64,000 nt of DNA from Leifsonia sp. AG29 (lineage in GTDB: Bacteria > Actinomycetota > Actinomycetes > Actinomycetales > Microbacteriaceae): contig NZ_VMSF01000001.1 of assembly GCF_009765225.1 (NCBI RefSeq), positions 2,976,001-3,040,000 on the forward strand, written 5' to 3'. The notes under the pieces are model-generated. The model did no database searches, was not told the origin of the DNA, and worked only from the letters and a program-made list of their open reading frames with translations. Every line of letters starts with the position of its first letter. Positions within the stretch are counted from its first letter, which is position 1. A program made the position numbers and the translations under genes. Positions 1-64,000 of the stretch are shown piece after piece.

Positions 1-719
1 AACCCCTCCGGCCGCAGGACGACGATGTCGAACTCGCCGTCGTCGACCACGGCGTCCGGGAGGAGCAGGATGTTCGCCGGGAGGGAGCCGCAGTTGCCGA
101 TCAGCACCGTGTGCGCCCGGAGCGAGTGCACCCTCCCGTCGTCGAGCTGGTAGCGGATCCGCAGCTCGTTCTTGTCGCGCAGGACCGTGCCGATCGCCTT
201 GACGTAGGCGAGCCAGCCGGCCTTCGCCTTGAGGTCGTCGTCGGTCTCGGCGATCATGCGGGCGTCCATGCCGATGCCGGCCATGACGAGGAAGGCGTGG
301 CGCCGGGTCGCGTCGTCGCCTTCGCGCAGCTCGGCGACGCCCACGTCGATGGGGCGCTCGTCGCCCGTGAAGGCGGTCTCGAGCGCGTGGCCGACGTCGT
401 CGAGCGTCAGGGAGAGGTTGCGGGCCAGGAGGTTGCCGGTGCCCGAGGGGAGGAGCGCGATGGGCGTTCCCGTCCCGCGCAGCTCCTCGGCGACGGTGCG
501 CACCGTGCCGTCGCCGCCGGCTGCGATGACCATGTCGACGCCCTGCTCCAGCGCCTCCCTGGTCTGTCCGGAGCCGGGGTCCTCGGCCGTCGTCTCGAGC
601 CAGAGCGTCTCCTCCCACCCCCAGCGCTTCTCGGCGTCGGCGAGGGCGCGGCGCAGGGCCGGGGCATCGACTTTGACGGGATTGACGACGATCGCGGCTC
701 TCTGGGGTCGCTCGGGCAT
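1..719 (-). CDS. Diacylglycerol kinase-type lipid kinase, C-terminus cut by window edge
   Basis: The first 239 residues of a DAGK catalytic-domain protein are visible; the 3' end lies beyond base 1. Family members phosphorylate diacylglycerol or related lipids (or sphingoid bases) with ATP at the membrane. The nucleotide-binding GGDGT motif is at residues 67-71 and PSGTGN at 90-95, both diagnostic. The ATG at 719 encodes MPERPQRAAIVVNPVK, which begins the usual first beta strand. It lies 84 bp downstream of the protein kinase gene on the same strand and may be cotranscribed. The lipid substrate cannot be told from sequence. Confidence 0.88.
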   Translation of the reverse strand, partial: MPERPQRAAIVVNPVKVDAPALRRALADAEKRWGWEETLWLETTAEDPGSGQTREALEQGVDMVIAAGGDGTVRTVAEELRGTGTPIALLPSGTGNLLARNLSLTLDDVGHALETAFTGDERPIDVGVAELREGDDATRRHAFLVMAGIGMDARMIAETDDDLKAKAGWLAYVKAIGTVLRDKNELRIRYQLDDGRVHSLRAHTVLIGNCGSLPANILLLPDAVVDDGEFDIVVLRPEG

Positions 720-802
720 GTCACGACAGTACGCCACGGTGGGAGGGCTCCGGACCACACGACTCCCCGACCACCTGACGGGCGGGCCTCGGCGGCCGGT
801 CT

Positions 803-2092
803 TCAGCCCTTGCCGGACTTGCCGGAGCCGTTGCCGTTCCCGTTGTTGTTGCCCGGGCCCTTGTTGGGATTGACGGGCGCCGGTGCGGCCGGCGGTGCGG
901 GAGGCGCGGGCTGCGTCTGCTGGGCGGGCTGTCCGGGCTGCACCGCGCCGGCGCCCGATTGATCGGCGATCTGCCCCGTCCTGGTCTGATCCGAGGCGCG
1001 CTCGATGCCGGCGGGAGGCGCTGTCACCGTCGGCACGGGGCGCGGCGACGTCGGGACGCTCTGCGGCCGCTCCGCCGGGGCGGCCATGCTGCCGAGTCCG
1101 AGAGCGGTGGCGACGACGGCCACGGCCCCGCCGGCGATCGCGGCCGACAACAGCCGACGCCGACGCGCGGGTCGCGGTTCGGCCTCGCGCACGGCAGCGG
1201 TCATCGCTACCGTGGGCCCGATCTCGCCGACCGCCGCCGCTTCGCCAGCGAGCGGCGCCTCCCACCCGGCCAGCTGCGGCGCGATCGCCCGGGCCATCAC
1301 GGCCACGTCGAAGGCGGACGGCCGCGCAGCCGGGTCGCGTGCCGTCATGGCGTGGAGGAGTCCGCGCCAATCCTCCGGGAGCGAGACCGGGATGCGCGGG
1401 TCGCGGACCAGCCTCGCGGCGACGGCCTCGATCGGCGTTCCGCGGAACTCCCGCACGCCCGTGAGGGTCTCGAGCACCACCAGTCCCAGCGAGTAGATGT
1501 CGGCGCCCGGACCCGGTTCGCCGCCCCCCACCTGCTCCGGGCTGAGGTACCCGGCGGTCCCGATGACCGTGCCGGCGGTGGTGAGCCGCTCCGAGCCGAC
1601 GAGGTGCGCGATCCCGAAGTCGGCCAGCTTCAATACCGGCGGCCCTCCCGGGACGACCGGGTCGCCGAGGAGGATGTTCGCCGGCTTGAGGTCGCGGTGC
1701 ACCATTCCGGCGGCGTGCACGGCGACGAGCGCCTCCGCGATGCCGATGGCGACCTCCGCCGCCTCTTCGGCGGGGAGGGGGCCGGACTCGAGCCGGGTCG
1801 CGAGGTCGGGACCCGCGACGAGCTCCATGACGAGGAAGCTCGGCGTGCCGTCGCCCTCGCCCGCCAGGTGGGCGTCGTACAGGGCGACGAGGTGCGGGTG
1901 GCTCAGCCGGGCGAGGATGCTCGCCTCGGTCCGGCGGCGCGCGTCGTCCACGGCCGTGCCGGAGGCGAAGAGCTTGATCGCGACGAAGCGCTCCAGCTGC
2001 CGGTCCCAGGCGCGGCGGACCGTCGCCATTCCGCCCGAGCCGAGTCGCTCGCGCAGTTCGTAGCGACCCAGCAGCGCCTCGTCCTCGTCCAC
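803..2092 (-). CDS. Ser/Thr protein kinase, single-pass membrane, no PASTA domains
   Basis: Hanks-type kinase of 429 residues. Visible motifs are the glycine loop GSGGMATV (about residues 18-25), the lysine in VAIK (40), catalytic HRDLKPAN (132-139), DFGIAH and the SPEQ activation-segment end. After the catalytic domain comes a basic stretch, one hydrophobic segment (LLSAAIAGGAVAVVATA) and a Pro/Gln-rich tail ending in an Asn/Gly-rich run, presumably outside the cell. PknB-type PASTA repeats are absent. The frame stays open upstream to 2224, but that would overlap the divergent MarR gene. I chose the GTG at 2092, with a GGAGG about 14 bases before it; the exact start is uncertain. Confidence 0.9.
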   Translation of the reverse strand: MDEDEALLGRYELRERLGSGGMATVRRAWDRQLERFVAIKLFASGTAVDDARRRTEASILARLSHPHLVALYDAHLAGEGDGTPSFLVMELVAGPDLATRLESGPLPAEEAAEVAIGIAEALVAVHAAGMVHRDLKPANILLGDPVVPGGPPVLKLADFGIAHLVGSERLTTAGTVIGTAGYLSPEQVGGGEPGPGADIYSLGLVVLETLTGVREFRGTPIEAVAARLVRDPRIPVSLPEDWRGLLHAMTARDPAARPSAFDVAVMARAIAPQLAGWEAPLAGEAAAVGEIGPTVAMTAAVREAEPRPARRRRLLSAAIAGGAVAVVATALGLGSMAAPAERPQSVPTSPRPVPTVTAPPAGIERASDQTRTGQIADQSGAGAVQPGQPAQQTQPAPPAPPAAPAPVNPNKGPGNNNGNGNGSGKSGKG

Positions 2093-2189
2093 CGCGCGAG
2101 CATACGCCTCCGTCTCGACGCCGTGAATCCGCCGACAGTCCCGTCCACCCCCGTTGATTTGCCGCGCGCTCCGGGCATGACTGGGAGGG

Positions 2190-2699
2190 GTGAAGCACGA
2201 ACCGGAAGCGCCGCGACCGGACACCGGAGTGCTCGAAGCCCTGCAGGTCTACCGGGCCGCCGAAGCCGCCATGCGCCGCCGGACCGGATCCGCGATGGGG
2301 ATCGGCGACAACGACCTGCTCGCGCTGCGTCTGATCCTCGACAACACCGCCGCCGGGCGGACTACGGCGGCGAAAGACGTCGCCGCCTACCTCGGGGTGT
2401 CGAGCGCCTCCACGAGCGCGCTGATCGACCGCCTCGTGCGCGGCGGCTTCGTCGAACGCCGCCCCAGCCGCACCGACAAGCGTGCCATCGAACTCGTGCC
2501 GACTGCCGCGGCGCTCGGCGAGACGGGTCCGCAACTGACGGCCGCCCAGCAGGAGATCGCGGCTGCGACCGCCGAACTCAGCCCGGATGAAGCGGAGACG
2601 GTGACCAAGTTCCTCGTGCGGATGCGCGAGACCGTCGACCGCATCGCCGCCCAGAAGTCGCCTAAACCTGAAAAGAGGCTGAGTCAAGGGGATTACTAG
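2190..2699 (+). CDS. MarR-family transcriptional regulator
   Basis: A 169-residue winged-helix protein. The helix-turn-helix (about residues 58-85) reads as AAKDVAAYLGVSSASTSALI, followed by a wing with RRPSRTDKR, the DxR-type wing typical of MarR proteins, and flanking helices for dimerisation. Family members usually repress efflux or stress genes and respond to small aromatic ligands. It is divergent from the Ser/Thr kinase and 51 bp ahead of a small membrane protein. The GTG at 2190 sits directly against a GGGAGGGG, so the real start could be the in-frame GTG at 2229. Confidence 0.85.
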   Translation: MKHEPEAPRPDTGVLEALQVYRAAEAAMRRRTGSAMGIGDNDLLALRLILDNTAAGRTTAAKDVAAYLGVSSASTSALIDRLVRGGFVERRPSRTDKRAIELVPTAAALGETGPQLTAAQQEIAAATAELSPDEAETVTKFLVRMRETVDRIAAQKSPKPEKRLSQGDY

Positions 2700-2750
2700 G
2701 CAAATGAAACAGTTGTTCGGTGGACCGTGTCAAGGAAAGGACACTTCTCC

Positions 2751-2915
2751 ATGAACATCCTGCTCATCATCATCGCCATCATCGCGATCATCCTCCTTCT
2801 CACGGGAGGCTTCGTACAGTCCCTGAACTTCCTGCTCTGGGTCGGGATCATCCTCCTGGTGATCGCCGTCATCGTCTGGCTGGTGAGGCTGCTCACCGGC
2901 AGCCGACGCGTCTGA
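2751..2915 (+). CDS. Small two-helix membrane protein, unknown function
   Basis: A 54-residue hydrophobic protein made of two transmembrane segments rich in Ile and Leu (about residues 2-22 and 28-46) with a short basic tail. The ATG at 2751 is preceded by AAGGAAAGG, which favours it over the in-frame GTG at 2727. I do not recognise a named family; such peptides are common in Actinobacteria. It precedes the DUF6458-like protein by 12 bp and is probably cotranscribed with it. Confidence 0.7.
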   Translation: MNILLIIIAIIAIILLLTGGFVQSLNFLLWVGIILLVIAVIVWLVRLLTGSRRV

Positions 2916-2927
2916 CCGGCGGCTCGT

Positions 2928-3182
2928 ATGAGCCTCGGAGCAGGGATCTTCCTGGTCGTCGTCGGTGCCATCCTGGCGTTCGCTCTGAACGTCCAGGTGG
3001 CCTGGCTCGACCTGCACCTGGTGGGCTACATCCTGATGATCGCCGGCGTCGTCGGCATCATCATCGGGGTCGTCCTGCTCACCCGGCGTCGCAGCTCCGT
3101 CGCGACGACCCGCACCACCGTCGATCCTGCGACGGGTGACCGGGTCACGCGCCGGGCGAGCGAGTCGGACGACATCGTCTGA
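2928..3182 (+). CDS. DUF6458-like two-helix membrane protein
   Basis: An 84-residue protein beginning MSLGAGIFLVVVGAILAFAL. It has two membrane helices separated by a short WLDLHLVGY loop and a hydrophilic basic C-terminus from about residue 55. The layout and the N-terminal pattern match the small actinobacterial DUF6458 family as I recall it. No biochemical role is known to me. It is the last gene before a clear Rho-independent terminator, so MarR, the small peptide and this gene may form one unit. Confidence 0.75.
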   Translation: MSLGAGIFLVVVGAILAFALNVQVAWLDLHLVGYILMIAGVVGIIIGVVLLTRRRSSVATTRTTVDPATGDRVTRRASESDDIV

Positions 3183-3208
3183 CGCCCCATCCCCCCTCGA
3201 CAGAAAAT

Positions 3209-3241
3209 GGCCCCGCGCTTCGGGTTGGCGCGGGGCCTTTT
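3209..3241 (+). terminator. Rho-independent terminator after the DUF6458-like gene
   Basis: A perfect 10-bp stem (GGCCCCGCGC with GCGCGGGGCC) and a 9-base loop are followed by TTTT. It closes the rightward unit and lies 30 bp before the convergent decarboxylase gene. Confidence 0.9.
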
Positions 3242-3270
3242 CGTCGCCCGGGGTCGTTCGTCGCCCGGGG

Positions 3271-4641
3271 TCACTCCATGGTGTCGAGGATGTCCACGAG
3301 GTCCTCGAACGTGGTCAGCGGGTTCAGCACCGCGAAGCGCGTGTTCGGCCGGCCCGCGTGCGAGCTCGGGGTGACGAACGCGCGCTGCTCCTCCAGGAGG
3401 CGCGCGGACCAGATCGAGTAGTCCTCCTTGCTCCATCCCTCCCGCTCGAACACGACGACCGACAGCTGCGGCCGGCGCACGAGCCGGAACCCGTCGCGGC
3501 GCTCGATCTCCTCCGCGATGCGCTCGGCCAGCTGGATGGAGGCGGTCACCGCGTCCCGATACGCGGCCGCGCCGTAGGTGGCGAGCGAGAACCAGAACGG
3601 GAGCCCGCGGGCACGCCGCGTGAGGTGGGCCGCGTAGTCGGAGGGACTCCACTCGGTCGTGTCCGTCAGCGTATCGAGGTACTCGGCATGCTGTGTGTGG
3701 GCCCGGCGGCCGGCCTCGGGGTCGCGATAGATCAGAGCGCAGGCGTCGAACGGCGCGAAGAGCCACTTGTGCGGGTCGACGATGACGGAGTCGGCCCGCT
3801 CGACGCCGGCGAAGCGGTCCCGCGCCAGCGGCGACAGCATCCCGGCCAGGCCGTAGGCGCCGTCGACGTGCAGCCAGAAGTCGAACTCGTCCTTGAGGGC
3901 GGCGATGGAGGCGATGTCGTCCACGATCCCGAAGTTGGTCGAGCCTCCCGTCGCGACGACCGCGAACACGGCCGAGCCGAACTCCTCCAGGGCGGCCCGG
4001 ACCGCCTCCCCGCCGAGCACTCCGGACTCGCCGGGCTGGACCGACACGACGTCCACGTCCATGACGCGAGCGGCCGACGCGATCGACGAGTGCGCCTCCG
4101 CGCTGCACACGATGACCCAGCGGCCGTCGAAGTCCGGGCGCAGCGCACGCGCGGAGTCGCGCGCGGCGACGAGAGCCGAGAGGTTGCCGAGCGTGCCTCC
4201 CTGGACGAACACGCCGCCCGAGGTCGCCGGCAGCCCGAACTCGGAGGCCAGCCACGCCAGCACCTGGTTCTCGGCGTAGACGGCGCCCGACCCCTCCAGC
4301 CAGGAGCCGCCGTAGACGGCGCTGGCCGACACGACCAGATCGAACGCGGTCGCGGCCTTGGTCGGAGCGGTGGGGATGAACGACAGGTAGCGGGGGTGGT
4401 CCGTCGTGATGCACGCGGGCGCCAGGACGTGCTCGAAGAGGGCCAGCGCCCGCTCGGCGCCCATCCCCTTCTCGGAGACGGTCTGGCCGGCGAGGCGGCG
4501 GAGCTCGTACTCGGGCAGCGGCTTGTCGAGCGGGGTGTCCTCGCTCAGGATGCGGCGGCGCGAGTAGTCGAGCACGAGGTCGACGAGCTCGCGGGTCTCA
4601 CCGGTCACCGCGTGCATGCGGCGGGCGTTCGTGTCAGTCAT
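3271..4641 (-). CDS. PLP-dependent group II decarboxylase
   Basis: A 456-residue fold-type I decarboxylase (aromatic amino acid, glutamate, aspartate or diaminobutyrate decarboxylase family). The PLP lysine is K292 in DPHKW; H184 in the AEAHSS stretch should stack on the cofactor, and D260 in HVDGAYG should bind the pyridine nitrogen. Length is normal for the family. The ATG at 4641 follows GGAGGACCC, an excellent ribosome site. The frame remains open upstream through a repeat array, but that is not coding. Substrate cannot be assigned. It is divergent from a methyltransferase across the array. Confidence 0.9.
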   Translation of the reverse strand: MTDTNARRMHAVTGETRELVDLVLDYSRRRILSEDTPLDKPLPEYELRRLAGQTVSEKGMGAERALALFEHVLAPACITTDHPRYLSFIPTAPTKAATAFDLVVSASAVYGGSWLEGSGAVYAENQVLAWLASEFGLPATSGGVFVQGGTLGNLSALVAARDSARALRPDFDGRWVIVCSAEAHSSIASAARVMDVDVVSVQPGESGVLGGEAVRAALEEFGSAVFAVVATGGSTNFGIVDDIASIAALKDEFDFWLHVDGAYGLAGMLSPLARDRFAGVERADSVIVDPHKWLFAPFDACALIYRDPEAGRRAHTQHAEYLDTLTDTTEWSPSDYAAHLTRRARGLPFWFSLATYGAAAYRDAVTASIQLAERIAEEIERRDGFRLVRRPQLSVVVFEREGWSKEDYSIWSARLLEEQRAFVTPSSHAGRPNTRFAVLNPLTTFEDLVDILDTME

Positions 4642-4762
4642 GGGTCCTCCGAAAACCCAGCCTGTCACACGGAACGGGCACGAGTTTTGGGAGAGGCGCA
4701 GCATTCTTGCGCAGTTCCTCGGGGATACGCAGCGAAGCGCCCGCGCAGTGCCACGCCGCGCG

Positions 4763-4799
<37 letters not shown>

Positions 4800-4816
4800 G
4801 CTGCGGGAGGCCCGGA

Positions 4817-5131
4817 CACATTCGTGCCGAATGTGCGGCATCCCGGCCTTGGTGGACACATTCGTGCCGAATGTGGCGGCGGGGTGGCCGCATTCGGCAC
4901 GAATGTCGCCAGCGCGTGGCGCGGAAGCCGGGCGAGGCGTGGGAGGCGTCCCACGGATTCGGCACGAATGTGGGGCCTGCCGCCCCCGGCGGCAACATTC
5001 GGCACGAATGTGGGGCGTGGCGGCCCCGGCGGCCACATTCGGCACGAATGTGGGGCCTGCCGCCCCCGGCGACAACATTCGGCACGAATGTGGGGCCTGG
5101 CGGCCCCGGCGGCAACATTCGGCACGAATGT
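4817..5131 (+). repeat. Array 1: eight copies of the ATTCG-GCA-CGAAT dyad
   Basis: Eight short inverted repeats centred on a 3-base asymmetric core. Copies with core TGC: 4817-4835 and 4857-4875. Copies with core GCA: 4891-4905, 4957-4969, 4995-5011, 5034-5052, 5075-5091 and 5115-5131. The best are 19-bp CACATTCGGCACGAATGTG, with 8-bp arms. The last five copies are exactly 40 bp apart, and their spacers are near-identical G/C-rich sequences. The array fills most of the 574-bp gap between the decarboxylase and methyltransferase genes. No gene is visible in it. Confidence 0.93.
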
Positions 5132-5202
5132 AGGCGCAGGCGCCGCCGGCGCCGGAGGCGCGGCGGCGAATCCCCGCTCTGGCGCCCCGCACTTCCGGGC
5201 GC

Positions 5203-5208
5203 TAGCGT
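5203..5208 (+). promoter_or_regulatory. -10 box of a leaderless methyltransferase gene
   Basis: TAGCGT ends seven bases before the chosen GTG at 5216, so the transcript should begin at or next to the start codon. There is no Shine-Dalgarno sequence. Inferred from spacing only. Confidence 0.55.
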
Positions 5209-5215
5209 GAGCCGC

Positions 5216-6019
5216 GTGAGCCGGACGACGGACGTGTGGAGCGACGGGGCCCCTTACGACGCCTTCATGGGCGACTGGAGCCGGCTCGTGGCCCCGCGCT
5301 TCATCGACTGGCTTGCGCTCCCTCCCTCGCTCCGGTGGCTGGACGCGGGCTGCGGCACCGGCGCCCTCACCGAGACGATCCTCAGCAGCACTTCGCCGTC
5401 GCTCGTGATCGGCGTGGACCCGTCGCCCGGCTTCATCGCCTCGGCCGACGCCCGGCTGGGCGACCGCGCCCGGTTCGAGGTGGGCGCCGCGGAGCGCCTC
5501 CCTCTCGCGGCGGACTCGGTCGACGCGACCGTGTCGGGACTCGTGCTCAACTTCGTGCCCGATGCCTCCGTGGCGCTGGCCGAGTTCGAGCGAGTGACGG
5601 TCCCCGGCGGAACGATCGGCGCCTACGTCTGGGACTATGCGGGACGCATGGACCTGATCCGCGACTTCTGGGAGATCGCCCGCGAACTCGACCCGGATGC
5701 GGACGCGGAGGACGAGTCGACCCGATTCGGCTACGAGTCGCCCGAGTCCCTGTGGGCCGCCTTCGAGACCTCGCAGCTGGTGGACGTCGACGCCACCGGC
5801 TTCGAGGTCAGCCGCCGGTACGCCGGGTTCGAGGAGTTCTGGAACCCGTTCCTGGGGGGTCAGGGACCCGCGCCTTCCTACGTCGCGCGGCTCACCGAGC
5901 CGGCGCGTGCCCGACTTCGCGCCGGCCTCCGGGAAGCGCTCCCCTTCGCACCCGACGGCACGCTCGAGCTCCGAGCTCGAGCCTGGGCGGTGCGCGGAAC
6001 CGTTCCTCCCGGAAGCTAG
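5216..6019 (+). CDS. Class I SAM-dependent methyltransferase
   Basis: A 267-residue Rossmann-fold methyltransferase. Motif I is WLDAGCGTGA at residues 41-50, with the acidic ribose-binding residue in IGVDPS and the later motif GLVLNFVPD. It resembles UbiE/type 11 methyltransferases, but the substrate is unknown. The frame is open upstream through the repeat array. The GTG at 5216 was chosen because it follows a TAGCGT box at leaderless spacing; the GTG at 5207 is a possible alternative. It is followed 53 bp later by a kinase-like gene with its own similar -10 box. Confidence 0.85.
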   Translation: MSRTTDVWSDGAPYDAFMGDWSRLVAPRFIDWLALPPSLRWLDAGCGTGALTETILSSTSPSLVIGVDPSPGFIASADARLGDRARFEVGAAERLPLAADSVDATVSGLVLNFVPDASVALAEFERVTVPGGTIGAYVWDYAGRMDLIRDFWEIARELDPDADAEDESTRFGYESPESLWAAFETSQLVDVDATGFEVSRRYAGFEEFWNPFLGGQGPAPSYVARLTEPARARLRAGLREALPFAPDGTLELRARAWAVRGTVPPGS

Positions 6020-6060
6020 CCCGCTCCGCACGAGCCCGTGCGGTCGTCGGGGCCGTCTGT

Positions 6061-6066
6061 TAGCGT
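6061..6066 (+). promoter_or_regulatory. -10 box of a leaderless phosphotransferase gene
   Basis: TAGCGT, six bases before the GTG at 6073. It has the same hexamer and nearly the same spacing as the box before the preceding methyltransferase. Confidence 0.6.
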
Positions 6067-6072
6067 CGTCCG

Positions 6073-6945
6073 GTGCCCGACACGCCTCCAGCGGACATCG
6101 CGACCGACGCCGACCTGGTCGCGCGGCTGATAGCCGAGCAGCACCCCGATCTGGCAGGCCCGCTCGAGCTCGTGTCCGACGGCTGGGACAACCAGCTGTA
6201 CCGGCTCGGGACTCAGCTCGCCGTCCGCGTGCCGAGGCGGGAGGCGGCCGCGCACCTGATCGAGCACGAGCAGCAGATGCTTCCGGCGATCGCGCAGCGG
6301 GTGAGCGTCGCGGTCCCGGTCCCCGTACGGGTCGGCGCCCCCTCGGAGCGCTTCCCCTGGCCGTGGAGCATCGTGCGCTGGTTCGAGGGCGTCGACGGCG
6401 CCTCCCTCACGCCGACCCAGCGCTCGGCGATCGCAGAGCCGCTAGCAGCGTTCGTCACGCAGCTGCACGTGCCTGCACCCGATGCGCCGCGAAACCCGGT
6501 GCGCGGAGTCCCGCTCTCCACCAGGCGCGATGTCGTGCGGCAGCGCCTTCGGCTCCTCTCCGAGCGCATGCAGGTCGCGGCTCTCGACAGCGCCTGGAGG
6601 GACGCCCTCGCCGCCCCCGAGTGGGACGGTCCTCCGATCCTCATCCACGGCGACCTGCACCCGGGCAACCTGCTGCTCGACGAAAACGGCGGCCTCGCCG
6701 CGGTCCTCGACTTCGGGGACGTGACCTCGGGCGATCCGGCCACCGACGTGGCGACGGCGTGGCTGACCTTCGACGGCGACGCGCGGGAGGCGTTCCGCGA
6801 AGCACTCCAGCCCGACGAAGCGACCTGGCGACGCGCCCGCGGCTGGGTCGTCACGATGGCGTCCGCGCTCGCGATGAACTCGGACGACAACATACGGATG
6901 GCGTCGCTGGCCCGCCACGCCCTCGACGAGGTCGCCTCGGAATAA
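6073..6945 (+). CDS. Aminoglycoside/choline-kinase-like phosphotransferase (APH fold)
   Basis: A 290-residue APH-family kinase. The catalytic loop is HGDLHPGN at residues 192-199 and the metal-binding DFGD is at 213-216. The N-lobe carries LAVRVPR, where Arg stands near the usual ATP-binding lysine. Family members transfer ATP phosphate to small hydroxylated molecules (aminoglycosides, macrolides, homoserine, fructosamine and others); sequence alone does not give the substrate, so I would not call it a resistance gene. The start is the GTG at 6073, with no Shine-Dalgarno, and appears leaderless. Confidence 0.85.
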   Translation: MPDTPPADIATDADLVARLIAEQHPDLAGPLELVSDGWDNQLYRLGTQLAVRVPRREAAAHLIEHEQQMLPAIAQRVSVAVPVPVRVGAPSERFPWPWSIVRWFEGVDGASLTPTQRSAIAEPLAAFVTQLHVPAPDAPRNPVRGVPLSTRRDVVRQRLRLLSERMQVAALDSAWRDALAAPEWDGPPILIHGDLHPGNLLLDENGGLAAVLDFGDVTSGDPATDVATAWLTFDGDAREAFREALQPDEATWRRARGWVVTMASALAMNSDDNIRMASLARHALDEVASE

Positions 6946-6947
6946 CG

Positions 6948-6983
6948 CGAAACGCCCGCACGGAGAACCGTGCAGGCGTTTCG
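6948..6983. terminator. Bidirectional hairpin terminator
   Basis: The arms CGAAACGCC and GGCGTTTCG, extended inside by GCACGG and CCGTGC with a one-base bulge, form a strong stem with a short AGAA loop. It lies between the convergent phosphotransferase and helicase genes. No T-tract. Confidence 0.8.
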
Positions 6984-6994
6984 GGTGTTCAGGC

Positions 6995-9076
6995 TCAGAC
7001 CTGCGAGAGCGTGAGCACGACCTCGTCGTTCGGTGCGGCCGGCACGAAGTCGGCCTCGATCTCGGCGCGGCCGAGCAGGTCGCTCATGCGGCGCTGGCGG
7101 TGCTTCGGGATGAGGGTCACGACGGTGCCCTGCTTGCCGGCACGACCCGTGCGGCCCGAGCGGTGCAGGTAGGTCTTGTACTCGTCGGGCGCGTCGGCCT
7201 GGATGACCAGGTCGATGTCGTCGACGTGGATGCCGCGGGCGGCGACGTCGGTGGCGACGAGCACGTTGACCCGGCCGCTCGTGAGCTTCTCGAGGTTGCG
7301 CGTGCGGCGCGACTGGTTGAGGTCGCCGTGGAGGCTGACGGCGGGGATGCCCGCGTCCTCCAGCTGGTCGGCGAGCATCTCGGCGAAGGCGCGGGTGCGG
7401 GCGAAGACCAGGGTCTTGCCGTCGCGGTCGGCGAGCTGCTCGATGATCGCGCCCTTGTCGCGGTGCTCGATGACGAGCACGCGGTGGTCGATCGTGGAGG
7501 ACGCCTGGTCCTCCCCGGCGACCTCGTGCACGGCCGGGTCGACGAGGAACTCGTTGACCAGCTGGGCGACGCCCGAGTCGAGCGTGGCGGAGAAGAGCAG
7601 CTTCTGGCCGCCCTCGGCCGTGTGGCGGAGGATGCGCTGCACCGGCTCCAGGAAGCCGAGGTCGCACATGTGGTCGGCCTCGTCGAGGACGGTGATCTGC
7701 ACCTCGCTGAGGTCGAGGCGGCCCTGCTCCACGAGGTCCTCGATGCGGCCCGGGGTGCCGATCACGATGTCGACGCCGCGCTGCAGCGCGCCCACCTGAC
7801 GACCCTGCGGCACGCCGCCGTAGATCTGGGTGGTGAAGAGGCCGACGCTGCGGGCGATCGGCTGGACGGTGCGGTCGATCTGCAGGGCGAGCTCGCGGGT
7901 CGGCGCAAGGATCAGCGCGCGCGGCGAGCGGCCGAGCTGGCGCTTGCCGCCGGACTTGCCGGACTCCGCCCACAGCTGCATGAGCCGCTCGGCGAGCGGC
8001 GCGCCGAAGGCGATCGTCTTGCCGGAGCCGGTGCGGCCGCGGCCGAGCACGTCCTTGCCGGCGAGCACGTCCGGGAGGGTCGCCGCCTGGATGGGGAACG
8101 GCTTCTCCGCTCCGAGGTCGGCGAGCGCGCGGACGATGTTGCCGCCGAGGCCCAGGTCCGCGAAGGTCACACCGTCGACGTCCTCGGCCTGGATGGCCTC
8201 GGCCTCGAGGCGCTCGAGCACGACGTCGTCGGTCGGCACGAACGCCGGCTTCTCGTCGCGCGACGGGTAGAACGAGGAGTCGCGACGGGGACGCTCGGCG
8301 CGGTCGTCGAACGAGCGGCGCGGCCGGTCGTCGCGGTCGCCGTAGGAGCGGCGGGGGCGGTCGTCGTACTCGCGGCGCGGACGCTCGGCCCGGTCGTCGC
8401 GGTCGAAGGAGCGACGCGGACGGTCGTCGTACTCGCGGCGCGGGCGCTCGGCCCGGTCGCCGAAGTCGCGACGGGGACGGTCGTCGGAGTCGCGACGCGG
8501 GCGGTCGGCCCGGTCGTCGTACGAGCGCCGGGGACGGTCGTCGTACTCGCGGCGCGGACGCTCGGCCCGGTCGTCACGGTCGAAGGAGCGACGCGGACGG
8601 TCGTCGGCGTCGCGACGCGGACGCTCAGCCCGGTCATCACGGTCGAACGAGCGACGCGGACGCTCAGCGCGGTCGTCGAACGAGCGACGCGGACGCTCGG
8701 CCCGGTCGTCGAACGAGCGACGCGGACGGTCGTCGCGGTCGCCGGAGGAGCGGCGGGGGCGCTCCTCCTGCTCGCGGCGGGGGCGCTCGGTACGGGCGCT
8801 GCGGTCCTCCCACTCGCGCTCGGTGCGGCGGGCGTCCTTGCCGCGGGGCTCCCAGTTCGGGCGCTCGGTGCGGCCACGCGCGGGCGCGCCGTCGCGGCTG
8901 CCGTAGACGGCACGGCCGCGGTCGGCTGCGCCGGCGCGGTTGGCGCGGTCCTCGGCGCTCCAGCGGGCCTTCTTGCCGGAGGCGGCGGGCTCCTCGGCGC
9001 GGTAGCCGCGGTGCTTGGGGCTGCGGCTGCCGGTGGCCGGCTGCGGTCGTCGGTCGTTCTTCTTGTACGGGGGCAT
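6995..9076 (-). CDS. DEAD-box RNA helicase with long Arg/Asp-rich repeat region
   Basis: A 693-residue helicase. The C-terminal two-thirds is a full DEAD-box core: a Q-motif region near 305-330, RTGSGKT at 348-354, PTRELA near 392, DEAD at 465-468, SAT at 496-498 and HRSGRTGRAG near 655. The N-terminal 300 residues are very hydrophilic. From about 105 to 265 they consist of imperfect tandem units of the type DDRPRRSFD or RAERPRRE, a likely disordered RNA-binding tail. Such helicases remodel structured RNA in cold, ribosome assembly or decay. The ATG at 9076 follows AGGAAG. A TTGACA at 9245-9250 on this strand suggests a leader of more than 100 nt. Confidence 0.92.
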   Translation of the reverse strand: MPPYKKNDRRPQPATGSRSPKHRGYRAEEPAASGKKARWSAEDRANRAGAADRGRAVYGSRDGAPARGRTERPNWEPRGKDARRTEREWEDRSARTERPRREQEERPRRSSGDRDDRPRRSFDDRAERPRRSFDDRAERPRRSFDRDDRAERPRRDADDRPRRSFDRDDRAERPRREYDDRPRRSYDDRADRPRRDSDDRPRRDFGDRAERPRREYDDRPRRSFDRDDRAERPRREYDDRPRRSYGDRDDRPRRSFDDRAERPRRDSSFYPSRDEKPAFVPTDDVVLERLEAEAIQAEDVDGVTFADLGLGGNIVRALADLGAEKPFPIQAATLPDVLAGKDVLGRGRTGSGKTIAFGAPLAERLMQLWAESGKSGGKRQLGRSPRALILAPTRELALQIDRTVQPIARSVGLFTTQIYGGVPQGRQVGALQRGVDIVIGTPGRIEDLVEQGRLDLSEVQITVLDEADHMCDLGFLEPVQRILRHTAEGGQKLLFSATLDSGVAQLVNEFLVDPAVHEVAGEDQASSTIDHRVLVIEHRDKGAIIEQLADRDGKTLVFARTRAFAEMLADQLEDAGIPAVSLHGDLNQSRRTRNLEKLTSGRVNVLVATDVAARGIHVDDIDLVIQADAPDEYKTYLHRSGRTGRAGKQGTVVTLIPKHRQRRMSDLLGRAEIEADFVPAAPNDEVVLTLSQV
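8281..8770 (-). repeat. Imperfect tandem repeats inside the helicase gene
   Basis: About 490 bp of degenerate 24-36-bp units encode the DDRPRRS and RAERPRR motifs of the helicase N-terminal region. The unit order is irregular, as expected from repeated unequal recombination. Copy number probably differs between strains. Confidence 0.85.
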
Positions 9077-9355
9077 GCGGAGTTCTTCCTGGGTTCCTGT
9101 CGGGTGCGCGGCGGCGCGCAGAAGCGCACCGGGGATTCCCCGTCGAACATCGCTCGGGGCCGTTCACATCGTGATCATCCGCACCGCCGATCGGGTGCGG
9201 AACCGGCCCACTTGACTACAAACCCATTCGCGCGGCAGGCGCGGTGTCAAGAGCCGACCTATCTACGTTACAGCATGGAGGCTGTGAGGGGGCTGTCACC
9301 GCCGGGAGGCCGCTGCACCCGTGGCGCTCCCTGACGGGCGGGGTATACAGGAGGG
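9077..9355. promoter_or_regulatory. 279-bp divergent intergenic region, helicase and FAD oxidoreductase
   Basis: On the minus strand a TTGACA (9245-9250) is a plausible -35 for the helicase. On the plus strand TATACA (9344-9349) ends six bases before the oxidoreductase GTG and is a good -10 for a leaderless transcript; GGAGG also lies in that gap. I see no small gene or clear riboswitch. Confidence 0.5.
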
Positions 9356-10816
9356 GTGAGCCCTTCCTCCCTCGACGCCATCGTGATCGGCTCGGGCCCG
9401 AACGGGCTCGCGGCCGCGGTGACCCTGGCCCGTGCGGGCCTGTCGGTCCGCGTCTACGAGCGGAACGCCACCCCCGGCGGCGGCGTCCGCACCGAGGAGG
9501 TCACGCTCCCCGGCTTCCGTCACGACCAGTGCTCGGCGGTGCACCCGCTCGCTTTCGCTTCGGGCTTCTTCCGCCGCTTCGGGCTCGCCGAGCGCATCCC
9601 GTTCATCGTGCCCACCGCCTCCTACGGCCAGCCGATCACCCCGGACCGGGCCGCGCTCGCCTACCGCGACATCGAGCGCACGGCCGACGCGCTCGGCGTG
9701 GACGGCCCCGCGTGGAAGGCGCTGCTCGGGCCGCTCGTCCGCGACGCCGACGCCGTTGCCCAGTTCACCGGGTCGCAGCTGCTCCAGGTCCCGCGCCACC
9801 CGCTCGTCGCCGCCCGCTTCGGCCTGAGCGTGCTGTCGCAGGGAGGCCCGTGGTGGGATGCCTTCTTCCGCACCGACGAGCCCGGAGCCCTCCTGACCGG
9901 AGTCTTCGCCCACGCGACGGTGCCGCTGCCGAGCCTCGCCGGCGCGGCGGCCGGCCTGACGCTCGCGGTGTACGCCCACGCCGGCGGCTGGCCGATCCCC
10001 GTGGGCGGGAGCCAGTCGATCGCCGACGCGCTGATCGCCGACCTGGAGGCGCACGGCGGCGAGGTCGTGACCGGTACCGAGGTGACGAGCCTGGCCGAGT
10101 TGCCGGACGCCCGGGCCATCCTGTTCGACACGCACGTCGCGCACGCGGTCCGTCTCGGCGAGGACCGCCTGGCGGCCGGATACCTCCGCAAGATCTCGCG
10201 CTTCCGCGATGGAAACGGCGTGTTCAAGATCGACTTCGCGCTGTCGGGCCCCGTCCCCTGGGCCGATCCGGCTCTGAACGAGACCGCCACCGTCCATGTC
10301 GGAGGGACCCGCGCCGAGATGGCGGCCGCCGAGCGCGCCGTCGCCGCCGGACGGGACGACACGGTCCCGTACGTGCTGGTGTCGCAGCCGAGCCTGTTCG
10401 ACTCCACCCGGGCACCGGCCGGCAAGCACGTGCTCTGGGCCTACTCGCACGTTCCGCGCGGCTCGACACGGGACCGGACGGAGGCCGTTATCCGTCGCAT
10501 CGAACGATTCGCTCCGGGCTTCCGCGACCTCATCCTGGCCACCTCCACCAGGACGGCCGTCGAGATGGAGCGGTACGACCCGAACTATCGCGGCGGCGAC
10601 ATCTCGGCGGGAATGCCCGATCTCCAGCAGCTCGTCGCCCGTCCCGTGCTCTCGTCGGAGCCGTGGCGCATGCCGGGACGCGGGCTGTACCTCGCCTCGT
10701 CGTCGGCGGCCCCCGGCCCGGGCGTCCACGGCCTTCCCGGCTACTACGCGGCGCGTAGCGCGCTGCGCCACGAGTTCGGCATCACCCGGATGCCCGATCT
10801 GTCCCCCGGCCGCTGA
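9356..10816 (+). CDS. Phytoene-desaturase-like FAD oxidoreductase
   Basis: A 486-residue flavoprotein. The N-terminal dinucleotide-binding motif is IGSGPNGLAAAVTLARAG (residues 9-26), followed by YERNATPGGGVRTEE, the pattern of the CrtI/amine-oxidase group. The C-terminal PGPGVHGLPGYYAAR is typical of the second FAD-contact motif. The reaction could be desaturation, isomerisation or oxidation of a lipid or pigment precursor. No carotenoid genes are nearby, so carotenoid synthesis is not supported. The start is the GTG at 9356. The next gene, an SRPBCC protein, follows after 22 bp and is probably cotranscribed. Confidence 0.85.
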   Translation: MSPSSLDAIVIGSGPNGLAAAVTLARAGLSVRVYERNATPGGGVRTEEVTLPGFRHDQCSAVHPLAFASGFFRRFGLAERIPFIVPTASYGQPITPDRAALAYRDIERTADALGVDGPAWKALLGPLVRDADAVAQFTGSQLLQVPRHPLVAARFGLSVLSQGGPWWDAFFRTDEPGALLTGVFAHATVPLPSLAGAAAGLTLAVYAHAGGWPIPVGGSQSIADALIADLEAHGGEVVTGTEVTSLAELPDARAILFDTHVAHAVRLGEDRLAAGYLRKISRFRDGNGVFKIDFALSGPVPWADPALNETATVHVGGTRAEMAAAERAVAAGRDDTVPYVLVSQPSLFDSTRAPAGKHVLWAYSHVPRGSTRDRTEAVIRRIERFAPGFRDLILATSTRTAVEMERYDPNYRGGDISAGMPDLQQLVARPVLSSEPWRMPGRGLYLASSSAAPGPGVHGLPGYYAARSALRHEFGITRMPDLSPGR

Positions 10817-10838
10817 GGCCGAACCGAGAGGAGCCGCC

Positions 10839-11288
10839 GTGTCCGTCAACGTCCGCCGCATGGCCTGCACGCCCGAGCAGCTGTTCGCCGTGCTCGCCGA
10901 CCCGTGGGTGTACCCGACCTGGGTGGTCGGCGCCTCCCGGCTCCGAGCCGCCGACAGCGGCTACCCGAACCCGGGCGCCCGGCTGCACCACTCGATCGGC
11001 GTGTGGCCGCTGGTGCTGAACGACGAGACCCGCGTCGAGCTCTGGGAGCCGCCGAGCCGCGTCATCCTGGAGGCGAAGACGCGCCCGTTCGGCACCGAGC
11101 GCGTCGTGATCGAGGCGCAGCGGCGCGGCTCCGGCTGCATCGTGCGCATGGAGGAGGAGCCCGCGTCGGGCATCGTGACGCGGATCCCGGACGCCATCAC
11201 CGACGCGATCCTGCACGTGCGCAACGCGGAGACCCTCCGCCGACTCGAGTGGGTGGCGCGCGGGAAGGCCCTCCGCCCCGTTCCCTGA
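10839..11288 (+). CDS. SRPBCC-fold (polyketide cyclase/START-like) protein
   Basis: A 149-residue protein with the START-like sequence of a helix-grip fold: a first strand (VSVNVRRMACTPEQLFAVLADPWVYPTWV), central strands and a long C-terminal helix (NAETLRRLEWVA). These proteins bind hydrophobic ligands in a deep pocket. The GTG at 10839 follows GAGAGGAG. The upstream neighbour is a phytoene-desaturase-like oxidoreductase, which suggests both act on one hydrophobic compound, but this is inference. Confidence 0.82.
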   Translation: MSVNVRRMACTPEQLFAVLADPWVYPTWVVGASRLRAADSGYPNPGARLHHSIGVWPLVLNDETRVELWEPPSRVILEAKTRPFGTERVVIEAQRRGSGCIVRMEEEPASGIVTRIPDAITDAILHVRNAETLRRLEWVARGKALRPVP

Positions 11289-11358
11289 TCGGCCGAGCGG
11301 GCCTATCGTTCCTGCTGACCTCGATTCCCACCGACACCGGACACCGAAGGGGGCCATT

Positions 11359-11958
11359 GTGGCTGCAACCCAGACCAAGGCGGAGAAGACCGACGCCAAG
11401 AAGACGACCGCCGCGAAGGCCGCGCCGCGCAGCTCGGCGGTGCGCCGTTCCGCCAGCGCGGGGGTCGCCTCCACGCGGCGGGAGCACGCCGAGCGCGGCT
11501 TCGTCGCCTCCGAGGAGCTCGCGAAGAACCTCCAGCGCGTCCACGTGGACCTGATCGAACTGCACCTGCAGGGGAAGCAGGCGCACTGGAACGTGGTCGG
11601 CCGCAACTTCCGCGACCTGCACCTCCAGCTCGACGAGATCGTCGACGCCGCCCGCGAGTTCAGCGACGAGGTGGCCGAGCGCCTCCGCGCGCTGCACGCC
11701 ACGCCCGACGGACGCAGTGCCACGGTCGCCGAGCAGACGAGCCTGCCCGAGTTCCCGAACGGCGAGGTGGACACCGCCGAGACGGTCGACCTCATCACGG
11801 AGCGCCTCGAGGGCGTCGTGCGGACCATGCGGACCGTGCACGACGACGTCGACGAGGAGGACCCGACCTCGGCCGACCTCCTCCATGCCATCATCGGTCG
11901 GCTCGAGCAGCTGGCGTGGATGGTCAGCGCCGAGAACCGCACGCCGGACCGCGCCTGA
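11359..11958 (+). CDS. dps: Dps-family ferritin-like DNA-binding protein
   Basis: A 199-residue Dps protein. The ferroxidase signature is clear: the His of GKQAHWNVVG and the acidic pair in LDEIVDAAREFSDEVAER, positions typical of inter-subunit iron sites. The N-terminal 45 residues are Lys/Ala-rich (AEKTDAKKTTAAKAA) and should bind DNA, as the tail does in other Dps proteins. It protects DNA and oxidises iron with peroxide in starved or stressed cells. The start is the GTG at 11359, after a GAAGGGGG ribosome site. Confidence 0.93.
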   Translation: MAATQTKAEKTDAKKTTAAKAAPRSSAVRRSASAGVASTRREHAERGFVASEELAKNLQRVHVDLIELHLQGKQAHWNVVGRNFRDLHLQLDEIVDAAREFSDEVAERLRALHATPDGRSATVAEQTSLPEFPNGEVDTAETVDLITERLEGVVRTMRTVHDDVDEEDPTSADLLHAIIGRLEQLAWMVSAENRTPDRA

Positions 11959-11968
11959 CACCGCCGGT

Positions 11969-11996
11969 CTAGCCTCCCGCGCGGTCGGGAGGCTAG
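11969..11996 (+). terminator. Hairpin terminator after dps
   Basis: A perfect 11-bp stem CTAGCCTCCCG / CGGGAGGCTAG with a 6-base loop starts 10 bp after the dps stop codon. Only a short T-containing tail follows. Confidence 0.85.
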
Positions 11997-12022
11997 TCTG
12001 ACGCCGTCCGTGAGGAGGGCGC

Positions 12023-13132
12023 ATGTCGGACGGTGGCAGGCCTGCGGCCCGGGGAAGCGACCGGCCGGCTCCGGCCCCGACAACCGTCGTGCGGAGCTGG
12101 GGCACAGGGCTCATCGTCGCGGGCGCTGCGTTGGTACTCGTCGCCGCCGGCTTCCTCGGCGGCGCCGCCACCGCGATCGCGGTCTCGTCGGGTCGCGGTT
12201 CGTGCGACGCCGCCGAGGTCGCCTCGCGGGTGCTCCCGAGCGTCGTCACGGTGAACGTGACCGGCCCCTCCACCAGCAACGGGAGCGGGCAGGTCATCAG
12301 CCTCGACGGCTACATCCTCACGAACAACCATGTGATCTACCCGGCGACCCGCGGCGGCAAGCTCTCGGTGCGGTTCAGCGACGGCCATGAGGCGCCGGCC
12401 GAGCTCGTCGGGCGCGACCCGAAGACCGACCTCGCGGTCATCCGCGTCCACGAGAAGGATCCGGTGCCGACCATCCCGACCGGTGACTCCGGCTCCCTCG
12501 CGGTCGGTCAGCCCGTCGTCGCCCTCGGCGCCCCCCTGGGGCTGTCCAGCACGGTGACGGCCGGCATCGTCAGCGCGCTGGGCCGCACGGTGCCCGTCCC
12601 GAGCGACGACGATCGCAACGCGGTGCTGGTCGGTGCGATCCAGACCGACGCCTCCATCAACCCCGGTAATTCGGGAGGTGCGCTCGTCGACTGCCAGGGG
12701 CGGCTCGTCGGGGTGAACACGGCGATCGCGACCGTTCCGGGCTCCTCCGGGCAGCGGAGCAGCGGCAGCGTCGGGATCGGGTTCGCCGTGCCCGAGACGA
12801 CCGCTTTGGAGGTGGCCCACGAGCTGATCGAGCACGGCAAGGTGAGCTACCCCACGGCGGGCATCAGCGTGACGCCGCTGCCTCCCTCCGCCGCCGCGGG
12901 CGCGGGGCTCTCAGGCGGCCTGTACGTCCAGTCGGTCGTCGCCGGCGGCCCGGCATCGCGGGCCGGGCTGCGGCCGGGCGACGTGGTGACCGAGCTGAAC
13001 GGGGCGCCCGCGGTCAGCGCCGACGCGCTGACGGTCGTGCAGTTGACGGGCAAGGCCGGCGACCGCGTCTCGGTGGTGTATCTGCGCGACGGGACGCGGC
13101 ACGAGGCGGAGGTGACGCTCGCGGCGGGGTGA
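12023..13132 (+). CDS. HtrA/DegP-like membrane-anchored serine protease with PDZ domain
   Basis: A 369-residue protease. A short cytoplasmic segment is followed by a membrane helix (about 27-55), then a trypsin-fold domain with H103 (TNNHVI), D136 (PKTDLAVI) and S217 (NPGNSGGA), then a PDZ domain (about 275-365, with GGPASRAGLRPGDVV). Such proteins degrade misfolded or damaged proteins outside the membrane. Two cysteines (61, and one in ALVDCQG) could pair. The ATG at 12023 follows GAGGAGG. It sits alone between dps and the IclR gene. Confidence 0.92.
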   Translation: MSDGGRPAARGSDRPAPAPTTVVRSWGTGLIVAGAALVLVAAGFLGGAATAIAVSSGRGSCDAAEVASRVLPSVVTVNVTGPSTSNGSGQVISLDGYILTNNHVIYPATRGGKLSVRFSDGHEAPAELVGRDPKTDLAVIRVHEKDPVPTIPTGDSGSLAVGQPVVALGAPLGLSSTVTAGIVSALGRTVPVPSDDDRNAVLVGAIQTDASINPGNSGGALVDCQGRLVGVNTAIATVPGSSGQRSSGSVGIGFAVPETTALEVAHELIEHGKVSYPTAGISVTPLPPSAAAGAGLSGGLYVQSVVAGGPASRAGLRPGDVVTELNGAPAVSADALTVVQLTGKAGDRVSVVYLRDGTRHEAEVTLAAG

Positions 13133-13166
13133 ATGTGGCAGTCGACTTCGCGCGCCGGCTGGTCGC

Positions 13167-13925
13167 TCAGCTGCCGCGGATGCGGCGCGAGAGCTCTGCC
13201 GCCGCCTCGCGCACCTGCGCGGCGAGCGCCTCCCATCTGGCTTCAGGGACGTTGTCGCGCGGAAAGGTCACGGCGATCCCGGCCGCGGGCCAGCCCGCGT
13301 GGTCGCGCACCGAGACGGCGACGGAGGCGAACCCGGGCGTGACGTCCCCGTCTTCTGTCGCATAGCCGCGCTCGCGCACCTCCGCGAGCATCCGCTTCAG
13401 CTCGGGGTACGAGTGCGGGCCGGAGCCGGTGCGGTCCTCGAACGCTTCGCGGTCGGGGTACAGGGCGCGCAGCTGCCCGGCGGGAAGGGTCGCGAGGAGT
13501 GCGCGTCCGCTCGCGGTCAGGTGGGCCGGGAGGCGCACCCCCACATCGGTGACGAGCCGCGGTCGGCGGCGTGCCCGCTCCTCCACGATGTAGACCACAT
13601 CGCGCCCGTGGAGCACGGCGATGTGGCCCGACTCGCCGATGGCATCGACGAGGGCGGCGACGATCGGACGCCCCAGCCGGCTGAGCGGCTCCTGACGCGA
13701 GAAGGCGCTCGAGAGCTCGTAGGCGGCCACACCCAGGCCGTACCGCCGCGCCTCGGGGAAATGCAGCACGAACCCGTGCTCGGCCAGCACGGTCAGGAGG
13801 TGGTACACGGTCGATCGCGGCAGGCCGAGAGCGGTCGCGATGCCGGCCGCCGGGACGGGACCGCGCTGCACGGCCAGGTGCTCCAGGATGCGGAGGGTGT
13901 TCTCCGCGGCGGGGACCTTGCTCAT
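13167..13925 (-). CDS. IclR-family regulator, probable hut regulator
   Basis: A 252-residue IclR protein. The N-terminal winged helix (about 8-66) includes GIATALGLPRSTVYHLL, followed by a long linker helix and the effector domain (SGHIAVLHGRDVVYI, LTASGRALLA). The ATG at 13925 follows GAGGAGG. It is divergent from hutH, with 130 bp between them containing a dyad (13985-14000) that recurs before hutG. It is therefore the likely regulator of histidine degradation, binding a pathway compound such as urocanate; the ligand is inferred. Confidence 0.88.
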   Translation of the reverse strand: MSKVPAAENTLRILEHLAVQRGPVPAAGIATALGLPRSTVYHLLTVLAEHGFVLHFPEARRYGLGVAAYELSSAFSRQEPLSRLGRPIVAALVDAIGESGHIAVLHGRDVVYIVEERARRRPRLVTDVGVRLPAHLTASGRALLATLPAGQLRALYPDREAFEDRTGSGPHSYPELKRMLAEVRERGYATEDGDVTPGFASVAVSVRDHAGWPAAGIAVTFPRDNVPEARWEALAAQVREAAAELSRRIRGS

Positions 13926-13984
13926 CGCGCCTCCTCTCGTCGCTCCATGGTCGCGCCTCCCACCGCGGTGGTGCGCGGGCGACC

Positions 13985-14000
13985 GTCTGGTATCCCGGAC
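13985..14000. promoter_or_regulatory. Probable hut operator 1 (IclR site)
   Basis: GTCTGGTATCCCGGAC, an imperfect dyad (12 of 16 positions symmetric), lies between the divergent IclR gene and hutH. An almost identical sequence lies 55 bp before hutG at 19715-19730. Confidence 0.7.
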
Positions 14001-14055
14001 ACCGATGAGCCTAACGGTGAAGCGCGCCGGACGCCCCCGGACCGATGATCGGTGC

Positions 14056-15603
14056 ATGCTCGTCACTCAGACCTCCGTCACCGTCGGCGGCGCCCCGCTG
14101 ACCGTCGCCGATGTCGTCGCCGTCGCGCGCCACGACGCCCCCGTCGTCCTCGATGAGGGCGCGCTCACCGCCGTCGACGCCTCCCGGGCCATCGTGGAGG
14201 CGCTCGCCGACGACACCGAACCGCACTACGGCATCTCGACCGGCTTCGGCGCCCTCGCCACCACGTTCATCCCGGGCGACCGCCGCGCGCAGTTGCAGGC
14301 CAGCCTCGTCCGCTCCCACGCGGCGGGTTCCGGACCGGAGGTCGAGCGCGAGGTCGTCCGCGCGCTCATGCTCCTGCGCCTCGCCACGCTCATGACGGCG
14401 CGCACGGGAGCCCAGCGGCGCACCGTCGAGACCTACGCAGCACTCCTGAACACCGGCATCACCCCGGTCGTCCACGAGTACGGCTCGCTCGGCTGCTCGG
14501 GCGACCTGGCCCCCCTCGCGCACTGCGCGCTCGCCGCGATGGGCGAGGGCCGGGTGCGGGTCGACGGCGAACTGCTCGACGCCGCCGACGCTCTCGCGGC
14601 CGCCGGCATCGAGCCGGTCGTGCTCGCCGAGAAGGAGGGCCTCGCCCTCATCAACGGCACCGACGGCATGCTGGGCATGCTCGCGCTCGCCATCCACGAC
14701 CTCCACGGCCTCCTGACCACAGCCGACATCGCGGCGGCGATGAGCGTGGAGGCGCTGCTCGGCACCGACGCGGTCTTCGCCGACGACCTGCAGCGGCTCC
14801 GCCCGCATCCCGGCCAGGCGGCGTCCGCCTCGAACCTCCGCACCCTCCTCGCCGGGTCGCCCCTCGTCGCGAGCCACAAGGGCCCGGAATGCACGCGCGT
14901 GCAGGACGCCTATTCGCTGCGCTGCTCTCCGCAGGTGCACGGCGGTGCCCGCGACACGCTGGAGCACGCCTCCCTCGTCGCCGCCCGCGAACTGGCCTCG
15001 GCGGTCGACAACCCGGTGCTGACCCTCGACGGTCGCGTCGAGTCGAACGGCAACTTCCACGGGGCGCCCGTCGCCTACGTGCTCGACTTCCTCGCGATCG
15101 TCGTCGCCGACGTGGCGAGCATGTCCGAGCGGCGCACCGACCGCTTCCTCGACCCGGCGCGCAACCAGGGCCTCCCGCCCTTCCTCGCCCACGAGGTGGG
15201 CGTCGACTCGGGCCTGATGATCGCGCAGTACACTGCGGCCGGGATCGTCTCGGAGCTCAAGCGGCTGGCCGCGCCGGCGTCGGCCGACAGCATCCCCTCG
15301 TCGGCGATGCAGGAGGACCACGTCTCGATGGGCTGGTCCGGGGCCCGCAAGCTCCGCCGCGCGATCGACGGTCTCGCGCGGGTGCTCGCCATCGAGGTCA
15401 TGACGGCCGCCCGCGGCGCCGAGCTGCGTGCGCCGCTCGGTCAGGGTCCGGCGACGTCCGCCGTGACGGCGGGACTGCGCGCCACCGTCCCGGGCCCGGG
15501 CCCGGACCGCCACCTCTCCCCCGAGATCGAGGCGGCCGTCGCCTACGTCGCATCCGGCGGCGCTCGCGACGCCGCCGAGTCCGTCGTCGGCCCGCTGGCC
15601 TGA
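14056..15603 (+). CDS. hutH: Histidine ammonia-lyase
   Basis: A 515-residue enzyme that removes ammonia from L-histidine to give urocanate, the first step of histidine use as carbon and nitrogen source. The MIO cofactor forms by self-cyclisation of a tripeptide in GSLGCSGDLAPLAH; here it is C147-S148-G149, Cys replacing the more common Ala. Other family motifs are YGISTGFGALA, NPVLTLDGRVESNGNFHG, QYTAAGIVSELK and SMQEDHVSMG-like SAMQEDHVSMG. The start is the ATG at 14056. It is followed 24 bp later by hutU. Confidence 0.97.
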   Translation: MLVTQTSVTVGGAPLTVADVVAVARHDAPVVLDEGALTAVDASRAIVEALADDTEPHYGISTGFGALATTFIPGDRRAQLQASLVRSHAAGSGPEVEREVVRALMLLRLATLMTARTGAQRRTVETYAALLNTGITPVVHEYGSLGCSGDLAPLAHCALAAMGEGRVRVDGELLDAADALAAAGIEPVVLAEKEGLALINGTDGMLGMLALAIHDLHGLLTTADIAAAMSVEALLGTDAVFADDLQRLRPHPGQAASASNLRTLLAGSPLVASHKGPECTRVQDAYSLRCSPQVHGGARDTLEHASLVAARELASAVDNPVLTLDGRVESNGNFHGAPVAYVLDFLAIVVADVASMSERRTDRFLDPARNQGLPPFLAHEVGVDSGLMIAQYTAAGIVSELKRLAAPASADSIPSSAMQEDHVSMGWSGARKLRRAIDGLARVLAIEVMTAARGAELRAPLGQGPATSAVTAGLRATVPGPGPDRHLSPEIEAAVAYVASGGARDAAESVVGPLA

Positions 15604-15627
15604 ACCCGCCTCCAGAAAGGAACCATC

Positions 15628-17310
15628 ATGCAGGGAGCACGTCCCGTCCGCGCACCGCGCGGCAGCGAGCTGACCGCCAAGAGCTGGCAGACCGAAGCGC
15701 CGTTGCGCATGCTCATGAACAACCTCGATCCCGAGGTCGCCGAGCATCCCGACGACCTCGTCGTCTACGGCGGCACGGGCCGCGCCGCCCGCAGCTGGGA
15801 GGCGTTCGACGCGATCGTGGCCACGCTCCGCGATCTCGAGCCCGACGAGACCCTGCTCGTGCAGTCCGGCAAGCCGGTGGGTGTGTTCCGCACCCACGAG
15901 TGGGCCCCGCGGGTGCTGATCGCCAACTCGAACCTGGTGGGCGACTGGGCGACGTGGCCCGAGTTCCGCCGGCTGGAGGCGCTCGGTCTGACCATGTACG
16001 GCCAGATGACGGCCGGCTCGTGGATCTACATCGGCTCGCAGGGCATCCTGCAGGGCACCTACGAGACCTTCGCGGCGATCGCCGACAAGCGGTTCGGGGG
16101 ATCGCTGGCCGGCGCGCTCACGCTGACCGGCGGGTGCGGCGGCATGGGAGGCGCGCAGCCGCTCGCCGTCACCCTGAACGGCGGCGTGGTGCTGATCGTC
16201 GACGTCGACCGCGCCCGGCTGCAGCGCCGTGTCGACCACGGCTACCTCGATGAGCTGACCGACGATCTCGATGATGCGGTCGCCCGCGTGCTCGCCGCCA
16301 AGGAGGACCGTCGCCCGCTCTCGGTCGGCCTGGTCGGCAACGCCGCGACCGTCTTCCCCGAGCTGCTGCGGCGCGGGGTCGCGATCGACATCGTCACCGA
16401 CCAGACCAGCGCGCACGACCCGCTCAGCTACCTCCCCGAGGGCGTGACGGTCGAGGAATGGCACGACCGCGCCGCCGCCGACCCGGAGGGCTTCACGCTC
16501 GCCGCGCGCGCCTCCATGGCCAAGCAGGTGGAGGCGATGGTCGGCTTCCTGGACGCGGGCGCCGAGGTGTTCGACTACGGCAACTCGATCCGCACGGAGG
16601 CGCAGCTGGGCGGGTACGACCGCGCGTTCGCCTTCCCCGGGTTCGTCCCCGCCTACATCCGCCCGCAGTTCGAGGAGGGCCGGGGCCCGTTCCGCTGGGC
16701 CGCCCTCTCCGGCGACCCGGCCGACATCGCGGCCACCGACCGCGCGATCCTGGAGCTGTTCCCCGACGACCACAAGCTGCGCCGCTGGATCACCCAGGCC
16801 GGCGAGAAGGTCCACTTCGAGGGCCTTCCCGCCCGGATCTGCTGGCTCGGCTACAAGGAGCGCCACCTCGCGGGCCTGAAGTTCAACGAGATGGTGGCGC
16901 GCGGCGAACTCTCAGCGCCGATCGTGATCGGCCGCGACCACCTCGACTCCGGCTCCGTGGCGTCCCCCTATCGAGAGACGGAGGCCATGAAGGACGGCTC
17001 CGACGCGATCGCCGACTGGCCCCTCCTGAACGCCCTGCTCAACACGGCCTCGGGCGCCACCTGGGTCTCCATCCACCACGGCGGCGGCGTCGGGATCGGC
17101 CGCAGCATCCACGCCGGCCAGGTCGTCGTCGCGGACGGAACCCCCCTCGCCGCAGAGAAGATCGAGCGCGTCCTGACCAACGACCCCGGCACCGGGGTCA
17201 TGCGGCACGTGGACGCGGGCTACGAGCACGCGGCCGACATCGCCCGCGAGCGCGGCCTCCGCATCCCGATGCAGGAGCAGTCGGCGGTGCCAGCCGCGAC
17301 GGAGGCCTGA
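15628..17310 (+). CDS. hutU: Urocanate hydratase
   Basis: A 560-residue urocanase converting urocanate to 4-imidazolone-5-propionate with a tightly bound NAD+. The NAD-binding [13 protein letters not shown] is near residue 165-177, and the family's active-site cysteine is C405 in [11 protein letters not shown]. Length is normal for urocanase. The ATG at 15628 follows AGAAAGGAA. The stop codon lies 2 bp before the hutI start, so both are made from one message. Confidence 0.97.
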
Positions 17311-17312
17311 CC

Positions 17313-18470
17313 GTGCCGGCCCGGCTGCTGACCGGCATCGGCGAGCTCGTGACGTTCGATCCGGCCCACGACGGAGAGCTGGGCCTCGTCCGCGACGCCG
17401 CACTGCTGGAGGTGGACGGTCGCGTCACGTGGACGGGTCCCGCCGCGTGCGCCCCCATCGCGGACGCCGATCTGGTCGACGACGCAGCCGGGGCCGCCGT
17501 CATCCCGGGCTTCGTCGACTCCCACACGCACCTCGTCTTCGGAGGGGACCGCGCCTCCGAGTTCGAGGCGCGCATGGCCGGTCGGCCGTATGCCGCAGGG
17601 GGCATACGGTCGACCGTCGCCGCGACGCGGGAGGCGACGGACGACCAGCTGCGGTCGCGCCTCGCCCGTTTCGTGGACGAACTGCACGCCCAGGGAACCA
17701 CGACGTTCGAGATCAAGAGCGGTTACGGACTCACCGTGGACGATGAGGCGCGGATCCTCCGCCTCGCCCGCGAGGTGACGGCGGAGACCACCTTCCTCGG
17801 GGCACACGTCGTCCCGACGGAGTACGCAGGCGACCCGGACGCCTACGTCGACCTCGTGGTGGGCGACATGCTCGACGCGTGCGCTCCGCTGGCGAGATGG
17901 ATCGACGTCTTCTGCGAGACGGGCGCCTTCTCCGTCGAGCAGGCGCGCCGAGTGCTGACCGCGGGTGCCGCGCGCGGTCTGGGGCTCCGCCTCCACGCCG
18001 GTCAGCTCGGACCGGGTGACGGCGTCGCCCTGGCGGTCGAGCTCGGAGCCGCGAGCGTCGACCACGGCACGTATCTGTCCGACGCGGACGTGAGCCGGCT
18101 GGCCGCGTCCACGACGGTGGCGACGCTCCTCCCCGGCGTCGAGTTCTCGACGCGGCAGCCGTACCCGGACGCCCGACGGCTGCTCGACGCCGGAGTGCGC
18201 GTCGCGCTCGCGAGCGACTGCAACCCCGGCTCGTCGTTCACGTCATCGATGCCGTTCTGCATCGCCGTGGCCGTGCGCGACATGGGGATGACGCCGGCCG
18301 AAGCGCTCCGCGCCTCCACGCTCGGTGGTGCGGAGGCGTTGCGGCGCGACGATGTCGGGCACCTGCGCGTCGGTGCGCGAGCCGACTACGTCGTGCTGAG
18401 GGCGCCATCCCACGTGCACCTGGCGTACCGGCCGGGCGTGCCGCTCGTCGCGCGGACGCACGTGGCCTGA
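17313..18470 (+). CDS. hutI: Imidazolonepropionase
   Basis: A 385-residue amidohydrolase that opens the imidazolone ring to N-formimidoyl-L-glutamate. The metal ligands H71 and H73 are in [30 protein letters not shown] and ASDCNPG are further family motifs. The GTG at 17313 overlaps the end of hutU through a GGAGG ribosome site, so translation is likely coupled. The frame runs open far upstream, antisense-like, inside hutU; that part is not used. Confidence 0.96.
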
Positions 18471-18760
18471 GGCGCGCCGCCCTGGTCTGCGCCTCGGCTG
18501 CACCGCCGACTGCGCCGCCGACTGCGCGACTGCGCCGCAGACTGCACGACTGCGCCGTCAGGGGACAGCTGCGGCCCGGCGCCGATGCGCCCTCGTCCCG
18601 CTGCACCGCACACGCCGCCGGAGCGCCCGCGACCAGGTCGCTAAGGAGGTTAGCCGCAAGAGGGAGGCGCGCCCGGCCGGCGCCCCGACGGTCACCCGGA
18701 GGCGCACCCGGCCGGCGCCCCGACGGTCACCCGGAGGCGCACCCGGCCGGCGCCCGACGG
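18471..18760. repeat. Gap between hutI and hutG with 35-bp tandem repeats
   Basis: No gene is visible. The left part holds several short GACTGCGCCG-type repeats (about 18505-18560). From 18663 a 35-bp unit, starting GGAGGCGC and containing GGCCGGCGCCCCGACGG, is repeated at 18663, 18698 and 18733. A fourth, partial unit at 18767 forms the last codons of hutG. Confidence 0.85.
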
Positions 18761-19660
18761 TTACCGGGAGGCGAGCCCGGCGGCAGCCTCCAGCACCAGC
18801 AGCGCCGCGAGCCGGACCGTCCGCTGGTCGGGGGTGTCGACGGTCGCGTCGACTTCAGCGATGTCGATCGAGCGGACCGACGGAGCAGCACCGGCGAGCC
18901 GTGCATACCGCCGCAGCTCCCACGCGGCGAGCCCGCCGGGGATGGAGGCGGGGCACGCGGGCGCCACCGAGCGGTCGCAGACGTCGACGTCGAGATCGAC
19001 GTGCACCGGGCCTCCCGCGCCGCCCGCGATGTCGAGCGCTTCGGCCATGACGTCGTCGATCGGCCGCCCGTGCAGCTCGTCGCGGCGGATGACCGTGACG
19101 CCGTACTCCGCGGCGCGAGCGGCGTAGGCGGAGGAGTTCGCGAAGTCGGCGATGCCGATCTGCACGATCCGCCGCCCGTCGAGTCCCGCCTCCACGAGGC
19201 GTCGCACCGGTGACCCGTTCGAGACGCCGTCCCGCAGGTCGTGGTGAGCGTCCAGAGTGATCAGGCCTGCGGTCGGGAGGTCTTCACCGAATGCGCCGAG
19301 AGCCGCGGGGACGGTCAGGGCGTTGTCGCCGCCGAGGGCGATGAGGAGGCGCGCCCGCGTCGCAGCTTCGGCGACCGCCGCCACGGCTCGCGCCTCGCCC
19401 TGCGGACCGTCCGGGTCGCGGACGTCACCGGCGTCGGCGAAGCGCAGAGCATCCACCTCGAGCCCCGGGACGAAGTCGGAGTACCTCCGCAACGCCTCGC
19501 GCACCGCGGCAGGAGTGGCGTCCGCTCCGGTCGGCGAAAGCGATGTCTCGTGCGTGGGGATGCCGAGGAGGGCGAGGTCGGCGCTCTCCCCCGGTTCGAG
19601 CGCCGGCCACGAACCGGCCCGAGGCCACAGCGGATCGACGGACAGCGGACGCTCGCTCAT
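18761..19660 (-). CDS. hutG: Arginase-superfamily hydrolase, probable formimidoylglutamase
   Basis: A 299-residue ureohydrolase-fold protein. By context it splits N-formimidoyl-L-glutamate into glutamate and formamide, completing the Hut pathway. Metal motifs are DAHHD (137-141) and DLDVDVCD (near 220). The first motif reads GGDN (110-113), with Asn where the usual GGDH has a Mn-binding His, so metal binding may differ. It converges on hutHUI but carries a copy of the same upstream dyad. The ATG at 19660 lies six bases after TAGGGT and appears leaderless. Agmatinase activity is the alternative. Confidence 0.82.
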   Translation of the reverse strand: MSERPLSVDPLWPRAGSWPALEPGESADLALLGIPTHETSLSPTGADATPAAVREALRRYSDFVPGLEVDALRFADAGDVRDPDGPQGEARAVAAVAEAATRARLLIALGGDNALTVPAALGAFGEDLPTAGLITLDAHHDLRDGVSNGSPVRRLVEAGLDGRRIVQIGIADFANSSAYAARAAEYGVTVIRRDELHGRPIDDVMAEALDIAGGAGGPVHVDLDVDVCDRSVAPACPASIPGGLAAWELRRYARLAGAAPSVRSIDIAEVDATVDTPDQRTVRLAALLVLEAAAGLASR

Positions 19661-19666
19661 ACGGCG

Positions 19667-19672
19667 ACCCTA
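19667..19672 (-). promoter_or_regulatory. -10 box of leaderless hutG
   Basis: On the minus strand TAGGGT ends six bases before the ATG at 19660. No Shine-Dalgarno sequence is present. Confidence 0.55.
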
Positions 19673-19714
19673 GCGAGCACGCGACCCGCGCGGACGATGC
19701 ACCCGGAGCCCACC

Positions 19715-19730
19715 GTCTGGGATCCCGGAC
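19715..19730. promoter_or_regulatory. Probable hut operator 2 (IclR site) before hutG
   Basis: GTCTGGGATCCCGGAC is symmetric at 14 of 16 positions and differs by one base from the dyad at 13985-14000. The flanking CCACCGTCTGG / GACCGTCTGG also match. It lies upstream of the hutG -10 box. Confidence 0.72.
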
Positions 19731-19747
19731 TAGGCGACAGCCCTGCG

Positions 19748-22700
19748 TCAGACCTGGGAGCCGCCCGCCGGGCCGGTGAAGACGGGAGGAGCCGGCCGCT
19801 CCCCCGCAGGCACCGTCTCCCGCCCGCGAGTGCCGCCATCCGGCCCGCTGTCACCGCCGTCGGGGGCGCCGTCGCCGCCCCCCGACCCGCCTGCCCCGGC
19901 CTCGCCCGCGGCGCGGCGCTCAGCTTTGCGCTCGCGTCGTCCCTCCACCAGGTTGTAAAGGGTGGGCAGGACGACCAGCGTAAGAACGGTCGACGACAGC
20001 AGGCCGCCGATCACGACGATCGCGAGCGGCTGCGAGATGAATCCGCCGTGACCGGTGATCCCGAGCGCCATGAACGCGAGCGCCGCGATGGTTGCGAGAG
20101 CGGTCATGAGGATCGGCCGCAGACGGCGGGAGGCGCCGTGCATGACCGCATCCGCGACCGACAGGCCCCGGCGGCGGTACTGGTTCACGAGGTCGATCAG
20201 CACGATGGCGTTGGTGACCACGATGCCGATCAGCATGAGCACGCCGATGAGGGATGCGACCCCGAGCGGGATCCCGGAGATCAGCTGCAGCAGGATCGCA
20301 CCGGTCGCGGCGAACGGCACCGAGACGAGGAGCAGCAGCGGCTGCCGCAACGACCGGAACGTCGCCACCATGATGATGTAGACGATCAGGATGGCCGCGA
20401 GCAGCGCGATCCCGAGCTGCCCGAACGCGCTCGTCTGGCTGGAGGAGACACCGCCGATGGTCGCCGTCGCGCCGGCCGGGAGGTCGGCCTTCTTGAGCGA
20501 CGCGGTCACGTCGGCGTTGGCCGTCGTGAGGTTGTCGGTCGCCGGGGTCGCCGTCACCGTGGCGGTGCGGAGCCCGCGCTGCGTGGTCACCGTGGCGGGG
20601 CCCTTGACCTCCTGCACCGTCGCCACCGAGCTCAGCGGCACCACGCCCGCGCGCGACGGGATGGGGAGCGCCGAGAGCCCGGCGACCGTCGTCGGCGGGT
20701 TGTCGCTCTGGATGTAGACCTTCAGGGTGGTGTTGTCGATGGCGACGGAACCGGCCTGCGTGGGCTGCATCGCCTGCGACACGAGGGTGCCGACGGCGAT
20801 CTCGCTCAGACCCGCCTGGGCCGCCTTCTCGCGGTCGACGCTCACCGAGACGTACGGGAGGGACGCGCTGAGGTTGCTCGACACCTCCTTCAGGGACGAG
20901 TGCTTCTGGAGCTCCGCGACGACCGAGTCGGTCGCCTTCTGCAGGTCCGCCTGGCTGCTCGCGCTGATGTCCACCTGGATGTCGGTGGAGGCACCGAAGC
21001 CGCTCGAGGTCGAGACCTGGATGGTGCCCTGGTCCTTGATGGCGGCGAGTTCCGTCTCGATGGTGTTCTGCAGCTTCGCCTGGTCGGCGTTCGGGTCGGT
21101 GGTGATCGAGAAGGTGGTCGCGCCTCCTCCGCCGGTGAACGCGTCGCGCAGGGTGGAACCGCTCGACCCGATGGAGACCTGCAGGGTCTTCACGCCCGTG
21201 GTGTCGAGCAGCTTCTGCTCGACCACCTTGGCGGCGTCGTCCTTGGCCTGGAGGCTCGCGCCCGGCTCGAGGGTCTGAGTGACGGTGAGGGAGTTCTGGC
21301 CGCTGTTCCCGAGGAAGTTCGTCTTGAGGAGCGGCGTCATGAGGAACGTGATCACCAGCACCAGAGCCGCCGCCACGATGGTCAGGACGGAGTGCCGGAG
21401 GGTCCAGCGGATGATCGGGAGGTAGGCGGCCTGGAGGCGCGACGGATGCGCGAGCTCGTCCACCCCGGCGGCCGCCGCCTCGTCCACCGACAGGTGGGCG
21501 GCATCCGTGTCGTGCGCATCGTCGTTCTTGTGCGCCTTCGGCGAGCGCAGGAACCAGTAGGCGAGGACGGGCACGATCGTCAGCGCTACGAGCAGCGACG
21601 ACAGGAGAGCGATCGTCACCGTGAGGGCGAAGGGCCGGAACAGCTCGCCCGTCACGTCGCCGACGAAAGCGAGCGGGAGGAAGACCGCGACGGTGGTGAT
21701 GGTGGAGGCGGTGATCGCGCCCGCGACCTCGCGCACCGCCCGCACGATGGTGACGGCGCGATCGACGCCGGGCACCAGCTGCCGTTTGATGTTCTCGATC
21801 ACGACGATGGAGTCGTCGACCACGCGGCCGATCGCGATGGTGAGCGCGCCGAGCGTGATGATGTTGAGCGTGTAGCCGGTCGCCCACATCACGATGAACG
21901 TGATGAGCACGCTCGTCGGGATGGAGATCGCCGTGACGAGGGTCGACCGCACCGAGAGCAGGAACACGAGGATGACGAGGACGGCCGCCGCGAGACCCAG
22001 CAGCCCCTCCGTGGCGAGCGAGTCGATCGACTGGGTGATGAACGGCGCCTGGTCGAAGACGACCGTGATCTTCACGTCGGACCCGAGCTTCGACTCGAGG
22101 TCCGGGATGATCGCCGCAACGCCGTGCGAGACCTCGACGGTGTTGGCCGAGGGCAGCTTCGTCACCGCGATCGTCAGCGCGGGCTTGCCGTCGACCCGCG
22201 ACAGCGAGCTGATGGGGTCGTCGACCTTGGCGACGGCGGCGACATCGCCGATCGTGTGAGCGGCCGCCGGCACGGTCGCCGTGGCCGCCGCGCGTCCGGC
22301 CGCGCCGGACGCGGCTGCCGCGCCGGTCGCGGCTCCCGCGGCTCCCGGGGCACCGGCGGCCGCGCTCGCCGCGCCTCCCACCGCCGACGGGATGAGCGGC
22401 AGCCCCGCGATGTCCTCCACCGAGGTCAGCTGCGCGCCGGACTGGATCGAGAGCGTCTTGTCGTTCTCGGTGATCGAGCCGCCCGGCACGAGCACGCCGT
22501 TCTGCTGGAGCGCGTCCTTGATGGCCGAGGTCGTGAGTCCCGCCGCCGCGAGCTTCGCCGCGTCGGGCGTGATCGTGATGCGCTGACCGATCTCGCCGAC
22601 GAGCTGCGCGTCGTTGACGCCCGTGACCTGCTTGATGTCGGGCAGCGCGAGCTTGGTGATGTCGTCGGCGAGCTTGCGCTGGTCGCTCGGGCCGGTCACC

Positions 22701-23125
22701 GCGAGCTGGATGACCGGGAGGTCGTCGATGCTGCCCGACAGGACCTGCGGGTCCACACCAGACGGAAGGGTCGACTTGATCCGGTTGACCGCCTGGTTGA
22801 TCTTCTGCTCGGCGGTCGGGAGGTCGGTGCCGTAGGTGAACTTGGCCGTGATGATCGACTGGTTCGTGCTGCTCACGGCCGACGTGCTCTGGAGGTCCGG
22901 GACGCCCTGGATCGCCGCCTCCACCGGGGTGCTCACGTCGTGGTTCACGACCTCGGGCGACGCCCCCGGGTAGCTCGACAGCACGACGAGCTGCGGGAAC
23001 GAGATGGAGGGGATGAGCTCCTGCTTGAGGTTGCCGAGCGCCAGCGCGCCGAATACCGCGGCGACGATCGTGACGAGCGCGATCAGGGCGCGGTTCTTCA
23101 TGCTGAGAACGGCAAGGAAATGCAC
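19748..23125 (-). CDS. RND-family efflux transporter (SwrC/AcrB-like)
   Basis: A 1125-residue RND permease. There is one helix at the N-terminus, a large extracytoplasmic domain, a block of helices containing GRVVDDSIVVIENIKRQ, a second large loop, and a C-terminal helix block with TALATIAALAFMALGITGHGG. It would use proton movement to expel lipophilic compounds. The first loop has an unusual Ala/Gly-rich insert around residues 275-320, and the C-terminal 60 residues are Gly/Pro-rich. No adaptor or outer-membrane partner is present, as in other Gram-positive homologues. The GTG at 23125 follows GAGGGG. Confidence 0.9.
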   Translation of the reverse strand: MHFLAVLSMKNRALIALVTIVAAVFGALALGNLKQELIPSISFPQLVVLSSYPGASPEVVNHDVSTPVEAAIQGVPDLQSTSAVSSTNQSIITAKFTYGTDLPTAEQKINQAVNRIKSTLPSGVDPQVLSGSIDDLPVIQLAVTGPSDQRKLADDITKLALPDIKQVTGVNDAQLVGEIGQRITITPDAAKLAAAGLTTSAIKDALQQNGVLVPGGSITENDKTLSIQSGAQLTSVEDIAGLPLIPSAVGGAASAAAGAPGAAGAATGAAAASGAAGRAAATATVPAAAHTIGDVAAVAKVDDPISSLSRVDGKPALTIAVTKLPSANTVEVSHGVAAIIPDLESKLGSDVKITVVFDQAPFITQSIDSLATEGLLGLAAAVLVILVFLLSVRSTLVTAISIPTSVLITFIVMWATGYTLNIITLGALTIAIGRVVDDSIVVIENIKRQLVPGVDRAVTIVRAVREVAGAITASTITTVAVFLPLAFVGDVTGELFRPFALTVTIALLSSLLVALTIVPVLAYWFLRSPKAHKNDDAHDTDAAHLSVDEAAAAGVDELAHPSRLQAAYLPIIRWTLRHSVLTIVAAALVLVITFLMTPLLKTNFLGNSGQNSLTVTQTLEPGASLQAKDDAAKVVEQKLLDTTGVKTLQVSIGSSGSTLRDAFTGGGGATTFSITTDPNADQAKLQNTIETELAAIKDQGTIQVSTSSGFGASTDIQVDISASSQADLQKATDSVVAELQKHSSLKEVSSNLSASLPYVSVSVDREKAAQAGLSEIAVGTLVSQAMQPTQAGSVAIDNTTLKVYIQSDNPPTTVAGLSALPIPSRAGVVPLSSVATVQEVKGPATVTTQRGLRTATVTATPATDNLTTANADVTASLKKADLPAGATATIGGVSSSQTSAFGQLGIALLAAILIVYIIMVATFRSLRQPLLLLVSVPFAATGAILLQLISGIPLGVASLIGVLMLIGIVVTNAIVLIDLVNQYRRRGLSVADAVMHGASRRLRPILMTALATIAALAFMALGITGHGGFISQPLAIVVIGGLLSSTVLTLVVLPTLYNLVEGRRERKAERRAAGEAGAGGSGGGDGAPDGGDSGPDGGTRGRETVPAGERPAPPVFTGPAGGSQV

Positions 23126-23284
23126 GGGTGTTCCCCTCGGCGGATGGCGGATGGTTCCTGCGGCGACGACGGCGCAGGCAGAGTATCTCACTGGCGGATG
23201 CGCGCCCGCTTCATGCCGCGGTACCACTCGTCGGCGCTCGCCCACGGGGCACCGTGGCCGGCTTGAACGCCGACCGCCTCGCCC

Positions 23285-24763
23285 TCACACCACGTTCGGC
23301 AGCGCCGGCGCGTCGAAGTACGGCGCGGGCTCGCGGGAGGCGACCGCCCACGCTCCCGACAGCGCCGAGAACGCCCGCTCCAGGTCGGCGGGCGCGTGCG
23401 TGATCGGGATCCGCAGGAAGCGCTCGAACGCCCCGTCGAGCCCGAACCGGGGCCCGGCGGCGATCAGGAGGCCGTGGTTGCGCGCGGCGAGCGCGAGCGC
23501 CGAGCTGACCGGCGCCCCGAGGCCGATCCAGGAGGCGAGGCCGCCGTGCACCCACGGGACGCTCCACTCCGGGAACAGCTCCGCCGCGAGGGCGCGCACG
23601 CGGTCGCGCCCCTCCCCCAGCTGCCGGCGCCGCTCCTCCAGGATCTCGTCGATGGAGGCGAGCATCCGCGCCACCACGAGCTGCTCCAGCATGGGCGTGC
23701 CGAGGTCGGAGGCCGGCTTCGCCGCGACCAGGCGCTGGATGAGCGGGCGGTCGGCCCGGATCCAGCCGATCCGGAGGCCTCCCCACATGCTCTTGCTCGC
23801 CGAGCCGATCGTCAGCACGGGGGCGCCCCCGGCCGCTCCCGCCGCGTAGGCCGCCATCGGCCGGTATTCGCCCGGCCGGTCGATGTCGAGGTCGGCCGTC
23901 GTCTCGTCGGCGACGACGATCGTGCCGTGCGCGGCCGCTGCGGCGAGCACGCGCTCGCGGGTCTCCGCCGACATGGAGGCGCCGGTCGGGTTGTGGAAGT
24001 CGGGGATGACGTAGGCGAGGGCCGGCCCCGACCGCCGGATCGTCTGCTCGATGGCGTCGACGTCCCAGCCGTCGGCCTCGGCGCCGAGGGCGTGCGGGCC
24101 CTCCTCGGGCGGCGTCACCGTGATCGGGACGAGGCGCGCCCCCGCCAGGCGCAGCGCCTCCATCGCGTGGGGGTAGGTCGGCATCTCGACGATCGCCCGG
24201 TCGCCGCGGGTCAGGAAGGTGCGGCCGATCAGGGCGATCGCCTGCTGCGCACCGACGGTGACGAGCACCTGGTCCGCGTCGGTCGGGAGTCCGCGGTCGC
24301 GATAGCGCTGCGCGATCGCCTCGCGCAGGTGCGGCAGCCCGACCAGGTCGTACCCGGGGTCGGGAAGGAAGTGGGGGAGCTCCTCCGCCGCAGCTCGCGC
24401 GGCGGCCGGGAGCGCGGATGCCGCCGGCAGGGCGCCCTTCGTGAAGTCGAGCATCCCCTCCCCTCCCGTCGCCGGCAACGCGAGGGCCGGTCCAGGAAGG
24501 CGCACGACCGTGCCGGACCCTCGCACACTGTCGGCGAAGCCCGCCTCCCGGAGGGTCCGGTAGGCGGCGGCGACCGTCGTCCTGCTGAGTTCGAGCCGCG
24601 ACGCCAGGTCGCGCTCGGCGGGGAGGCGCGTGCCCATCGGGATGCGGCCGTCGAGCACGAGCAGCCGGATGCGATCGGCGAGCGCCTGATAACCGGCGCC
24701 GCTCCCGCGCCAGACGCCGAGCAGGCTCTCGAGGGCACGGGCGGTCAGGTGAGCATCGGACAT
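23285..24763 (-). CDS. MocR/GntR-aminotransferase regulator, YczR-type
   Basis: A 492-residue fusion of a GntR winged helix (about 20-88, with PAERDLASRLELSRTTVAAAYRTL) and a fold-type I aminotransferase domain (from about 105). PLP-domain motifs are HNPTG (257-261) and the lysine K324 in SASKSMWGG that would bind PLP. MocR proteins use PLP or an amino adduct as effector. It is divergent from a YczE-like gene, and this pairing is the known YczR/YczE arrangement, so it very probably regulates that transporter. The start is the ATG at 24763. Confidence 0.9.
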   Translation of the reverse strand: MSDAHLTARALESLLGVWRGSGAGYQALADRIRLLVLDGRIPMGTRLPAERDLASRLELSRTTVAAAYRTLREAGFADSVRGSGTVVRLPGPALALPATGGEGMLDFTKGALPAASALPAAARAAAEELPHFLPDPGYDLVGLPHLREAIAQRYRDRGLPTDADQVLVTVGAQQAIALIGRTFLTRGDRAIVEMPTYPHAMEALRLAGARLVPITVTPPEEGPHALGAEADGWDVDAIEQTIRRSGPALAYVIPDFHNPTGASMSAETRERVLAAAAAHGTIVVADETTADLDIDRPGEYRPMAAYAAGAAGGAPVLTIGSASKSMWGGLRIGWIRADRPLIQRLVAAKPASDLGTPMLEQLVVARMLASIDEILEERRRQLGEGRDRVRALAAELFPEWSVPWVHGGLASWIGLGAPVSSALALAARNHGLLIAAGPRFGLDGAFERFLRIPITHAPADLERAFSALSGAWAVASREPAPYFDAPALPNVV

Positions 24764-24781
24764 GCAGGCCACTCTATGCGG

Positions 24782-24817
24782 ATTGGCATCTTGATGTAAG
24801 GCCAATGGCTCGATTGG
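24782..24817. promoter_or_regulatory. ATTGG boxes between MocR and YczE genes
   Basis: ATTGGC (24782-24787), its inverted copy GCCAAT (24801-24806) and a third ATTGG (24813-24817) occupy the 41-bp divergent gap and the first codons of the YczE gene. MocR proteins bind repeated boxes at their divergent target promoters, so this is the likely operator. Confidence 0.6.
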
Positions 24818-25728
24818 ATGGCTACGTGACCGCCCGACTCCTCCTCACCCGCAGAATCGTCCAGCTGCTGATCGGCCTCTTCCTGTACGGGATCGCGATC
24901 GCACTGATGGTCCGCGCCGGGATCGGGCTCTCGCCCTGGGACGTGCTCGCGCAGGGGCTGTCGATCAAGACCGGCATCGCCTTCGGGCTCGTCACGAACC
25001 TCGTCGGGGTCGTGGTCCTGGCGTTCTGGATCCCGCTGCGGCAGCGACCGGGACTCGGCACCATCCTGAACGTGCTGCTCGTCGGCCCGAGCGCGCAACT
25101 CGGGCTCACGATCATCCCGCAGCAGACCGAGCTGTGGGCGCAGGTGCTGCTCTTCGTCGCGGGCCTGCTCCTGCTCGCGGTCGCGACCGGCCTCTACATC
25201 GGGCCCCGGCTCGGCCCCGGCCCGCGGGACGGGCTGATGACCGGCCTCCACGCGCGCACCGGCTGGCCCATCTGGTCGGTCCGGACCGGCATCGAGGTCA
25301 CCGTGCTCGTCATCGGCTGGTTCCTCGGCGGCAATGTCGGCGTCGGAACGCTCGCCTTCGCCCTGCTCGTCGGTCCGCTGTGCAGCTTCACGCTTCCCTT
25401 CTTCGCCATCCGGCTGCCGCAGGCCGCTGCAACGACTGCGCAGCTCGAGGGCGAACTGGAGGGCACGGCCGAGCAATCGGCCGGCCTCCGCGACGAGCAG
25501 GATGCCGCCCGTTTCGACGTGCGGGACGGCATCCTGCTCGAGTCCGACGCGGCCTCTCGCGCGCGTTCGGTGGAGCGCTCACGGTCGCCACTGGTGCGGG
25601 CCCCGCAGCCCGACCGCGAGCCTCCGGCCGCTGGGGCCGGGCGCCCCTCCCGGGTGATCGCGGCGCACTGGCTCGACGACAGGATCACCGGGAGGGTGCA
25701 CGGGAGCGCTCGGGCGCGCGGGGTCTGA
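24805..25728 (+). CDS. YczE/YitT-like membrane protein
   Basis: A 307-residue protein. Residues 1-205 form about five hydrophobic helices with the family signature GLSPWDVLAQGL and GPRLGPGPRDGLMTGL. Residues 205-307 are a hydrophilic, probably cytoplasmic tail rich in Arg, Ala and acidic residues, longer than usual. Its substrate is unknown. The ATG at 24805 lies inside the operator boxes; the GTG at 24826 would give a tighter fit to the family N-terminus and is a serious alternative. Confidence 0.82.
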   Translation: MARLDGYVTARLLLTRRIVQLLIGLFLYGIAIALMVRAGIGLSPWDVLAQGLSIKTGIAFGLVTNLVGVVVLAFWIPLRQRPGLGTILNVLLVGPSAQLGLTIIPQQTELWAQVLLFVAGLLLLAVATGLYIGPRLGPGPRDGLMTGLHARTGWPIWSVRTGIEVTVLVIGWFLGGNVGVGTLAFALLVGPLCSFTLPFFAIRLPQAAATTAQLEGELEGTAEQSAGLRDEQDAARFDVRDGILLESDAASRARSVERSRSPLVRAPQPDREPPAAGAGRPSRVIAAHWLDDRITGRVHGSARARGV

Positions 25729-25738
25729 ACGAACCGGT

Positions 25739-26494
25739 TCAGAGGCCCGACGCGTAGACCCGCAGGGCGTCGCGAACGAACACGGCCCCCTGCTCGCCGC
25801 CATAGTTGGCGGCGAATCGCGGGTCCGCGACGTACATGTCGCCCAGCCCGGTCAGGTAGGCGGGAGCGGGCGCGCCGGTCCCGGAGCCCGGAGTGCCCGG
25901 GATGTCGGCCAGCCACTCGGCGTGGCGACGCGCGAGCGCCTGCGCCTCGGCCGAGTCGGGCGCGATGCCGCTCTTCGCCGCCGCCTGCCAGTCGGCGGCG
26001 AGCCGCTGCTGGCGCTCCTGCCACTCCCGGCGCTCCTCCGGCGACTTGCTGCGCCACCAGCGGTCGGAAGCGGCATACGCCTCCTTGCCCCAGCGCTCCT
26101 CGACCTCGTCCTTGTACTGCGTGTGGTCGAAGCCGTCGAACATCTCCTCCGCCATGATCTCTCCTCCTGTCTGCACGGCGCGGATGGTCGTCTCGACCGA
26201 CGCGATCTGCCGCGCCAGCCGCTCCTGCTCGCCGCGCAGCCACCCGAGGTGGTCGCGGAGGGCGGGCACCGCCTCCTGTCGCTCGTCGAGGACGCGGCCG
26301 ATGGTCGGGAGGGCCAGTCCGAGGTCCCTGAGCAGCAGGATGCGCTGGAGCCGCACGAGGGCGTCGCGATCGTAGAAGCGGTAGCCGTTCGCTCCGATCC
26401 GGGTGGGAGGGAGCAGGCCGATGTCGTCGTAGTGACGCAACGTGCGGCTCGTCGTCCCGGCGATCCGGGCGATCTCCTGGATGGACCAGTCCAT
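25739..26494 (-). CDS. MerR-family regulator with TipAS effector domain
   Basis: A 251-residue TipA-like regulator. The N-terminal MerR winged helix (about 4-72) contains IARIAGTTSRTLRHYDDIGLLPP and NGYRFYD. A coiled-coil helix follows, then a TipAS-type helical domain (about 125-250) with FDGFDHTQYKDEVEERWG and the closing YVADPRFAANYGG. TipA proteins bind thiopeptide or other hydrophobic antibiotics and activate resistance genes, including themselves. The ATG at 26494 follows GGAGG. The promoter upstream has the MerR-type long spacer and a dyad, pointing to self-activation. Confidence 0.9.
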   Translation of the reverse strand: MDWSIQEIARIAGTTSRTLRHYDDIGLLPPTRIGANGYRFYDRDALVRLQRILLLRDLGLALPTIGRVLDERQEAVPALRDHLGWLRGEQERLARQIASVETTIRAVQTGGEIMAEEMFDGFDHTQYKDEVEERWGKEAYAASDRWWRSKSPEERREWQERQQRLAADWQAAAKSGIAPDSAEAQALARRHAEWLADIPGTPGSGTGAPAPAYLTGLGDMYVADPRFAANYGGEQGAVFVRDALRVYASGL

Positions 26495-26537
26495 GGCCGC
26501 CTCCCTCCCTCGTCGTCCGCCGTGCGGTTCGACCACC

Positions 26538-26568
26538 ACGCTAGGGGTTGACGTTACGTCAACCTCAA
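26538..26568 (-). promoter_or_regulatory. MerR-type promoter with 19-bp spacer and dyad
   Basis: On the minus strand: -35 TTGAGG (26563-26568), a 19-bp spacer, and -10 TAGCGT (26538-26543). A 19-bp palindrome GGTTGACGTTACGTCAACC (26546-26564) fills the spacer. This is the layout on which MerR proteins act by bending DNA. Confidence 0.82.
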
Positions 26569-26594
26569 ACGCGCTTGCCCCCCTTGGGCTGCAG

Positions 26595-26742
26595 ATTCGT
26601 GCCGAATGTTGCCTCGGGAGGCTCCTAGCCACGGATTCGTGCCGAATCTCGGGGGAAGCCGCGCAGCACCCCCCAGCGCAGCCTCCCGAATTCGTGACGA
26701 ATGCTGCTCAGGGGCGTCACATACTCGAGATTCGTGCCGAAT
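26595..26742 (-). repeat. Array 2: four copies of the ATTCG-core-CGAAT dyad
   Basis: Copies at 26595-26607, 26635-26647, 26690-26702 and 26730-26742, all with the core read as TGC on the plus strand, except the third, which has TGA. Spacings between starts are 40, 55 and 40 bp. They occupy most of the 322-bp gap between the TipA-like regulator and the transporter gene; the remaining 75 bp before 26817 are GC-rich with no visible gene. Confidence 0.9.
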
Positions 26743-26816
26743 GCAGGAGCGCCGAGCGCTGAGGGTCGAGCGCCGCACCCCGAGCGCCGACACCCCGCGC
26801 GCCGACGCCGTGCCCG

Positions 26817-28985
26817 TCAGCGCTTCGCGCGCGCCGGAACCTTCTTCTGCGGGCGGTCGAGGTCCGCGGCGGTCGGAGGCACGGTGCCCGCTTCCTGCTC
26901 AGCCGTGCGCGGGGCCGGCTCTCCGACCGTGATCGGCACCGAGTGGATGTGGATGCGAGTCTGGCTGTGCGACGCCGGCGTGAGCGGCCGCCGCGCGACA
27001 GGGCGCACGGGCTCGCCGCGACGGTCCTGACCGGGGAGGGGCCGCGACCGCCGGCCGTAGATCAGCGACGACGAGTCGAGCAGCCAGGGCACCAGCGCGA
27101 CCGTGACGCCGTGGCACAGCATCAGCTGCTTGCTGATCCGGCGCGCGCGGTGGTTGTGGAGGAGCGCCTCCCACCAGTGCCCGACGATGTACTGCGGGAG
27201 GTACACCGTCACGACCTCGGAGCCGTGCTCCTCCCGGCGGTGCTTGATGTACTTCACGAGCGGCACGCCGAACTCGCGGTACGGCGACTCGATGATGGTC
27301 AGCGGCACGTGGATGTTCTGCTCGATCCACTGGCGCTGCAGCTTCTGCGTCGCCTCCTCGTCGATCGAGACGTGGACGGCCTCGATCGAGTCGTGCCGGG
27401 CGGCGATCGCGTAGTCGAGCGCCTTGAGGGCCGGCTTCTGCATCTTGCCGACGAGGACGATCGCGTGGTCGCCGACAGCCCCGAACGTGGTGGTCGGGTC
27501 GACCTCGATCTCCTTCTCGACGTCGCGGTAGTACCGGTTCACGCCGAGCATGAGGAACCAGAGGATCGGCATGAAGATGAAGACGAGATAGGCGCCGTGC
27601 GTGAACTTCGTGATCGTGACGACGATGAGGACGATCGCGGTGAGGGTGGCACCGAACGCGTTGATGCAGAGCGACCGGACGACGCTCCCGCGCTCGCGGC
27701 CGGACAGCGTGCCGGACCGGAGGAGGCTCACCCAGTGCTTCACCATGCCCGACTGCCCGAGGGTGAACGACACGAAGACGCCGATGATGTACAGCTGGAT
27801 GAGCTGGGTCAGGTTCGCCTGGTACACGAGCAGGAGCACGGTCGCGGCGAGCGCCAGCAGGACCATGCCGTTCGAGTAGACGAGGCGGTCGCCGCGGGTG
27901 TTGAGCGCCTTCGGGGCGTACGAGTCGCGCGCGAGCACCGAGCCGAGGAGGGGGAACCCGTTGAACGCGGTGTTCGCGGCGAGGAGCAGCACCACGGCCG
28001 TCGCCGCCTGCACCAGGAAGAAGAAGAACGTGTTGTTGCCGAACGTAGCGGCGGCGATCTGCGCGATGAGACTGCGCTGAGGGGACGTCGCGCACTGTGC
28101 CCAGCCCTGCAGGTCGCACGGGTTCTCGGCGTAGTGCACACCGCTGATGAGAGCCGTCGCGGTCAGGCCCGCGAACAGGACGATCGCGATGCCGCCCATG
28201 AGGGCGAGGGTGGTGCGCGCGTTGCGGATCTTCGGGGTCCGGAAGGCGGGCACGCCGTTGGCCACCGCCTCCACACCGGTCAACGCGGAACAGCCGCTCG
28301 AGAAGGCGCGGAGCAGCAGCAGCACCGTCGCGGCCTGCGTGATGGAGGCGGTGTGCACCTGGTACGCGGCGGATTCGGCCACGGGCGCATTGCCGAATGC
28401 GGTCCGGACGAGCGCCGTCACGATCATCAGGAAGATGCTGCCGATGAAGATGTAGGTCGGGAGCGCGAACGCCTTGGACGACTCGCGCACGCCGCGGAGG
28501 TTGACCGCGGCCAGCACGATGACGCACAGGACGGCCAGCTCGACGCGGAAGTCGGCGAGGAACGGCAGCGCGGAGATGATGTTGTCGACGCCCGAGGCCA
28601 CCGAGACCGCGACGGTGAGCACGTAGTCGACAAGGAGGGCCGAGGCGACCACGAGGCCGGCCTTCTCGCCGAGGTTCTTGTGCGCCACCTCGTAGTCGCC
28701 GCCGCCCGAGGGGTAAGCCTTGACGAGCTGGCGGTAGCTCAGGACCACCGTGACGAGCAGGATGACGACCGCCGCGGCGACCCACGGGGCGAAGCTCAAG
28801 AAGGCGAGACCGCCGAGCAGCAGGATCATCAGCAGCTCCTGCGGCGCATACGCGACGCTCGAGAGGGCATCGGAGGCGAAGATGGGTAGCGCGAGGTGCT
28901 TCGGGAGCAGTTGTCCTTCGAGCTTTTCGCTCGGAAGCGGGTCGCCGATCAACCAGCGCTTCGGGGATCTCCCCTCATTTGTCAC
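26817..28985 (-). CDS. APC-superfamily transporter, KimA-like (potassium or amino acid)
   Basis: A 722-residue permease with about 12 membrane helices (residues 30-500). Then comes a 200-residue cytoplasmic domain (AVGDHAIVLVGKMQKPALKAL, HWWEALLHNH) and a Pro/Arg-rich tail. The N-terminal LPKHLALPIFASDALSSVAYAPQE and the long soluble domain fit the KimA/YdaO group of high-affinity potassium importers; other family members move amino acids. The GTG at 28985 lies eight bases after a strong promoter (TTGACA, 16 bp, TATTCT), so the mRNA is probably leaderless. Other in-frame starts would be upstream of that promoter. Confidence 0.85.
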   Translation of the reverse strand: MTNEGRSPKRWLIGDPLPSEKLEGQLLPKHLALPIFASDALSSVAYAPQELLMILLLGGLAFLSFAPWVAAAVVILLVTVVLSYRQLVKAYPSGGGDYEVAHKNLGEKAGLVVASALLVDYVLTVAVSVASGVDNIISALPFLADFRVELAVLCVIVLAAVNLRGVRESSKAFALPTYIFIGSIFLMIVTALVRTAFGNAPVAESAAYQVHTASITQAATVLLLLRAFSSGCSALTGVEAVANGVPAFRTPKIRNARTTLALMGGIAIVLFAGLTATALISGVHYAENPCDLQGWAQCATSPQRSLIAQIAAATFGNNTFFFFLVQAATAVVLLLAANTAFNGFPLLGSVLARDSYAPKALNTRGDRLVYSNGMVLLALAATVLLLVYQANLTQLIQLYIIGVFVSFTLGQSGMVKHWVSLLRSGTLSGRERGSVVRSLCINAFGATLTAIVLIVVTITKFTHGAYLVFIFMPILWFLMLGVNRYYRDVEKEIEVDPTTTFGAVGDHAIVLVGKMQKPALKALDYAIAARHDSIEAVHVSIDEEATQKLQRQWIEQNIHVPLTIIESPYREFGVPLVKYIKHRREEHGSEVVTVYLPQYIVGHWWEALLHNHRARRISKQLMLCHGVTVALVPWLLDSSSLIYGRRSRPLPGQDRRGEPVRPVARRPLTPASHSQTRIHIHSVPITVGEPAPRTAEQEAGTVPPTAADLDRPQKKVPARAKR

Positions 28986-28993
28986 GAGGGTCG

Positions 28994-29021
28994 AGAATAC
29001 TCGCTGGCAATGCCCTGTCAA
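28994..29021 (-). promoter_or_regulatory. Strong sigma-70-type promoter of the KimA-like gene
   Basis: Minus strand -35 TTGACA (29016-29021), 16-bp spacer, -10 TATTCT (28994-28999). Transcription should start at or just before the GTG at 28985. Confidence 0.8.
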
Positions 29022-29187
29022 GTCGGCGGGTCGCCGCCGAGCTCCCCGGCGATTCTGCAAACACTGGAGGCCGCCTCCCCCGCGTGTCGCGCGCCTTGAT
29101 CCGGCGCGGCACTGTGCGGTTCAGCGGCCTCCTTGAACGCTCGATGAGCATTCTCTGTGTGTTTGCAAAAGCCTGCCTGGGCGTCAC

Positions 29188-29829
29188 TCAGGGACGGTCC
29201 AGCGCCTCCGCGAACCGGCGGTACAGGAGGTTCAACTCCTCCGTGAGGAAGGGCACGACCTCGGCGGGGAGGGTTCCGCGCGCCGCACGAGTCCTGAGGT
29301 CGGTCCGGATCGACTGACGGAACTCGTTGACGGCGGCCTCCGCCTCCCGGACGGCAGCAGCGGCTGCGGCACGGCTGTCGCGGCCGGCGTCCGCCGCCTC
29401 CTGGCGGGCCTGCTGCCTCGGGTTGACCCGGGTCGAATCGCGAGATGCCTCCCGAGCGGCCGACGCGAGCTCGGCGCGAAGTGCGCGCATCGCGTCGTCG
29501 ACACCCGCGCGCACCTCATCGGCGAGGCGTCGCACCGAGTCGGTGACCTCCTCCTCGATGGCGCCCAGCTCGTTCTCGCGCGCGGCGAGCTCGGCGCGGC
29601 CGGCATCGGTGATGGAGTAGACGGTCTTGCGGCCGTCGACCGTCTTGGTGACGAGCCCCTCCTCCTCGAGCTTCGCGAGGCGGGGGTAGATCGTGCCCGC
29701 GCTCGGACTGTAGGTGCCGCCGAAGCGGTCGGAGAGCGCCTGGATCAGCTCGTAGCCATGCTTCGGCGACTCGGCGAGGAGGCTGAGCAGGTAGAGCCGG
29801 AGGCTTCCGTGGGAGAAGACGGGACTCAC
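29188..29829 (-). CDS. PadR-family transcriptional regulator
   Basis: A 213-residue PadR protein. The winged helix spans about residues 8-85, with HGYELIQALSDRFGGTYSPSAGTIYPRLAKLEEEGLV and a wing VDGRKTVYSITDAG. A long Ala/Arg/Glu-rich helical region follows. Its GTG at 29829 overlaps the stop of the DUF4097 gene by 4 bp, so the two are translated together. It probably represses its own operon through the repeated TATATCGCGA boxes upstream of the first gene. Confidence 0.88.
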   Translation of the reverse strand: MSPVFSHGSLRLYLLSLLAESPKHGYELIQALSDRFGGTYSPSAGTIYPRLAKLEEEGLVTKTVDGRKTVYSITDAGRAELAARENELGAIEEEVTDSVRRLADEVRAGVDDAMRALRAELASAAREASRDSTRVNPRQQARQEAADAGRDSRAAAAAAVREAEAAVNEFRQSIRTDLRTRAARGTLPAEVVPFLTEELNLLYRRFAEALDRP

Positions 29830-30746
29830 GCCGACGCCTCCCCCTCGTCAGGGCGGGACTCGCCGGTCGCGCCCGTGGCCGGTCCGGTGGGGGAGGCACC
29901 CGCCGCGGCCCCGGCGGAACCGGCGGCGGAGGACCAGGCGGACCCGGTGCTGCGGATCACGGAGGCGTTGCCCGACACCGAGTTGACACTGATGTCGACC
30001 CAGGAGCCGTCGAGGCTCCCGGACGTGCCCGTGTACCCCTTGCCCGCATAACCGGCGACGCTGACGCTGTCGATCTGGAGCTTGCCGGAGACGGAGTTGA
30101 TGCGGTACCTCGCGCCGAGGGCCTCCGGGATGCGGATCGTCGTGTCACCCGAGACCGTGTTGACCTGGATCTCGTCGGGCGTCCCCGCGATGTCGACCAT
30201 CACGTCGGCGGAGACCCCGTCGACCGAGAACCGGCTGATCGCTCCCGAGGCCGTGACGTCGCCCGTGACCGTGTGCGCCACGACACGGCCCGTGTGGCCC
30301 CGGGCCGAGAGCTCGCCGTTGACCGAGTTCAGCTCGATGGCTCCGGTGAGACCGTCGGCGACGATCTCGCCCGAGACGGTGCTCAGCCGGGCATCGGTGT
30401 TCAGCCCCGAGATGAGGGCCGCCGCGGAGACCACGCCGAACTTGAGCTCGACGTCGCGCGGGACGAGCACGCTGACGTCCGCCTTCGCGCTCGAACGCAT
30501 CGAGGAGAAGACCTCGATGAAGTTGTCCCACCGCAGCTGCGGGTGGTCGATCTCGAGACGGTCGCCGTCGATCGAGACCTTGAGGTCGCGGCCCTGGACC
30601 GAGTGCACCTCCACGCGCGCACCGGGCTCATCGTGCCCGATGATGTCGATCTGACCCCCGAGGAGGCCGACCTTCAGCGCCCGGACGGTCTCCACATCGA
30701 TCGTGCGGCTCTCGCCGGGCTGAATCAGCCACTTCTCCTGTGCCAT
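29826..30746 (-). CDS. DUF4097-family beta-repeat protein
   Basis: A 306-residue protein built from short strands repeating about every 20 residues, with recurring VSG, VNG and VTG turns (LSTVSGEIVADG, ELNSVNGELSARG, AHTVTGDVTASG, QVNTVSGDTTI). This suggests a right-handed beta solenoid. There is no signal peptide or membrane helix; the C-terminal 45 residues are Ala/Gly/Ser-rich. Function of the family is unknown, though pairing with PadR regulators is common. The ATG at 30746 follows AAGGAGCAGGAAG. Confidence 0.82.
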   Translation of the reverse strand: MAQEKWLIQPGESRTIDVETVRALKVGLLGGQIDIIGHDEPGARVEVHSVQGRDLKVSIDGDRLEIDHPQLRWDNFIEVFSSMRSSAKADVSVLVPRDVELKFGVVSAAALISGLNTDARLSTVSGEIVADGLTGAIELNSVNGELSARGHTGRVVAHTVTGDVTASGAISRFSVDGVSADVMVDIAGTPDEIQVNTVSGDTTIRIPEALGARYRINSVSGKLQIDSVSVAGYAGKGYTGTSGSLDGSWVDISVNSVSGNASVIRSTGSAWSSAAGSAGAAAGASPTGPATGATGESRPDEGEASA

Positions 30747-30790
30747 GCTTCCTGCTCCTTACCTGCGGCCCTTGCCGGGGCCTGGGCGAC

Positions 30791-30835
30791 TCGCGTTATA
30801 TCGCGACTGTTGACTGTGGACACGATATATCGCGA
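30791..30835. promoter_or_regulatory. Probable PadR operator: two TATATCGCGA boxes
   Basis: TATATCGCGA occurs at 30797-30806 and 30826-30835, 29 bp apart. The first is part of the dyad TCGCG-TTATAT-CGCGA and the second contains the perfect palindrome CGATATATCG (30823-30832). On the minus strand TATAAC (30795-30800) could be the -10 of the DUF4097-padR operon, so a bound repressor would cover it. Confidence 0.68.
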
Positions 30836-31205
30836 GTAGAGGCGGCGCAAGGGGCGGAAGGCGGGTGCGGGCGGAAATCGGGGGCGGGTGGGGGGAACCC
30901 TGAGGGGTGGGCGGGGGCGCGGAGGCGGCCGGCGCGGGAGGTGGCTGCGGCGCGGGGGTGGCTTCGGGGCGGGGAGGCGACTGCCGCGGGGAAGGCGACT
31001 GCCACGGGGAGGGCCCAATACCGGGGCCCGCGCCCCTCCTCGCGCGGCTGGCGACGTGAACGGTCACTTATGGCCCCCTCACGGTCGGAATTGTGGCCGT
31101 GAGGGGCCATAAGTGACGGTTCAATCGTTCAACGGTTGACCAGGCTGTGGAAAACCTCCCGCCCGCCGAGGCGGGACGCGGCGGCACGCGCGCACCGCCC
31201 CTCCC
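30836..31205. other. Gene-free region, purine-rich repeats and a large hairpin
   Basis: From 30841 to about 31010 the plus strand is G-rich with loosely repeated GGGGAGGCGACTGCCGC-like segments. A long imperfect inverted repeat follows at 31063-31117. No plausible gene is visible; open frames here have no family resemblance and no ribosome sites. Confidence 0.6.
31063..31117. repeat. 22-bp inverted repeat forming a long hairpin
   Basis: The left arm 31063-31084 (GTCACTTATGGCCCCC…TCACGG) pairs with the right arm 31097-31117 (CCGTGAGGGGCCATAAGTGAC) with one bulged base and a 12-base loop. It lacks a T-tract, so it is not a standard terminator. It lies between the divergent-facing upstream region of the DUF4097 gene and the 3' end of the next minus-strand gene. 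Confidence 0.85.
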
Positions 31206-31787
31206 TCACCGCCGCAACCAGGGCTGCAGAAGGCGCGTGACGAACGGCAGGAGCACGTACGTCATCGTCGGGGTCAGGCAGAGCGTCGAGATGAGCACGG
31301 TCGCGAGCGGCCACAGCGTGTGCCAACCGGGCACGAACGCGGTCGTCAGAGAGGTGAACGCCAGCGAGAGCGGGAAGAAACCGAGCCAGATGGTGACCGC
31401 CTGCTTCCAGCGCGGCGGTGCGGCGGGAGCGCCCGGCGTCGGTTCGTCGAACCAGCCCTCGATGCCCGTGCGGCGCTCGACGCGGGAGACCTCGACGAGT
31501 TCGCGTCCCTCGTAGAGCCAGTCGGCCCGGTCGTCGGATGCCTCCCAAGCCTCCAGGGTGGCGGCATCGGCGAAGCGGTAGAGCATGTGCCATTCGTCCG
31601 AGTCGGCGCGAGCGCGCACCCAGCCGGACCCGAGGAAGCCCTCGTAGCGGTTGGCCAGATTGACGCCGGACTGCACCCAGCGGGTGACCTCGGCAAGGCG
31701 GCTGCCATCGACGCGGCGGGTGATGGACACGGTTACCGGGAGGCGGAGCGCTTGTGGCGCGGACTGCAGAGGCTCTTGTGGAGTCAT
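31206..31787 (-). CDS. Antibiotic-biosynthesis-monooxygenase-fold protein with membrane helices
   Basis: A 193-residue protein. Residues 15-110 match the ABM ferredoxin-like fold (VTVSITRRV, WHMLYRFADAATLEAWEASDDRADWL). Then come an acidic/Pro linker, a WKQAVTIWLGFFPLSLAFTSL helix and two more hydrophobic helices (about 130-185). ABM-plus-membrane proteins form a known group of uncertain function. The ATG at 31787 lies six bases after GACAAT and appears leaderless. The 19-base sequence around this start recurs exactly at another gene start (45724-45742). Confidence 0.8.
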   Translation of the reverse strand: MTPQEPLQSAPQALRLPVTVSITRRVDGSRLAEVTRWVQSGVNLANRYEGFLGSGWVRARADSDEWHMLYRFADAATLEAWEASDDRADWLYEGRELVEVSRVERRTGIEGWFDEPTPGAPAAPPRWKQAVTIWLGFFPLSLAFTSLTTAFVPGWHTLWPLATVLISTLCLTPTMTYVLLPFVTRLLQPWLRR

Positions 31788-31867
31788 GCCTCCATTGTCG
31801 CCATGACACGTTTCGCATGCATTTCGGGCGCACGGCGAGAGGGGCGCGGGCGTGCGCGCGGGAGGAG

Positions 31868-31993
31868 GAACCGGGGCGCAGCGGGGAGGAACCGGGGCGC
31901 AGCAGAGCCGAGCCGGGGCGCAGCAGGGAGGAACCGGGGCGCAGCAGGGAGGAACCGGGCCGCAGCAAGGAGGAACGGACCGCAGCCGCGCGT
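31868..31993 (-). repeat. Six 21-bp tandem repeats downstream of the LacI gene
   Basis: Units start at 31868, 31889, 31910, 31931, 31952 and 31973 with consensus GAACCGGGGCGCAGCAGGGAG; the third and last are degenerate. The period of 21 would encode seven-residue repeats in any frame, but I see no gene. They fill the gap between the LacI stop codon and the ABM-protein start. Confidence 0.9.
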
Positions 31994-33045
31994 CACCGCG
32001 GCGCGATGAGGGGCGGCCCGTCGCGCACGACGAGCCGCGGCACCACCAGGCGGTGGCGCGGGTCGTCGACGGCGGATCCGGGCTGAACGCGGCCTCCGTG
32101 CGCCCCGGTGAGCAGTTCGAGCACGCCCGACGCGACCTCGTCGAGCGGCTGCTCCACGCTCGAGAATCCGAGCGACGCGGCGACCGGCGTGTTGTCGTAG
32201 CCGATCACGGGCAGGGTGCCGCCGCAGACCGCGAGGGCTCCGAGCGCGAGGGAATCGGAAACGCACACCACGCCGTCGAGACCGTCCGGCCCGGCCTGAT
32301 CGCGAAGTCTGCGCATCGCATCGGCACCGAACGCGACCCTGTCCTCGGTGGCGGTCTGGAGGCGCCCGAGCTCGCTCTCGCCGACGACCGCACCCTCGCG
32401 CATCGCCTCGAGCCACCCCTCCCGCCGGTCATCGCCGGTGCCGGAGCCGCTGGGCCAGCCGATGAAGCCGACCCTGCGCGCGCCGCGTTCGAGCAGATGG
32501 CGGGTGGCCTCGCGCACGCCCGCCCGGCCGTCGACATCGACCCAGAGGTGCTGGGGGTCCGTCATGTCGTGAATGCCCCAGGGGCGCCCGAAGGTGACGA
32601 AGGACTGGCGGTGCTCGATCAGCCACTCGGTCCGCGGATCGCCGTGGAAGGTCGAGGTGAGCACGAACGCGTCGACGTCGGCCGCGTCCGAGAGGCGGCG
32701 GAACTGCTCGATCTCGCCGGCCGTGTCGGCGGCGGTGAACAGGAGCACCCGCAGACCCAGGCGGTCGGCCTGTTCGGTGAGCGCGTGGAGGAAGCGGTCC
32801 AGGATGCTGCCCGAGATGCCGTCCTGCGTCATCGGGTCGAGCCGGATGCCGATGGTCGAGCTCTTCTGCGTGCGCAGCCGCCGCGCGGAGGCGTGGGGCC
32901 GGTACCCCAGCGAGAGGATGGCCGCCTGGACGCGCTCGCGCGTCTCGGGGCGGACGATCTCGGGGGCGTTGAGCACATTAGAGACGGTCTGACGCGAGAC
33001 GCCGGCCGCACCGGCCACATCGCTCACCGTGGGCTGCGCACCCAT
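31993..33045 (-). CDS. LacI-family repressor of the adjacent sugar operon
   Basis: A 350-residue LacI/GalR protein. The N-terminal helix-turn-helix is TVSDVAGAAGVSRQTVSNVLNAPE (about 6-29), with the hinge helix near residue 50-60, followed by a periplasmic-binding-protein-like sugar domain (IGIRLDPM, VDVDGRAGVREATRHLLERGARRVGFIG). The ATG at 33045 follows GAGGAGGG; the upstream GTG at 33060 is less likely. It is divergent from a sugar ABC operon preceded by two identical dyads, which are its likely binding sites. Confidence 0.9.
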   Translation of the reverse strand: MGAQPTVSDVAGAAGVSRQTVSNVLNAPEIVRPETRERVQAAILSLGYRPHASARRLRTQKSSTIGIRLDPMTQDGISGSILDRFLHALTEQADRLGLRVLLFTAADTAGEIEQFRRLSDAADVDAFVLTSTFHGDPRTEWLIEHRQSFVTFGRPWGIHDMTDPQHLWVDVDGRAGVREATRHLLERGARRVGFIGWPSGSGTGDDRREGWLEAMREGAVVGESELGRLQTATEDRVAFGADAMRRLRDQAGPDGLDGVVCVSDSLALGALAVCGGTLPVIGYDNTPVAASLGFSSVEQPLDEVASGVLELLTGAHGGRVQPGSAVDDPRHRLVVPRLVVRDGPPLIAPR

Positions 33046-33088
33046 GCCGTCCCTCCTCACCCGTACTGGATAGACCCTAGCGGCGCGC

Positions 33089-33118
33089 TTGACACGTCCG
33101 GAAGCACGCGGTTACTGT
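33089..33118 (+). promoter_or_regulatory. Promoter of the sugar ABC operon
   Basis: -35 TTGACA (33089-33094), 18-bp spacer, -10 TACTGT (33113-33118). The predicted start, near 33125, lies immediately upstream of the first operator. Confidence 0.72.
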
Positions 33119-33131
33119 GGCAACCATCCAG

Positions 33132-33180
33132 TTTGATCGATCAAAATCTACAGCAACGGCGTCCGATTTGATCGATCAAA
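33132..33180. promoter_or_regulatory. Two identical LacI-type operators TTTGATCGATCAAA
   Basis: Perfect 14-bp palindromes at 33132-33145 and 33167-33180, centres 35 bp apart, directly downstream of the promoter. A central CG flanked by AT-rich arms is the hallmark of LacI/GalR operators. Between these and the start codon (33181-33361) I see only leader sequence and the AAGGAG ribosome site. Confidence 0.9.
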
Positions 33181-33361
33181 GCCTAGGAGAACGGCCCGGC
33201 ACCGAAGGAGGTGGGATGCACGCGAAGCGGCGCAGCGTCCCTCCCCGGCGTGCGGGCCATTCCTCCACATGCCGCACCATCCCCGGGGTCATCCACGACT
33301 TTGCCGACCCACCCCTCGTGAGCCCGACCGCTCGGACACACTGACACCAAGGAGACACACA

Positions 33362-34615
33362 ATGCGAAGAATCACCCATCGCCTGCTCGCGGGCGGCGCC
33401 GTCGCCGCCGCGGCAGCGCTCGCGCTCACCGCGTGCGGGTCCGGCTTCGGCGGCGGGAGCAGCGACAGCTCCACCGGCAAGCTGACCTCGTCCAACAAGG
33501 CGCTGACCGTGATGATCGGGTCGTCGGGCGATGCCGAGACGAAGGCCGTCAACTCCGCGGTCGCCGACTGGTCCAAGAGCTCGGGCACCAAGACCACCGT
33601 CGTCGCGGCGAGCGACCTCAACCAACAACTCTCGCAGGGCTTCGCCGCCAAGAAGCCCGCCGACGTCTTCTATCTCTCGACCGACGCACTCGCCGGCTAC
33701 GCCTCGAACGGCTCCCTGCTCGCGTACGGCGACCAGCTCAGCAACAAGGGCGACTTCTACCCGAGCCTCGTGAAGTCCTTCACCTACGACGGCAAGTTCT
33801 ACTGCGCGCCGAAGGACTTCTCCACGCTCCAGCTCATCATCAACACCGACTCGTGGAGCAAGGCGGGGCTGACCGACTCCGACATCCCGAAGACGTGGGA
33901 TCAGCTCGAGTCCGTCGCCAAGAAGCTCACGACCGGCGGCCAGGTCGGCCTCGGCATCTCGGGCGAGTACGCGCGCATCGGCGCCTTCATGACGCAGGCC
34001 GGCGGCAATCTCATGAACGATGACAGCACCAAGGCCACGGCCGACAGCGACGCCAACGTGAAGGCGCTCGAGCAGGTCAAGAAGATGCTGAACGACGGCG
34101 ACCTCAAGTACGCGAAGGACCTCGGCGCCGGCTGGGGCGGCGAGGCGTTCGGCAAGGGCCTCGCGGCGATGACGATCGAGGGCAACTGGATCACCGGCGC
34201 ACTCAAGTCCGACTACCCGAACATCAAGTACAAGGTCGCGGAGCTCCCCGCGGGCCCCGCGGGCAAGGGCACGCTCCAGTTCACCAACTGCTGGGGCATC
34301 GCCGCCGACAGCCCCAACCAGGCCGCCGCCCTGAAGCTCGTCGAGAAGCTGACCAGCAAGAGCGACCAGCTCACCTTCTCCAAGGAGTTCGGACCGATGC
34401 CGTCGATCAAGTCGGCCGCCTCCGAGTGGAAGTCGGAGAACCCTGACCTCGTCCCGTTCCTGAACGCGGCCGACTACGCGAAGGGCGTCCCGACCGCCAA
34501 GGGCGCCGCCGACGTCGTCACCGATCTGAACAGCAAGCTGGAATCGCTTCAGACCGGCGACCCGAAGGCGATCCTCCAGGCGACCCAGAAGAACCTCGAA
34601 GCGCTGTTGAAGTAA
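33362..34615 (+). CDS. ABC transporter sugar-binding lipoprotein
   Basis: A 417-residue solute-binding protein of the carbohydrate (family 1) type. The signal peptide ends in the lipobox LTAC (C25), so the mature protein is lipid-anchored outside the membrane. The binding-protein pattern includes VMIGSSGDAETKAVNSAVADW, PADVFYLSTDALAGYA and a late GLAAMTIEGNWI. The ATG at 33362 follows AAGGAG. It heads an operon of binding protein, two permeases and a glycosidase, so the ligand is likely an oligosaccharide or glucoside. Confidence 0.93.
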   Translation: MRRITHRLLAGGAVAAAAALALTACGSGFGGGSSDSSTGKLTSSNKALTVMIGSSGDAETKAVNSAVADWSKSSGTKTTVVAASDLNQQLSQGFAAKKPADVFYLSTDALAGYASNGSLLAYGDQLSNKGDFYPSLVKSFTYDGKFYCAPKDFSTLQLIINTDSWSKAGLTDSDIPKTWDQLESVAKKLTTGGQVGLGISGEYARIGAFMTQAGGNLMNDDSTKATADSDANVKALEQVKKMLNDGDLKYAKDLGAGWGGEAFGKGLAAMTIEGNWITGALKSDYPNIKYKVAELPAGPAGKGTLQFTNCWGIAADSPNQAAALKLVEKLTSKSDQLTFSKEFGPMPSIKSAASEWKSENPDLVPFLNAADYAKGVPTAKGAADVVTDLNSKLESLQTGDPKAILQATQKNLEALLK

Positions 34616-34624
34616 GGACCAGCC

Positions 34625-35791
34625 ATGTCGCAAGCCACGAGTCGGTCTCGCCGTTCCGGAATCCGGCGCGGCGAGGCCGCCTCGGGGTGGGTCTTCACCG
34701 CCCCGGTCGTCATCCTCCTCGGAGTGTTCCTCGTCATCCCCGTCCTCATGGCGCTGTGGGTGAGCTTCTCCGACTGGGGCGGCCGCGGCAGCCCCTTCTC
34801 CTCCGACGTCCACTTCGTCGGGTTCGACAACTACACGAAGCTCCTCGCCGGGGGCGGACTCGCCGAGCAGGACTTCGGGACCTCTCTCAAGAACAACGCC
34901 TGGTACGTCGTGCTGGTCGTCCCCATCCAGACCGCGATGTCGCTCTTCCTGGCGGTCCTGGTCAACCGCGCCATCCTCCGGGGCCGCGGCTTCTTCCGCA
35001 CCGCCTTCTACTTCCCGTCCGTGACCAGCTCGGTCGCGATCACGGTGCTCTGGCTGTTCCTCTTCAGCACGAGCGGCGCCGTCAACAAGGTGCTCTCGTG
35101 GTTCGGCATCCACGGCCCGAACTGGTTCAACGACCCGTCCGGGATCATCCACAACCTGCTGGCAGAGTTCGGCGTGACGCAGGGCCCCGCTGCCCTGACG
35201 CAGAACACCCTGCTCGGCGTCTCCTGGTGGGACTGGCTCGGCGGCCCCTCGGTCGCCATGACGGCATACATCATCATGGCCGTCTTCACCACGAGCGGGA
35301 CCTTCATGCTGCTCTTCATCGCGGCGCTGCAGAACCTCGGCGGCGATGTCACCGAGGCCGCCGAGGTCGACGGAGCGAACGGCTGGCAGCGATTCTGGCG
35401 CATCACGCTGCCCCAGCTGCGGCCCACGCTGTTCACGGTGCTGACGCTGGGCCTCATCGGCTGCTGGCAGGTCTTCGACCAGATCTACACCGGCACCCGC
35501 GGCGCACCCGGCAAGACCACGCTGACCCCCGCCTACCTCTCCTACAAGACCTCGTTCGTCGACCAGGCATGGGGCCAGGGGGCCGCGATCGCGTTCATCC
35601 TGTTCGTGATCATCGTGGTCTTCACGATCTTCCAGCGCTGGGTCCTCGCCGAGCGCAAGGTCTCCACGCGCCGCATGCGGCTCTACCAGCCGTCCGTGTC
35701 CGCGGCCACCGCCGCTGTGAACGCCGGAGGAGCAGGGCCCGCTGCCACCGCGGACGACGATCGCCCGACCACGAAGGGAGACCGCCGATGA
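34625..35791 (+). CDS. ABC sugar transporter permease, MalF-type
   Basis: A 388-residue permease with about six membrane helices. The EAA loop that contacts the ATPase is EAAEVDGANGWQRFWRITLPQLRP. The C-terminal 45 residues form a hydrophilic Ala-rich tail. The ATG at 34625 lies 10 bp after the binding-protein gene with AAGGA ahead, and the stop codon overlaps the next start (ATGA). No ATPase gene is present; a shared MsmK-type ATPase elsewhere is the usual solution. Confidence 0.92.
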   Translation: MSQATSRSRRSGIRRGEAASGWVFTAPVVILLGVFLVIPVLMALWVSFSDWGGRGSPFSSDVHFVGFDNYTKLLAGGGLAEQDFGTSLKNNAWYVVLVVPIQTAMSLFLAVLVNRAILRGRGFFRTAFYFPSVTSSVAITVLWLFLFSTSGAVNKVLSWFGIHGPNWFNDPSGIIHNLLAEFGVTQGPAALTQNTLLGVSWWDWLGGPSVAMTAYIIMAVFTTSGTFMLLFIAALQNLGGDVTEAAEVDGANGWQRFWRITLPQLRPTLFTVLTLGLIGCWQVFDQIYTGTRGAPGKTTLTPAYLSYKTSFVDQAWGQGAAIAFILFVIIVVFTIFQRWVLAERKVSTRRMRLYQPSVSAATAAVNAGGAGPAATADDDRPTTKGDRR

Positions 35792-36702
35792 CGACGGTCA
35801 CGAGCAGCTCTCCGACCACGGTCCCGGCGTCGCCGAGAACCACCCGGCCGAGCGGACGGCGCCCGCGTCGGTCGACCGGCGCCGTCGTGGCGACATCGGT
35901 GACCTACGCGATCCTCATCGCGCTGGCGGTCATCTACATCATGCCGTTCCTGATCCAGGTGGCCACCTCGTTCAAGACCGACGCCGACGCCGCCTCCAAC
36001 CCGGTCGCGCTCATCCCGCAGACCTTCACCACGGCGGCCTACTCGCGGTTGTTCCTCAACTCCGACTTCCCGGTCTGGTTCGCGAACTCGGCCTTCGTGA
36101 CCGTCCTCGTCACTCTCGGTCGCGTGTTCTTCGACTCGCTCGCCGGGTACGCTCTCGCGCGCCTCCACTTCCGGGGCCGCGGAGTCGTGTTCGCCGGGCT
36201 GGTGGCGGTCATGTCCGTACCGATGGTCGTGCTGCTCATCCCGAAATTCCTGGTGATCAACCAGCTCGGGATGTACGACTCCTACACCGGGATGATCCTG
36301 CCGCTGCTCACCGATGCCGCCGGCGTCTTCATCATGAAGGGGTTCTTCGAGTCCATCCCGGCGAGCGTGGAGGAGCAGGCCCGCATCGACGGCGCCGGCA
36401 CCTTCCGCGTCTTCTGGTCGATCGTCCTGCCGATGGCCCGTCCGGCCCTCGTCACGATCATCATCCTGTCCTTCCAGGGCTCCTGGAACGAGCTCGCCCA
36501 CTTCATCGTCTCCACCCAGGACCCTGCGCTCACGACGCTCACCAAGGGCGTCGCCGGACTGGCGAGCGGGCAGCTGAGCCAGGGCAGCCAGTACCCGCTC
36601 AAACTCGCCGCTGCAGCGATCATGACGATCCCGGTGGCCGTCCTGTTCTTCGTGTTCCAGCGACGCATCATGAACACGAGCGAAGGGGCGGTCAAGGAAT
36701 GA
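35788..36702 (+). CDS. ABC sugar transporter permease, MalG-type
   Basis: A 304-residue permease with six helices and the EAA motif EEQARIDGAGTFRVFWSIVLPMARP. The N-terminal 30 residues are Thr/Ser/Pro/Arg-rich and cytoplasmic. The start ATG at 35788 overlaps the previous stop by 4 bp, and its own stop overlaps the glycosidase start in the same way, so three genes are translationally coupled. Confidence 0.93.
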   Translation: MTTVTSSSPTTVPASPRTTRPSGRRPRRSTGAVVATSVTYAILIALAVIYIMPFLIQVATSFKTDADAASNPVALIPQTFTTAAYSRLFLNSDFPVWFANSAFVTVLVTLGRVFFDSLAGYALARLHFRGRGVVFAGLVAVMSVPMVVLLIPKFLVINQLGMYDSYTGMILPLLTDAAGVFIMKGFFESIPASVEEQARIDGAGTFRVFWSIVLPMARPALVTIIILSFQGSWNELAHFIVSTQDPALTTLTKGVAGLASGQLSQGSQYPLKLAAAAIMTIPVAVLFFVFQRRIMNTSEGAVKE

Positions 36703-38786
36703 CGACCGCCAGCACCTCCACGCACACCTCACCGCCCCGACCGAGCACCACCCCGTTCGAGCACGACCCCGGAGACACGAAACCCCCGATGACCCAGCCG
36801 CTGCAGCCCCTCCTCCACGACAGCGTCGTGACCCTGACCGCGCCGAGCCAGGTGTGGTCCGCCTCCGACGGCTCCGCGGGCACGCGCGCCATCCACGGCT
36901 TCTACCACTCCGACCTCCGTCTCCTCGACCGCATCCGCCTGACCGTCGACGGCGCAGCCCCCGAGCACATCGCGACGGCGACGCCCGACGCCGCCACCGC
37001 GGTCTTCACCTCGCTCGCCCGGGGCATCGATGACGCGACGGCCGATCCGCGCGTGCGGATCGATCAGACGCGGACCACGGCGCCCGGTCGGCTCGACGAG
37101 CGGATCGTCGTCCGCAATGCCCTCGGCTCCGCGGTCCGCGCCACGCTCGCGGTCGACCTGTCGGCCGACTTCACTCCCATGCAGGAGGTCAAGGCCGGAC
37201 TGCGCGGGAGCGCCGCGCCGATCACCCGTCAGACGACCGCCGCAGGACTCGTGTTCCGCTCCGGAGACGTCTCGGTCACGCTCTCGGCCCCCGACACCTC
37301 CTTCACTGCCGACGAGACCTCGCTGACCTTCCGCTGGCAGATCGACGTCCCGGCGAACGGCGAGGTCGCGCTCGCCTGGTCGGCCGCCGTCGACGACCCG
37401 ACCGCCGTCGTCGCGGGAGCCGCACCGTCCGCCGAGTGGTCGGCGTTCCGCGCCGAGACGGGCGACTCCCGCCTCGCCGCGTGGCTGAGCCGGGCCCTGG
37501 CCGATCTCCAATCCCTGCGCATGACGACCGTCGCCCACCCCGACGACGTCTTCCTGGCGGCCGGCGCACCCTGGTTCTTCACCCTCTTCGGTCGCGACTC
37601 GATCTGGGCGGCGCGGATGCTCCTCCCGCTCGGCACCGAGACGGCGGCCTCGACGCTTCGCGTCCTCGCGCGGTTCCAGGGCACCGAGACCGTCGCCGAG
37701 ACCGCCGAGCAGCCGGGCAAGATCATGCACGAGCTCCGGTCCGGCACGCTCACCATCCCGGGCGAAGGGGTCGTGCTCCCACCGCTCTACTACGGCACGG
37801 TCGACGCGACCGCGCTGTGGGTCTGCCTGCTGCACGACGCGTGGCGCTGGGGCATGCCGGGTCACGAGGTGGAGGCGCTCCTCCCGCACCTCGAGGCGGC
37901 GCTCGCCTGGATGCGCGATTACGGCGACAGCGACGGGGACGGCTTCCTCGAGTACGTCGACTCGACCGGCCACGGACTCGCCAACCAGGGCTGGAAGGAC
38001 TCCGGCGACTCCATCCAGTGGAGGGACGGCACCCTCGCTGAGGGCCCGATCGCCCTGTGCGAGGTCCAGGCGTACGCCTACGAGGCCGCGATCGGAGGGG
38101 CCGACCTGCTCGACGCCTTCGGGCGGCCCGGCGCCGACCGGTGGCGTCAGTGGGCCGCAGCGTTGAAGCAGCGGTTCGCCGACGAGTTCTGGATCGACGC
38201 GCCGGACGGCGCATACCCGGCCGTCGCCCTCGATGCCTCCAAGCGCCGCGTCGACACGCTGACCAGCAACATCGGCCACCTTCTCGGCACCGGAATCCTT
38301 ACCCCGGAGCAGTCCGAGCTCGTGGCCCGTCGACTGGTGTCGCCCGAGCTCTCCTCGGGCTACGGTCTTCGCACCATGTCGACGGACTCCGACGGCTACT
38401 GGCCGCTGAGCTACCACGGTGGCAGCGTCTGGGCGCACGACACGGCCATCGCCGTGCTCGGGCTCGCACGGGACGGGCACCGCGAGGAGGCCGCCGTCCT
38501 CGCCGACGGCCTGCTCGCCGCCGCCGAGGGCTTCGGCTACCGCATGCCGGAGCTGCACTCGGGCGACAGCGCGACGGACAGTGCCGTCCCGGTTCCGTAC
38601 CCTGCGGCCTGCCGCCCCCAGGCCTGGTCGGCCGCAGCCGCCGTGGCCGTCCTCCAGGCGAAGCTCGGGCTGACCGCCGACGCCCCGGCCGAGCGCCTCG
38701 ACGTCGACCCCGATCCGTCGGCCGGTTTCATGCGGGTGCACGGCGTTCGCTTCGCCGGAGAACCGCGCGACATCGCCGCGGGGTGA
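36699..38786 (+). CDS. Glycogen-debranching-like glycoside hydrolase, (alpha/alpha)6 barrel
   Basis: A 695-residue intracellular protein. An N-terminal beta-sandwich (about 40-260; LLHDSVVTLTAPSQVWSASDGS) is followed by an (alpha/alpha)6 catalytic domain (about 265-665) with APWFFTLFGRDSIWAARM, GWKDSGDSIQW and YWPLSYHGGSVWAHDTAIA. This is the layout of amylo-alpha-1,6-glucosidase-like (GDE N-bis plus MGH1-like) enzymes. No signal peptide, so it acts on imported sugar. The ATG at 36699 overlaps the permease stop; an in-frame ATG at 36789 with a shorter N-terminus is possible. Confidence 0.87.
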   Translation: MTTASTSTHTSPPRPSTTPFEHDPGDTKPPMTQPLQPLLHDSVVTLTAPSQVWSASDGSAGTRAIHGFYHSDLRLLDRIRLTVDGAAPEHIATATPDAATAVFTSLARGIDDATADPRVRIDQTRTTAPGRLDERIVVRNALGSAVRATLAVDLSADFTPMQEVKAGLRGSAAPITRQTTAAGLVFRSGDVSVTLSAPDTSFTADETSLTFRWQIDVPANGEVALAWSAAVDDPTAVVAGAAPSAEWSAFRAETGDSRLAAWLSRALADLQSLRMTTVAHPDDVFLAAGAPWFFTLFGRDSIWAARMLLPLGTETAASTLRVLARFQGTETVAETAEQPGKIMHELRSGTLTIPGEGVVLPPLYYGTVDATALWVCLLHDAWRWGMPGHEVEALLPHLEAALAWMRDYGDSDGDGFLEYVDSTGHGLANQGWKDSGDSIQWRDGTLAEGPIALCEVQAYAYEAAIGGADLLDAFGRPGADRWRQWAAALKQRFADEFWIDAPDGAYPAVALDASKRRVDTLTSNIGHLLGTGILTPEQSELVARRLVSPELSSGYGLRTMSTDSDGYWPLSYHGGSVWAHDTAIAVLGLARDGHREEAAVLADGLLAAAEGFGYRMPELHSGDSATDSAVPVPYPAACRPQAWSAAAAVAVLQAKLGLTADAPAERLDVDPDPSAGFMRVHGVRFAGEPRDIAAG

Positions 38787-38831
38787 CCGGAGCGAGATCG
38801 GATCCGTCGGGTGGCGCGGCTCGACGGTCGG

Positions 38832-39905
38832 TTACAGCTGCGCCATGATCTGGCGCGCGATCACGCGACCGGCCCGATTCGCGCCGATCGTCGACGCCTG
38901 AGGGCCGTAGCCCGCGAGGAAGATCCGCGGATCCTGCCAGGACGCACCGGAGGCGACGGTGAGACCTCCCGCCTTCTCGCGGAGGCGCAGCGGAGCGAGG
39001 TGCCGCAGCTCGGGCCGGAACCCGGTCGCCCAGATGATCGCGTCCGCGGGTGTCCTCGTCCCGTCGGGCCAGACCACGGCACGCTCCTCGATCCGCGTGA
39101 ACATGGGCCGCTCCTTCAGCAGCCCGCGCTCGACTCCGGCGGCGATGCGCCTGGTGCGCGGGACCCCCGTGCCGCTCACAATGCTCGGCAGGGCCTTGCC
39201 GGCGCGGGCGGCGGCGTCCTGCTGCGCCACGGCGGCAACGCCGCCCTCGATGGTCAGTTCGGACTCGTCGCGGAATTCGACCGGACGACGGGTCGCCCAG
39301 GCCAGCGACGACGCGACGCCCTCCAGCTCCAGCAGGAAGCCGATCGCGCTCGTCCCTCCCCCGACCACGACCACCGACTGACCGGCGAACTCCTGCGCCG
39401 AGCGGTAGGTGGAGGTGTGGACGTGCCGCCCCGCGAAGTCGCCCATGCCGGGGTAGTACGGGATGAACGGCGAGCCCCATGTCCCGCTCGCGTTGACGAC
39501 CATGCGCGTGATGGTCTCGCCCTCGCTGTGCTGCACCACGAGATCGGCACCGCGATCGAAGACGCTCGACACGGCGACCGGCCGGCGGACATCGAGGCCG
39601 AAGTGCTCCTCGTAGCGCCGGTAGTAGCCGGCGACGATGTCACGGGCCGGGAGGGACCGGTCGGCCGTCTCGAAGCTGAGCCCGAGCTCGGCCATCCCGG
39701 GGAGGTCGGTGACGTGGTGGGCGCTCCCGAGCTTGAGCGCGTCCCACCGGTGCTGCCAGGCGCCTCCGGTGCTCGGACCCCGGTCGTAGACAAGGAAATC
39801 GACGCCCGGATCGAGCTCGAATCGACGCAGATAGTAGGCGACCGCGAGGCCCGCCTGACCGGCGCCGATGACCACGACCTGGGTCTGCGTCGTCGTCGTG
39901 CTCAC
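38832..39905 (-). CDS. NAD(P)/FAD-dependent monooxygenase-like flavoprotein
   Basis: A 357-residue flavoprotein of the CzcO/flavin monooxygenase-like group. The FAD motif is VIGAGQAGLAVAYYL (residues 12-26) and a second dinucleotide motif is VVVGGGTSAIG near 176. The pattern WATGFRPELRHL is the ATG motif before the FAD-binding end. Substrates could be amines, sulfides or metal-linked compounds; not assignable. The start is the GTG at 39905. It converges with the glycosidase gene and is divergent from the DUF3073 gene. Confidence 0.85.
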   Translation of the reverse strand: MSTTTTQTQVVVIGAGQAGLAVAYYLRRFELDPGVDFLVYDRGPSTGGAWQHRWDALKLGSAHHVTDLPGMAELGLSFETADRSLPARDIVAGYYRRYEEHFGLDVRRPVAVSSVFDRGADLVVQHSEGETITRMVVNASGTWGSPFIPYYPGMGDFAGRHVHTSTYRSAQEFAGQSVVVVGGGTSAIGFLLELEGVASSLAWATRRPVEFRDESELTIEGGVAAVAQQDAAARAGKALPSIVSGTGVPRTRRIAAGVERGLLKERPMFTRIEERAVVWPDGTRTPADAIIWATGFRPELRHLAPLRLREKAGGLTVASGASWQDPRIFLAGYGPQASTIGANRAGRVIARQIMAQL

Positions 39906-40042
39906 CCACTCATCCCATCATTTCCCGCTGTGCGGCGACACCGGGCTCACAGGGCCCACCATGCTAAACTCGATGCTAGTTTTTCTTGTTTCTGTTCATC
40001 TCCCGGGATCCCGCCCGGGCTGGGACCAAAAGGGGGTCACGC

Positions 40043-40258
40043 ATGGGGCGCGGCCGTCAGAAGGCGAAGCACACCAAGATCGCTCGCCAGTTGAAGTCTT
40101 TCAGCCCTGACGTCAACTACGACGCTCTCGAGCGCGAGTTGACCGGGCATTCCCACAACGACGACAGTCAGTACGACAAGTGGGCGGACTACGAGCCCGC
40201 CAGCACGTACGAGTACGACGACGAGGACGAAGAGACCGGTACGCCCAAGCGCGCCTGA
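40043..40258 (+). CDS. DUF3073 small conserved actinobacterial protein
   Basis: A 71-residue protein starting MGRGRQKAKHTKIARQLK, with the family core SPDVNYDALERELTG and an acidic tail (YEYDDEDEETG). The basic head and acidic tail suggest binding to nucleic acid or ribosomes, but no function is established. It commonly sits close to purM and purF in Actinobacteria, as here. The ATG at 40043 follows AAAAGGGGG. A TAAACT near 39964 could be its -10, giving a leader of about 70 nt. Confidence 0.92.
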   Translation: MGRGRQKAKHTKIARQLKSFSPDVNYDALERELTGHSHNDDSQYDKWADYEPASTYEYDDEDEETGTPKRA

Positions 40259-40266
40259 CCTGCACC

Positions 40267-41583
40267 TCAGAAGCCGGCCCCCCGGGCCGTCACCGCGCGG
40301 AACAACCCGAACAGTCCCACCACGCCTCCGACCGTCACCAGCGCCGCGCCGACGAGGAGGAACAGGTCCTGGGCTGTGGCCGCCGTCGGTCCCGTTGCGG
40401 TCGGGTCGCCGACGGGCAACGACGAAGACGGGCCGGCCGGCGGCCGGACGCGGAGCGGGCCCGCGCCTCCCCCGGCGCTCGGTGTGCCGACGCCGACCGC
40501 CCCGGCGGGAGCGACCGCGGGCAACGCGACCGTCGCCGAGGCGGTCGTCACACCGGCGCTCGACCGCTGCAGCAGGACGAAGAACGTGGAGGCGCCCGAT
40601 CCGGCCGCGCGCGGCACCAGCGGAACCGTCACGGTCGCAGACGCCTGGCCGTCTGCCAGCACCACCGTGCCACGACTCGCGACGTAGTCGGAGCCGGCGT
40701 GAGCGGTCCCGTCCGCCGTCGTGTACTCGACCGTTGCCTCGCCGGTCGCGATCGTTCGGCTCACCGTGAGAAGGGCGTCCGCGCTGCCGGCCACGACGCT
40801 GTCGGCCGCGACGGACAGCGGGCCGCTCGCGGGCGTCGCGGCGACGACGGTGGACGCTGTCGCCGCCCGCAACGTCGACCCCTCGGCGGGGACGTACCGC
40901 GCCTCGATCGTGTGCGAGCCGGCCGAGGGCAGCGGGATTCTCGCGCGAGCCACACCTCCAGGACCGAGGGAGGCGGCGACCGGTTCGCCGCCGTCGACCG
41001 CGAACTGAACCGTGCCCGTCTCAGGCGCGCCGAGCAGCATGCGGGTCACGACCGCCGTGACCGTGACGGTGCTTCCGGCGGGCGCGGACGAGTCCGCGCC
41101 GATGGTCACGACGGTGGCGTCGGTGCACGCCGGCGCTGGGTCGCCCAGCGAGACGGTCTGCCCGTCCAGCCGCCACGAGGCCGACGGGTCGGCCGCGGCG
41201 TCGAAGGTGAGCGCCCAGACGCCGTGGTGCTCGCCCGGTTCGAATGCGCCCGGTTGGCCGCGATCGGGTCCCCCGACGGTCACGTCGTTGTCGCCGGCTC
41301 CTGGGGCGAGGGTCGCCGTCGTGGAGGCGGTGGAGCGGTATCCGAGCACGACGGTCCGGGCGGTGACCGCGCCGAGCGGGGCATCCTGCGCGCAGTCGAC
41401 CAGCGGAACGACGGCGGCCGGCTCGGTGGGCACAGGAGCACCGGTGGGCACAGGAGCACCCGTGGGCACAGGAGCGGGTGAGGCGGCGCCGGCCGGCATT
41501 GCCACGCTCAGCGCGGCCCCGAGGGCGATGCCCACCACGGCGGCTCCGCAGGCCCAGCGAACGAGGGCATGCGGACGGCTCAC
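40267..41583 (-). CDS. Secreted surface protein with Ig-like/Calx-beta repeats and C-terminal anchor
   Basis: A 438-residue exported protein. A signal peptide (about 1-34, ending AGAAS) is followed by three PVPTGA-type repeats, then beta-rich Ig-like domains (AGSTVTVTAVV, GTVQFAVDGGEPVA, HTIEARYVPAEGS) and a Calx-beta-like domain (EATVEYTTADGTAHAGSDYVASRGTVVLADGQ). A Pro/Gly linker leads to one C-terminal helix (DLFLLVGAALVTVGGVVGLFG) with a short basic end; no LPXTG motif is clear. It probably decorates the cell surface. The GTG at 41583 lies eight bases after TAGAGT. Confidence 0.82.
   Translation of the reverse strand: MSRPHALVRWACGAAVVGIALGAALSVAMPAGAASPAPVPTGAPVPTGAPVPTEPAAVVPLVDCAQDAPLGAVTARTVVLGYRSTASTTATLAPGAGDNDVTVGGPDRGQPGAFEPGEHHGVWALTFDAAADPSASWRLDGQTVSLGDPAPACTDATVVTIGADSSAPAGSTVTVTAVVTRMLLGAPETGTVQFAVDGGEPVAASLGPGGVARARIPLPSAGSHTIEARYVPAEGSTLRAATASTVVAATPASGPLSVAADSVVAGSADALLTVSRTIATGEATVEYTTADGTAHAGSDYVASRGTVVLADGQASATVTVPLVPRAAGSGASTFFVLLQRSSAGVTTASATVALPAVAPAGAVGVGTPSAGGGAGPLRVRPPAGPSSSLPVGDPTATGPTAATAQDLFLLVGAALVTVGGVVGLFGLFRAVTARGAGF
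41427..41475 (-). repeat. Three 18-bp tandem repeats encoding PVPTGA
   Basis: The N-terminal linker of the surface protein carries three copies of an 18-bp unit encoding PVPTGA (the last becomes PVPTEP). Unit number may vary between strains. Confidence 0.8.
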
Positions 41584-41652
41584 AGGTCATGACTCTAACG
41601 GCTGGAGGCCGGCCGCCGCTCGGACCAAAAAGGGTGACGCGACGGCGATGCG

Positions 41653-42777
41653 TCAGGCTGCGGCGTAAGAACCGACGAGGCGCACCGCGCCTCCATCGAC
41701 TCCCTTGGCGCCCTGCTCGAACCCGGTGAGGTCACGGGCCGTCGTCGAGACCGCGCCCGCCCGCCAGGTCGGGATCCCATCGGCCGTGACGGCCGCCGCG
41801 ATGGCGTCTGCGTGCTCGGGGGCCACCACGGCGAACATGCCGATGCCGAGGTTCCAAGTGCCTTCGCTCGACTCCAGGCTGCTGCCGGCGAGGTCGCTCA
41901 GAACGCGGAACACGGGCGACGGCGACCAGGTCGATCGGTCCACCTCCACCCACGAGCCGACCGGCAGGACTCGCGCGAGGTTGGCCGCGATGCCGCCGCC
42001 GGTCACGTGGCTGAGCGAGTGGACGGCACCGTCGAAGCGGTCGTCGCCGAGCACACGGAGGAGCGGGGCGGTGTAGAGGCGCGTGGGCTCGAGCAGCGCC
42101 TCCCCGACGACGCCGCCGAACTCCTCCGAGCGGTCGGTGAATCCGATGGCGCGCTGAGCGAGGATGTGGCGGACCAGCGAGAAGCCGTTCGAGTGGAGGC
42201 CGGAGGAGGCCATCGCCAGGACGACGTCGCCGTCCTGCACGCGCTCGGCACCGAGGACCCGGTCGGCCTCGACCGCTCCGACAGCCGCGCCGGCCACGTC
42301 GTAGTCGTCCGCGCCGAGCAGACCGGGGTGCTCCGCGGTCTCGCCCCCGACGAGCGCCGTGCCGGTCGCCTCGCAGGCACGCGCGATTCCCGCCACGATC
42401 GCCGCGATGCGCTCGGGGACGACCTTGCCGCAGGCGATGTAGTCGGTCATGAACAGCGGGCGAGCGCCGACCACGACGATGTCGTCGACGACCATGCCGA
42501 CGAGATCCTGACCGATGGTGTCGTGCTTGTCGAGCGCCTGAGCGATCGCCACCTTGGTGCCGACCCCGTCGGTCGAGGTGGCGAGCAGCGGGCGGCGGAA
42601 ATCTTTGAGGGCGGACACGTCGAACAACCCGGCGAACCCGCCGACGCCGCCGAGCACCTCCCGGCCCTGTGTGCGCGAGACGGCGGCCTTCATCAGCTCG
42701 ACGGCCCGGTCGCCCGCGGCGGTGTCGACGCCGGCGGCGGCGTACGAGGAGGACGAGGATGCGCTGCTGTCGGTCAC
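41653..42777 (-). CDS. purM: Phosphoribosylformylglycinamidine cyclo-ligase (AIR synthase)
   Basis: A 374-residue enzyme that closes the imidazole ring of FGAM with ATP to form AIR. Family motifs are YAAAGVD near the N-terminus, STDGVGTK, MVVDDIVVVGARPLFMTDYIA, GGETAEHPG and SSGLHSNGFSLVR, ending with WNLGIGMFAVV. The GTG at 42777 lies six bases after TACGAT and has no ribosome site, so it seems leaderless. The same TACGAT-N6-GTG layout stands before purC, which suggests common expression of purine genes. Confidence 0.97.
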   Translation of the reverse strand: MTDSSASSSSSYAAAGVDTAAGDRAVELMKAAVSRTQGREVLGGVGGFAGLFDVSALKDFRRPLLATSTDGVGTKVAIAQALDKHDTIGQDLVGMVVDDIVVVGARPLFMTDYIACGKVVPERIAAIVAGIARACEATGTALVGGETAEHPGLLGADDYDVAGAAVGAVEADRVLGAERVQDGDVVLAMASSGLHSNGFSLVRHILAQRAIGFTDRSEEFGGVVGEALLEPTRLYTAPLLRVLGDDRFDGAVHSLSHVTGGGIAANLARVLPVGSWVEVDRSTWSPSPVFRVLSDLAGSSLESSEGTWNLGIGMFAVVAPEHADAIAAAVTADGIPTWRAGAVSTTARDLTGFEQGAKGVDGGAVRLVGSYAAA

Positions 42778-42783
42778 CGGACA

Positions 42784-42789
42784 ATCGTA
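42784..42789 (-). promoter_or_regulatory. -10 box of leaderless purM
   Basis: TACGAT on the minus strand, six bases before the GTG at 42777. Identical hexamer and spacing to the box before purC. Confidence 0.6.
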
Positions 42790-42845
42790 CCGGTGGGCTC
42801 TCGGCCGGGTCGCGTCCCCGACGGTCGGCCCGAGCGGGCCGGGTG

Positions 42846-42874
42846 TTGACCCGGCGAAAGGTCGGCGCTACGGT
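42846..42874 (+). promoter_or_regulatory. Promoter of the ArsR/SRPBCC pair, with AACC-N4-GGTT dyad downstream
   Basis: -35 TTGACC (42846-42851), 17-bp spacer, -10 TACGGT (42869-42874). Immediately downstream lies an AACC-ACTA-GGTT dyad (about 42880-42891), suitably placed for binding by the ArsR protein itself. Confidence 0.7.
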
Positions 42875-42901
42875 TACTAAACCACTAGGTTGATAAAGGG
42901 C

Positions 42902-43264
42902 GTGGTTGAACAAATGGAAGACGCGCTGGACCGGGCGTTCGCGGCCCTGGCCGATCCCGTGCGACGGGCCATCGTCGCGCGGCTCAGCCGGGGCCCGTCG
43001 ACCCTGGGCGAGCTCGCGGAGCCGTTCGACATCACCCCCCAGGCCGTCTCCAAGCACATCAGCGTGCTGGAGGCGGCGGGCCTCGTCATCCGGACCCGGG
43101 AGGCGCAGCGCCGCCCGGTCCACCTAGACCCGGCCGCCCTCGAGCGCCTGACCGCGTGGATCGACCGCTACCGGCTGGAAGCGGAATCGCGGTACCGGCG
43201 CCTCGACTCGCTGCTCGCCGACGAGCACGTCGAGCAGCACCGGAGCAAGGAGAAGGAATCATGA
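42902..43264 (+). CDS. ArsR-family (SmtB-like) transcriptional regulator
   Basis: A 120-residue winged-helix protein: DRAFAALADPVRRAIVARLSRGPSTLGELAEPFDITPQAVSKHISVLEAAGLV is the ArsR DNA-binding pattern. No metal-binding CxC motif is seen, so it belongs with the non-metal members usually paired with AHSA1/SRPBCC proteins. The start is taken as the GTG at 42902 (MVEQMEDALD); the ATG at 42914 is possible. Its stop overlaps the next start (ATGA). Confidence 0.88.
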   Translation: MVEQMEDALDRAFAALADPVRRAIVARLSRGPSTLGELAEPFDITPQAVSKHISVLEAAGLVIRTREAQRRPVHLDPAALERLTAWIDRYRLEAESRYRRLDSLLADEHVEQHRSKEKES

Positions 43265-43728
43265 GCAACCCCGTCATCATCGACGCCCGACCGGGCACCC
43301 CGTACGCCGACATCACCCGCGAGTTCGAGGCACCGGTCGAGGCCGTGTTCCGCGCCCACGCGGACCCCGAGCTCTATGCGACCTGGATCGGTCCACGCGG
43401 GCTCGAGACGACCGTCACGCAGTGGGACTTCCGGAGCGGAGGCGGCTACGCGTTCGAGCAGCGCGACAAGGAGGGTGTCTACGCGTTCCGCGGCGTCTTC
43501 CACACCGTGATCGAGAACGAACTGATCATCCAGACCTTCGAGTACCTCGGCGCACCGGGTGAGGTCAGCCTTGACCGCCGGTTCGAGGCGCTTCCCGAGG
43601 GCCGCTCCCGGCTCGCCGGCCACTCCGTGTTCACCTCCGTGGAGGCGCTGGAGGGCATGATCGCGTCCGGCATGGAATACGGCGTCCGCGAAGGCTACGA
43701 GAAGCTCGACGAGCTCCTGGCACGCTGA
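43261..43728 (+). CDS. AHSA1/SRPBCC-domain protein
   Basis: A 155-residue START-fold protein: ITREFEAPVEAVFRAHADPELYATWIGPRG, GGYAFEQRDKEGVYAFRGVFHTV and a C-terminal helix YEKLDELLA match the AHSA1-type ligand-binding group. It overlaps the ArsR gene by 4 bp, and the ArsR/AHSA1 operon is a frequent regulatory pair of unknown ligand. It converges with purF. Confidence 0.87.
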   Translation: MSNPVIIDARPGTPYADITREFEAPVEAVFRAHADPELYATWIGPRGLETTVTQWDFRSGGGYAFEQRDKEGVYAFRGVFHTVIENELIIQTFEYLGAPGEVSLDRRFEALPEGRSRLAGHSVFTSVEALEGMIASGMEYGVREGYEKLDELLAR

Positions 43729-43739
43729 CGCCGCCGGTC

Positions 43740-45311
43740 CTACTCCTGCCGGCCCGGGTCGCCGAAGCTGAGCAGCGGCTCCAGCTCGCTGTCCGGCCCG
43801 GGCTCGCAGCCGTCGGACGTCGCGTCCGAGCCGTCGTCCGTGGGCGCGACGGCCGGTCGCTCGAGCAGATTCTTGCCCAGGTGGTGGGCGTCGGGGAGCT
43901 CGATCGGGTACTTGCCGGTGAAGCACGCGGTGCAGAGGCGCTCGCGCGGCTGCTCGGTGGCGGCGATCATGCCGTCCTCCGAGAGGTAGCCGAGGCTGTC
44001 CGCGCCGATCGACTGGCGCACCTCCTCGACCCCGAGGCCGGTGGCGATGAGCTCGGCGCGCGACGCGAAGTCGATGCCGTAGAAGCAGGGCCACGTGATG
44101 GGCGGGCTCGAGATCCGGACGTGCACCTCGGCGGCCCCCGCCTCCCGCAGCATGGACACCAGGGCGCGCTGCGTGTTTCCGCGGACGATCGAGTCGTCGA
44201 CGACGACGAGGCGCTTGCCCTTGATGACCTCCTTCAGCGGGTTCAGCTTGAGCTTGATGCCGCGCTGGCGGATGGTCTGCGACGGCTGGATGAACGTCCG
44301 GCCGACGTAGGAGTTCTTGACGAGTCCCTGCCCGAACGGGATGCCCGACGCCTGGGCGTAGCCGATCGCCGCCGGCGTTCCCGACTCGGGCGTCGGGATG
44401 ACGAGGTCGGCCTCGACCTCGTGCTCGCGCGCCAGCTGACGCCCCATCTCGACGCGGGCCTCGTAGACGCCGCGGCCCGCGATGGTCGTGTCCGGGCGGG
44501 CGAGGTAGACGTACTCGAAGACGCAGCCCGCCCGCTTCTCCTCGGCGAAACGGCGGCTGCGCAGCCCGTTCTCATCGATGGCGATCAGCTCGCCGGGCTC
44601 GACCTCGCGCACGAAGCTCGCGCCGACGATGTCGAGCGCCGCGGTCTCGGAGGCGACGACCCAGCCGCGCTCCAGCCGGCCGAGCACGAGCGGGCGGACG
44701 CCCTGCGGGTCGCGCGCGGCGTACAGGGTGTGCTCGTCCATGAACACGAGGCAGAAGGCGCCGCGGAGACGCGGGAGCACCTCCACCGCGGTCGCCTCGA
44801 GCGTGTGGTCGAGGTCGCCCGTGAGGAGCGCCGTGACCACGGCGGTGTCGGTCGTGTTGCCGCGCGACAGCTCGCCATCGTGCTGCGGGTAGCGCTCGTG
44901 GACGAGTTGCATCAGCTCGGCGGTGTTGGTCAGGTTGCCGTTGTGCCCGAGGGCGACGGTGCCGCTGGACGTGCTCCCCAGCGTCGGCTGCGCGTTCTGC
45001 CAGCTGGAGGCGCCGGTCGTCGAGTAGCGCGTGTGGCCGACGGCGATGTGGCCCGGGAGGGAGTTGAGCGCGTTCTCGTTGAAGACCTGGGACACGAGCC
45101 CCATGTCTTTGTAGATGAGGATCTTGCTGCCGTCGCTCGTCGCGATGCCCGCCGACTCCTGCCCGCGGTGCTGCAGGGCGTAGAGGCCGAAGTAGCTGAG
45201 CTTCGCGACCTCCTCACCGGGTGCCCAGACGCCGAAGACGCCGCAGGCATCCTGCGGGCCCTTCTCGCCGGGCAGCAGTTCGTGACTGAGAAGACCGTCG
45301 CCTCCGGCCAC
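43740..45311 (-). CDS. purF: Amidophosphoribosyltransferase
   Basis: A 523-residue enzyme making phosphoribosylamine from PRPP and glutamine, the first committed purine step. A short propeptide precedes C23 (DACGVFGVW), the glutaminase nucleophile exposed after cleavage. The PRPP loop is VVVDDSIVRGNT. The cysteines that bind a 4Fe-4S cluster in the Bacillus-type enzyme are all visible: one in AGCVFEYVYLARPD, one in TWPCFYGIDF and the pair in LCTACF. The start is the GTG at 45311, after GAGGAAAGGGG. Confidence 0.97.
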   Translation of the reverse strand: MAGGDGLLSHELLPGEKGPQDACGVFGVWAPGEEVAKLSYFGLYALQHRGQESAGIATSDGSKILIYKDMGLVSQVFNENALNSLPGHIAVGHTRYSTTGASSWQNAQPTLGSTSSGTVALGHNGNLTNTAELMQLVHERYPQHDGELSRGNTTDTAVVTALLTGDLDHTLEATAVEVLPRLRGAFCLVFMDEHTLYAARDPQGVRPLVLGRLERGWVVASETAALDIVGASFVREVEPGELIAIDENGLRSRRFAEEKRAGCVFEYVYLARPDTTIAGRGVYEARVEMGRQLAREHEVEADLVIPTPESGTPAAIGYAQASGIPFGQGLVKNSYVGRTFIQPSQTIRQRGIKLKLNPLKEVIKGKRLVVVDDSIVRGNTQRALVSMLREAGAAEVHVRISSPPITWPCFYGIDFASRAELIATGLGVEEVRQSIGADSLGYLSEDGMIAATEQPRERLCTACFTGKYPIELPDAHHLGKNLLERPAVAPTDDGSDATSDGCEPGPDSELEPLLSFGDPGRQE

Positions 45312-45344
45312 AGCGGGACCCCTTTCCTCGGGATGTCGGGATGT

Positions 45345-45728
45345 TCAGCTCTCGATGTCGGTGCGGGCGCCGGGCTCCGGCTTCTCGACCTCGGCCTGCT
45401 CGGCAGGCTCGGCCTCGGGGGTGCGCACATCGATTCTATCCGCCTCGACGCGGCGCGCCCTCCGGGCGGTCATGCGGTCGAGGAGGAGCGCCACCACGGC
45501 ACCGACGACGACGCCGATGACCGCGCAGACCGCCAGCAGGAAACCGAAGACGGTGCCCCGGTCGTAGGTGGGGTTCGACGGGAACGCGAACGTGAGGATG
45601 AGCGCCACGACCGCGAAGACGACCGCACCGGTCACCATGAACCGGAAGTACCGCGGCGAGCGCCGCACGCTCACCTCGGTCCGCTCCTCCGTCTCGGTGG
45701 CGGCGGGTTCGGGCTGGTCGTCGGTCAT
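45345..45728 (-). CDS. Small two-helix membrane protein, unknown
   Basis: A 127-residue protein. A hydrophilic acidic head is followed by two helices (MVTGAVVFAVVALILTFAF and GFLLAVCAVIGVVVGAVVALLL) and an Arg-rich then acidic tail. I do not recognise a characterised family. It lies 33 bp upstream of purF on the same strand. The ATG at 45728 follows GACAAT by six bases, inside a 19-base sequence identical to the start region of the ABM protein at 31787. Confidence 0.72.
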   Translation of the reverse strand: MTDDQPEPAATETEERTEVSVRRSPRYFRFMVTGAVVFAVVALILTFAFPSNPTYDRGTVFGFLLAVCAVIGVVVGAVVALLLDRMTARRARRVEADRIDVRTPEAEPAEQAEVEKPEPGARTDIES

Positions 45729-45783
45729 GCCTCCATTGTCGCTCACCGAGGCTGGGGGCTCCCCCACCGGGTCTCAGCGACCG

Positions 45784-46140
45784 CTAGTAGCGCAGCGGGA
45801 GGAGGCCCTCGAGCGAGGCCCGCTGACCGGAGGCGTGCACCCGCCCGGTGGCGACGCCCTCCTCCCAGCCGACGGAGCCCGACGCGAGGGCGAGGAACGT
45901 GTCGGCGTCCGTCTCGATGACGTTCGGCGGCGTCCCGCGGGTGTGACGGGGACCGGGGATGCACTGCACCGCGCCGAACGGCGGGACCCGCACCTCCACG
46001 GTGTTGCCGGGCGCCCGCTCGGCGAGGAGCTGGAGCAGGTAGCGCACCGCGGTCGCACGCGTCTCGCGCGGGACGTCTCCGCCGAGAGCGGCGCGGACGG
46101 CGGGCCCACCGGTCTCGTCGGGGATCTTCGCTCTGGCCAT
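45784..46140 (-). CDS. SCP2-like (sterol carrier family) protein
   Basis: A 118-residue protein, MARAKIPDETGGPAVRAAL…, with a compact alpha/beta pattern (TVEVRVPPFGAVQCIPGPRHTRGTPPNVIETDADTFLALA) matching the small SCP2-fold proteins found next to purine genes in Actinobacteria. They may bind lipid, but no role is proven. The ATG at 46140 follows GGGAGG. The frame is open upstream into purD on the opposite strand and is not used there. It is divergent from purD with 63 bp between. Confidence 0.75.
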   Translation of the reverse strand: MARAKIPDETGGPAVRAALGGDVPRETRATAVRYLLQLLAERAPGNTVEVRVPPFGAVQCIPGPRHTRGTPPNVIETDADTFLALASGSVGWEEGVATGRVHASGQRASLEGLLPLRY

Positions 46141-46191
46141 GGGGCCATCCTCCCACCGGCGACCGGGACGGCCAGCGCCCGCGCCTCCCTC

Positions 46192-46197
46192 TAGCAT
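46192..46197 (+). promoter_or_regulatory. -10 box of leaderless purD
   Basis: TAGCAT, six bases before the GTG at 46204; no Shine-Dalgarno sequence in the gap. Confidence 0.58.
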
Positions 46198-46203
46198 GGG
46201 GGC

Positions 46204-47460
46204 GTGAAGATTCTGGTCCTCGGCTCGGGCGCGCGCGAGCACGCCATCATCACGTCGCTGCTCAGCGAGGAGGCGGGTCACGACATCGTCGCGGCTCCCG
46301 GCAACGCGGGCATCGCCCAGGACGTGGCGGTCGAGCCGGACCTCGACCCGCTCGACGGTGTCGCGGTCGCCGAGTACGCGATCGAGAACGGCGTCGACCT
46401 GGTCGTCATCGGCCCCGAGGCGCCGCTCGTCGCCGGAGTGGCCGACCCGCTTCGCACGCGCGGCATCCCCGTCTTCGGCCCCGGCCGGGCGGCCGCACAG
46501 CTGGAGGGGTCGAAGGCGTTCGCCAAGCGGATCATGGAGGCCGCCGGCGTCCCGACCGGGCGCGCCGTGCGTGCCGAGACCCTCGCCGAGGCCGAGGCCG
46601 CGCTCGACGCGTTCGGCGCACCGTACGTGGTCAAGGCGGACGGGCTCGCGGCCGGCAAGGGCGTCCTCGTGACCGCGGACCGCGCGGCGGCGATCGAGCA
46701 CTCCGAGCACTGGCTGCAGCGCGGCGGAGTACTCGTGGAGGAGTTCCTCGACGGGCAGGAGGTCTCCCTCTTCCTCCTGAGCGACGGCCACGACGTCCTG
46801 CCGCTCAGCCCCGCCCAGGACTACAAGCGCCTCCTCGACGGCGACGCGGGCCCCAACACGGGAGGGATGGGCGCCTACTCGCCGCTCCCCTGGCTGCCGG
46901 AGACCTTCGTCGACGAGGTCATCGAGAAGATCGCGCTGCCGACCGTGCGCACCCTCGCCGCCGAGCAGACCCCCTTCATCGGGCTCCTCTACTGCGGGCT
47001 CATCGTGACCGACCGCGGGATCCGCGTCATCGAGTTCAACGCCCGGTTCGGCGACCCCGAGACGCAGGTCGTGCTGCCGCGGCTCGTCACTCCGCTGTCG
47101 CAGCTGATGTTCGCCGCAGCGACCGGCGGCCTCGGCGGCCTTCCGCGGCCCGAGTTCGCACTCGATACGGCGGTGACCGTGGTGCTCGCGAGCGAGGGGT
47201 ACCCGGAGGCGCCGCAGACCGGTCGTCCGCTCACCGGCCTGGAGGAGGCCGCGGCCGTGCCCGAGGTCACCATCGCACACGCGGCGACGGCACGCGATGA
47301 GAGCACGGGCGCACTGCTCGCGACCGGCGGCCGCGTGCTCAGCGTCGTCGCCCGGGGCACGACGTTCGCCGAGGCGCGCGAGCGCGCGTACGACGCGATC
47401 GGGCGCATCCACCTCGAAGGCGGGCAGTACCGCACCGACATCGCGGCGCGCGTGTCCTGA
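46204..47460 (+). CDS. purD: Phosphoribosylamine-glycine ligase (GAR synthetase)
   Basis: A 418-residue ATP-grasp enzyme joining glycine to phosphoribosylamine. N-terminal KILVLGSGAREHAI, the ATP-binding KADGLAAGKGVLV (near 141-153), PAQDYKRLLDGDAGPNTGGMGAYSP, and EFNARFGDPETQ with metal ligands are all present. The GTG at 46204 begins close after a TAGCAT -10 box. Downstream lies repeat array 3. Confidence 0.97.
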   Translation: MKILVLGSGAREHAIITSLLSEEAGHDIVAAPGNAGIAQDVAVEPDLDPLDGVAVAEYAIENGVDLVVIGPEAPLVAGVADPLRTRGIPVFGPGRAAAQLEGSKAFAKRIMEAAGVPTGRAVRAETLAEAEAALDAFGAPYVVKADGLAAGKGVLVTADRAAAIEHSEHWLQRGGVLVEEFLDGQEVSLFLLSDGHDVLPLSPAQDYKRLLDGDAGPNTGGMGAYSPLPWLPETFVDEVIEKIALPTVRTLAAEQTPFIGLLYCGLIVTDRGIRVIEFNARFGDPETQVVLPRLVTPLSQLMFAAATGGLGGLPRPEFALDTAVTVVLASEGYPEAPQTGRPLTGLEEAAAVPEVTIAHAATARDESTGALLATGGRVLSVVARGTTFAEARERAYDAIGRIHLEGGQYRTDIAARVS

Positions 47461-47520
47461 GGGGACGGTGGGGTGGGCGGTTGCCGCGTTTCCGGGTGCT
47501 GCGTGTCCCGTGCCCACCAC

Positions 47521-47891
47521 ATTCGGCACGAATCTCGCTCCCACGGCGCCCGTCACCCACATTCGGCACGAATCTCGCTCCCACGGCGCCCGTCGCCGAC
47601 ATTCGGCACGAATCTCGCTCCCACGGCGCCCGTCGCCGACATTCGGCACGAATCTCGGCGGCGCCCACACCTCGGGCGGGCCACATTCGGCACGAATGTG
47701 CCCGAGCCAGCCCGCTTCGGCGACATTCAGCACGAATGTGGGGAGCGCGCCTCCCCTGCCCCGCGCTCAGAGTGCGCCCTCAGAGATTCGGCACGAATGT
47801 GGCACAGAGGGCGCCCGTGACCCACATTCAGCACGAATCTCGAAGGCGCGGCGCGCCGGCCCGGCGCTGCCCGGGCACATTCGGCACGAAT
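47521..47891 (+). repeat. Array 3: nine copies of the ATTCG-GCA-CGAAT dyad
   Basis: Starts at 47521, 47561, 47601, 47641, 47685, 47725, 47786, 47826 and 47879, all with core GCA on the plus strand. The first four are exactly 40 bp apart with a shared spacer (CTCGCTCCCACGGCGCCCGT). Copies at 47725 and 47826 have ATTCA in the left arm. The array fills the 492-bp gap between the convergent purD and alditol oxidase genes, where no gene is visible. A (CGAAGCG)3 heptamer repeat follows near 47895-47920. Confidence 0.93.
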
Positions 47892-47952
47892 GCAGCGAAG
47901 CGCGAAGCGCGAAGCGCGTGACGCCCGCCCGCCCGCGCGGGAGCGCGAGGCG

Positions 47953-49194
47953 TCAGCCGAGCAGGCGCGCCAGGAACGCGTTCCGGAAGCGCTGCTCGGG
48001 GTCGAAGCGCTCGGTCAGCGCACGGAAATCACCGAGGCGCGGGTAGAGCGCGGGCACCAAGCCGTCGCGATCCAGGTAGAGCTTGCCCCAGTGCGGGCGC
48101 GCACCGAGCGGGAGGAGCGCCTCCTCGAGGGCGGGCAGCACCGCCTCCACACCGGCCTGGTCCCGCACCCACGTGAAGTGCAGCCCCACGGCGTCGGTTC
48201 CGTAGGCACTCGAGAGCCACAGTTCGTCCGCGGCGACCGTGCGGATCTCGGAGATCTGCAGCAGCGGCGCGACGACGTGCGCCAGGGCGCGCACCGCCTC
48301 GATCGCCTCCACCGCCCGTGGGCGCGGCACGAGGTACTCCGACTGGATCTCGGCCCCGTTCGACGGCGTGAACTCGAACCGGAAGTGCGCAAGACGCTCG
48401 CTCCACGGGCCGACCACGCCGAGCTGCTGGGTCGTGTTGCGCACGTCCATCGTCGGGATCATGTGCCGCGCCTCCGTCAGCGCGCGGGCGCCGAGGAAGT
48501 CGTCGCCGATCGGCGAGCCGCCGTCGAGCTCCTTGAGCCAGGCGAGCGCGACGGTGTCCTCCTCCCACGTGGTGAAGAGGCTGACGCTGTACGCCGCGGA
48601 GGTGACCTCGTCGAATCGGCCGGTGACCGCCTCCCAGGGCAGCTTCTCGAACAGCCGCTGCCGCGCGTCGAAGCTGGGACGGATGTCGAGCGTGACGTCG
48701 ATGACCACGCCGAGCGCCCCCAGGGAGACGACCGCCCCGTCGAACCCCTCGTCTCCTCGGCGCAGCTCGACGATCTCTCCCGATGCGGTCAGGATCCGCA
48801 GCCCGCGGACGGCGGTCGCCAGGTTGCCGTTGCGGTCGCCCGAGCCGTGGGTGGCTGTCGCGATCGCGCCGGCGACCGAGATGTGCGGGAGGGACGCGAG
48901 GTTGTGAAGCGCCCAGCCCGCCGCCTGCAGCTCCCGGGCGAGATCGCCGTAGCGCACGCCGCCGCTGACCGTCACCGCCCGCGCCTCCTCGTCGATGCTG
49001 ATCGAGGCGGGGAGACCTGCCGTGCTGACGAGCAGGTCGGAGGTGTCGGCGAGGTCGTTGAACGAGTGGCGCGACCCCAGGGCACGGACCGCGCGCGCAC
49101 CGACGACCAGCTCGCGCAGCTCGTCGACGCTCTCGGGCCGGACGATCCGCGCCGCCCGGTACTCGTGGTTGCCTGCCCAGTTCAGCTCGCCCAT
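47953..49194 (-). CDS. FAD-linked alditol (xylitol) oxidase
   Basis: A 413-residue vanillyl-alcohol-oxidase-fold enzyme. H43 in GSRHSFND is the expected covalent FAD ligand; SLPHISVAGAIATATHGSG and GALGVVIDVTL are FAD-domain motifs. The C-terminus resembles AldO: ISEIRTVAADELWLSSAYG, HFTWV and ARPHWGKL. It would oxidise sugar alcohols to aldoses, producing hydrogen peroxide. D-arabinono-1,4-lactone oxidase is the alternative. The ATG at 49194 follows AGGAAGG; no secretion signal. Confidence 0.85.
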   Translation of the reverse strand: MGELNWAGNHEYRAARIVRPESVDELRELVVGARAVRALGSRHSFNDLADTSDLLVSTAGLPASISIDEEARAVTVSGGVRYGDLARELQAAGWALHNLASLPHISVAGAIATATHGSGDRNGNLATAVRGLRILTASGEIVELRRGDEGFDGAVVSLGALGVVIDVTLDIRPSFDARQRLFEKLPWEAVTGRFDEVTSAAYSVSLFTTWEEDTVALAWLKELDGGSPIGDDFLGARALTEARHMIPTMDVRNTTQQLGVVGPWSERLAHFRFEFTPSNGAEIQSEYLVPRPRAVEAIEAVRALAHVVAPLLQISEIRTVAADELWLSSAYGTDAVGLHFTWVRDQAGVEAVLPALEEALLPLGARPHWGKLYLDRDGLVPALYPRLGDFRALTERFDPEQRFRNAFLARLLG

Positions 49195-49352
49195 CGCGGT
49201 CCTTCCTCGCACTCGCGGCCGTGCGGCCACCGCCTCAGTCTATGGATGTGAACGTGCGCACGCGGTCCGCGCAGGAGGGGGGTGGCCGCGGCGAGGGAGG
49301 CGGAGGTATGGTCGGCGCTGTCGGGGGTAGGGACGAGGGGAAGGGGCCAGTC

Positions 49353-49934
49353 GTGGCCGAATTCGAATATGGTCCGGCGGAGTTCATGGTCGCTCAGTTC
49401 GACACGGACAGACCGTCTCCGGGGGTGGTGCAGTCCATCATCGATCTGATCGACAGCGGAACGCTGCGCCTCCTCGACCTGCTGTTCGTCGAGCGGCACG
49501 AGGACGGGACGGTCGATGTCATCGAGCTCGACCAGATCGGGGACGAGATCGGCATGGTCGATGTCACGCTCGAGGCGAGCGGGCTCGCCGGCGACGAGGA
49601 CGTCGACCAGATGGCTCAGCTGCTCGAGCCGGGCAGCACCGGAGCGATCTTCGTGTTCGAACACCTGTGGGCCAAGGAGCTCGCCGCGCGCTTCTTCGAG
49701 TCGGGAGGCGTCGTCCTCCACTCGGAGCGCATCCCGGCCCCGGTCGTCAACGCGATCGCCGCGGAGGCGCTGGCCGACGAGCTCGAAGAGGTCCTGGAGG
49801 AGTCCGAGGGCGGCGCCGAGGACGCCGGAGGCGACGCCGAGGCGGCCGGGGACCGGACGGGAGCCGCGCCCGAGTCCGCGGCGGCCAGTGACAAGACGGC
49901 CCCGGCGCCCAGCGCCCCGGCCGAGCAGAAGTAG
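49353..49934 (+). CDS. DUF6325-family protein
   Basis: A 193-residue acidic protein. The N-terminal 140 residues (EFEYGPAEFMVAQFD, VQSIIDLIDSGTLRLLDLLFVERHEDGTVDVIELDQI, GAIFVFEHLWAKELAARFFESGGVVLHSERIP) form the DUF6325 domain; the last 50 residues are a low-complexity Ala/Glu tail. Function unknown; the name-giving domain resembles a sensor for membrane or stress states only by loose guess. The GTG at 49353 follows GAGGGGAAGGGG. It is paired with a SHOCT protein 9 bp downstream, a recurrent combination. Confidence 0.85.
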   Translation: MAEFEYGPAEFMVAQFDTDRPSPGVVQSIIDLIDSGTLRLLDLLFVERHEDGTVDVIELDQIGDEIGMVDVTLEASGLAGDEDVDQMAQLLEPGSTGAIFVFEHLWAKELAARFFESGGVVLHSERIPAPVVNAIAAEALADELEEVLEESEGGAEDAGGDAEAAGDRTGAAPESAAASDKTAPAPSAPAEQK

Positions 49935-49943
49935 GAGGGCGAT

Positions 49944-50261
49944 ATGCCGCTCAGGAGGATGGGCCGCCCGGGCCTCGTCGGGATGGCCGCGCGCACCGCG
50001 GTCGTCGCGGGGACGGCGACAGCGGTCTCGGGCAACGTCCAGCGCCGGCAGGCGCAGCGCGCTCAGGACAAGTACGACCAGCAGCAGCAGGCCGCGGCCG
50101 AGCAGGCCGCCCAGCAGGCTCCCGCCCAGGAGGCTCCCCCGGCGTCAGCGGGAGGCGGTGACGACCTGACGACGCAGCTGCAGCAGCTCGCCACGCTGCA
50201 CAGCCAGGGCATCCTGTCGGACGAGGAGTTCTCCTCAGCGAAGGCGAAGCTGCTCGCGTAG
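49944..50261 (+). CDS. SHOCT-domain protein
   Basis: A 105-residue protein. A basic N-terminus with a short weakly hydrophobic stretch (LVGMAARTAVVAGTATAVSG) is followed by a Gln/Ala-rich linker and a C-terminal SHOCT motif (LQQLATLHSQGILSDEEFSSAKAKLLA). SHOCT domains are short helical modules at protein ends, thought to drive oligomerisation. It is cotranscribed with the DUF6325 gene. The ATG at 49944 follows AGGAGG. Confidence 0.88.
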   Translation: MPLRRMGRPGLVGMAARTAVVAGTATAVSGNVQRRQAQRAQDKYDQQQQAAAEQAAQQAPAQEAPPASAGGGDDLTTQLQQLATLHSQGILSDEEFSSAKAKLLA

Positions 50262-50278
50262 CGCGCGGCCGGCCACCG

Positions 50279-50284
50279 TACGAT
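50279..50284 (+). promoter_or_regulatory. -10 box of leaderless purC
   Basis: TACGAT, six bases before the GTG at 50291, identical in hexamer and spacing to the box before purM. Confidence 0.6.
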
Positions 50285-50290
50285 GGACGG

Positions 50291-51208
50291 GTGAGCGAAC
50301 TCCCAGACTGGTCGCACGTCTACTCGGGCAAGGTCCGCGACCTCTACGTCCCCACGGGCGCTTCGGGGCTCGACGACGCCGACGCGGTGCTCGTGGTGGC
50401 GAGCGACCGGGTCAGCGCGTTCGACCACGTTCTCGAGCCGGGCATCCCGGGCAAGGGCGAGTTGCTGACGACACTCAGCCTGTGGTGGTTCGACCAGCTC
50501 GACGACGTGCCGAACCACCTCGTCCCCGACCACGTGCTCGACGGGGAGCGGGTCGTGGAGCGCATCCCCGCCGAGGTCGCGGGCCGGTCGATGCTCGTGA
50601 AGCCGCTCGACATGTTCCCGATCGAGGCCGTCGTGCGCGGGTACCTCACCGGCAGCGGCTGGGCCGAGTACCGGGAATCCGGAAGCGTCTGCGGGATCCC
50701 CCTGCCGACCGGTCTCGGCAACGGCGACCGCCTCCCCGAGCCGATCTACACGCCCGCGTGGAAGGCGCCGCTCGGCCAGCACGACGAGAACATCAGCTTC
50801 GAGCGGACCGTGGAGCTCGTCGGCCCGGACATCGCCGACGAGCTTCGGCGCCTGGCGTTGCACGTCTATCGCCGCGGGGCCGAGATCGCGGAGGCGCGCG
50901 GCGTCATCATCGCCGACACCAAGTTCGAGTTCGGCGCCGACCGCGTCACGGGCGAGATCACCCTCGCCGACGAGGTGCTGACGAGCGACTCCAGCCGTTA
51001 CTGGGACGCCGAGGCGTACCGGGAGGGGCGCACCCCCGAAGAGCGGATGGCGAGCTTCGACAAGCAGATCGTCCGCGACTGGCTCGCCGCCAACTGGGAC
51101 AAGACCGGGGAGCCGCCCGCGCTGCCCGCCGAGATCGTCGAACGCACCGCCGACCGCTACCGGGAGCTGCTCGACCGGCTCACCGGCTCCGACTCGCGGG
51201 AGGACTGA
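50291..51208 (+). CDS. purC: SAICAR synthetase
   Basis: A 305-residue phosphoribosylaminoimidazole-succinocarboxamide synthase, joining aspartate to CAIR with ATP. Motifs: YSGKVRDLY at the N-terminus, VASDRVSAFDHVL, EAVVRGYLTGSGW, and IIADTKFEFG. Length fits the longer bacterial/fungal form. The start is the GTG at 50291 at leaderless spacing after TACGAT. The RraA-like gene begins 4 bp after its stop. Confidence 0.97.
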   Translation: MSELPDWSHVYSGKVRDLYVPTGASGLDDADAVLVVASDRVSAFDHVLEPGIPGKGELLTTLSLWWFDQLDDVPNHLVPDHVLDGERVVERIPAEVAGRSMLVKPLDMFPIEAVVRGYLTGSGWAEYRESGSVCGIPLPTGLGNGDRLPEPIYTPAWKAPLGQHDENISFERTVELVGPDIADELRRLALHVYRRGAEIAEARGVIIADTKFEFGADRVTGEITLADEVLTSDSSRYWDAEAYREGRTPEERMASFDKQIVRDWLAANWDKTGEPPALPAEIVERTADRYRELLDRLTGSDSRED

Positions 51209-51212
51209 ACCC

Positions 51213-51887
51213 ATGATCCCCGCCACCGCCGCCATCGCCGACGCCGCCGTCCGCCTCGGCGTCCCGGTCGGCGTGGCGCCCGTCGATCTCCTCCCCCTTC
51301 TGCCGGGTCGTCCGTTCGCTGGTCCGGCGGCCCCGGTGACGCACCTGGGCAGTGTCGACGTCCTGCTCGAGACGATCGACGACGCGCCTCCCGGTGCGGT
51401 GCTGGTCATCGACAACGGCGGCCGCGACGACGAGGCGTGCGTCGGCGACCTGATGCTCCTGGAGGCGCGAGAGGCCGGGATATCGGGCGTCGTGGTCTGG
51501 GGGCGGCATCGTGACTCCGCGCAACTGCGCGAGATCGGCCTGCCGCTGTTCAGCCGGGGCGCCTACCCGTTCGGGCCGCGGAGAGTGCCTCCCGCGGGTC
51601 GGGCGATGCGCAGCGCCTTCCTTGACGGCGTGGCCGTCGGTGAGACCGACTGGGTCGTGGCGGACGACGACGGCGTGCTCATCTTTCCGGCGGCTCGCCG
51701 CGAAGAGCTCTACCCCGCTGCGCTCCACATTCAGGAGGTCGAGGGGGCTCAGTCCGAGCGCATGCGCGCAGGCAGATCGCTGCGACAGCAACTCGACTTC
51801 GCGCGCTACCGGCGCCTCCAAGCCGATGACCCGTCACTGACGCTGCGGCGCTACCTCGCCGAGACCGGCGGAGCCATCGAAACCTGA
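51213..51887 (+). CDS. RraA/DlpA-family protein
   Basis: A 224-residue RraA-fold protein. The core contains GAVLVIDNGGRDDEACVGDLMLLEAREAGISGVVVWGRHRDSAQL, where the usual GaxRD signature appears as GRHRDS, and ETDWVVADDDGVLIFP. Family members include 4-hydroxy-4-methyl-2-oxoglutarate aldolases and RNase E inhibitors. The R-D pair that binds substrate and metal is retained, so aldolase-type activity is possible. It is tightly linked to purC, probably only for expression. Confidence 0.8.
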   Translation: MIPATAAIADAAVRLGVPVGVAPVDLLPLLPGRPFAGPAAPVTHLGSVDVLLETIDDAPPGAVLVIDNGGRDDEACVGDLMLLEAREAGISGVVVWGRHRDSAQLREIGLPLFSRGAYPFGPRRVPPAGRAMRSAFLDGVAVGETDWVVADDDGVLIFPAARREELYPAALHIQEVEGAQSERMRAGRSLRQQLDFARYRRLQADDPSLTLRRYLAETGGAIET

Positions 51888-51975
51888 GAGACGGAACGCT
51901 GATCCGCAGGTCGCCCCGCATCGCCGCGTGCTGGATTACGGAGGAGATTCGGGCCGGACACGGCCGATGAGCGGG

Positions 51976-52021
51976 GAAGGGAGGAGTTTGCAGCGGTGAG
52001 GCTGGCAGAACTCCTCCCTTC
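51976..52021. terminator. Bidirectional hairpin terminator
   Basis: A perfect 13-bp stem GAAGGGAGGAGTT / AACTCCTCCCTTC with a 20-base loop, between the convergent RraA-like and MFS genes. The rightward side ends in TTCTGTCTT. Confidence 0.85.
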
Positions 52022-52066
52022 TGTCTTGCTCGGGCTCGGAAGGTCAGGCGGATCGGGGAGCGGCCG

Positions 52067-53776
52067 TCAGTCGACGGCGGGCGCCGCGTGCAGGCCGTGC
52101 GGGCGGTCGTCGCCCGGACCGAGGTCGGTCACCGGGGGAGCGTCGGCGGCGTGCGAGCCGTGCGGGACGGCGTCGGTCGGGGCGTCTGCAGCGTGCGAGC
52201 CGTGCGCGGCGTCCACCGTCGCCCCCGCGGCAGCGGCATCGCCAGCAGCGGCCGGCGCACCCACGGGAACGGCTTCCGCGCCTTCTGGCCGGGTGGCGGC
52301 TGCAGCGCCTGGGCCCCACGCCGGCGGCTTCGGCTTCGCCCACCACACGACGATCAGCGCACCGAGGAGGGCGACCGCGGCGGGCAGGAGCAGCGCCTCC
52401 GACATGGCCTGCGTGAAGCCGGCGTGCAGGAACTGGGGCAGCTCGGTCCCTCCCGTCGCTTCGCTCGGGGCTGCACCCCCGGGAGCCTTGGGCAGGTCGG
52501 CGGCCAGACGGCTCTGGATGAGCACGGCGATGGAGGCGCTGCCGAAGACGGCGCCGATCTGACGGGTCGTGTTGTAGACGCCCGACCCGGCACCGGCCTG
52601 GTTCATGGGGAGGTTGCGGGTCGCCGTCGTCGAGATCGGGCCCCAGACGCCGGCCATCGCGATGCCGATGAGGGCGCTCGGGATGAGCAGCAGCCAGATG
52701 TTGACATCCGGCGACAGCATGCGCGAGTAGAGGAACAGCGCGAAGGAGTACAGCACAAGCGCCGGGGTGGCGATGTTGCGCGGGTTGACGCGGTCGATGA
52801 GACGGCCGACGAACGGGGCGAGGACGCCCGAGAACACCGCGGTCGGCGCGAGCATGAGGGCCGACTGGGTCGGGGTGAGGCCACGGACGGTCTGGAAGTA
52901 GAAGATGAGCGGCAGCGCCATGCAGGTCACCGCGAAGCCGACGGTGGTGATCGCGCCGTTCGAGAGGGAGAAGTTGCGGTCGCGGAACAGCGGCAGCGGG
53001 AGGAGCGGCTCCTTCTTGTTGAAGGCCTGCCACACCACGAAAGCCGCCAGGACGACGATGCCCGAGATGATGAGTCCCCAGACGGTGATCGGGCCCCAGA
53101 TGACGCCCCAGTCGTAGGTGTCCCCCTCCTGGATGCCGAAGACGAGGAGGAACATGCCGACCGCCGAGAGGATGACGCCGAGGATGTCGAAGTCGTGCGA
53201 GTGCGTCGGCAGCTTCGGGACCAGCCGCATGGCGAGGATGAAGGCCACGATGCCCACGGGGACGTTGATGAAGAAGATCCACTCCCAGCCGAGGGTGTCG
53301 ACCAGGATGCCGCCGAGAAGCGGCCCGATGAGGGTCGCGACACCGGCCACGGCGCCCCAGAGGCCCATGGCCGCGCCGCGGCGGTCGGGCGGGAAGATGC
53401 GGGTGATGACGGCCATGGTCTGCGGCGTCATCAGGGCGGCGCCGAGGCCCTGCACCACGCGGGCCGCGATGAGGATGCCGATGTGGCCGGCGAAGCCGCA
53501 CCAGGCCGAGGCGCCCGTGAAGATGACCAGGCCGATGAGGTAGATGTTCTTCGGGCCGAAGCGGTCGCCGAGGCGCCCCGTGATGAGGAGCGGCACCGCG
53601 TAGGCGAGGAGGTAGGCGCTCGTGACCCAGATGACCGCGGTGTAGTCGGTCCCGAGGCCGAGCCCCTTCATGATGGAGGGGTTGGCGACCGACACGATGG
53701 TCGTGTCGATGAGGATCATGAAGAACCCGATGACGAGCGCCCAGAGGGCGGGCCACGGCTTCAGTTCGCGTTCCAT
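52067..53776 (-). CDS. MFS multidrug exporter, DHA2 (14-helix) type, with His-rich tail
   Basis: A 569-residue drug:proton antiporter. Motif A variant LLITGRLGDRFGPKNIYLIG and motif C-like GVATLIGPLLGGILVD are visible, with about 14 helices in residues 10-500. The C-terminal 65 residues are Ala/Pro/His-rich with two HGSHAADAP repeats and a HGLHAAP end, unlike typical exporters. The ATG at 53776 overlaps the upstream PadR gene by 16 bp, so it is translationally coupled and under its control. The substrate is unknown. Confidence 0.9.
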   Translation of the reverse strand: MERELKPWPALWALVIGFFMILIDTTIVSVANPSIMKGLGLGTDYTAVIWVTSAYLLAYAVPLLITGRLGDRFGPKNIYLIGLVIFTGASAWCGFAGHIGILIAARVVQGLGAALMTPQTMAVITRIFPPDRRGAAMGLWGAVAGVATLIGPLLGGILVDTLGWEWIFFINVPVGIVAFILAMRLVPKLPTHSHDFDILGVILSAVGMFLLVFGIQEGDTYDWGVIWGPITVWGLIISGIVVLAAFVVWQAFNKKEPLLPLPLFRDRNFSLSNGAITTVGFAVTCMALPLIFYFQTVRGLTPTQSALMLAPTAVFSGVLAPFVGRLIDRVNPRNIATPALVLYSFALFLYSRMLSPDVNIWLLLIPSALIGIAMAGVWGPISTTATRNLPMNQAGAGSGVYNTTRQIGAVFGSASIAVLIQSRLAADLPKAPGGAAPSEATGGTELPQFLHAGFTQAMSEALLLPAAVALLGALIVVWWAKPKPPAWGPGAAAATRPEGAEAVPVGAPAAAGDAAAAGATVDAAHGSHAADAPTDAVPHGSHAADAPPVTDLGPGDDRPHGLHAAPAVD

Positions 53777-54369
53777 GCGGGTGTTCTTCTTTCGTGGAGG
53801 ACGTCGGACCACGAGACGGAGCCCGTCTCGAGGTCGGAGATCAGGTCTTCGAGGACGGCGGCGTCGGCCGCCTCCAGGGCGCGCATGTAGCGCACGTCGA
53901 GCCAGTACTTGTCCGGGATGCCCTTCCTCCGGACGGTCTCGATGGCGTGGTCGAGCACGGCGATGTCAGCTCGGATGAGCGAAACGCGCTTCTGGAGAAG
54001 CGCGACGACGGTCTCGAGCGGGAGGTTGTGCGACTCGCCGAGCCCCAGGGGGAACTCGGGGTACTCGTTGACCGGTGTCCCGATGATCTCGGCGACCCGC
54101 TCGGCGAGGGCCAGGGAGCCGGCCTCCGTGATCTCGTACGTGGTGCGCTCGGGCCGGTTGCCCTCGCGCTCGGTGCCGGTGGCGCGCACCAGGCCGGCCG
54201 ACGCGAGCCGATCGACCGTGTGGTAGAGCGAGCCCGGCCGGACCTTGACGATCCGATCCTCCGCCCGCTGCACCAGGGTCTGGTACATCTCGTACGGGTG
54301 CGACGGACCCTCGGCGAGCAGCGCGAGCGCTGCGACCGCCAGGGGCGTGAGGATGCGGGAGTCGGGCAT
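53761..54369 (-). CDS. PadR-family repressor of the MFS operon
   Basis: A 202-residue PadR protein. The winged helix (about 8-85) has HPYEMYQTLVQRAEDRIVKVRPGSLYHTVDRLASAGLV and ERTTYEITEAG; the C-terminal half is a helical dimerisation domain (RVSLIRADIAVLDHAIETVR). It overlaps the MFS gene and is first in the operon. The ATG at 54369 follows AAGGAAC. A dyad overlapping the promoter -10 box suggests self-repression relieved by a drug-like ligand. Confidence 0.9.
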   Translation of the reverse strand: MPDSRILTPLAVAALALLAEGPSHPYEMYQTLVQRAEDRIVKVRPGSLYHTVDRLASAGLVRATGTEREGNRPERTTYEITEAGSLALAERVAEIIGTPVNEYPEFPLGLGESHNLPLETVVALLQKRVSLIRADIAVLDHAIETVRRKGIPDKYWLDVRYMRALEAADAAVLEDLISDLETGSVSWSDVLHERRTPAWNAN

Positions 54370-54393
54370 GCGATGAAGATGTTCCTTGCTGAT

Positions 54394-54435
54394 TATTCCG
54401 TAAGGAATATACGGCGCGGAAGTCGCGGATGTCAA
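54394..54435 (-). promoter_or_regulatory. PadR/MFS promoter with overlapping dyad
   Basis: Minus strand -35 TTGACA (54430-54435), 18-bp spacer, -10 TATATT (54406-54411). The dyad TATTCC-GTAA-GGAATA (54394-54409) covers the -10 box and transcription start, a natural repressor site. Confidence 0.82.
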
Positions 54436-55034
54436 GAGGAAACCACCGCTCGGTTCAGGGCGAGGAGCTGCTCCGTGAACTGACGCGCGCCTCCCTGCGC
54501 CGGGTGCCGGATCGCGGGCGCATCGATCCCCGCTTCGGCCAACGCCCCCTGGGCCTTGCGACCGACGGCGACGATCGTCTCGATGCCGAGCGCAGCCACG
54601 AGTTCGCGCGCCACGGGGGCGCCGGCGCGCACCTCCGAGACCCGGGGAGTCCGGTTCGTGAGCGGCCGGCCCGCTTCGAACGGGTGATGCGGATAGACGG
54701 GCCAGCTGATGGGGAGGGGGCCCGACCACTGCGCCATGGTCGCCCAGAAGACGCGACTCGACGCCTCCCAGGGCGCCTGCGGCTGCCCGGGCAGTTCGAG
54801 ACCCGGGACCACCCCGGCCTCCGCCTCGCGGACGGAGGTGAACGGGACGCCGGTCACGGTCATGCCGCGCCAGCCCGGCGCCTCCCCCAGGAACAGGACC
54901 GGCGCGTGAGGGAGGGAGAGGTAGCGTCGGAGGTTGCGCTCGCGTCTGCGCCCCTCCTCGTCGAACCCGTACAGCAGCTCCGCGTCGGCGGGCGCGGGGA
55001 CCTCGCGGATCAGGTCGAAGAAGCGGTCGAGCAT
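54432..55034 (-). CDS. Uracil-DNA glycosylase-superfamily protein
   Basis: A 200-residue UDG-fold protein. The first motif, FLGEAPGWRGMTVTGVPFTS, and the late RHPAQGGARQF match the GEAPG and HPS-type active-site loops of family 4/5-like glycosylases, though the catalytic Asp/Asn positions cannot be confirmed by eye. No Fe-S cysteine set is seen. It might remove uracil or other bases from DNA, or have lost activity. It ends inside the PadR promoter region and begins 9 bp after the dehydrogenase gene, so it may be cotranscribed with that. Confidence 0.75.
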   Translation of the reverse strand: MLDRFFDLIREVPAPADAELLYGFDEEGRRRERNLRRYLSLPHAPVLFLGEAPGWRGMTVTGVPFTSVREAEAGVVPGLELPGQPQAPWEASSRVFWATMAQWSGPLPISWPVYPHHPFEAGRPLTNRTPRVSEVRAGAPVARELVAALGIETIVAVGRKAQGALAEAGIDAPAIRHPAQGGARQFTEQLLALNRAVVSS

Positions 55035-55043
55035 GCCCCCACG

Positions 55044-56207
55044 CTACGGCCGGACACCGACACGGGGATACCCGGTTGCGGCGAGCGCGGCATCGACTTC
55101 GGCGAGCGGGAAGACGGTCCCGACCTGCTCGGCGAACGGGAAGCGATCGGCGTTCTCGACGAGGAACCGCACGGCCCGCTCGAGGTGGCGCGGCGTGTAG
55201 TTGTGGACGCCGCGGATGGTGAGGAGGCGGTTGACGAGCTGCTCGGGAGCCACCGCGAGCTCCGGCCCCGGCGAGAGCGAGCCGACAACCACGAGGACGC
55301 CGCCCGCATCGAGGGCGCCGATGAGCGACCGCGCTCCGCCCGCGCTGCCGCTGAGCTCGAGGGCGATGGTCGGCGCCGACGCCTTGCCTCCCACCTTCGC
55401 CAGGACGTGCGCGAGCCCGGTCTTGGTCTCCGGGGAGGCGCCCGGGTCGGCTGCTCCCGCCGCACCGAAGGCCAGCGCGGCCTCGCGGCGCTCCGGCGCT
55501 TCGTCGGCGACGACCACGCGTGCACCGGCGTCGCTCGCGAGCGCGGCCGCCGTGAGCCCGGACATGCCAGCACCGGCGACCAGGACGAGCGCTCCCTCGA
55601 GCGGCACGATCGCTTCGGCCGCCTCGAGGGCTGCGACCACGGTCGCGGTCGAGCAGGAGGCGGGGGCCAGGATCTCGGCCGGGACGCCCTCGGGGACCGG
55701 GACGATCGGCGTCCCGGCGAGGACGTGGGTGTGCGTGGCGAACCCGCCCGACAGCTCCCATCCGCGGCGCATCCGCTCGTGTCCGTACTTCTGGAGGCTG
55801 AGGCACTTCTGCGAGAGCCCCCGGCGGCACCGGGCGCACCGGCCGCACGGCACCGCAGCCGACCAGACGACGCGCTGCCCGAGCGCCAGCCGGTGCCCGT
55901 CGGTGGTCTTGGCGCCCCCGCGGCCGAGGGCGACGACGCGGCCGATCTGCTCGTGACCCAGGACCAGCGGTGTCGGCGCCGGGCGATGGCCCTGGACCAT
56001 CTCGATGTCGGAGTCGCAGACGGTGGCGAGTTCCACCTCCATCAGCGCATCGCCGGGCGCGAGGCGCACTCCGGGGACGGCGACCGCCTCGTGCGCGTGC
56101 CGCTCGCCCGGCCAGACCATCGCGGTGGCCGACGGATAGACGCTGACCCCCATGCCCAGCTGCGCCGGCGGCTCCACGACGCGGGGCGTCACCGCCCGGA
56201 TCGTCAC
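55044..56207 (-). CDS. Zinc alcohol dehydrogenase, phosphonate-associated type
   Basis: A 387-residue medium-chain dehydrogenase. The four structural-zinc cysteines lie in CGRCARCRRGLSQKC; catalytic-zinc ligands are the Cys in VCDSDIEM and the His of GHEQIG; the NAD-binding loop is VAGAGMSGLTAA. Length and gene pairing with a PhnX-like HAD hydrolase recall the dehydrogenases proposed for phosphonate catabolism. The GTG at 56207 overlaps the HAD stop by 4 bp. The substrate remains inferred. Confidence 0.85.
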   Translation of the reverse strand: MTIRAVTPRVVEPPAQLGMGVSVYPSATAMVWPGERHAHEAVAVPGVRLAPGDALMEVELATVCDSDIEMVQGHRPAPTPLVLGHEQIGRVVALGRGGAKTTDGHRLALGQRVVWSAAVPCGRCARCRRGLSQKCLSLQKYGHERMRRGWELSGGFATHTHVLAGTPIVPVPEGVPAEILAPASCSTATVVAALEAAEAIVPLEGALVLVAGAGMSGLTAAALASDAGARVVVADEAPERREAALAFGAAGAADPGASPETKTGLAHVLAKVGGKASAPTIALELSGSAGGARSLIGALDAGGVLVVVGSLSPGPELAVAPEQLVNRLLTIRGVHNYTPRHLERAVRFLVENADRFPFAEQVGTVFPLAEVDAALAATGYPRVGVRP

Positions 56208-57007
56208 CGGATGACCGGCTGGCCGAGCAGCTCCGGCAGTTCCGCGACGCTCGAGATGACGGCGTCGGCCCCGGCGGCGAGCAGCGCCCGCTCGTCGTGC
56301 GCTCCGCCGAGGACGCCCACGACGAGCCCCGCGCCCGCGGCTGCGCCGGAGGCGACATCGCTCGTCGTGCTGCCCACCACGACCATCGATTCGACACTCG
56401 ACGCGCCGGTGCGGAGGAGCGCCGCCAGGGCGAGATCCGGATAGGGACGGCCGCGTCCGGCCTCGGCCGGCGTGAGCGTGACGTCGGCGAGGTCGCGCCA
56501 GTCGAGAGCGTCGAGGACCGCATCGAGCGTCGCCCGCGAGAAGCCGGTCGCGATGGCGACGCGCACTCCGATGTCCTGCAGCCTCTCGACGAGCTCCTCG
56601 GCACCCGCCAGCGGGCGGAGACCCTCGGTGGCCGCGAGGTCGGCGTAGCTGGATTCGAAGACGGCGTTGGCGTGCTGCGCCTGGTCCTCATCACCGGCGA
56701 GCGCACGGAAGACCGACAGCGTCGATTGGCCCGACGCGGAGCGGAAGTAGGCCGTCGCTCGGTGCCGCTCGGTCGCATCCCGCCCGAGGCCGGCGGTCGC
56801 CGCCGCGACGGCGAAGGCGCGTTCAGTCAGGCCGTCGTCGGCGACGAGTGCGCCGATGAGGTCGAACACGACGAGTTCGAGGTCGACGAGATCGTCATCG
56901 TCGGGTTCGTCCTCCCCGTCGTGCCACTCGTCATCCCGCCGGCGCGCCACCGGGTCGATGATCGCGGCGTCGTCGAACTCGCTCGTAATGAGGCCGTCGG
57001 GGGTCAT
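56204..57007 (-). CDS. HAD-superfamily hydrolase, PhnX-like, with altered motif I
   Basis: A 267-residue HAD protein with a Rossmann core and helical cap. Later motifs look normal (VAIATGFSRATLDAVLD, GRGRPYPDLALAALLRTGA, VVGSTTSDVASGAAAG). Motif I reads VVFDLIGALV: the nucleophilic Asp is present, but the usual second acid or the Thr of DxxGT is replaced, so catalysis may be weak. The N-terminal 40 residues form an acidic extension. Context suggests a phosphonate or phosphosugar role. The ATG at 57007 follows AGAAAGG. Confidence 0.78.
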   Translation of the reverse strand: MTPDGLITSEFDDAAIIDPVARRRDDEWHDGEDEPDDDDLVDLELVVFDLIGALVADDGLTERAFAVAAATAGLGRDATERHRATAYFRSASGQSTLSVFRALAGDEDQAQHANAVFESSYADLAATEGLRPLAGAEELVERLQDIGVRVAIATGFSRATLDAVLDALDWRDLADVTLTPAEAGRGRPYPDLALAALLRTGASSVESMVVVGSTTSDVASGAAAGAGLVVGVLGGAHDERALLAAGADAVISSVAELPELLGQPVIR

Positions 57008-57109
57008 CGCGGTGCCTTTCTTGCCGGCTGCTGACGGCCGCCAGCCTAGGCTCGCGGAACGACCGGAGGCGCAACGCCGGGTAACCGGGAGGTGAACGGG
57101 CCCACGCTG

Positions 57110-57138
57110 TTGCACTATCGTGACGATCGGCGCAGAAT
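57110..57138 (+). promoter_or_regulatory. Promoter of the leaderless kyn operon
   Basis: -35 TTGCAC (57110-57115), 17-bp spacer, -10 CAGAAT (57133-57138), then six bases to the ATG at 57145. Confidence 0.68.
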
Positions 57139-57144
57139 TGCAGC

Positions 57145-58005
57145 ATGACCGCGGGCGACAATACCCGGGAGCTCGATCCCGGCATCGTGACCGACTTCCG
57201 GCAGCGGATGTCGTACGGCTCCTATCTCGACCTCGACACGCTCCTGAGCGCTCAGCACCCGGTCAGCGTTCCGGAGCACCACGACGAGCTGCTGTTCATC
57301 ATCCAGCACCAGACCACGGAGCTCTGGCTGAAGCTGGTCCTCCACGAGCTCGAGTCGGCGCGAGACCTCCTCCGCGCCGATCGGCTCCCTCCCGCGCTCA
57401 AGCGCATCGCACGCGTCAAGCACATCCAGCGCACCCTGACGGAGCAGTGGTCGGTGCTCGCGACGCTCACTCCCACCGAGTACGCCGAGTTCCGCGGCTT
57501 CCTCGGCAACTCCTCCGGCTTCCAGTCCTTCCAGTACCGGGCCGTGGAGTTCGTTCTGGGCAACAAGAACGCGCGCATGCTCAGCGTCTTCGCCGACGAC
57601 GCCGAGGCGCAGGGCCGGCTGTCGGAGCTGCTGGAGGCGCCGAGCATCTACGACGAGTTCCTGCGTTACCTGGCGAGGGCCGGCTTCGACGTTCCGCGGG
57701 GCGTCCTCGACCGCGACGTCACGCAGGCCCACGTGATGACTCCGGAACTCGTCCCCGTCTTCCGCGAGATCTACGAGAACGCCTCCGAGCACTGGTCCGA
57801 GTACGAGGCCTGCGAGGAGTTCGTCGACCTGGAGGACAACTTCCAGTTGTGGAGGTTCCGCCACCTCAAGACGGTGCAGCGCACGATCGGCATGAAGACC
57901 GGGACCGGGGGGTCGACCGGCGCCGCGTTCCTGCAGAAGGCCCTCGACCTCACGTTCTTCCCCGAGCTCTTCGCGGTGCGCACCGAGATCGGCGCCCCGT
58001 CATGA
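57145..58005 (+). CDS. kynA: Tryptophan 2,3-dioxygenase
   Basis: A 286-residue haem dioxygenase cleaving the indole ring of tryptophan to N-formylkynurenine. Motifs: [45 protein letters not shown] and the haem-ligand region [20 protein letters not shown]. Length is typical of bacterial enzymes. It heads a three-gene operon with 4-bp overlaps. No ribosome site; the start appears leaderless. Confidence 0.96.
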
Positions 58006-59102
58006 CGGAGTCCGCGCAGCCCCTCCACGTGACCGTGGACGCGGTGTGGACCGGGCGCCGATTCGTCGGCCCGGTCACCTTCCGTGCCGACGGGGAGCGC
58101 CTCCACCCGGTCGACATCGCGCCTCCGCGTTCGCTACACCGCCGTCTCGAAGGCACCGTCTTCGCGCGCCTCGCCGACCACCACACGCACCTCGGGCTGA
58201 CGGACCCGGCGGCGCTGTTCCGCGGCGGGATCACGCACGCCATCGATCTGGGCTGGATCCCGGCCGTCGCCGCGGCCTGGCTCGCTGACGACCGCAGCCG
58301 CCCCTCCATCGAGATCGCCGGCCCCCTGCTGACCTGCCCCGGCGGCTACCCCGCGCGTTCCGGCTGGGCTCCCGCGGGCGCCTTCATCGAGGCGGGCGGC
58401 GAGCGGGAGGCGCGACGCGCGGTGCGGGAGAACATCACTCTGGGAGCCTCCCGCACCAAGGTCACGCTCAACACGGTCGCCGGCGAAACGGTGGACGACC
58501 GCGTTCTCCACAGCATCGTCGCCGAATCGCACGCCCACGGCGTTCCCGTGACCGTCCATGTGGAGGGCGACGGCCAGACCGAGCGCGCGATCCGCGCCGG
58601 AGCCGACCAGCTCGCGCACACTCCCTTCACCGAGAGCGTCCCCGACGGGCTCATCGCCGAGGCCGTCCGGCGCGGCATGACCTGGGTCACGACGCTCGAC
58701 ATCCACGGCTGGGGCGCGCCGAACGCGCATCACCGCATCGCCTCCGAGAACCTCGCGCGGTTCGTCGCCGCGGGCGGCCGAGCGGTGTACGGCACGGATC
58801 TCGGCAACGGCGACCTCCCGGTCGGCGTGAACGGACGCGAACTGGGCGACCTGGCCCGCATCGGCCTCGACGCGGACGCCCTGGTGCACGCCATCGCCGG
58901 CGGCCGCCGCACCCGGGGCGACGACGCACCGGTGATCGGTCCGCGTCTCGCTTGGGTTCCGGGCGCCCCTCCCACCGGTGCTGCGGCCCGGGCCGCCTGG
59001 CTCGCCCAGGCCCGCGGCCTCACGGTCGCCGCACTGGCGGCCTCCCTCCACGCCACCGGCGGCGCCCCCGCCGACCCGACCCCCGACAGAGGACGACGAT
59101 GA
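58002..59102 (+). CDS. Amidohydrolase, candidate kynurenine formamidase
   Basis: A 366-residue metal-dependent amidohydrolase. Ligand motif H61-T62-H63 lies in ADHHTHLGL; later candidate ligands are the Lys of SRTKVTLNT, the His in VTVHVEGDG and LAHTPFTE, and the Asp in VYGTDLGNG. It sits between kynA and kynU with 4-bp overlaps at both ends. The missing step there is hydrolysis of N-formylkynurenine, normally done by unrelated KynB-type enzymes, none of which is seen. That role is inference from position. The start is the ATG at 58002. Confidence 0.83.
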
Positions 59103-60370
59103 CCGACTTCGACGAAGCACCCTCCCCGCTGCTCGAGCCCGACCCCCTGAGCGCCGCCCGCGCGCTCGACGCCTCCGACCCGCTGGCGCCGTTCCGCACG
59201 CGCTTCGCCGGGATCGACGACGACAGCGCGGGCGTCGTCTACTTCGACGGCAACTCGCTCGGGCGGCCTACCCGGGCGAGCGTGGACCGGATCCAGCGCT
59301 TCCTGGTCGAGGGGTGGGGGGACCGTCTCATCCGCGGCTGGGACGAGGAGTGGATGGAGCTGCCCTTCACGATCGGCGACCGGCTCGGCCGCGCCGCCCT
59401 CGGAGCGGCACCCGGTCAGACCTTCATCGGCGACTCGACGACGGTCCTGCTCTACAAGCTCTCCCGCGCAGCGGTCGACTTCCTGCCGGAGCGCAGCGAG
59501 ATCGTGCTCGACACCGACAACTTCCCCACCGACCGGTATCTGCTCGACGGAATCGCCCGCGAACGCGGGCTCCGGCTCGTCTGGATCGAGGCCGACACGG
59601 AGGCCGGGGTGACCCCGGAGCAGGTCGCGGCGGCGGTCAGCCCGCGGACAGCGCTCGTGGTGCTCAGTCATGTCGCCTACCGCTCGGGCTTCCTCGCCGA
59701 CGTTCCGGCGATCACCCGGATCGTCCACGACGCCGGCGCCCTCGTGCTGTGGGACCTGTGCCACTCGGCCGGCTCGGTTCCGACCGAGCTCGACGCCTGG
59801 GACGTCGACCTCGCGGTGGGCTGCACCTACAAGTACCTGAACGGCGGCCCCGGCTCGCCGGCGTTCGGTTACGTCTCGAGCGAGCTCATCGGACGGCTGG
59901 CGCAGCCGATCCAGGGCTGGATGGGGGTGCGCGACGTCTTCCGCATGGGCCCCGAGTACGAGCCCGCGGAGGGGGTGCGCCGGTTCCTCAGCGGAACGCC
60001 TCCCATCGTCGGCATGCTCGCCATGCAGGACACGATCGCCATGATCGAGGAGTGCGGCATCGACGCCGTGCGCGCCAAGTCGGTTGCGCTCACCGAGTTC
60101 GCAATCGCCCTCTCGGACGAATGGCTGACGCCGCTCGGCGTCTCGGTCGCGAGCCCCCGCGACGCCGACCGGCGCGGCGGCCACGTCACCCTCAGCCACC
60201 CCGCGATGCGCGAGGTGACAAGCCTGCTCTGGCAGCGCGACGTCATCCCCGACTACCGCGACCCCGACGGGCTCCGGGTGGGGCTGTCGCCGCTCAGCAC
60301 GTCCTTCGAGGAGGTCTGCATCGGGATGGCGGCCGTGCGCGACGCCCTCGGCGAGCTGACCCTCGAGTGA
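59099..60370 (+). CDS. kynU: Kynureninase
   Basis: A 423-residue PLP enzyme splitting kynurenine to anthranilate and alanine. VYFDGNSLGRPTRAS is the family start; WDLCHSAGSVP and the PLP lysine K245 in CTYKYLNGGPG are clear, as is GWMGVRDVFRM. The ATG at 59099 overlaps the amidohydrolase stop, after GAGGACG. With kynA and the amidohydrolase it turns tryptophan into anthranilate; no anthranilate-degrading genes are in the window. Confidence 0.95.
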   Translation: MTDFDEAPSPLLEPDPLSAARALDASDPLAPFRTRFAGIDDDSAGVVYFDGNSLGRPTRASVDRIQRFLVEGWGDRLIRGWDEEWMELPFTIGDRLGRAALGAAPGQTFIGDSTTVLLYKLSRAAVDFLPERSEIVLDTDNFPTDRYLLDGIARERGLRLVWIEADTEAGVTPEQVAAAVSPRTALVVLSHVAYRSGFLADVPAITRIVHDAGALVLWDLCHSAGSVPTELDAWDVDLAVGCTYKYLNGGPGSPAFGYVSSELIGRLAQPIQGWMGVRDVFRMGPEYEPAEGVRRFLSGTPPIVGMLAMQDTIAMIEECGIDAVRAKSVALTEFAIALSDEWLTPLGVSVASPRDADRRGGHVTLSHPAMREVTSLLWQRDVIPDYRDPDGLRVGLSPLSTSFEEVCIGMAAVRDALGELTLE

Positions 60371-60389
60371 GCCGGCGGTGAGGACCGCG

Positions 60390-61295
60390 GTGACAACGGC
60401 GACCCGCGAGGACCTGGAGGCGGGCACCGGCAGTGCGACCGCCCTGCTCAGGACCCTCGTCGGGAGCGTGCTGCGCCCGGTGGGGGGATGGATGAGCACC
60501 GCCGGCGCCGTCGAACTGATGGGGTCGCTGGGAGTGCCTCCCGCCACCGCGCGCTCGAGCCTCGCGCGGCTGGTCTCCCGAGGGGTGCTCGAGCGGAGCC
60601 CCCGCGGCGCGACGGCCGGGTATGCGATCGACGCTGCGGCGTTGCCGATGCTCGAGCGGGGCGACGCGCGCATCTTCGGACCGCGGGTGCCGGCGGCCAC
60701 CTGGTGCCTCGTGTCGTTCTCGTTCCCGGAGCACCAGCGCTCGCTCCGGCACCAGCTGCGCAGGAGGCTCGCCGCCCTCGGCTGCGGTGCGGTCGCCGAC
60801 GGGCTCTGGATCGGTCCCTCCTCTCTGGAGGCGGAGCTCGCGGAGCTCATCGCCGGCTTCGGGGCCGACGCCGGGACCGGCCCGACCGTCCTGTTCGCCG
60901 ACGCCACGGCTCGCGGCGACCTCGCGGCCGGCCTCGCGCGCTGGTACGACCTCGAAACCATCCGCGCGAAGCACGACGCGTTCCTCGACAGGTTCGCCGG
61001 CACCCCGTCCCCGGCGGACGACGCCGACGCCTTCGCGCTCTGGATACGGGCCCTCGACGAGTGGCGGGTGATCCCCTATCGCGACCCCGGGCTGCCGGAC
61101 GACGCCCTGCCGCCGGGGTGGCCGGGAGGCGCCTCCGCAGCACTCTTCGCCCGGCTGCGAGGCACCCTGGAGGAGCGAGCCGTCGCCCATGCCCGGCGTG
61201 TGGCGACCGTTTCCGAATCCGACCGCCCGGCGATTTCCGAATCCGACCGCCCGGCGATCGCCGCGGCCGGACGGGCACCCACCCGCACACGGTAG
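60390..61295 (+). CDS. PaaX-like transcriptional regulator
   Basis: A 301-residue PaaX-type protein. The N-terminal winged helix contains [49 protein letters not shown]. Two further domains follow ([52 protein letters not shown]), the usual PaaX layout. PaaX proteins repress aromatic-compound genes and respond to CoA thioesters. Here it follows kynU by 19 bp and may control the operon. The C-terminus carries a 24-bp duplication (SESDRPAI twice). The GTG at 60390 follows GAGGA; GTG 60378 is an alternative. Confidence 0.85.
61210..61257 (+). repeat. 24-bp tandem duplication at the 3' end of the paaX-like gene
   Basis: Two identical 24-bp units (61210-61233 and 61234-61257), starting TTTCCGAATCC, encode SESDRPAI twice near the protein C-terminus. 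Confidence 0.92.
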
Positions 61296-61298
61296 AAT
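61293..61298 (+). promoter_or_regulatory. -10 box of the purSQ operon
   Basis: TAGAAT lies about 40 bases before the purS GTG and overlaps the stop codon of the paaX-like gene. The expected start is near 61305; the -35 region is weak. Confidence 0.6.
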
Positions 61299-61337
61299 CG
61301 GCGGCGACCCCCGAGCGCCGAACGAGCGGAGAAGACC

Positions 61338-61598
61338 GTGCCCACGATCGTTGTCGAAGTCATGCCCAAGGCCGAACTGCTCGACCCGCAGGGCAAGGCG
61401 GTCGCGGGCGCTCTCGCGCGCACCGGCCGAGGACTGGTCACCGGCGTCCGCGTCGGCAAGCGCTTCGAGCTGACGGTCGACGGCCCGATCGACGCCGACA
61501 CCCGCGCAGCCGTCGAGGAGATCGCCGCCGACATCCTCTCCAACTCGGTCATCGAAGACGTGGTCGGTATCCACTACCCGGCCGAGGGCGACGCCTGA
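61338..61598 (+). CDS. purS: FGAM synthase subunit PurS
   Basis: An 86-residue small subunit of the three-part FGAM synthase, which bridges PurL and PurQ and passes ammonia. [25 protein letters not shown] and the closing [14 protein letters not shown] fit the family. The GTG at 61338 has GCGGAGAAG ahead. The stop TGA overlaps the purQ ATG by one base. Confidence 0.95.
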
Positions 61599-62296
61599 TG
61601 CGCATCGGAGTCATCACCTTCCCCGGCTCGCTGGACGACCGCGACGCTCTCCGCGCGGTCCGGCTGGCGGGCGCGGAGCCGGTCGCCCTCTGGCACGGCG
61701 AGCACGACCTCCAGGGCGTCGATGCTCTGGTCCTCCCGGGCGGCTTCAGTTACGGCGACTATCTGCGCTGCGGCGCCATCGCCTCCCTCTCGCCGATCAT
61801 GACCGAGGTGGTCGACGCCGCCGGAAAGGGCATGCCCGTGCTCGGCATCTGCAACGGCTTCCAGATGCTCGCCGAAGCACACCTCGTGGCGGGCGGACTC
61901 ATCCGCAACGACCACGGGAACTTCATCCGCCGCGACCAGCACCTCGTCGTCGAGAACACGTCCACCCCCTGGACGAGCGGCTTCGAGCGGGGCCAGGAGA
62001 TCGTCATCCCGCTCAAGAACGGCGAGGGAGGCTTCATCGCCTCCGCCGACGAGCTCGACCGTCTCGAGGGCGAGGGCCTCGTCGTCTTCCGGTACGAGGG
62101 CGTCAACCCCAACGGGTCTCTGAACGACATCGCGGGCGTCCGCAACGAGCGCGGCAACGTGGTCGGGCTCATGCCTCACCCGGAGCACGCGGTCGAGCCC
62201 GGCTTCGGGCCGGACACCCGGGCCGCGATGCGATCGGGCACCGACGGCCTCACGTTCTTCACGTCGGTCATCCGCTCGGCACTGGTCGAGGCGTAG
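61598..62296 (+). CDS. purQ: FGAM synthase glutaminase subunit PurQ
   Basis: A 232-residue class I glutamine amidotransferase releasing ammonia for FGAM synthesis. The nucleophile is C85 in [10 protein letters not shown]; the catalytic His is in [20 protein letters not shown] is the family signature. It overlaps purS by one base. The large partner purL is not in this window; the next gene faces the other way. Confidence 0.97.
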
Positions 62297-62312
62297 CGAC
62301 CGGACTGCTCCT

Positions 62313-62345
62313 CCCGTCCCCTCACGGATGGCGCGAGGGGACGGG
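62313..62345. terminator. Bidirectional hairpin terminator after purQ
   Basis: A perfect 11-bp stem CCCGTCCCCTC / GAGGGGACGGG with an 11-base loop, between the convergent purQ and glycosidase genes. Confidence 0.85.
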
Positions 62346-62354
62346 AAGCAATCG

Positions 62355-64000
62355 CTAACCCCGGGACAGCACGTTCGGCGCGGGCAGCGGAAGCCCGTGA
62401 CCGATCGGGAAGAGCGCGTCGCGCGAGCCTCCGGGCTGGTCCGGCGCGTGCTCGCGCACCGCCTCCATCGACGACGGCAACTCGAAGGGGAGACGGCCCC
62501 GGGGAGGGATCCTGCCCGAGAGCGCGTCGAGGAGGGCCTCGTCGCTGGCGCCGAACACCCCGACCAGCGCCGCGACGCCCGGCATGTCGATGAACGGCGT
62601 CAGGATGGCGGCGCGGTCGAGGTTGACGACGAGCACGACCGGCACACGGGACGCGAGCGCACGGATGGCGTCGACCTCGTGCTGCGGGAAGTCGAGCGAC
62701 CCCTGGTGGAACCACGCCTCCAGGAAGAGGTCGTCGCGGTGCTCCCAGGGCGCGTTGACGCGGACGATCGCCACGTCGGCGTCGTCCGGGTCGTCGACGG
62801 AGCCGTCGACCGTCATGCCAACCGCGTGCACGCGCGCGTCGGGCCGGAGGGGCAGCGCCTCCTCGTCGGCGGTGAGCAGCGTGACGGACTCGGCCTGCGC
62901 CTTGTGCCCCGCCGCGCGGAAGCGCTCGTTGCCGACGAGCTCGAACGCCGCCTCCTCGTCGACGTAAGGGTCGTCGAACAGCCCCAGCTGGAACTTGACC
63001 AGCAGCAACCGCCGTGCGGAGGCGTCGATCCGGTCCTCGGTCACGCGGCCGTCGCGCACGAGGCCGAGGAGGAGGTCGACGCACTCCTCGCCGCCGAACT
63101 GGTCCGCGCCCGCCTCGAGGATCCGGAGCATGCGCTCCTCCGGGTTCAGCTCCTCCACTCCCCACGCTCGCGCGGGGAGCACCTGGTCGCCGACGTGGTT
63201 GTCGTTGACGAGCTCCCAGTCCGTCACGACGACGCCCTCGAAGCCGAGTCGCTCGCGCAGGAGCCCGGTGACGATCTGCCTGTTGTAGCCGAAGCCGACG
63301 GGCTCGATCTCCTCGCCGTCGATCGTGAGCCCGATCGGCATGCCGTAGTAGGGCATGACAGCGCTCGTCTTGCGCGCGATGGCGCCGTGGAACGGCTCCA
63401 GGTGGTCGTCGAACCGGCCGGCCTCGTAGGTCTGCTCCCGCCCGTAGGGGAAGTGGGCGTCCTCCCCGTCCTTCTGGGGGCCGCCGCCGGGGAAGTGCTT
63501 GGTCGTGCATGCCACCGACGTCGCGTCGACGCGGTCGCCCTGGAGCCCGTCGAGGTACGCCGCGGCCAGACGGCTCACGAGCTCCGGGTCGGCGCCGAGC
63601 GTGCCCGGGAGGCGCGCCCAGCGCGGCTCCGTCGCCAGGTCCACGGTCGGGTGGAGGGCGGCGCGGATGCCGATCGCTGTGTACTCCTGCCGCACGATGT
63701 CGGCGAACTCGCGCACCGCCTCCTCGTCGCCGATCGCGCCGAGACCGATCGGCTCGGGCCACTGCGACAGGTGTCCGGCGCGGAACGAGACGCCCGAGTT
63801 CTCGACGAACGCGTGCCGCGGGTCGGTCGAGACGGTGACGGGGATGCTGTGCGGCGTCTGCTCCGCCAGCTTCTGGAGGGCGTTGCTCCAGCGAGCGGAG
63901 AGCCGGGCATCCGGCAGCTGGTGGACGTTGAAGTGGTTCATCCGCTTGCCGACGACCACCGCGGAGGTGGGCGACTTCGAGATGTTGCCCTTCGCCTCCA
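62355..64000 (-). CDS. Glycoside hydrolase family 3 protein, N-terminus beyond window
   Basis: About 548 residues are visible; the frame runs open through base 64000, and family-like sequence (NISKSPTSAVVVGKRMNHFNV) precedes the first in-window GTG at 63959, so the true start lies outside. Motifs: TTKHFPGGGPQKDGEDAHFPYG, AIARKTSAVMPYYG, and the nucleophile Asp in GVVVTDWELVND. A second alpha/beta domain follows and ends FPIGHGLPLP. It would hydrolyse beta-glucosides or related glycans; no secretion signal can be judged. Confidence 0.9.
   Translation of the reverse strand, partial: EAKGNISKSPTSAVVVGKRMNHFNVHQLPDARLSARWSNALQKLAEQTPHSIPVTVSTDPRHAFVENSGVSFRAGHLSQWPEPIGLGAIGDEEAVREFADIVRQEYTAIGIRAALHPTVDLATEPRWARLPGTLGADPELVSRLAAAYLDGLQGDRVDATSVACTTKHFPGGGPQKDGEDAHFPYGREQTYEAGRFDDHLEPFHGAIARKTSAVMPYYGMPIGLTIDGEEIEPVGFGYNRQIVTGLLRERLGFEGVVVTDWELVNDNHVGDQVLPARAWGVEELNPEERMLRILEAGADQFGGEECVDLLLGLVRDGRVTEDRIDASARRLLLVKFQLGLFDDPYVDEEAAFELVGNERFRAAGHKAQAESVTLLTADEEALPLRPDARVHAVGMTVDGSVDDPDDADVAIVRVNAPWEHRDDLFLEAWFHQGSLDFPQHEVDAIRALASRVPVVLVVNLDRAAILTPFIDMPGVAALVGVFGASDEALLDALSGRIPPRGRLPFELPSSMEAVREHAPDQPGGSRDALFPIGHGLPLPAPNVLSRG

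Follow-up and report, generated by a model that had tools for sequence, protein, structure and literature searches.

Dyads repeated in tandem about every 40 bp are known from sopC-type centromere arrays. Palindromic elements lying outside genes include the CGTC-type REPs, which, in the species shown in the main text of PMC3733652, are found mostly less than 20 bp from gene 3' ends and mainly as head-to-head dimers. In E. coli, gyrase sites are enriched in BIME-2, and their G/C content is phased at 10 bp, according to the available text of PMC6379681. Here we describe a family of 13-bp dyads in Leifsonia, which came to light as an array in the window, a stretch of 64,000 nucleotides from Leifsonia sp. 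AG29. We found no description of this family in Leifsonia in the part of the PubMed Central literature covered by CC licences that could be searched; the main text of PMC3733652 does not mention "actinobacteri", and the accessible text of PMC2267715 mentions neither Leifsonia nor "actinobacteri".

Array 1 and the Leifsonia dyad family

Between window positions 4820 and 5129, the dyad ATTCG-GCA-CGAAT (ATTCGGCACGAAT) occurs eight times, each copy exact. The array and the two genes that flank it are as follows.

3271 to 4641, minus strand: left flanking gene, a pyridoxal-dependent decarboxylase (PF00282), whose 5' end faces the array
4820 to 4832, minus strand: dyad 1, exact ATTCGGCACGAAT when read on the minus strand
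4860 to 4872, minus strand: dyad 2, 40 bp from dyad 1
4892 to 4904, plus strand: dyad 3, 32 bp from dyad 2
4957 to 5129, plus strand: dyads 4 to 8 (starts 4957, 4997, 5037, 5077 and 5117), direct repeats exactly 40 bp apart
About 5207 to 6019, plus strand: right flanking gene, a methyltransferase (PF08241), whose 5' end faces the array

The array reported by a sequence-only reading of the window, with two copies on the minus strand, six on the plus strand and the last five exactly 40 bp apart, was thereby confirmed. Dyads 4 to 8, whose spacers are GC-rich and near-identical, are a tandemly amplified run. The tetranucleotide GCCT is repeated nine times at 4763 to 4798, directly adjoining the array.

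Two further arrays in the window belong to the same family.

25739 to 26494, minus strand: MerR regulator gene with a TipAS antibiotic-recognition domain, adjoining array 2
26595 to 26742, minus strand: array 2, four dyads (starts 26595, 26635, 26690 and 26730), spacing 40-55-40
47521 to 47891, plus strand: array 3, nine dyads, spacing 40-40-40-44-40-61-40-53

Array 2 lies between two minus-strand genes, one for the MerR/TipAS regulator and one for a permease, and its dyad at 26690 has the core TGA when read on the plus strand. Array 3 is situated between convergent genes, the left of which we take to be purD-like, and two of its nine dyads read ATTCAGCACGAAT. Elsewhere in the window, a minus-strand open reading frame at 6995 to 9076, presumably encoding a DEAD-box-like helicase, carries a long N-terminal stretch of Arg/Asp-rich repeats (RDDRAERPRR-like).

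In total, the window contains 23 dyad matches at up to two mismatches, compared with 0.69 on average and at most 4 in 100 dinucleotide shuffles. Across the genome from which it comes (3.68 Mb), we found 135 exact copies (67 + 68) and no copy of the reversed control word, in keeping with the earlier claim of a real repeat family. The copies form at least 35 clusters, which are scattered along the chromosome contig C1 (first 100 of the 135 copies located). The word is likewise not confined to the window: when the genome and its relatives were searched for the 13-mer, as the sequence-only reading had suggested, the exact word was present in 21 of 28 Leifsonia genomes, in some of them as one or two copies only. 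A version with a TCA or TGA core was found in 21 of the 28 species. With both cores summed, 22 species had at least ten copies, five had none and one had three. The asymmetric core does give each copy a direction, as had been proposed; the GCA triplet, however, is not fixed in the family, because many species use TCA/TGA in its place.

Outside the genus, the exact word was found in 19 of 293 sampled family members, in one copy each and never more. Pairs of dyads 40 bp apart were present in nine of ten sampled Leifsonia genomes and in none of 388 other family members, and a sister family with the arms ATTTG/CAAAT, likewise spaced at 40 bp, was present in five of the ten and in none of the 388. 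Among the matches listed, 78 of the 80 named records that have two dyads at a distance of 40 bp were Leifsonia; of the other two, one is labelled Microbacterium and one Bacteroidia. The record named Microbacterium sp. 18062 (L056) holds one paired element and matches the window's genome (L185) at 88% identity over 832 bp; either a wrong label or transfer could account for it. We conclude that the dyads are a genus-specific extragenic site family of Leifsonia.

Register, placement and change in place

The basic unit of the family is two 13-bp dyads exactly 40 bp apart, with the consensus ATT(C/T)G-N3-C(G/A)AAT. Spacing counts from other species' loci are biased, as these loci were mostly picked by the pattern itself; counts free of that bias come from genome-wide word counts (the window's genome and 28 Leifsonia, both cores) and from L. 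aquatica. In L. aquatica, 46 of 47 neighbour distances of up to 200 bp were exactly 40, and 8 of 100 sites had no neighbour. The 27-bp spacer is variable in sequence, with AT-rich triplets at spacer positions 7-9 and 19-21 that are enriched in all four groups tested, the window's genome included. There, these triplets have an AT fraction of 0.43 compared with 0.16 at the other inner positions (permutation maximum 0.32). In the L. aquatica group they are 93% AT, and the AT triplets of the 53-bp unit are centred at 2, 12, 21, 33, 42 and 52. Together, the AT triplets of dyad and spacer produce a beat of about 10 bp.

In the window's genome, pairs are strung into 40-L-40-L-40 arrays. Linker lengths between 42 and 70 bp gather around 44, 55 and 66 bp (n = 50 from 35 clusters, each length taken once per cluster, distances below 42 and above 70 left out), with a best period of 11.2 and an R of 0.74; the highest of 5000 jittered sets reached 0.51. 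When all 67 non-40 distances are used, the best period is 10.0 (R 0.59). Linkers of equal length from different clusters are unrelated in sequence (median identity 0.38, highest 0.61). Four other species, pooled, exhibited a weak linker periodicity (19 distances, best p about 0.018); among the matches listed, linkers elsewhere were 48 in G006, 35 in G007 and 36 in G009. A 40-25/26-40 arrangement, or part of it, was found at 23 loci of G006 and G020, where a hand count by locus gave 16 linkers of 25 bp and 7 of 26 bp; at one locus the pair spacing was 39 bp. The 12-13 base linkers of these units differ by eye, and we did not see the arrangement in the window's genome.

We assessed the placement of 127 distinct clusters of at least two dyads in the fetched loci, which are a part of the clusters of these genomes, relative to tRNA genes and to genes called approximately by a home-made codon-usage caller. 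We found that 64 clusters were convergent, 45 tandem and 7 divergent, with 11 at an edge; the other neighbouring gene pairs of the same loci were convergent, tandem and divergent in 99, 391 and 142 cases (p 8e-21). Single copies would be common inside genes if these were DNA uptake sequences, and none of the 127 clusters lay inside a called gene. From the stop codon to the first dyad, the median distance was 20 bp. Array 1, one of the 7 divergent clusters among the 116 classified, is an amplified copy of the Leifsonia family in an unusual place. At L043, L113, L109, L118, L040 and L031, elements are near tRNA genes, and some placements that would be called divergent from protein genes alone are thus near RNA genes. 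In two species (L176, 2548 to 3970; L045, 792 to 1865), a gene at the same place has arrays on both sides; the product of the L176 gene weakly matches REase_MTES_1575, a restriction-endonuclease-like family (32 bits, below the cut-off of 38.2).

Corresponding gene pairs bear elements in more than one species, and single elements were followed in place. Of 23 flanks prepared, 20 were searched in three genomes (G013, G002 and G017); the three left out were the second flank of L045 and two that adjoin tRNA genes. In G013, 16 of the 20 L. aquatica flanks mapped (all but L032, L034, L039 and the second flank of L031), and the dyad pair was kept at 13 of the 16 mapped loci, with L038 and L035 (right flank not found) and L048 (a one-dyad remnant) dropped from the comparison. 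These 13 loci yielded 14 elements comparable between G001 and G013, two of them in L050a; the second L045 pair and an extra G013 pair at L050b were excluded. We found that the fixed positions ATT-G/C-AAT (16 of the 26 dyad positions per pair) had not changed in a single case (0 of 224), compared with 56 of 378 spacer positions (15%), 9 of 84 core positions and 19 of 56 at arm base 4/10. Arm base 4/10 had changed at all four half-sites in four elements, each time from C to T, at two in one and at one in another; in L044, one of the four, the 27-base spacer remained identical.

Half-sites of one element are also alike across a wider set. Among the flank-fetched loci of G013, G002 and G017, the latter two of which entered this count but not the count of changes, all four half-sites agreed in 24 of 30 elements (shuffled mean 10.7, maximum 17). 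Similarly, G009, G018, G019 and G021 hold 107 ATTCG pairs, 114 ATTTG pairs and 2 mixed pairs; with one further mixed pair in G017, there are 3 across all 28 genomes. Other arm types occur at the orthologous places L271 (G002) and L274 (G017), namely ATGTG/CACAT and ATTTG with CACAT, and a GAC/GTC core is also seen there, which suggests more than two specificity classes. Orthologous loci also include contractions by one 40-bp unit and empty or one-dyad sites, and some dyads of G002 have decayed, for example at L035, L047 and L050b. At the site of an XPB-like helicase gene, some species have the element and others lack it. In a tree of this helicase from 28 species, the six word-poor species fall into two forks (G004, G005, G012 and G014; G003 and G027); because 11 of the 24 inner branches are open and the G026 sequence is partial, the tree is compatible with one gain as well as with several losses. 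Among 84 empty-site rows, nearly all from this one site and compared between distant species, none had a clean insertion boundary.

Proposed protein binding and its alternatives

The fixed register, the invariant bases and the homotypic switching point to protein recognition of DNA. We reasoned that the side-by-side binding of dimers would account for base invariance, dyad symmetry, register, stepped linkers and homotypic switching alike, and for this reason we chose to read the elements as phased arrays of homotypic sites for a protein, with a putative architectural or insulating function at the 3' ends of genes, a proposal drawn from sequence whose chances we consider about even. Each dyad would be a putative site for a dimeric DNA-binding protein, the dimers would sit side by side on the DNA in a fixed helical register, perhaps cooperatively, and a single protein type would occupy all four half-sites of an element. 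Most elements follow closely on the end of a gene, above all in the gap between two convergent genes, where positive supercoils raised by transcription and polymerases running towards each other would be expected to meet; this placement makes an architectural role likely. Such arrays might insulate or roadblock converging transcription, or might position a DNA-wrapping protein or gyrase. The multi-site binding array that the sequence-only reading had considered is thus supported by the phased register, the invariant bases and the homotypic half-site switching, with the binding protein putative. Because the E. coli gyrase sites described in the text available from PMC6379681 are 10-bp phased and enriched in BIME-2, gyrase or a DNA-wrapping partner is one concrete candidate by analogy, although the constancy of the fixed dyad bases seems to exceed what a gyrase site would require. 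A more elaborate proposal, which we regard as possible but doubtful, is a chromatin-like punctuation of the Leifsonia chromosome, in which one or more paralogous dyad-binding proteins, lined up on phased, homotypic modules of four half-sites behind genes, would form sequence-defined insulators or supercoil anchors between converging genes. Their specificities (arm base 4 plus the core triplet) would switch along with the sites from species to species, and even from element to element within a genome.

Several observations argue against protein binding. The strong inverted repeats and complementary spacers of the L. aquatica group can be accounted for by a hairpin model, which predicts them; the concerted arm changes could result from template switching at palindromes, without selection; a genome with several kinds of arm and core would require paralogous proteins or one that tolerates them all; the linker lengths of other species fall outside 44, 55 and 66 bp, and their pooled periodicity is weak; the 11.2 period in the window's genome holds for distances of 42-70 bp; and some dyads of G002 have decayed. 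If transcripts of the inverted pair formed a hairpin that terminates or shields the mRNA of each of the two converging genes, with the arrays as decayed copies, then the short distance between stop codon and dyad (median 20 bp) and the predominance of convergent genes would be explained; the CGTC-type REPs are similarly placed in the main text of PMC3733652. Consistent with such an RNA element, pairs of other species fold strongly (in the L. aquatica group, z -11.0 for L044, at -54.6 kcal/mol, -6.9 for L045 and -5.5 for L032; L072 reached z -4.1), the L. aquatica-group spacers are complementary at 8.33 of 13 positions compared with 6.55 when permuted, and the cores are mutually reverse complementary in 20 of 30 elements. 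Inside single dyads at tandem sites, G.U exceeded A.C by 14 to 5, a lean towards RNA that is just 6:3 when counted by loci, with 3 other mismatches. In the long stems on the sense strand, however, the two were about equally frequent (43:42 across 65 elements at tandem sites, each with 18 or more of 26 pairs), in contrast to 68:8 among the resolved intermediates of Bacillus cereus terminators in the available portion of PMC5381666. Spacer-pair changes were one-sided in 42 cases and two-sided in 5, of which 3 could pair both before and after the change, with no clear excess of compensation, and the fixed dyad bases stay unchanged where other base pairs would serve. Of the two window units folded, both were weak (z -2.6 and -0.9) and one had no stable hairpin, and the spacers of that genome are not self-complementary (5.42 compared with 5.60). 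An intrinsic terminator would have a T-rich tract after a stable hairpin: the pairs of the L. aquatica group have no T-rich tail within 10 bases on either side, where AT content is 2-22% save for one position per side (67-78%). A search of seven sources against Rfam matched only a tRNA and an SRP RNA, neither at an element. The RNA hairpins among the earlier suggestions agree with the placement and with the pairs of other species and are weakened by the flat long-stem ratio and the poor folds in the window; overall, we think an RNA element rather unlikely.

The elements might instead be a mobile or selfish palindrome family of the REP/MITE kind, spread by a transposase, with harmless gaps explaining the placement and template switching the arm changes. 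Species-specific cores and sister families fit this idea, as do the presence or absence of an element at one site in different species and the empty or one-dyad sites at orthologous loci; quasipalindrome template switching, described for E. coli in the accessible text of PMC7202029, may underlie the concerted arm changes. Template switching should homogenise the spacer too, yet spacer changes are mostly one-sided. In addition, the retention of the pair at 13 of 16 loci in G013 indicates little recent movement, the exact spacing and stepped linkers are left unexplained, and, against a viral origin, the exact pair pattern had no matches in the IMG/VR viral contigs. Mobilisation by RAYT is rejected, as PF01797 (RAYT, Y1) was found in none of the 28 Leifsonia genomes in a search for that family alone that recovered it in 5 of 14 controls. 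We consider a mobile family quite unlikely. Finally, a promoter-region operator array for the decarboxylase and methyltransferase genes would suit the position of array 1 between two divergent genes. Divergent placement being the exception, that position is no guide to promoter control for the family, and elsewhere the same dyads lie at 3' ends; the control of these two genes allowed for by the sequence-only reading does not extend to a general role, and we judge an operator very improbable. Together, these results leave the RNA-hairpin and mobile-element readings weaker than recognition at the DNA level.

If proteins do bind the dyads as we propose, then tens to hundreds of sites per genome would mark gene 3' ends in most Leifsonia species, in a register strict in length but free in spacer sequence, and the half-sites of an element would switch in concert at their original location. 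A simple genome would then allow two questions to be tested: by what means bacteria keep converging transcription insulated, and in what way a binding protein that acts across the chromosome evolves its specificity together with its many sites.

Comparison with described systems

A sopC-type array belongs to a single partition locus, whereas the Leifsonia family forms many clusters along the chromosome. A partition array would be expected at one locus near par genes or the origin; instead, we found 135 copies in clusters spread over contig C1, and because of this scatter the recombination or partition element that had also been suggested is unsupported. Like the BIME-2/gyrase sites of E. coli, as far as the available text of PMC6379681 describes them, the Leifsonia elements are intergenic palindromes with a G/C variation phased at about 10 bp, a phasing seen in the units themselves rather than by comparison to a gyrase motif. 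The CGTC-type REPs resemble the family in that no dedicated transposase is reported for them in the main text of PMC3733652 and in their convergent or same-direction placement. The architecture differs: these REPs have stems of 8-9 bp and loops of 4-5 bases (PMC3733652, main text), the Leifsonia dyads a 3-base core and a 40-bp register. With regard to the tag that marks one end of GTAG and CGTC elements, L. aquatica flanks appear similar on both sides by eye. With the GTAG-type, RAYT-associated REP/BIME elements, the Leifsonia family shares short extragenic palindromes, paired units, placement at 3' ends, many copies and species specificity. Unlike REP/BIME, it is accompanied by no Y1 transposase in the 28 genomes, its dyads are symmetric on both sides, and it combines a fixed 40-bp register with the homotypic switching of half-sites in place.
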